In this document: piece by piece, positions 1-12,793 of the stretch
How the letters are laid out: each line of letters starts with the position of its first letter
How positions within the stretch are numbered: the stretch's first letter is position 1
Source of the DNA: Bdellovibrionales bacterium
GTDB taxonomy: Bacteria > Bdellovibrionota > UBA2361 > JAGRAS01
Length of the DNA: 12,793 bases
Assembly (NCBI GenBank): GCA_020434465.1
Contig: JAGRAS010000012.1
Location: 1-12,793 of the forward strand
Direction of reading: 5' to 3'
The notes under the pieces: generated by a model
Told to the model about the DNA's origin: nothing
What the model saw: only the letters and a program-made list of their open reading frames with translations
The model's database searches: none
Position numbers and translations under genes: made by a program

Positions 1-14
1 AATCAGAGTGGAAA

Positions 15-20
15 CCTCCT
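15..20 (-). promoter_or_regulatory. Strong Shine-Dalgarno for the gene after murE
   Basis: Read on the minus strand this is AGGAGG, overlapping the end of the murE stop codon (TAGGAGG). It is the best ribosome binding site in the window and shows that another gene follows murE in the same operon, murF being the usual occupant. No ATG or GTG occurs in the 14 bases left before the window edge. CTG at 6-4 sits at a normal spacing; otherwise the start lies just outside. Confidence 0.65.
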
Positions 21-1485
21 ATCTAACCTCCTTAAATGATTGCTTAGCATGATTCACATCTGAAAAATCATTCTTTTTATCACCAATAATTTGATAATTT
101 TCATGCCCTTTCCCTGCAATTAAAATTACATCATCCGCATCTGCATTTTTAATAGCATATCGTATGGCATCTGCACGATCTGGTTCTACCAAAACTTCTC
201 TTGTAGTACCCTTCTTGATTTGTTCGATAATTTCAAGTGGTTTCTCAGAGCGAGGATTGTCTGAAGTTATAACCACAAAATCAGCTAACTCACTTGCAAG
301 TTTACCCATTACAGGTCTTTTCTTAGCATCTCTATCACCTCCACATCCAAAAACTACCCATAGTTTATTTGGTGAAATTTTTCTTAAGGAAACAAGCGCA
401 TGCTTTAAGGCATCAGGGGTATGAGCATAATCAACAAATGTGCTTGGGCTTTCTGTGGCTAGCTCTAACCTTCCAGGTATCTGCGGAATATCATCTAAAA
501 ACTCAACCAAGTTTTCTAAATCTAACCCAATGCTTGTGCAAAGTGCCAAAGAAGATATTAAATTATAAGCATTATGTTCGGCAATCAACGGGCTTTTAAA
601 TTTAATCGATTGATTTTTAACTTTTAATTCAATATGAGTACCCGTTGCATCGGCTCCAAGAATTGTAAAATTAAGATCAGCAGATTTATTAGTACTAATA
701 GATTTTTTATTCTTACAATCTAGTTTTTCAAATAGAAGCTCCCCCCATCTATCATCAATGTTAATATACGCACTTCCATTACTTGCAAGTAAATCAAATA
801 GGTGTTGCTTTGCATTAAAATAAGAGTTTTCATCTGAAAAATAGTCTAAATGATCATGAGTTAAATTTGAAAAAACAGCTCCAGTATATGGCACTGATTC
901 AACTCGGTATTGAGTAAGTGCATGAGCTGAGCTTTCCATTACAACAGTTTGTATTCCCTGTTTTAAAGCATCTCGAAAAAGATCATGCAACTCAAACGAA
1001 TCGGGAGTTGTAAGAGCAAGCTCTTTTTCAACTCCAGGCCCTTTAACTCCGAGCGTTCCGATTGAAAGCGTTTTAGTTCCACTGAAATTTAAAAGATTAG
1101 CTGTAATCCAACAGGTACTAGACTTTCCATTCGTTCCCGTAATTCCCAAAATCTTTAACTTCTTTTCAGGAGCTCCAGTAAGAATTGAAGCAATCTTAGA
1201 TTTTGCCAGTCGAGTATTTTCAACCACTATTCCTGGTAACCCATTAAGATAAGTTTCATCTGCAACTAAGGCAGCAATAGCACCATTATCTACTGCATTA
1301 CTAACTACTGTATGACTATCAAAACTTGTTCCTTTTACAGCAATAAATATTGAATTTTCTGAAACGTCTGAGCTTGAATCACAGGCAGACTTGATAAGCA
1401 AATCATTTTCAAGATTAACTAATTTTGCATCTAGCAAATCTGCTAGCTCTTTTATTGAAGTAGGCTGCTCGGCTCTTAAAATCAT
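19..1485 (-). CDS. murE: UDP-N-acetylmuramoyl-tripeptide synthetase (meso-DAP adding)
   Basis: Cytoplasmic ATP-dependent ligase that adds meso-diaminopimelate to UDP-MurNAc-L-Ala-D-Glu, the third step of peptide stem assembly. The 488 residues match the usual Mur ligase length and three-domain plan. Visible are the P-loop GITGTNGKSS (114-123), the lysine expected to be carbamylated (K226 in FNAKQHLF), the HNAYN segment (304-308), and the C-terminal DNPRSEKP motif (409-416) followed by GKGHE (458-462). DNPR is the signature of DAP-adding enzymes; lysine-adding ones differ there, so the cell very probably has DAP-type peptidoglycan. It lies 40 bp after ftsI and is the last complete gene of the operon here. 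The ATG at 1485 has only a weak AGG close by. Identification is secure. Confidence 0.97.
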   Translation of the reverse strand: MILRAEQPTSIKELADLLDAKLVNLENDLLIKSACDSSSDVSENSIFIAVKGTSFDSHTVVSNAVDNGAIAALVADETYLNGLPGIVVENTRLAKSKIASILTGAPEKKLKILGITGTNGKSSTCWITANLLNFSGTKTLSIGTLGVKGPGVEKELALTTPDSFELHDLFRDALKQGIQTVVMESSAHALTQYRVESVPYTGAVFSNLTHDHLDYFSDENSYFNAKQHLFDLLASNGSAYINIDDRWGELLFEKLDCKNKKSISTNKSADLNFTILGADATGTHIELKVKNQSIKFKSPLIAEHNAYNLISSLALCTSIGLDLENLVEFLDDIPQIPGRLELATESPSTFVDYAHTPDALKHALVSLRKISPNKLWVVFGCGGDRDAKKRPVMGKLASELADFVVITSDNPRSEKPLEIIEQIKKGTTREVLVEPDRADAIRYAIKNADADDVILIAGKGHENYQIIGDKKNDFSDVNHAKQSFKEVR

Positions 1486-1525
1486 AGCCTAACTATAGAT
1501 GGTAAAACTAAATTGGTCATCAACT

Positions 1526-3343
1526 TTAAAGCGAAACCCTTCTTAAAAGCGAAGGGGTAAGCTCATCATCTTCATCTATATTTTTAATGATATGTTGACG
1601 AGTTGAATAAAGATGCAGACTTCTTTTTAGAATCCTTCTAAATACAGGAGCAGCTAAAGTACCTCCATAAATTGAACTTGTATTTGGCTCATCAATTGCC
1701 ACCATTAATGCTACAGTTCTGTCGTAACCAAGCTCTCTTCCATCAGCAAAGCCAATAAAAGATGCGATATAAGCCCCTTTTTGATATCCACGAGTTTCTG
1801 GATTTGGTTTTTGAGCTGTACCTGTTTTACCACCCACTCTTAAACCGTCGATTCTTGCTTTCTTACCAGTTCCAGAATCTGACTCAACAACTCCATACAT
1901 CATTTCTTTAGCATCTCTTGCTGCCGATTCAGATATGACTCTGGTTAATGTATATGGTTCTTCTGATTTAACAACTCTAAGATTTGGAAGATTTCCCCCA
2001 TTTGCAATAGCTGATACAGCCCTTACCATTTGTAAAGGAGTTACAGCGACTCCTTGGCCAAAAGAATGAGTTGCAACATCAACCGTTGCCCAGTTCTTTC
2101 TTGATCTTAAAATTCCTGATGTCTCACCTGGCAAACCTAAATCAGTAGAATTACCAAATCCAAACTTAACTAAATAGTTATATAACTTGTCTGGACCCAT
2201 TCTGTAAGCAACTTTACTCATACCAATATTAGAAGACTGCACAACTACATCATAAAAACTTGCATCATCTAAAGGATGAACATCCTTAATTGTGTGTTTG
2301 CCCACCCTAAATCTGCCATGCTCACAGTAAATCATCTCAGTAGGTTTGATTGCGCCACTGTCAATTGCAGCAGCAGCAACAATTGGTTTTAAAATTGAGC
2401 CAGGCTCAAAGACTGTTTCAACTAAAAGATTTTTTAACTCTTTCTTGGAAAAACTTTTAGAGCTATTGAAATTAACATTAGGAGCTTGGCTTAAAGCTAA
2501 AATCTCGCCAGTATTTGCATCTACCATTACAGCCATGGCCGCTTTTGCATTTGCTTTACTCCTTCCCCTTTCTAACTCTTCTTCAACAATAGATTGTATC
2601 GCAGCATCAATTGTTAAGGACAAAGATTTTCCTTGAGGTAAATCGAACTCTTCATCAGAACCAAATGCTACTTGTATTTTATTGCCTAAAGCATCACGAA
2701 CAACTTTTGTTTTAACTTCTGAACCTTGAAGCCTTTTCTCATAAACCATCTCAAGACCTGAGAGACCATTACCATCAACACCCACTCTACCAATTAGTGT
2801 TGAGGCTGCTTCATTATATGGATAATAACGCTTGGACTCTAAGGTTGATCCAATACCTTTTAAATTTAAATCTTCAATTTTCTTTGCATATAATCTTGGA
2901 ACTTGTCTTTTTATCCAAACAAAGGGTTTAGGCTGCTGCATTAAGCTCTGCACTTTATCAGCATCCATATCTAGCACATCTGCTACAGCTAAACTTGCTT
3001 GCTTGATATCCACAACATTCTTTGGTCTTACATAGATAGACTGAGTTGGCACTGAGACTGCAATTTTTTTCCCATTTCTATCGTAAATAGTGCCACGTGC
3101 TGATGCGATTTTGATCTCCTGGAAGTGTTGTTTAATCGCCCAGTCTTGCCATCTGTTGAATTGAGATATTTGTAAAGTATAGAGACGCCATACAATTAAA
3201 CTACTCCAAAGAACTATACCCAGAAAAATAAAAACAAGTCTGTTTTTCCTACTTCTCGGGCTAAGCACGTTACCTGAAAAGCTATGCTTATTTATCGACG
3301 CAAAGTCAGTTGTTACTTTTTTCTTCTTTGTAGCATTGAACAT
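1526..3343 (-). CDS. ftsI: Septal peptidoglycan transpeptidase (PBP3, class B PBP)
   Basis: Septum-specific D,D-transpeptidase that cross-links peptidoglycan at the division site, partnered by FtsW and the FtsL-FtsB-FtsQ complex. The 605-residue protein has a basic cytoplasmic N-terminus (KKKK at 6-9), one membrane anchor at about 36-53, and the class B dimerisation-domain motif RGTIYDRNG (83-91). The transpeptidase domain carries all three active-site motifs: S316-I-L-K319 with the nucleophilic serine, S370-S-N372, and K506-T-G508. No PASTA domain follows, which distinguishes it from Gram-positive relatives. Its ATG directly follows the ftsL stop (TAGATG) and no Shine-Dalgarno is evident, so translation is probably coupled to ftsL. 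The position between ftsL and murE supports FtsI over the elongation paralogue PBP2. Confidence 0.95.
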   Translation of the reverse strand: MFNATKKKKVTTDFASINKHSFSGNVLSPRSRKNRLVFIFLGIVLWSSLIVWRLYTLQISQFNRWQDWAIKQHFQEIKIASARGTIYDRNGKKIAVSVPTQSIYVRPKNVVDIKQASLAVADVLDMDADKVQSLMQQPKPFVWIKRQVPRLYAKKIEDLNLKGIGSTLESKRYYPYNEAASTLIGRVGVDGNGLSGLEMVYEKRLQGSEVKTKVVRDALGNKIQVAFGSDEEFDLPQGKSLSLTIDAAIQSIVEEELERGRSKANAKAAMAVMVDANTGEILALSQAPNVNFNSSKSFSKKELKNLLVETVFEPGSILKPIVAAAAIDSGAIKPTEMIYCEHGRFRVGKHTIKDVHPLDDASFYDVVVQSSNIGMSKVAYRMGPDKLYNYLVKFGFGNSTDLGLPGETSGILRSRKNWATVDVATHSFGQGVAVTPLQMVRAVSAIANGGNLPNLRVVKSEEPYTLTRVISESAARDAKEMMYGVVESDSGTGKKARIDGLRVGGKTGTAQKPNPETRGYQKGAYIASFIGFADGRELGYDRTVALMVAIDEPNTSSIYGGTLAAPVFRRILKRSLHLYSTRQHIIKNIDEDDELTPSLLRRVSL

Positions 3344-3661
3344 CTAGTACTTAAGCCTCCGTGCTTGCTCAGGCTTAAGAGCTTGCAAACCTAGACGGCT
3401 AATAGCTTGTTTCTCTAGATTATCTGTTCTTAATAGCACGGAAAGTTGCAACTCAAGCTCTCTTTTTTCCATATCTAAGCTATAAGTCTCTTCTCTTTGT
3501 TCAGCAAGCTGATATCCAAGATTTGTACACTTTAACTGTATCCAAACTTTTGCAGCTAGAATAACTAACAAGAAAAAAATTATCATTAACTGCAAACGAA
3601 CAGAAACTACAACCCTACTTTTTGTAGTCTGCACCGATCTATAATCCAAACAAACTGCCAT
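3344..3661 (-). CDS. ftsL: Cell division protein FtsL
   Basis: Small bitopic membrane protein of the divisome that pairs with FtsB through a periplasmic coiled coil and helps activate FtsWI. It has 105 residues: a short basic cytoplasmic tail, a single hydrophobic segment at about 22-41 (LQLMIIFFLLVILAAKVW), then a charged, leucine-rich helix from about 48 to 85 with heptad-like spacing that suits a coiled coil. FtsL sequences diverge quickly, so the call rests on size, topology and position between rsmH and ftsI, which is canonical. GAGG lies five bases before the ATG at 3661, a clear ribosome binding site, and fixes the start. The stop abuts the ftsI start codon with no gap. Confidence 0.9.
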   Translation of the reverse strand: MAVCLDYRSVQTTKSRVVVSVRLQLMIIFFLLVILAAKVWIQLKCTNLGYQLAEQREETYSLDMEKRELELQLSVLLRTDNLEKQAISRLGLQALKPEQARRLKY

Positions 3662-3678
3662 ATTAACCTCAATAAACC

Positions 3679-3709
3679 TTAAAAAAATTCATACTCATTT
3701 AAAAAAATT
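3679..3709. repeat. Two A7-tract repeats in the rsmH-ftsL gap
   Basis: The 11-base string TTAAAAAAATT occurs at 3679-3689 and again at 3699-3709, exactly 20 bp apart, within the 56-bp gap between rsmH and ftsL. Two A-tracts about two helical turns apart would add to a static bend. In DNA this AT-rich, chance is a fair alternative. Confidence 0.5.
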
Positions 3710-3717
3710 AAACAAGT

Positions 3718-4635
3718 TTAACCACATCCTAAAAACTCAAATGCACGCAACATCGCACTTCTAGATCTTCGATTTTTATCTATCTCTTCTTCACCTGGTT
3801 TTACAGCTTTCGACGTTAATAGTTTCCCTAGCGTCTTCACTTCTTGCATGCCTCCCCATAAAGCTGGGGCAAACTCACCTTGCCATTTTCTCATTGCTCT
3901 TGCTACCAAACGATCTTCAAGCGAATGAAATGAAATAACTACCAAGCGTGCTCCTGGCTTTACATGCTTAGGAACTTTCTTAAGAAGCTCATCTATTTCA
4001 TCAAATTCTTGATTAACAGCTATTCGAATTGCTTGAAAAACTAAGGTTGCAGGATTCCTTTTTTTACCACCTTCATATCGTTCAACTGCCCGCTTGATAA
4101 CTTCTGCCAACTGACTTGCATTATCAAACGGGCGATTTTGAACGATAGCTCGGCTCGCAGGCCTTGCTTCTTTACCCACCCCACCTTTTTTTAAAAGAGT
4201 AAATAACTCTTTTTCACTTAAGGTGTTAACAAGAAAATTTGCTGTAATCTCAGCTTGCTCATTCATGCGCATATCCAGACTTTCTTGATCACTAAATGAA
4301 AATCCTCGCCCCTCGGCAAGCTGATCACTTGACGTACCTAAATCTGCAATTATTCCATCAAAAAGAATCTGCTGATCAATGAACTTATCGAAATCTGAAA
4401 ATTGTGTGTGATGTAAACTGAGGCGCTCTTGAAATTTTTCTTTTAAAATTTCAGCTCTCTCTATTGCCCTAATATCTTGATCTAAAGCTACCACTTTACT
4501 TTCTGCACTCGCCTCAAGAATAGCTTTGGTGTGCCCTCCGCCACCAAATGTACAATCTAAAAACAAACCTCCCTGGCTAGCTTTCAAAAATTCAAGCACC
4601 TCTGCTAACATTACGGAGGTGTGCAATGAACTCAT
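3718..4635 (-). CDS. rsmH: 16S rRNA (cytosine-1402-N4)-methyltransferase
   Basis: S-adenosylmethionine-dependent enzyme (formerly MraW) that N4-methylates C1402 in the decoding region of 16S rRNA. The 305 residues cover the whole family length. Motifs in order: the SAM-binding loop DCTFGGGGHT (27-36), LDQD (51-54) at the end of strand 2, DLGTSS (98-103, canonically DLGVSS), GFSF (111-114), DMRM (121-124), the family stretch PATLVFQAIRIAVNQE (195-210), SFHSLEDR (235-242), and the C-terminal RRSRSAMLRA (289-298). The first ATG is kept because the conserved H-x-x-V-M-L-x-E-V-L segment starts at residue 5. It begins one base after the mraZ stop with no clear Shine-Dalgarno, so translation is probably coupled to mraZ. 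Confidence 0.97.
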   Translation of the reverse strand: MSSLHTSVMLAEVLEFLKASQGGLFLDCTFGGGGHTKAILEASAESKVVALDQDIRAIERAEILKEKFQERLSLHHTQFSDFDKFIDQQILFDGIIADLGTSSDQLAEGRGFSFSDQESLDMRMNEQAEITANFLVNTLSEKELFTLLKKGGVGKEARPASRAIVQNRPFDNASQLAEVIKRAVERYEGGKKRNPATLVFQAIRIAVNQEFDEIDELLKKVPKHVKPGARLVVISFHSLEDRLVARAMRKWQGEFAPALWGGMQEVKTLGKLLTSKAVKPGEEEIDKNRRSRSAMLRAFEFLGCG

Positions 4636-4636
4636 T

Positions 4637-5137
4637 TTATATATCTAGCTCAGCAAACAAATCAGGATCCTCCATAAGTGCTTTTTCTGATTCTTCAAAC
4701 GTCAATTCCCACACCCTGCGATCCCAAATACGAAAACCATTTATAGATGAAGTAAAAGTAATCTCCTTTTCTAGCCCTGCATAGTTTTTTAAATATGCTG
4801 GTATAAGAATCCTTCCACTTCCATCCACTGCAAGCTCAGCAGCCCGGCTTAAATAAAAGTTTTCAAGCTGTTGGAGCTTGGAACTAAAACGACTCTTTTC
4901 ACGAAGTTTACTTTCGAATTTATTCCAGCCAGTAAGACCAAAACCCTCAAGACATCTAGCACCTTGAGAGATATAGTTAGTTAGAACAATACGGCCTTCA
5001 TCATTGTCAGCCAAAACTCTTCTAAACTCTGCTGGAAGATTTACGCGCCCTTTTGAATCAATAGAGTGCGTAAAGTTTCCCCTAAAGGAGAGGGGCGAAC
5101 CTGTAAAAAAACCTGGTTTTTTGTCTGAGTTGCTCAT
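4637..5137 (-). CDS. mraZ: Transcriptional regulator MraZ
   Basis: Nucleoid-associated DNA-binding regulator that heads the dcw operon and, in characterised species, binds TGGGN repeats in front of its own gene. Two SpoVT/AbrB-like half-domains are visible, each with the DxxxR motif: D27-S-K-G-R31 and D105-G-S-G-R109. The family usually begins almost at the first domain (F-R-G); here 17 residues precede F18, a polar and glycine-containing extension. No ATG, GTG or TTG near F18 offers a shorter start, so the extension looks real. Total length 166, somewhat above the usual 140-155. The initiation region has only a weak GAG. A candidate operator and promoter lie 45-106 bp upstream. Confidence 0.95.
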   Translation of the reverse strand: MSNSDKKPGFFTGSPLSFRGNFTHSIDSKGRVNLPAEFRRVLADNDEGRIVLTNYISQGARCLEGFGLTGWNKFESKLREKSRFSSKLQQLENFYLSRAAELAVDGSGRILIPAYLKNYAGLEKEITFTSSINGFRIWDRRVWELTFEESEKALMEDPDLFAELDI

Positions 5138-5181
5138 CTCGACTTTTTTAACCTAAATTGCGGCATAGGCGTGGTAAGATG

Positions 5182-5206
5182 CCCCATATTCTCCCACTTT
5201 GCCCCA
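5182..5206 (-). promoter_or_regulatory. MraZ operator (three TGGGN repeats)
   Basis: On the minus strand the segment reads TGGGG-CAAAG-TGGGA-GAATA-TGGGG: three TGGGN boxes (5202-5206, 5192-5196, 5182-5186), each separated by exactly five bases. This is the arrangement known as the MraZ box in other bacteria. Position, spacing and the presence of mraZ immediately downstream all agree. It lies at or just after the predicted transcription start, so bound MraZ would block initiation or early elongation of the dcw operon. Confidence 0.85.
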
Positions 5207-5213
5207 CCCCTGT

Positions 5214-5243
5214 ACACTACGGCATTTATGGGTGAATAGTCAA
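5214..5243 (-). promoter_or_regulatory. Candidate mraZ (dcw) promoter
   Basis: On the minus strand TTGACT at 5243-5238 matches five of six bases of a sigma-70 -35 box. With an 18-bp spacer, TAGTGT at 5219-5214 would be a poor -10 box (three of six). The predicted start near 5207 falls at the edge of the MraZ repeats, which gives the arrangement regulatory sense. The -35 box is convincing; the -10 box is not. Confidence 0.4.
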
Positions 5244-5403
5244 TAAAAAATTTGTGTAAGCATCTGAAAAAACTGCTAATTTTAACTTACTTAAACTAAA
5301 TTTCCATTCTTTTGTTTTTGCTTTCAATTACTTAGGTCTATCTAGAAAGATTTTATTTTTATTACTGTAATTAATTTTTTTTACTTGAACAGAAAATATT
5401 AAG

Positions 5404-5409
5404 TATTAT
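5404..5409 (+). promoter_or_regulatory. Candidate -10 box for the CDGSH gene
   Basis: TATTAT matches five of six bases of a sigma-70 -10 element. It lies 12 bases before the start codon, so transcription would begin only a few bases before the ATG, giving a leaderless or nearly leaderless message. That suits the absence of a Shine-Dalgarno. No good -35 box lies at 16-18 bp spacing (TTGAAC at 5385-5390 is only 13 bp away), and the region is AT-rich, so chance is possible. Confidence 0.25.
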
Positions 5410-5421
5410 AGCTTTGGTCAC

Positions 5422-5667
5422 ATGAAAAATGACGACCTCCCAAAAGTGGCTTTGAACAAGCCAATTGTTCTAGAAATGGAAGCTGGTGAATACTGGTGGT
5501 GTGCTTGTGGCCTATCAAAAAACCAACCATTTTGTGATGGCTCACACAAAGGAACAGACTTTTCTCCAAAAAAATTCGTGTTAGAGGAAAATCGAAAAGT
5601 TGCTTGGTGCGCCTGCAAACACACCAAAAAAGATTGCCTTTGTGACGGAACTCATAAAAATCTTTAG
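5422..5667 (+). CDS. Dual CDGSH-type iron-sulfur protein
   Basis: Small cytoplasmic protein of 81 residues with two complete CDGSH zinc-finger-like motifs, each expected to hold a [2Fe-2S] cluster through three cysteines and one histidine. Motif 1: C27-x-C29, then C38-D-G-S-H42. Motif 2: C63-x-C65, then C74-D-G-T-H78. An extra cysteine, C72, lies inside the second motif. There is no signal peptide or membrane anchor, unlike the mitochondrial family members. Tandem-CDGSH proteins of this size are known in bacteria; their electron-transfer or cluster-transfer partners are mostly undefined, and nothing here identifies one. It is divergent from mraZ across 284 bp and is followed 49 bp later by an exported protein on the same strand. 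The family call is secure, the role is not. Confidence 0.9.
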   Translation: MKNDDLPKVALNKPIVLEMEAGEYWWCACGLSKNQPFCDGSHKGTDFSPKKFVLEENRKVAWCACKHTKKDCLCDGTHKNL

Positions 5668-5716
5668 ATAAATTTTGACCATACCACGATCCTCTACCTA
5701 ATGCTAAACTCATAGC

Positions 5717-6190
5717 ATGAGGTTTTTGTTTTTTAGGTTTTTTCTTCCTGTTTTTTCTATCTTTGTGCCAGTCTTAAGCGCGAGTCACAGCTCATTTTAC
5801 GGAATAGCATATGCTGAGATTAGACCTCAGTTAATAGAAGGCATGAGCTACTTTGATGTTCTTAGCCGCTGGGGCTCTCCTGTCGAAAAAATTGAATACG
5901 AAACAAAACGTGAAGCTAGATGGGTTTATACAAATGATTCTGTAAATTTTAAAAATGGAAAAGTTACTCAAATTGCTCTAATCACCGATCCTTGGGAACT
6001 TAAAATTAAACAAGCTCAACCAGAAAAAGCTAATCCTAAAGCAAAAGCAAACGATGCTGACGATAGCGCACTAATAGAAATATTTGAAGAAATTGCAAAA
6101 GGCTACCCTGATACTGACTCTGACTCAGAAAAAGACAATGAGACAAAAAAACCTAAGATTTTAGAAAATAAAAGTAGACAAGTAAGATAG
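5717..6190 (+). CDS. Exported protein with BamE/SmpA-like segment
   Basis: Not recognised as a named gene. The 157 residues begin with a strongly hydrophobic, phenylalanine-rich stretch ending in A31-Y-A33, a good signal peptidase I site, so the mature protein probably starts at E34. There is no lipobox cysteine. Residues 40-88 have the pattern of the SmpA/OmlA (BamE-like) fold: G42-M-S-Y-F-D-V-L, R51-W-G-S-P55, then a W-V-Y and F-K-N-G-K-V-T strand pair. The tail from about 97 onward is lysine-, aspartate- and glutamate-rich and probably disordered. BamE helps outer-membrane protein assembly, but many unrelated periplasmic proteins share this fold and this one lacks the lipid anchor, so I do not assign that role. 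No Shine-Dalgarno is seen. It ends 23 bp from the convergent glmS. Confidence 0.75.
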   Translation: MRFLFFRFFLPVFSIFVPVLSASHSSFYGIAYAEIRPQLIEGMSYFDVLSRWGSPVEKIEYETKREARWVYTNDSVNFKNGKVTQIALITDPWELKIKQAQPEKANPKAKANDADDSALIEIFEEIAKGYPDTDSDSEKDNETKKPKILENKSRQVR

Positions 6191-6215
6191 AAAAAAATTT
6201 TACTCTTTTAAAATT
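6191..6215 (-). terminator. Weak AT-only terminator-like hairpin after glmS
   Basis: On the minus strand AATTTTA, a six-base loop and TAAAATT form a perfect seven-pair stem followed by a run of T. It overlaps the glmS stop codon. The shape is that of an intrinsic terminator, but the stem has no G-C pair and would be unstable, so support is limited. Confidence 0.3.
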
Positions 6216-8049
6216 ACTCTACGGTAACACTCTTTGCTAAGTTTCGTGGTTGATCAACATCAGTACCGTTTAAAACTGAGACATGATAAGCCAGAAGTTG
6301 CAGTGGGATATTAAGAACTATTGGGCTAACTTCTTCATTAATAAAAGGAACTTCAATTACATGATCGCAAATGTTTGTAAGTTCAGAAATATTATCATTA
6401 TCTGTAATTGCAATAATCTTTCCAGCTCTAGCATGAGCTTCTCGTAAACCACTTAAAGTTTTTTCAAAAAGTGCGGTAGATCTTTGTAAAACAACAACAA
6501 CAGGCATAGATTCATCAATTAAAGCTAAAGGACCATGCTTCATTTCGCCGGCAGGATATGCCTCAGCATGAATATATGAGATTTCTTTAAGTTTTAAAGC
6601 GCCTTCTAAAGCTATTGGAAAGCACGTTCCCCTACCCAAAAACAAAAAGTCTTTAGCAGTATGAAAGGCTTTTGCTACTTCTAGGATTTCAGAGTCAGTT
6701 TGCAATGCTGCATCAAGAGCTGTAGGCAGCTTTAGTAGGCCATCTAATAGTTTATGTGATCTTTCAGTATCAATGCTAGTACGTTGCTGACCAATAAACA
6801 TAGCAAGCAAGTAGACTGCAACTAGCTGCGTTGTAAATGCTTTAGTAGATGCAACAGATATTTCAGGACCAGCATGAGTATATAAAGTATAATCAACTCT
6901 TCGAGTCAGGGTAGAACCCAAGACATTACAGACAGCAAGTGTTTTAGAAACATTCCTAACAAGTTCTATTGCCCCAAGAGTATCTGCAGTTTCTCCAGAT
7001 TGGGATATGCTTACAATCAATGTCTTTTCATCAAAAATAGGTCGGCGATATCGATATTCTGATGCGTAATCTACTTCACAAGGTATTCCTGCAAAATCTT
7101 CTATATAGTACTTTGCTAACAAACAGGCATGCCAAGCTGTACCGCAAGCTATTAAAACAATTCGCTCGATATCTTTAACAGTGTTAGAAAAAGAATCTAG
7201 CTCTGGCAAAGTTACCTGTGCAGACTCCATGTTCATGCGACCACGGAAAGTTTCTGCCGCCACAACAACTTGCTCATGAATTTCTTTCATCATGTAATGC
7301 TTAAAACCACCCTTCTGAGCAGTTACTGGATCCCAAGTAATTCTTTGAGCAGCTCTTTCTACTGTCTCACCATTATTTTCTATATGAATTGAAGACAACA
7401 TTACTTCAGCTAGATCCCCATCTTCTAAAATAATAATATCACGTGTAATCTCCAAGACTGCAGGGATATCACTCGCAATTATCACCTCCCCTTCAGCAAA
7501 TCCAATAACAATTGGTGTTGCGTTTTTAGCTACTAAAATCCTATCAGGATTTTCCTTGTCTATTGCTAAGAAAGCATAGCTACCTCTAATCTCATTACAA
7601 GCAGCCTTTAACGCTTCAAAAGGCGACTTACCTGCTTGAACAAATGAATCAATTAAATGAGCGGCAATTTCTGTATCGGTTTCAGAATTAAAACTTCGAC
7701 CCTGCTTAGATAAAACATCTCTAAGCTCCATATAGTTTTCAATTATACCATTATGAATTAAGCTTATTCTGCCGGCGGTATGAGGATGGGCATTATTTTC
7801 AGATGGCTTGCCGTGCGTTGCCCATCTAGTGTGACCAATTCCAATATTAGAATTACCGGTATTAAGCCTATCACCCAAAGCCTTTTTCAGAACTTCAAGC
7901 TTTCCCATCGCTCGACTAACTTTGATTTCACCATCTTCTAATCTTGCGATTCCAGCAGAGTCATAGCCACGATATTCCAGCTTTTCCAAACCAGAAACTA
8001 TTACTCTCAAGGCATCTTGATGACCTAAATATCCTACTATTCCACACAT
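6214..8049 (-). CDS. glmS: Glutamine-fructose-6-phosphate aminotransferase (isomerising)
   Basis: Makes glucosamine-6-phosphate from fructose-6-phosphate and glutamine, the entry step to UDP-GlcNAc for peptidoglycan and lipopolysaccharide. The N-terminal glutaminase begins with MCGIVGY, so Cys2 is the nucleophile after Met removal and the start is certain. R75-W76, N100-G101 and D125 are the other glutamine-site residues. Two SIS sugar-isomerase domains follow, with the sugar-phosphate loop S349-Q-S-G-E-T354 and, in the second, LKLKEISYIHAEAYPAGE through H505. The C-terminus keeps the catalytic lysine (K606) in AKSVTVE. Length 611 is standard and no key residue is missing. It lies 68 bp after the histidine kinase on the same strand and may have its own extended -10 promoter there. 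The gap is too short for a glmS ribozyme. Confidence 0.98.
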   Translation of the reverse strand: MCGIVGYLGHQDALRVIVSGLEKLEYRGYDSAGIARLEDGEIKVSRAMGKLEVLKKALGDRLNTGNSNIGIGHTRWATHGKPSENNAHPHTAGRISLIHNGIIENYMELRDVLSKQGRSFNSETDTEIAAHLIDSFVQAGKSPFEALKAACNEIRGSYAFLAIDKENPDRILVAKNATPIVIGFAEGEVIIASDIPAVLEITRDIIILEDGDLAEVMLSSIHIENNGETVERAAQRITWDPVTAQKGGFKHYMMKEIHEQVVVAAETFRGRMNMESAQVTLPELDSFSNTVKDIERIVLIACGTAWHACLLAKYYIEDFAGIPCEVDYASEYRYRRPIFDEKTLIVSISQSGETADTLGAIELVRNVSKTLAVCNVLGSTLTRRVDYTLYTHAGPEISVASTKAFTTQLVAVYLLAMFIGQQRTSIDTERSHKLLDGLLKLPTALDAALQTDSEILEVAKAFHTAKDFLFLGRGTCFPIALEGALKLKEISYIHAEAYPAGEMKHGPLALIDESMPVVVVLQRSTALFEKTLSGLREAHARAGKIIAITDNDNISELTNICDHVIEVPFINEEVSPIVLNIPLQLLAYHVSVLNGTDVDQPRNLAKSVTVE

Positions 8050-8060
8050 ATGTTTGGGAG

Positions 8061-8069
8061 CTTATACCA
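8061..8069 (-). promoter_or_regulatory. Candidate extended -10 promoter of glmS
   Basis: On the minus strand TGGTATAAG fits the extended -10 pattern TGnTATAAT with one mismatch. No strong -35 element is present, as is common for extended -10 promoters. The start of transcription would be about five bases before the glmS ATG, giving a nearly leaderless message. If real, glmS is transcribed independently of the kinase gene upstream. Confidence 0.35.
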
Positions 8070-8117
8070 ATAGATAGAAATTAGGAAGTTCGAGAAAAAC
8101 CTTGTTTTTATAGTAGG

Positions 8118-10031
8118 CTATGCTGAAAATTTATCAGACGAAATACCCACCTCAAGTACCTCTACCCCCATCACCTTACGAATTTCACTAAAAAGCATAT
8201 TCGAGTTAATTGGTTTAGAAACGTATCCATCTAATGGCGACTCAGCTATGCGTTTCTTATCGGACAATAATGCAAATGCAGTAACAGCGATTATTGGAAT
8301 ATTAGGATCTATCTCTCGAATAAGCTGTGATGCCTGGAACCCATCCATTACTGGCATTTGAAGATCCATTAACACAATCTCAACAGAATTTTCCTTAAAA
8401 ATCTTTATAGCATCTCTACCAGATGGAGCAGAAAAAACAGTATGACCAGCTTTTTCTAAAACTTTTTGTATAAGCAAAAGGCTGATTTTATTGTCATCAA
8501 CAGCTAATATCTTCAAAGGCCTTATCTTAAAGGTTTTGCTACTAGGAGGTGGCACTGGATTCTCATGTAGATCATAATAATTTGTCGGCTCGAGAGAAAT
8601 TGTTTCAATATAAAAAACAAACTCACTTCCCTTACCTACTTGGCTTGTCAATTTAATCTTACCACCCATTAATTCTGTTAAACGGTTAGAAATCGATAGA
8701 CCTAGACCTGTTCCTCCATAGGTTCTTGTAATAGTCGCATCTTCTTGAGTGAAAGACTCAAAAATCATATTTTGTTTTTCTGGAGGCACCCCAATACCAG
8801 TATCTGCTACTGAAAAATGTAGTTCTAATTCAATTCCATCTTTTGGCTCACTCCAAACTTTTACATTTACACTCCCATCAGGCTCAGTAAACTTTATTGC
8901 ATTATCAACTAAATTAATTAGTATTTGTCCCAACCGACCAGAATCAGCAACAACAAATTCAGGCACTTTTTTATCTATTTGAAAGCCGAAATGCACACCT
9001 TTTTCCCTAGCACGCAAAGATAATGAACCCACAATTTTCGTTAAATAATCTCTAACATCAAATGCAGATGGAACAAGTTCCAATTTACCAGCTTCAATTT
9101 TTGAAAAGTCTAATATATCATTAATTACACGCAATAAATGATCAGCAGAGACTTTTACCATACCTAAGTACTCTTTCTTCTCAACAGGCAGGTCAGTATC
9201 CAACAACAAATCTGTCATACCAATAATACCATTCATTGGAGTTCTAATTTCATGGCTCATATTTGCCAAAAATTCAGACTTAGCTTTATCAGCAGACTCA
9301 GCTTTTTCTTTTGCCGACAATAACTCTTCATTTTGTTTATCAATGATTTCTATCATGGAGTTAAAACTATTTACTAAGACACCTAGCTCATCCTTACCTA
9401 CTTGCTCAACTCTTTTTGAATAATCTTGATTAGCTGCAATTTCTCTTGTGGCACTAACTAATTTTTCAATTGGATCTGCAATTAGTGGCATCAAAAGAGC
9501 GGTGAACACTAAGCCAACAAGTAAAGAAAGGAAAAATACAACCACGCAAACTGTAGCGAATTTTTCAATCCTACTGTACAGCTCACGATCAGAAGCTAGT
9601 ACATATATATACCCAACTAAATCACCATCAAGAAAAATCTCTTGTCCTACTTCGATTTCCCCATTTGCCCAGCTATGCTCCAAATGAACTTTTTCAGGAA
9701 ACTTCACATCACCTGCCGAAGGGCGCTGAAACTTAGCTAAAATTCCAGCATCAAGGGTATACAAAGCAGCGGCTTTAATATGCGGCTCTTCTTCTAAGGC
9801 AGCTAACCTTTCACGTGCAGCTTCAGCATCAGCAAAAACTATAGCAGCTCTAGATCCAGAACCGACAATCCTAGATACAGTTGAAAGCTTATGATAATAA
9901 GTGTTTTTAAAGGATATAATTTCAGTTATTACAATTCCGCCTAAAGCAATCGCAAGAGAAAAAATACAGGTCGCAAGTACTACTATCCTTAGTTTAACAT
10001 TTATTGGAACGTGTCTAAGTAAATTAAACAT
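8118..10031 (-). CDS. CHASE8-type membrane hybrid histidine kinase
   Basis: Inner-membrane sensor kinase of 637 residues that should autophosphorylate on histidine and pass the phosphate to its own receiver. Order: TM1 (about 15-40); a periplasmic region (41-157) whose [16 protein letters not shown] segment is typical of CHASE8; TM2 (158-184); HAMP (about 180-235); HisKA with H260 in SHEIRTP; an ATPase domain with N-box N373-L-V-D-N377, G1 DTGIG (410-414), F-box and G2 GGTGLGL (439-445); and a receiver (507-620) with D512-D513, phosphoacceptor D556, T584 and K606. All catalytic residues are intact. There is no HPt domain, so a separate HPt protein is needed for onward relay. It follows the acyl-synthase/receiver gene by 104 bp. 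A six-pair hairpin (8095-8109) follows the stop, without a T-run. The stimulus is unknown. Confidence 0.95.
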
Positions 10032-10063
10032 AATAAAAAACTAACCTGAAATCACAAGAAAAA

Positions 10064-10077
10064 GAAAACACCTTTTC
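10064..10077 (-). terminator. Weak hairpin plus T-rich run between acyl-synthase and kinase genes
   Basis: On the minus strand GAAAA-GGTG-TTTTC is a five-pair stem with a four-base loop, followed by TTTTTCTT. It lies about 60 bases after the acyl-synthase stop and 33 bases before the kinase start. It could attenuate read-through into the kinase gene, but the stem is short and AT-rich. Confidence 0.2.
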
Positions 10078-10098
10078 AGAATACAACAAAGTGAGATG

Positions 10099-10125
10099 TA
10101 AGCATACTAACTAAAGTAAGCATAG
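10099..10125. repeat. Direct repeat GTAAGCATA, 18-bp period
   Basis: The nine-base string GTAAGCATA occurs at 10099-10107 and 10117-10125, 18 bp start to start, in the gap between the acyl-synthase stop and the kinase start. It may be a protein-binding site for a promoter in front of the kinase gene. No convincing promoter could be placed next to it. Confidence 0.45.
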
Positions 10126-10135
10126 GTATCTTTCT

Positions 10136-11962
10136 TTAAACTGCATCGCTAAATGGCAGTTCTTTTAAGAATTCATAAGTATTTATCCCTTCGATTAGGG
10201 CAGATCTAACTGCATTCACAAGAACTTTTGGCTCAATTGGTTTAGATACATATTCATTCATTCCTGCATCAAAACATCTTTTTCTGTCCCCCTTCAATAC
10301 AAAGGCAGTGCAAGCAACTATTGGAATTCCAGATACGGGAGAGTCAAGTTTTCTTATTCGCCTAGCTGTTTCAAAGCCATCTAGCCCTGGCATCTGACAA
10401 TCCATAATGACAACATGAAAAACTTCTTCCCTAAGCATTTGCAAAGCTGAGAATCCAGAATGTGTGCCTTTAACAATCATTCCATAAGACTCAAGAAATT
10501 TTTTCAGTAAAAATCTACTAACTTGATTATCTTCTACAACTAAAACTTTCATACCACCTAAAATTTCGTATTCATTTTTTTGTGCTAAGTTCTGTGCATT
10601 AAGACTTAACGGGTGTTGGGTATCAACATTTAGCGCTTGCTCAAATGTTTCCTCAAAAATTGAAAACTCACAGGTAAAAACAAGGCGTCTTGAGTGCATA
10701 TGTACATTTTGTACTTCAACTATCCCACGCATTTCAGAATACAAAGTTCTTAAAAGCTTAAACTTGGGTGAAAAAACAAAATCTGTAATATCTAATTTAT
10801 CATCTAATTGTCTTGTATCAGGAAAAAAACTTACTTCCAAAACTTTTTTAGCTCCAGACTTTCTAATACCTTTAATAGTAGTCTTCAAAGTACCATAGGG
10901 GTTTATAAATGGGATTAGGTTCATACATGTGTAGTAAAATGCTTTTTCAAAAACCTCTACGCTACCAATTAAATTATCTTCTAGCCCGTCATCAACCGTA
11001 CATGAAAAAATAATTCTATTTTTCTGAAACTCGTTTTCAATTTTTTCAATACATTTTGTAAGAGACCACCTTAAAGGAAAACAATTAACTGAAGGGCTTT
11101 CTGCTAAACAATCAAGTTCAAATTCAGTTGGCAAAACAACTCCTTTAGAAACACTAATAGCAAGATTTTTAGTTAGTTGTTTTTGAATTTCTTGAGTTGC
11201 AAATGGATAAAGCTGAGAAAAAACCCATCTCGTAGAAATGTCTGCCTGCTCAAAAACACTTAAATCTTTATTGAGTAAATCAACAACTTGTTGCTCGTTC
11301 AGTCTTAAATGACTTAAAAAATCTTTCTCAGAATAAGGGCCTTCAAAAATCAACTTTTTACTAGCGCGCGTAGCTTTTTGATCTAGATTAACTCTTGCTA
11401 AATTACAGCGCATTAATAATGCAGGCGCTCCATTTGCATGCGGATAATCTTTCTCTTCAGCAAGAATCTCAAAACCTAAAATCCTATTCCAAAACACTTT
11501 ATGCTTTGGATTTATTACTAAAATTAATTCATCAACTTGCCTAACCTGCCCCCATTGAAAATACCATTTTAGCAAGTTTAGAGCCGTGCCTCCCATACCA
11601 CCTGGTTTACTATCGTCCACACAAGCGAATCTTGTACCCTCAGCAATTATTTTCCCGCCTTGCTCGAGCTGATCAACTTGATTTTTGAAAATTTGCTTTG
11701 AAGGCAATCCGGCTATTGAATTGGCAATTATAGAAACTGTCCCAACAATTTTTTCTCTTTCTCTGGCAACAAAAGTCATTGTCTCAGGAAGTAAATCTCT
11801 CAGAGTAAATCTTAAGCCATAAGAATTTTCTTTTGAATAACCAAACTTTAAATATTGTTTATAAATTAACTCAAAGGACTGAACCAACTCTTTATAATTG
11901 CTGACAGGCGAGATGATTAAATTGCGAATGTCATCGGATGTAGAGTTTGGATCTACTTTCAT
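10136..11962 (-). CDS. Acyl synthase (FeeM/LuxI-like)-pseudokinase-receiver fusion
   Basis: No single named family covers this 608-residue protein. Residues about 20-190 resemble the GNAT-fold core shared by N-acyl amino acid synthases (FeeM) and LuxI-type homoserine lactone synthases: FTLRDLLPETMTFVARE (52-68), then EGTRF (108-112), matching the E-x-x-R-F signature. These enzymes move a fatty acyl group from acyl carrier protein to an amino acid or S-adenosylmethionine. Residues 295-436 align without gaps over 65 positions to the ATPase domain of the neighbouring kinase, yet no phosphoacceptor histidine is seen, the G1 glycines are lost (DTRQL for DTGIG) and the ATP lid is deleted, so it should not be a kinase. 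Residues 471-590 are an intact receiver: E477-D478, D521, T552, K574. No membrane segment or signal peptide. No Shine-Dalgarno precedes the ATG. Substrate unknown. I infer that receiver phosphorylation controls acyl transfer. Confidence 0.75.
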   Translation of the reverse strand: MKVDPNSTSDDIRNLIISPVSNYKELVQSFELIYKQYLKFGYSKENSYGLRFTLRDLLPETMTFVAREREKIVGTVSIIANSIAGLPSKQIFKNQVDQLEQGGKIIAEGTRFACVDDSKPGGMGGTALNLLKWYFQWGQVRQVDELILVINPKHKVFWNRILGFEILAEEKDYPHANGAPALLMRCNLARVNLDQKATRASKKLIFEGPYSEKDFLSHLRLNEQQVVDLLNKDLSVFEQADISTRWVFSQLYPFATQEIQKQLTKNLAISVSKGVVLPTEFELDCLAESPSVNCFPLRWSLTKCIEKIENEFQKNRIIFSCTVDDGLEDNLIGSVEVFEKAFYYTCMNLIPFINPYGTLKTTIKGIRKSGAKKVLEVSFFPDTRQLDDKLDITDFVFSPKFKLLRTLYSEMRGIVEVQNVHMHSRRLVFTCEFSIFEETFEQALNVDTQHPLSLNAQNLAQKNEYEILGGMKVLVVEDNQVSRFLLKKFLESYGMIVKGTHSGFSALQMLREEVFHVVIMDCQMPGLDGFETARRIRKLDSPVSGIPIVACTAFVLKGDRKRCFDAGMNEYVSKPIEPKVLVNAVRSALIEGINTYEFLKELPFSDAV

Positions 11963-11976
11963 AGAATTTTAGTCTG

Positions 11977-12017
11977 AACTTAAACTTGAATTTCTTAACG
12001 CAATAGTAACTTAAACT
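11977..12017. repeat. Direct repeat AACTTAAACT, 31-bp period, in divergent promoter region
   Basis: The ten-base string AACTTAAACT occurs at 11977-11986 and 12008-12017, 31 bp apart, close to three helical turns, so both copies face the same side of the DNA. The first lies 14 bases upstream of the acyl-synthase ATG. The repeats sit in the 171-bp gap between that gene and the divergent oxidase gene and may be operator sites for one or both. Apart from the repeats and the oxidase ribosome binding site I see no firm promoter in this gap. Confidence 0.5.
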
Positions 12018-12122
12018 GCAAACTCAACAAAGGGAACTGAAGAATAAATTTGTAGTAACAATGTATTATTTTTGATTTTAAATTTATTTACTCTGAAAAA
12101 AATGCTACTGATTGTGACATTC

Positions 12123-12128
12123 AAAGGA
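12123..12128 (+). promoter_or_regulatory. Ribosome binding site of the flavin oxidase gene
   Basis: AAAGGA lies five bases before the ATG at 12134 and fixes that start codon. It is one of the few clear Shine-Dalgarno sequences in the window. Confidence 0.75.
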
Positions 12129-12133
12129 TATCA

Positions 12134-12793
12134 ATGACTGAGCCTCAAAAAATAGAAAGTTTTAGAGACAATTTTTTTAAAAGTGTTTTACTAAGCCTTG
12201 ATACAAACAGAGTATTAACTGATAAAAGTAAACTTTTTATACATGAGTCAAACACTATAGGTTCTAAAAAAAAACTTTCAGGTTTGATACAGCCAATTTC
12301 TGTACCTGAGATTCAAACAATCATTAAACTTGCTAATCAATATCAAATAGGCATCTACCCCATCAGCCTCGGAAAAAATTGGGGTTACGGTAGCAAATTG
12401 CCTCCTACAGAAGATTCTGTAGTTCTTGATTTGAGTAAAATGAGCAAAATTATTGACTACAACCCAGAGCTTGCTTACGTAATAATTGAACCCGGCGTCA
12501 GCCAGCTTCAGCTTTATGATTTTCTTAAATCTCAAGACGATAATCATGTAATGGATCCATCTGGAGCAGGCCCTAGCGCAAGTGTAGTTGGCAATATTCT
12601 TGAACGAGGCTTTGGAATCGGCCGCTATTGTGATCGCTTTACATCCGTTGCTGGTATGGAAGTTATTTTGCCAAATGGAGAAGTTTTAAAAACTGGATTT
12701 TGGGGTTTTGAAAATAGCAAACTAACAGGCACTCACCGTTGGGGAGTTGGACCATACCTAGATGGGATTTTTACACAATCAAGTTTTGGTATA
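12134..12793 (+). CDS. FAD-binding oxidase, vanillyl-alcohol oxidase/PCMH type (5' part)
   Basis: The frame is open to the window edge, giving the first 220 residues of a protein that in this family runs to roughly 500-560. Seen are the FAD-binding stretch PISLGKNWGYGS (76-87), VVLDLSKMSKI (96-106), IIEPGVSQLQLYDFL (117-131), a glycine/serine loop with VVGNILERGFG (151-161), and GMEVILPNGEVLKTG (174-188), then WGVGPYLDGIFTQSSFGI (203-220). These match vanillyl-alcohol oxidase and the flavoprotein subunit of p-cresol methylhydroxylase, which oxidise para-substituted phenols. The residue that would carry covalent FAD lies outside the window. No signal peptide is seen. It is divergent from the acyl-synthase gene, which suggests shared control. 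Family call good; substrate unknown. Confidence 0.85.
   Translation, partial: MTEPQKIESFRDNFFKSVLLSLDTNRVLTDKSKLFIHESNTIGSKKKLSGLIQPISVPEIQTIIKLANQYQIGIYPISLGKNWGYGSKLPPTEDSVVLDLSKMSKIIDYNPELAYVIIEPGVSQLQLYDFLKSQDDNHVMDPSGAGPSASVVGNILERGFGIGRYCDRFTSVAGMEVILPNGEVLKTGFWGFENSKLTGTHRWGVGPYLDGIFTQSSFGI

What the first reader, a model, noticed from the sequence alone, without database searches (positions are those of the whole stretch)
10136..11962. Acyl-signal synthase fused to a receiver: a response regulator whose output is small-molecule synthesis
The sequence shows a FeeM/LuxI-like core with the E-x-x-R-F motif (108-112) at the N-terminus and a receiver with every phosphorylation residue present (D521, T552, K574) at the C-terminus of one open frame. 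Known LuxI and FeeM-type synthases are usually single-domain enzymes controlled by transcription. A receiver on the enzyme would place synthesis of an N-acyl amino acid or acyl-homoserine-lactone-like molecule under direct phosphorelay control. I do not know of a characterised example, though I cannot search for one.
Basis: partly seen in the sequence, partly recalled or inferred. Interest (0 to 1): 0.8.

Follow-up and report, generated by a model that had tools for sequence, protein, structure and literature searches.

The report
Lipid-signal enzyme with receiver domain
A bacterial enzyme of the type that joins fatty acids to amino acids is fused to a decayed kinase domain and an intact-looking phosphate receiver, and sits beside a likely partner sensor kinase, so the cell may switch lipid-molecule synthesis directly by a phosphate signal.

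The parts
10136..11962 (-). FeeM - pseudo-HATPase - receiver fusion gene, 608 aa
   Evidence: homologues of the same length
11402..11878 (-). FeeM-type N-acyl amino acid synthase domain, residues 29-187
11639..11641 (-). codon of Glu108, the putative catalytic glutamate (position worked out from the translation)
   Evidence: Glu in 8 of 8 family members and in 39 of 39 FeeM proteins aligned (4 of the 39 are family members)
11093..11368 (-). helical extension, about residues 199-290, no kinase His motif
   Evidence: model secondary structure, partly low confidence; no DHp motif
10625..11092 (-). pseudo-HATPase domain, about residues 291-446, G1 and G2 boxes missing
   Evidence: hhalign probability 97%, E 8.1e-11, with 8 members; family profile hits the RetS kinase region at 6.7e-7; motifs absent
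10205..10546 (-). receiver domain, residues 473-586
10400..10402 (-). codon of Asp521, the expected phospho-acceptor
   Evidence: alignment with CheY, residue check
8118..10031 (-). CHASE8-HAMP-HisKA-HATPase-receiver hybrid histidine kinase, likely partner; His260, receiver Asp556, N, G1 and G2 boxes present
12134..12793 (+). FAD_binding_4 oxidase, divergent, cut by the window end; homologues in 4 of the other 5 loci of the family

Best explanation
[quoted passage not shown] The neighbouring CHASE8 hybrid kinase senses an envelope cue and autophosphorylates; phosphate reaches Asp521 of the fused receiver, directly or through an HPt protein encoded elsewhere; the change in the receiver is passed through the decayed kinase domain to the synthase and alters its activity or its docking. 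Shown: domains, catalytic and phosphorylation residues, loss of the G1 and G2 boxes, conserved kinase neighbour. Inferred: phosphotransfer, direction of control, substrates, product, and that the neighbours act on that product.
Against: The receiver is degenerate in 3 of 8 members (phospho-Asp replaced by Glu, Glu, Ala) and missing in 1. In G043 the neighbouring kinase is not among the pseudo-HATPase matches, and the L022 kinase is not listed at all and the L019 kinase is only eighth. The window protein and its two close homologues alone give only 22% for the HATPase match. The Asn of the N box seems kept in the window protein (N348 aligns with Asn in 21 of 22 kinases), so some nucleotide binding is not excluded. 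The five kinases scanned with Pfam have no HPt domain and none of the 9 window proteins scanned has one, so the phosphate route is open. The model does not fix how the domains pack (pTM 0.53). No product is known.
Confidence: 0.52

Rival explanations
1. The kinase remnant and receiver are a docking or scaffold module. They hold the synthase to the membrane-bound hybrid kinase or to a partner enzyme; phosphorylation of Asp521 is a leftover or only tunes binding.
For: The pseudo-HATPase is kept in 8 of 8 members while the full receiver set is kept in only 4 of 8; the kinase neighbour is kept in 6 of 6 loci seen.
Against: In the window and its two 608-aa homologues all the phosphorylation residues and much of the receiver are conserved, which a mere scaffold would not need.
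Confidence: 0.25
2. The protein regulates the kinase rather than the reverse: like RetS acting on GacS (recalled), the pseudo-kinase half binds the neighbouring kinase and changes its output, so that the synthase state feeds back on signalling.
For: Among PDB kinases the family profile matches RetS best, though close to others (E 6.7e-7 against 8.8e-7 for the next); the pseudo-HATPase is closest to the neighbouring kinase in 3 of 5 genomes.
Against: RetS acts through its DHp helices (recalled); no DHp motif is present here in any of 8 members.
Confidence: 0.13
3. The N-terminal domain acylates something other than an amino acid (an amino sugar or amine of the cluster product) or makes a homoserine-lactone-like signal; the regulation is as in the main reading.
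For: A glycosyltransferase and an oxidase accompany the gene; FeeM-type enzymes show structural homology to autoinducer synthases (PMC4897644, passages).
Against: The match is to FeeM, not to the autoinducer synthase model.
Confidence: 0.1

Closest known systems
[quoted passage not shown]
   Same: Same domain by sequence and fold, same catalytic glutamate.
   Different: The FeeM of 2g0b is a single domain of 198 residues; here a pseudo-HATPase and a receiver follow.
Nas343 / Nas354, FeeM-PilZ fusions (PMC4897644)
   Same: FeeM domain followed by a signalling domain that the authors propose to regulate the enzyme (passages); 12 of the 39 proteins listed also carry PilZ with FeeM.
   Different: The input proposed there is c-di-GMP through PilZ; here it is a two-component receiver behind a decayed kinase domain.
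Hybrid histidine kinases such as ShkA (6qrj) and RetS (6dk8)
   Same: HATPase followed by receiver; ShkA is the top Foldseek row of the model by E-value (8.3e-13, but TM only 0.21 to 0.27 and rmsd 21, so domain by domain), RetS the best kinase match of the profile.
   Different: No DHp histidine motif and no G1 or G2 box here; the N-terminal part is an enzyme, not a sensor.
Response regulators with enzymatic output such as PleD
   Same: A receiver in one chain with an enzyme that makes a small molecule (PleD rows).
   Different: PleD is a diguanylate cyclase; a receiver with an acyl synthase was not met in the listings.

Membership tests
FeeM-type N-acyl amino acid synthase | Match to the family profile above its cut-off | tested here: met
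   119.3 bits, cut-off 27
FeeM-type N-acyl amino acid synthase | Fold of FeeM | tested here: met
FeeM-type N-acyl amino acid synthase | Catalytic glutamate | tested here: met
   Glu108 aligns with position 96 of the 2g0b chain sequence, counted by me (taken to be the published Glu95, offset of one inferred); Glu in 8 of 8 members
FeeM-type N-acyl amino acid synthase | Makes N-acyl amino acids | not testable with these tools
   Needs expression and mass spectrometry
LuxI autoinducer synthase | Match to PF00765 | tested here: not met
   No match for this protein at E up to 1; of the 9 relatives scanned only L009 is listed, at 14.5 bits, under the cut-off of 24
Response regulator | Receiver with acid pair, phospho-Asp, Thr/Ser, Lys | tested here: met
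   E477, D478, D521, T552, K574
Response regulator | Phosphorylated by a kinase, output changes | not testable with these tools
   Needs phosphotransfer and enzyme assays
Histidine kinase | Phospho-accepting His motif of a DHp domain | tested here: not met
   No motif in any of 8 members; present in 6 of 6 neighbouring kinases
Histidine kinase | ATP-binding G1 and G2 boxes | tested here: not met
   Absent in 8 of 8 members, present in 6 of 6 neighbours; the N-box Asn seems kept in the window protein
HATPase domain (by descent) | Significant profile similarity to HATPase domains | tested here: met
   hhalign 97%, E 8.1e-11 with 8 members; the three 608-aa proteins alone only 22%, E 0.001; no Pfam HATPase match for the single protein
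FeeM-PilZ synthases | PilZ domain | tested here: not met
   No PF07238 match at E up to 1

The most novel reading that the evidence does not exclude
Lipid-signal synthesis is the direct output of a phosphorelay: the CHASE8 kinase senses the finished molecule or its envelope effect, and phosphorylation of the fused receiver switches the synthase, closing a feedback loop without a transcription step. The module arose when an acyl synthase captured a copy of the catalytic half of its own neighbouring kinase.
Probability: 0.18. Interest if true: 0.85.

Novelty: new variant of a known kind. Interest (0 to 1): 0.62.

Why it matters
Enzymes of this kind make membrane-active and possibly signalling lipids, and how they are switched is little known. 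A natural fusion of the synthase with a decayed kinase domain and a receiver, kept beside a sensor kinase in distant lineages, gives a direct way to test whether acyl amino acid production can be switched by phosphorylation. It also looks like a case in which half of a kinase was taken into an enzyme and then lost its ATP boxes, with a graded series of receivers from intact to lost.

Tried and rejected
Rejected: LuxI-type autoinducer synthase (no PF00765 match in the window protein); an active kinase half (G1, G2 and DHp motifs absent in 8 of 8); frame or assembly artefact (homologues of equal length). Tried with little result: relatives of the FeeM-plus-middle part in genome contigs and viral contigs (180 and 289 pattern matches, none confirmed); first structure model from 3 sequences (mean pLDDT 42, discarded); search of the window's own genome (not held); promoter and terminator scan of 11900-12200 (nothing); tRNA and Rfam (nothing); plasmid collection (12 records, none with 80% of the query; the 10 listed cover 35-45%).

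Limits of the controls. The profiles contain the five genomic members, so their own E-values there are by construction. The neighbours' high rank is against 77 proteins that had been collected by receiver similarity and are not a fair sample; for the window's receiver the best matches are such unrelated proteins, and its own neighbour is only 15th. The second structure model used an alignment with 22 hybrid-kinase-type proteins, so its HATPase fold (for example ETR1 4pl9, TM 0.74 by target) is not independent evidence; the profile comparisons are. VIA-align's list was filled by FeeM and receiver rows, so the middle domain was hardly tested there. One search scored only the 7998 candidates sharing most words and did not list four of the five genomic members, so it can miss relatives. 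In one search five matches below the FeeM cut-off (L010-L014) were dropped; the 12 over it split into 5 fused and 7 FeeM-only genes.

Paper searches for a synthase-receiver fusion, of which I saw listings with the starts of abstracts: 14 of 14 listed; 3 of 3; 4 of 4; 1 of 1; 10 of 51; 10 of 33; 2 of 2; 8 of 63. None of the listed titles or abstract starts speaks of such a fusion; the papers not listed were not seen. Only PMC4897644 was opened, passages only. The library holds open-licence papers only.

Full report
What is there. The finding's coordinates hold one gene on the minus strand, 608 aa. Pfam gives FeeM at residues 29-187 (E 1.8e-34) and a receiver at 473-586 (E 7.2e-28), and nothing above a cut-off in between. 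In a database of 5.8 billion proteins (7999 and 7920 candidates scored) the only relatives covering the whole protein are two 608-aa proteins at 62% and 60% identity; they align without gaps.

The middle. Residues 195-468 of the window protein and the matching part of seven others, as a profile, compared with 53 hybrid-kinase cores, give probability 97% and E 8.1e-11 for the HATPase domain (aligned from about residue 290); a FeeM control profile gives 0.5%. The three 608-aa proteins alone reach only 22%. The family profile also finds RetS (6.7e-7), ZraS (1.5e-5) and other kinases in the PDB. None of 8 members has a G1 (DxGxG) or G2 (GTGLG-like) box or a DHp histidine motif, while the 6 neighbouring kinases all have G1, G2 and the histidine. 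The N-box Asn seems kept in the window protein (N348, aligned with Asn in 21 of 22 kinases). So this is a histidine-kinase ATPase domain that has probably, not certainly, lost ATP binding.

A wider family. The one relative of the window's FtsI found in genome contigs (56%) lies in a MAG labelled Deltaproteobacteria (L001); there glmS lies beside the mraZ operon as in the window, but FeeM was not found in that 1.5-Mb genome, whose completeness is not given. In 45 genomes of its phylum FeeM is over the cut-off in 8. Five of the 45 carry FeeM plus pseudo-HATPase (E 2.3e-118 or better; they are part of the profile; no sixth appeared). One of these proteins is listed publicly as a hypothetical protein of a Bdellovibrionales bacterium (P0081). 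Identity of the five to the window protein is 17-25%. Counting all eight members: the receiver is intact in 4 (window, P0002, P0003, L006/L019), degenerate in 3 (L009/L020 with Asp to Glu and Thr to Ala; L015/L021 with Asp to Glu; L018/L023 with Asp to Ala), absent in 1 (L017/L022). Pfam still recognises a receiver in 5 of the 8.

The neighbours. Downstream of the window gene, after 104 bp, lies a CHASE8-HAMP-HisKA-HATPase-receiver hybrid kinase. The same type of kinase lies beside the gene in all 6 loci whose surroundings can be read (P0002 and P0003 could not be read): CHASE8 by Pfam in 5, by the related NCBIfam model in L023 (168.6 bits). It is the next gene downstream in 5 (gaps 104, 145, -4, 27, 341 bp; -4 is an overlap); in L022, the member without a receiver, the order is kinase, OmpR-type regulator, FeeM gene. 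A kinase-core profile finds these 6 and none in 7 FeeM-only loci; that control is weaker than it looks, since L024, L025 and L028 are contigs of 3.7 to 6.9 kb and the L030 gene is cut at a contig end. Matches of 130 bits or more to the N-terminal model of this kinase type number 22 in 15 of the 45 genomes (only 2 of them pass the model's cut-off of 194, and the window kinase with 172 does not), so by my judgement adjacency by chance is unlikely. A FAD-linked oxidase is present in 5 of 6 loci (the contig of L023 is 3.7 kb) and also at one FeeM-only locus (L029); a macrolide-type glycosyltransferase in 4 of 6 (window and L023 end early); a methyltransferase in 2; an OmpR-type regulator in 2; a YfiR-like protein in 2; a TonB receptor in 2 and also at FeeM-only locus L030. 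In the window only the oxidase and the kinase are visible. A Bdellovibrio plasmid carries a FeeM protein with another C-terminal part directly before a related glycosyltransferase (27.6%, E 1.5e-42).

Origin. Searching five whole genomes with the pseudo-HATPase profile, the best non-self match is the neighbouring kinase in G015, G017 and G042; in G028 it is the second non-self match; in G043 it is not listed. In a smaller test the four best of 83 proteins are four of the six neighbours, the L019 kinase is eighth and the L022 kinase is not listed; the other 77 had been collected by receiver similarity, so this test is biased. This suggests, without proving it, that the enzyme captured a copy of the catalytic and receiver half of its neighbour, after which the ATPase part decayed.

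How it most likely works. The kinase senses an envelope cue; phosphate reaches the fused receiver directly or through an HPt protein not seen here; the pseudo-HATPase passes the change to the synthase. The acyl product may then be modified by the oxidase and glycosyltransferase. Domains, residues and neighbourhood are shown; the signal path, its sign and the product are inferred. The loss of receiver residues or receiver in 4 of 8 members means that the kinase remnant, kept in all eight, may be the more important part, for docking or allostery.

Known or new. FeeM synthases with a PilZ domain are published, and the same paper says that NasP is activated by cAMP (passages), so direct control of such synthases by a signal is a known idea. 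I met no report of a receiver or kinase remnant on one in the listings named under Tried and rejected. Hence new variant of a known kind.

Noticed in passing
L022 7918-13521: The family member without a receiver follows a separate OmpR-type response regulator and the CHASE8 kinase, as if the regulator had stayed unfused; it could control the gene by transcription instead.
   Followed up: partly
L020 6961-8937 and L021 10689-12413: In two degenerate receivers the phospho-Asp is replaced by Glu, which in some regulators mimics the phosphorylated state (recalled).
   Followed up: partly
L024, L026, L027, L028, L029: FeeM-only genes of the same phylum sit within a few genes of E1/ThiF-like proteins (judged by eye from sequence starts, not scanned), a different kind of cluster.
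   Followed up: no
L061 255-2762 (Bdellovibrio sp. HAGR004 plasmid pBdHAGR2): FeeM protein of 415 aa directly before a glycosyltransferase related to those of the family's loci; its C-terminal part looks PilZ-like by eye but has no PilZ match in Pfam at E up to 0.1.
   Followed up: partly
L019 13141-15956, L020 9046-11709: TonB receptor and YfiR-like (DUF4154) genes next to the cluster, resembling the NCBIfam TonB / YfiR / kinase set but under those models' cut-offs where scanned; possible sensory part of the kinase.
   Followed up: partly
window 19-5137 and 6214-8049: mraZ-mraW-ftsL-ftsI-murE cluster with glmS nearby, similar to the order in L001.
   Followed up: partly
window 5422-5667: Small CDGSH iron-sulfur protein of 81 aa on the plus strand.
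   Followed up: no
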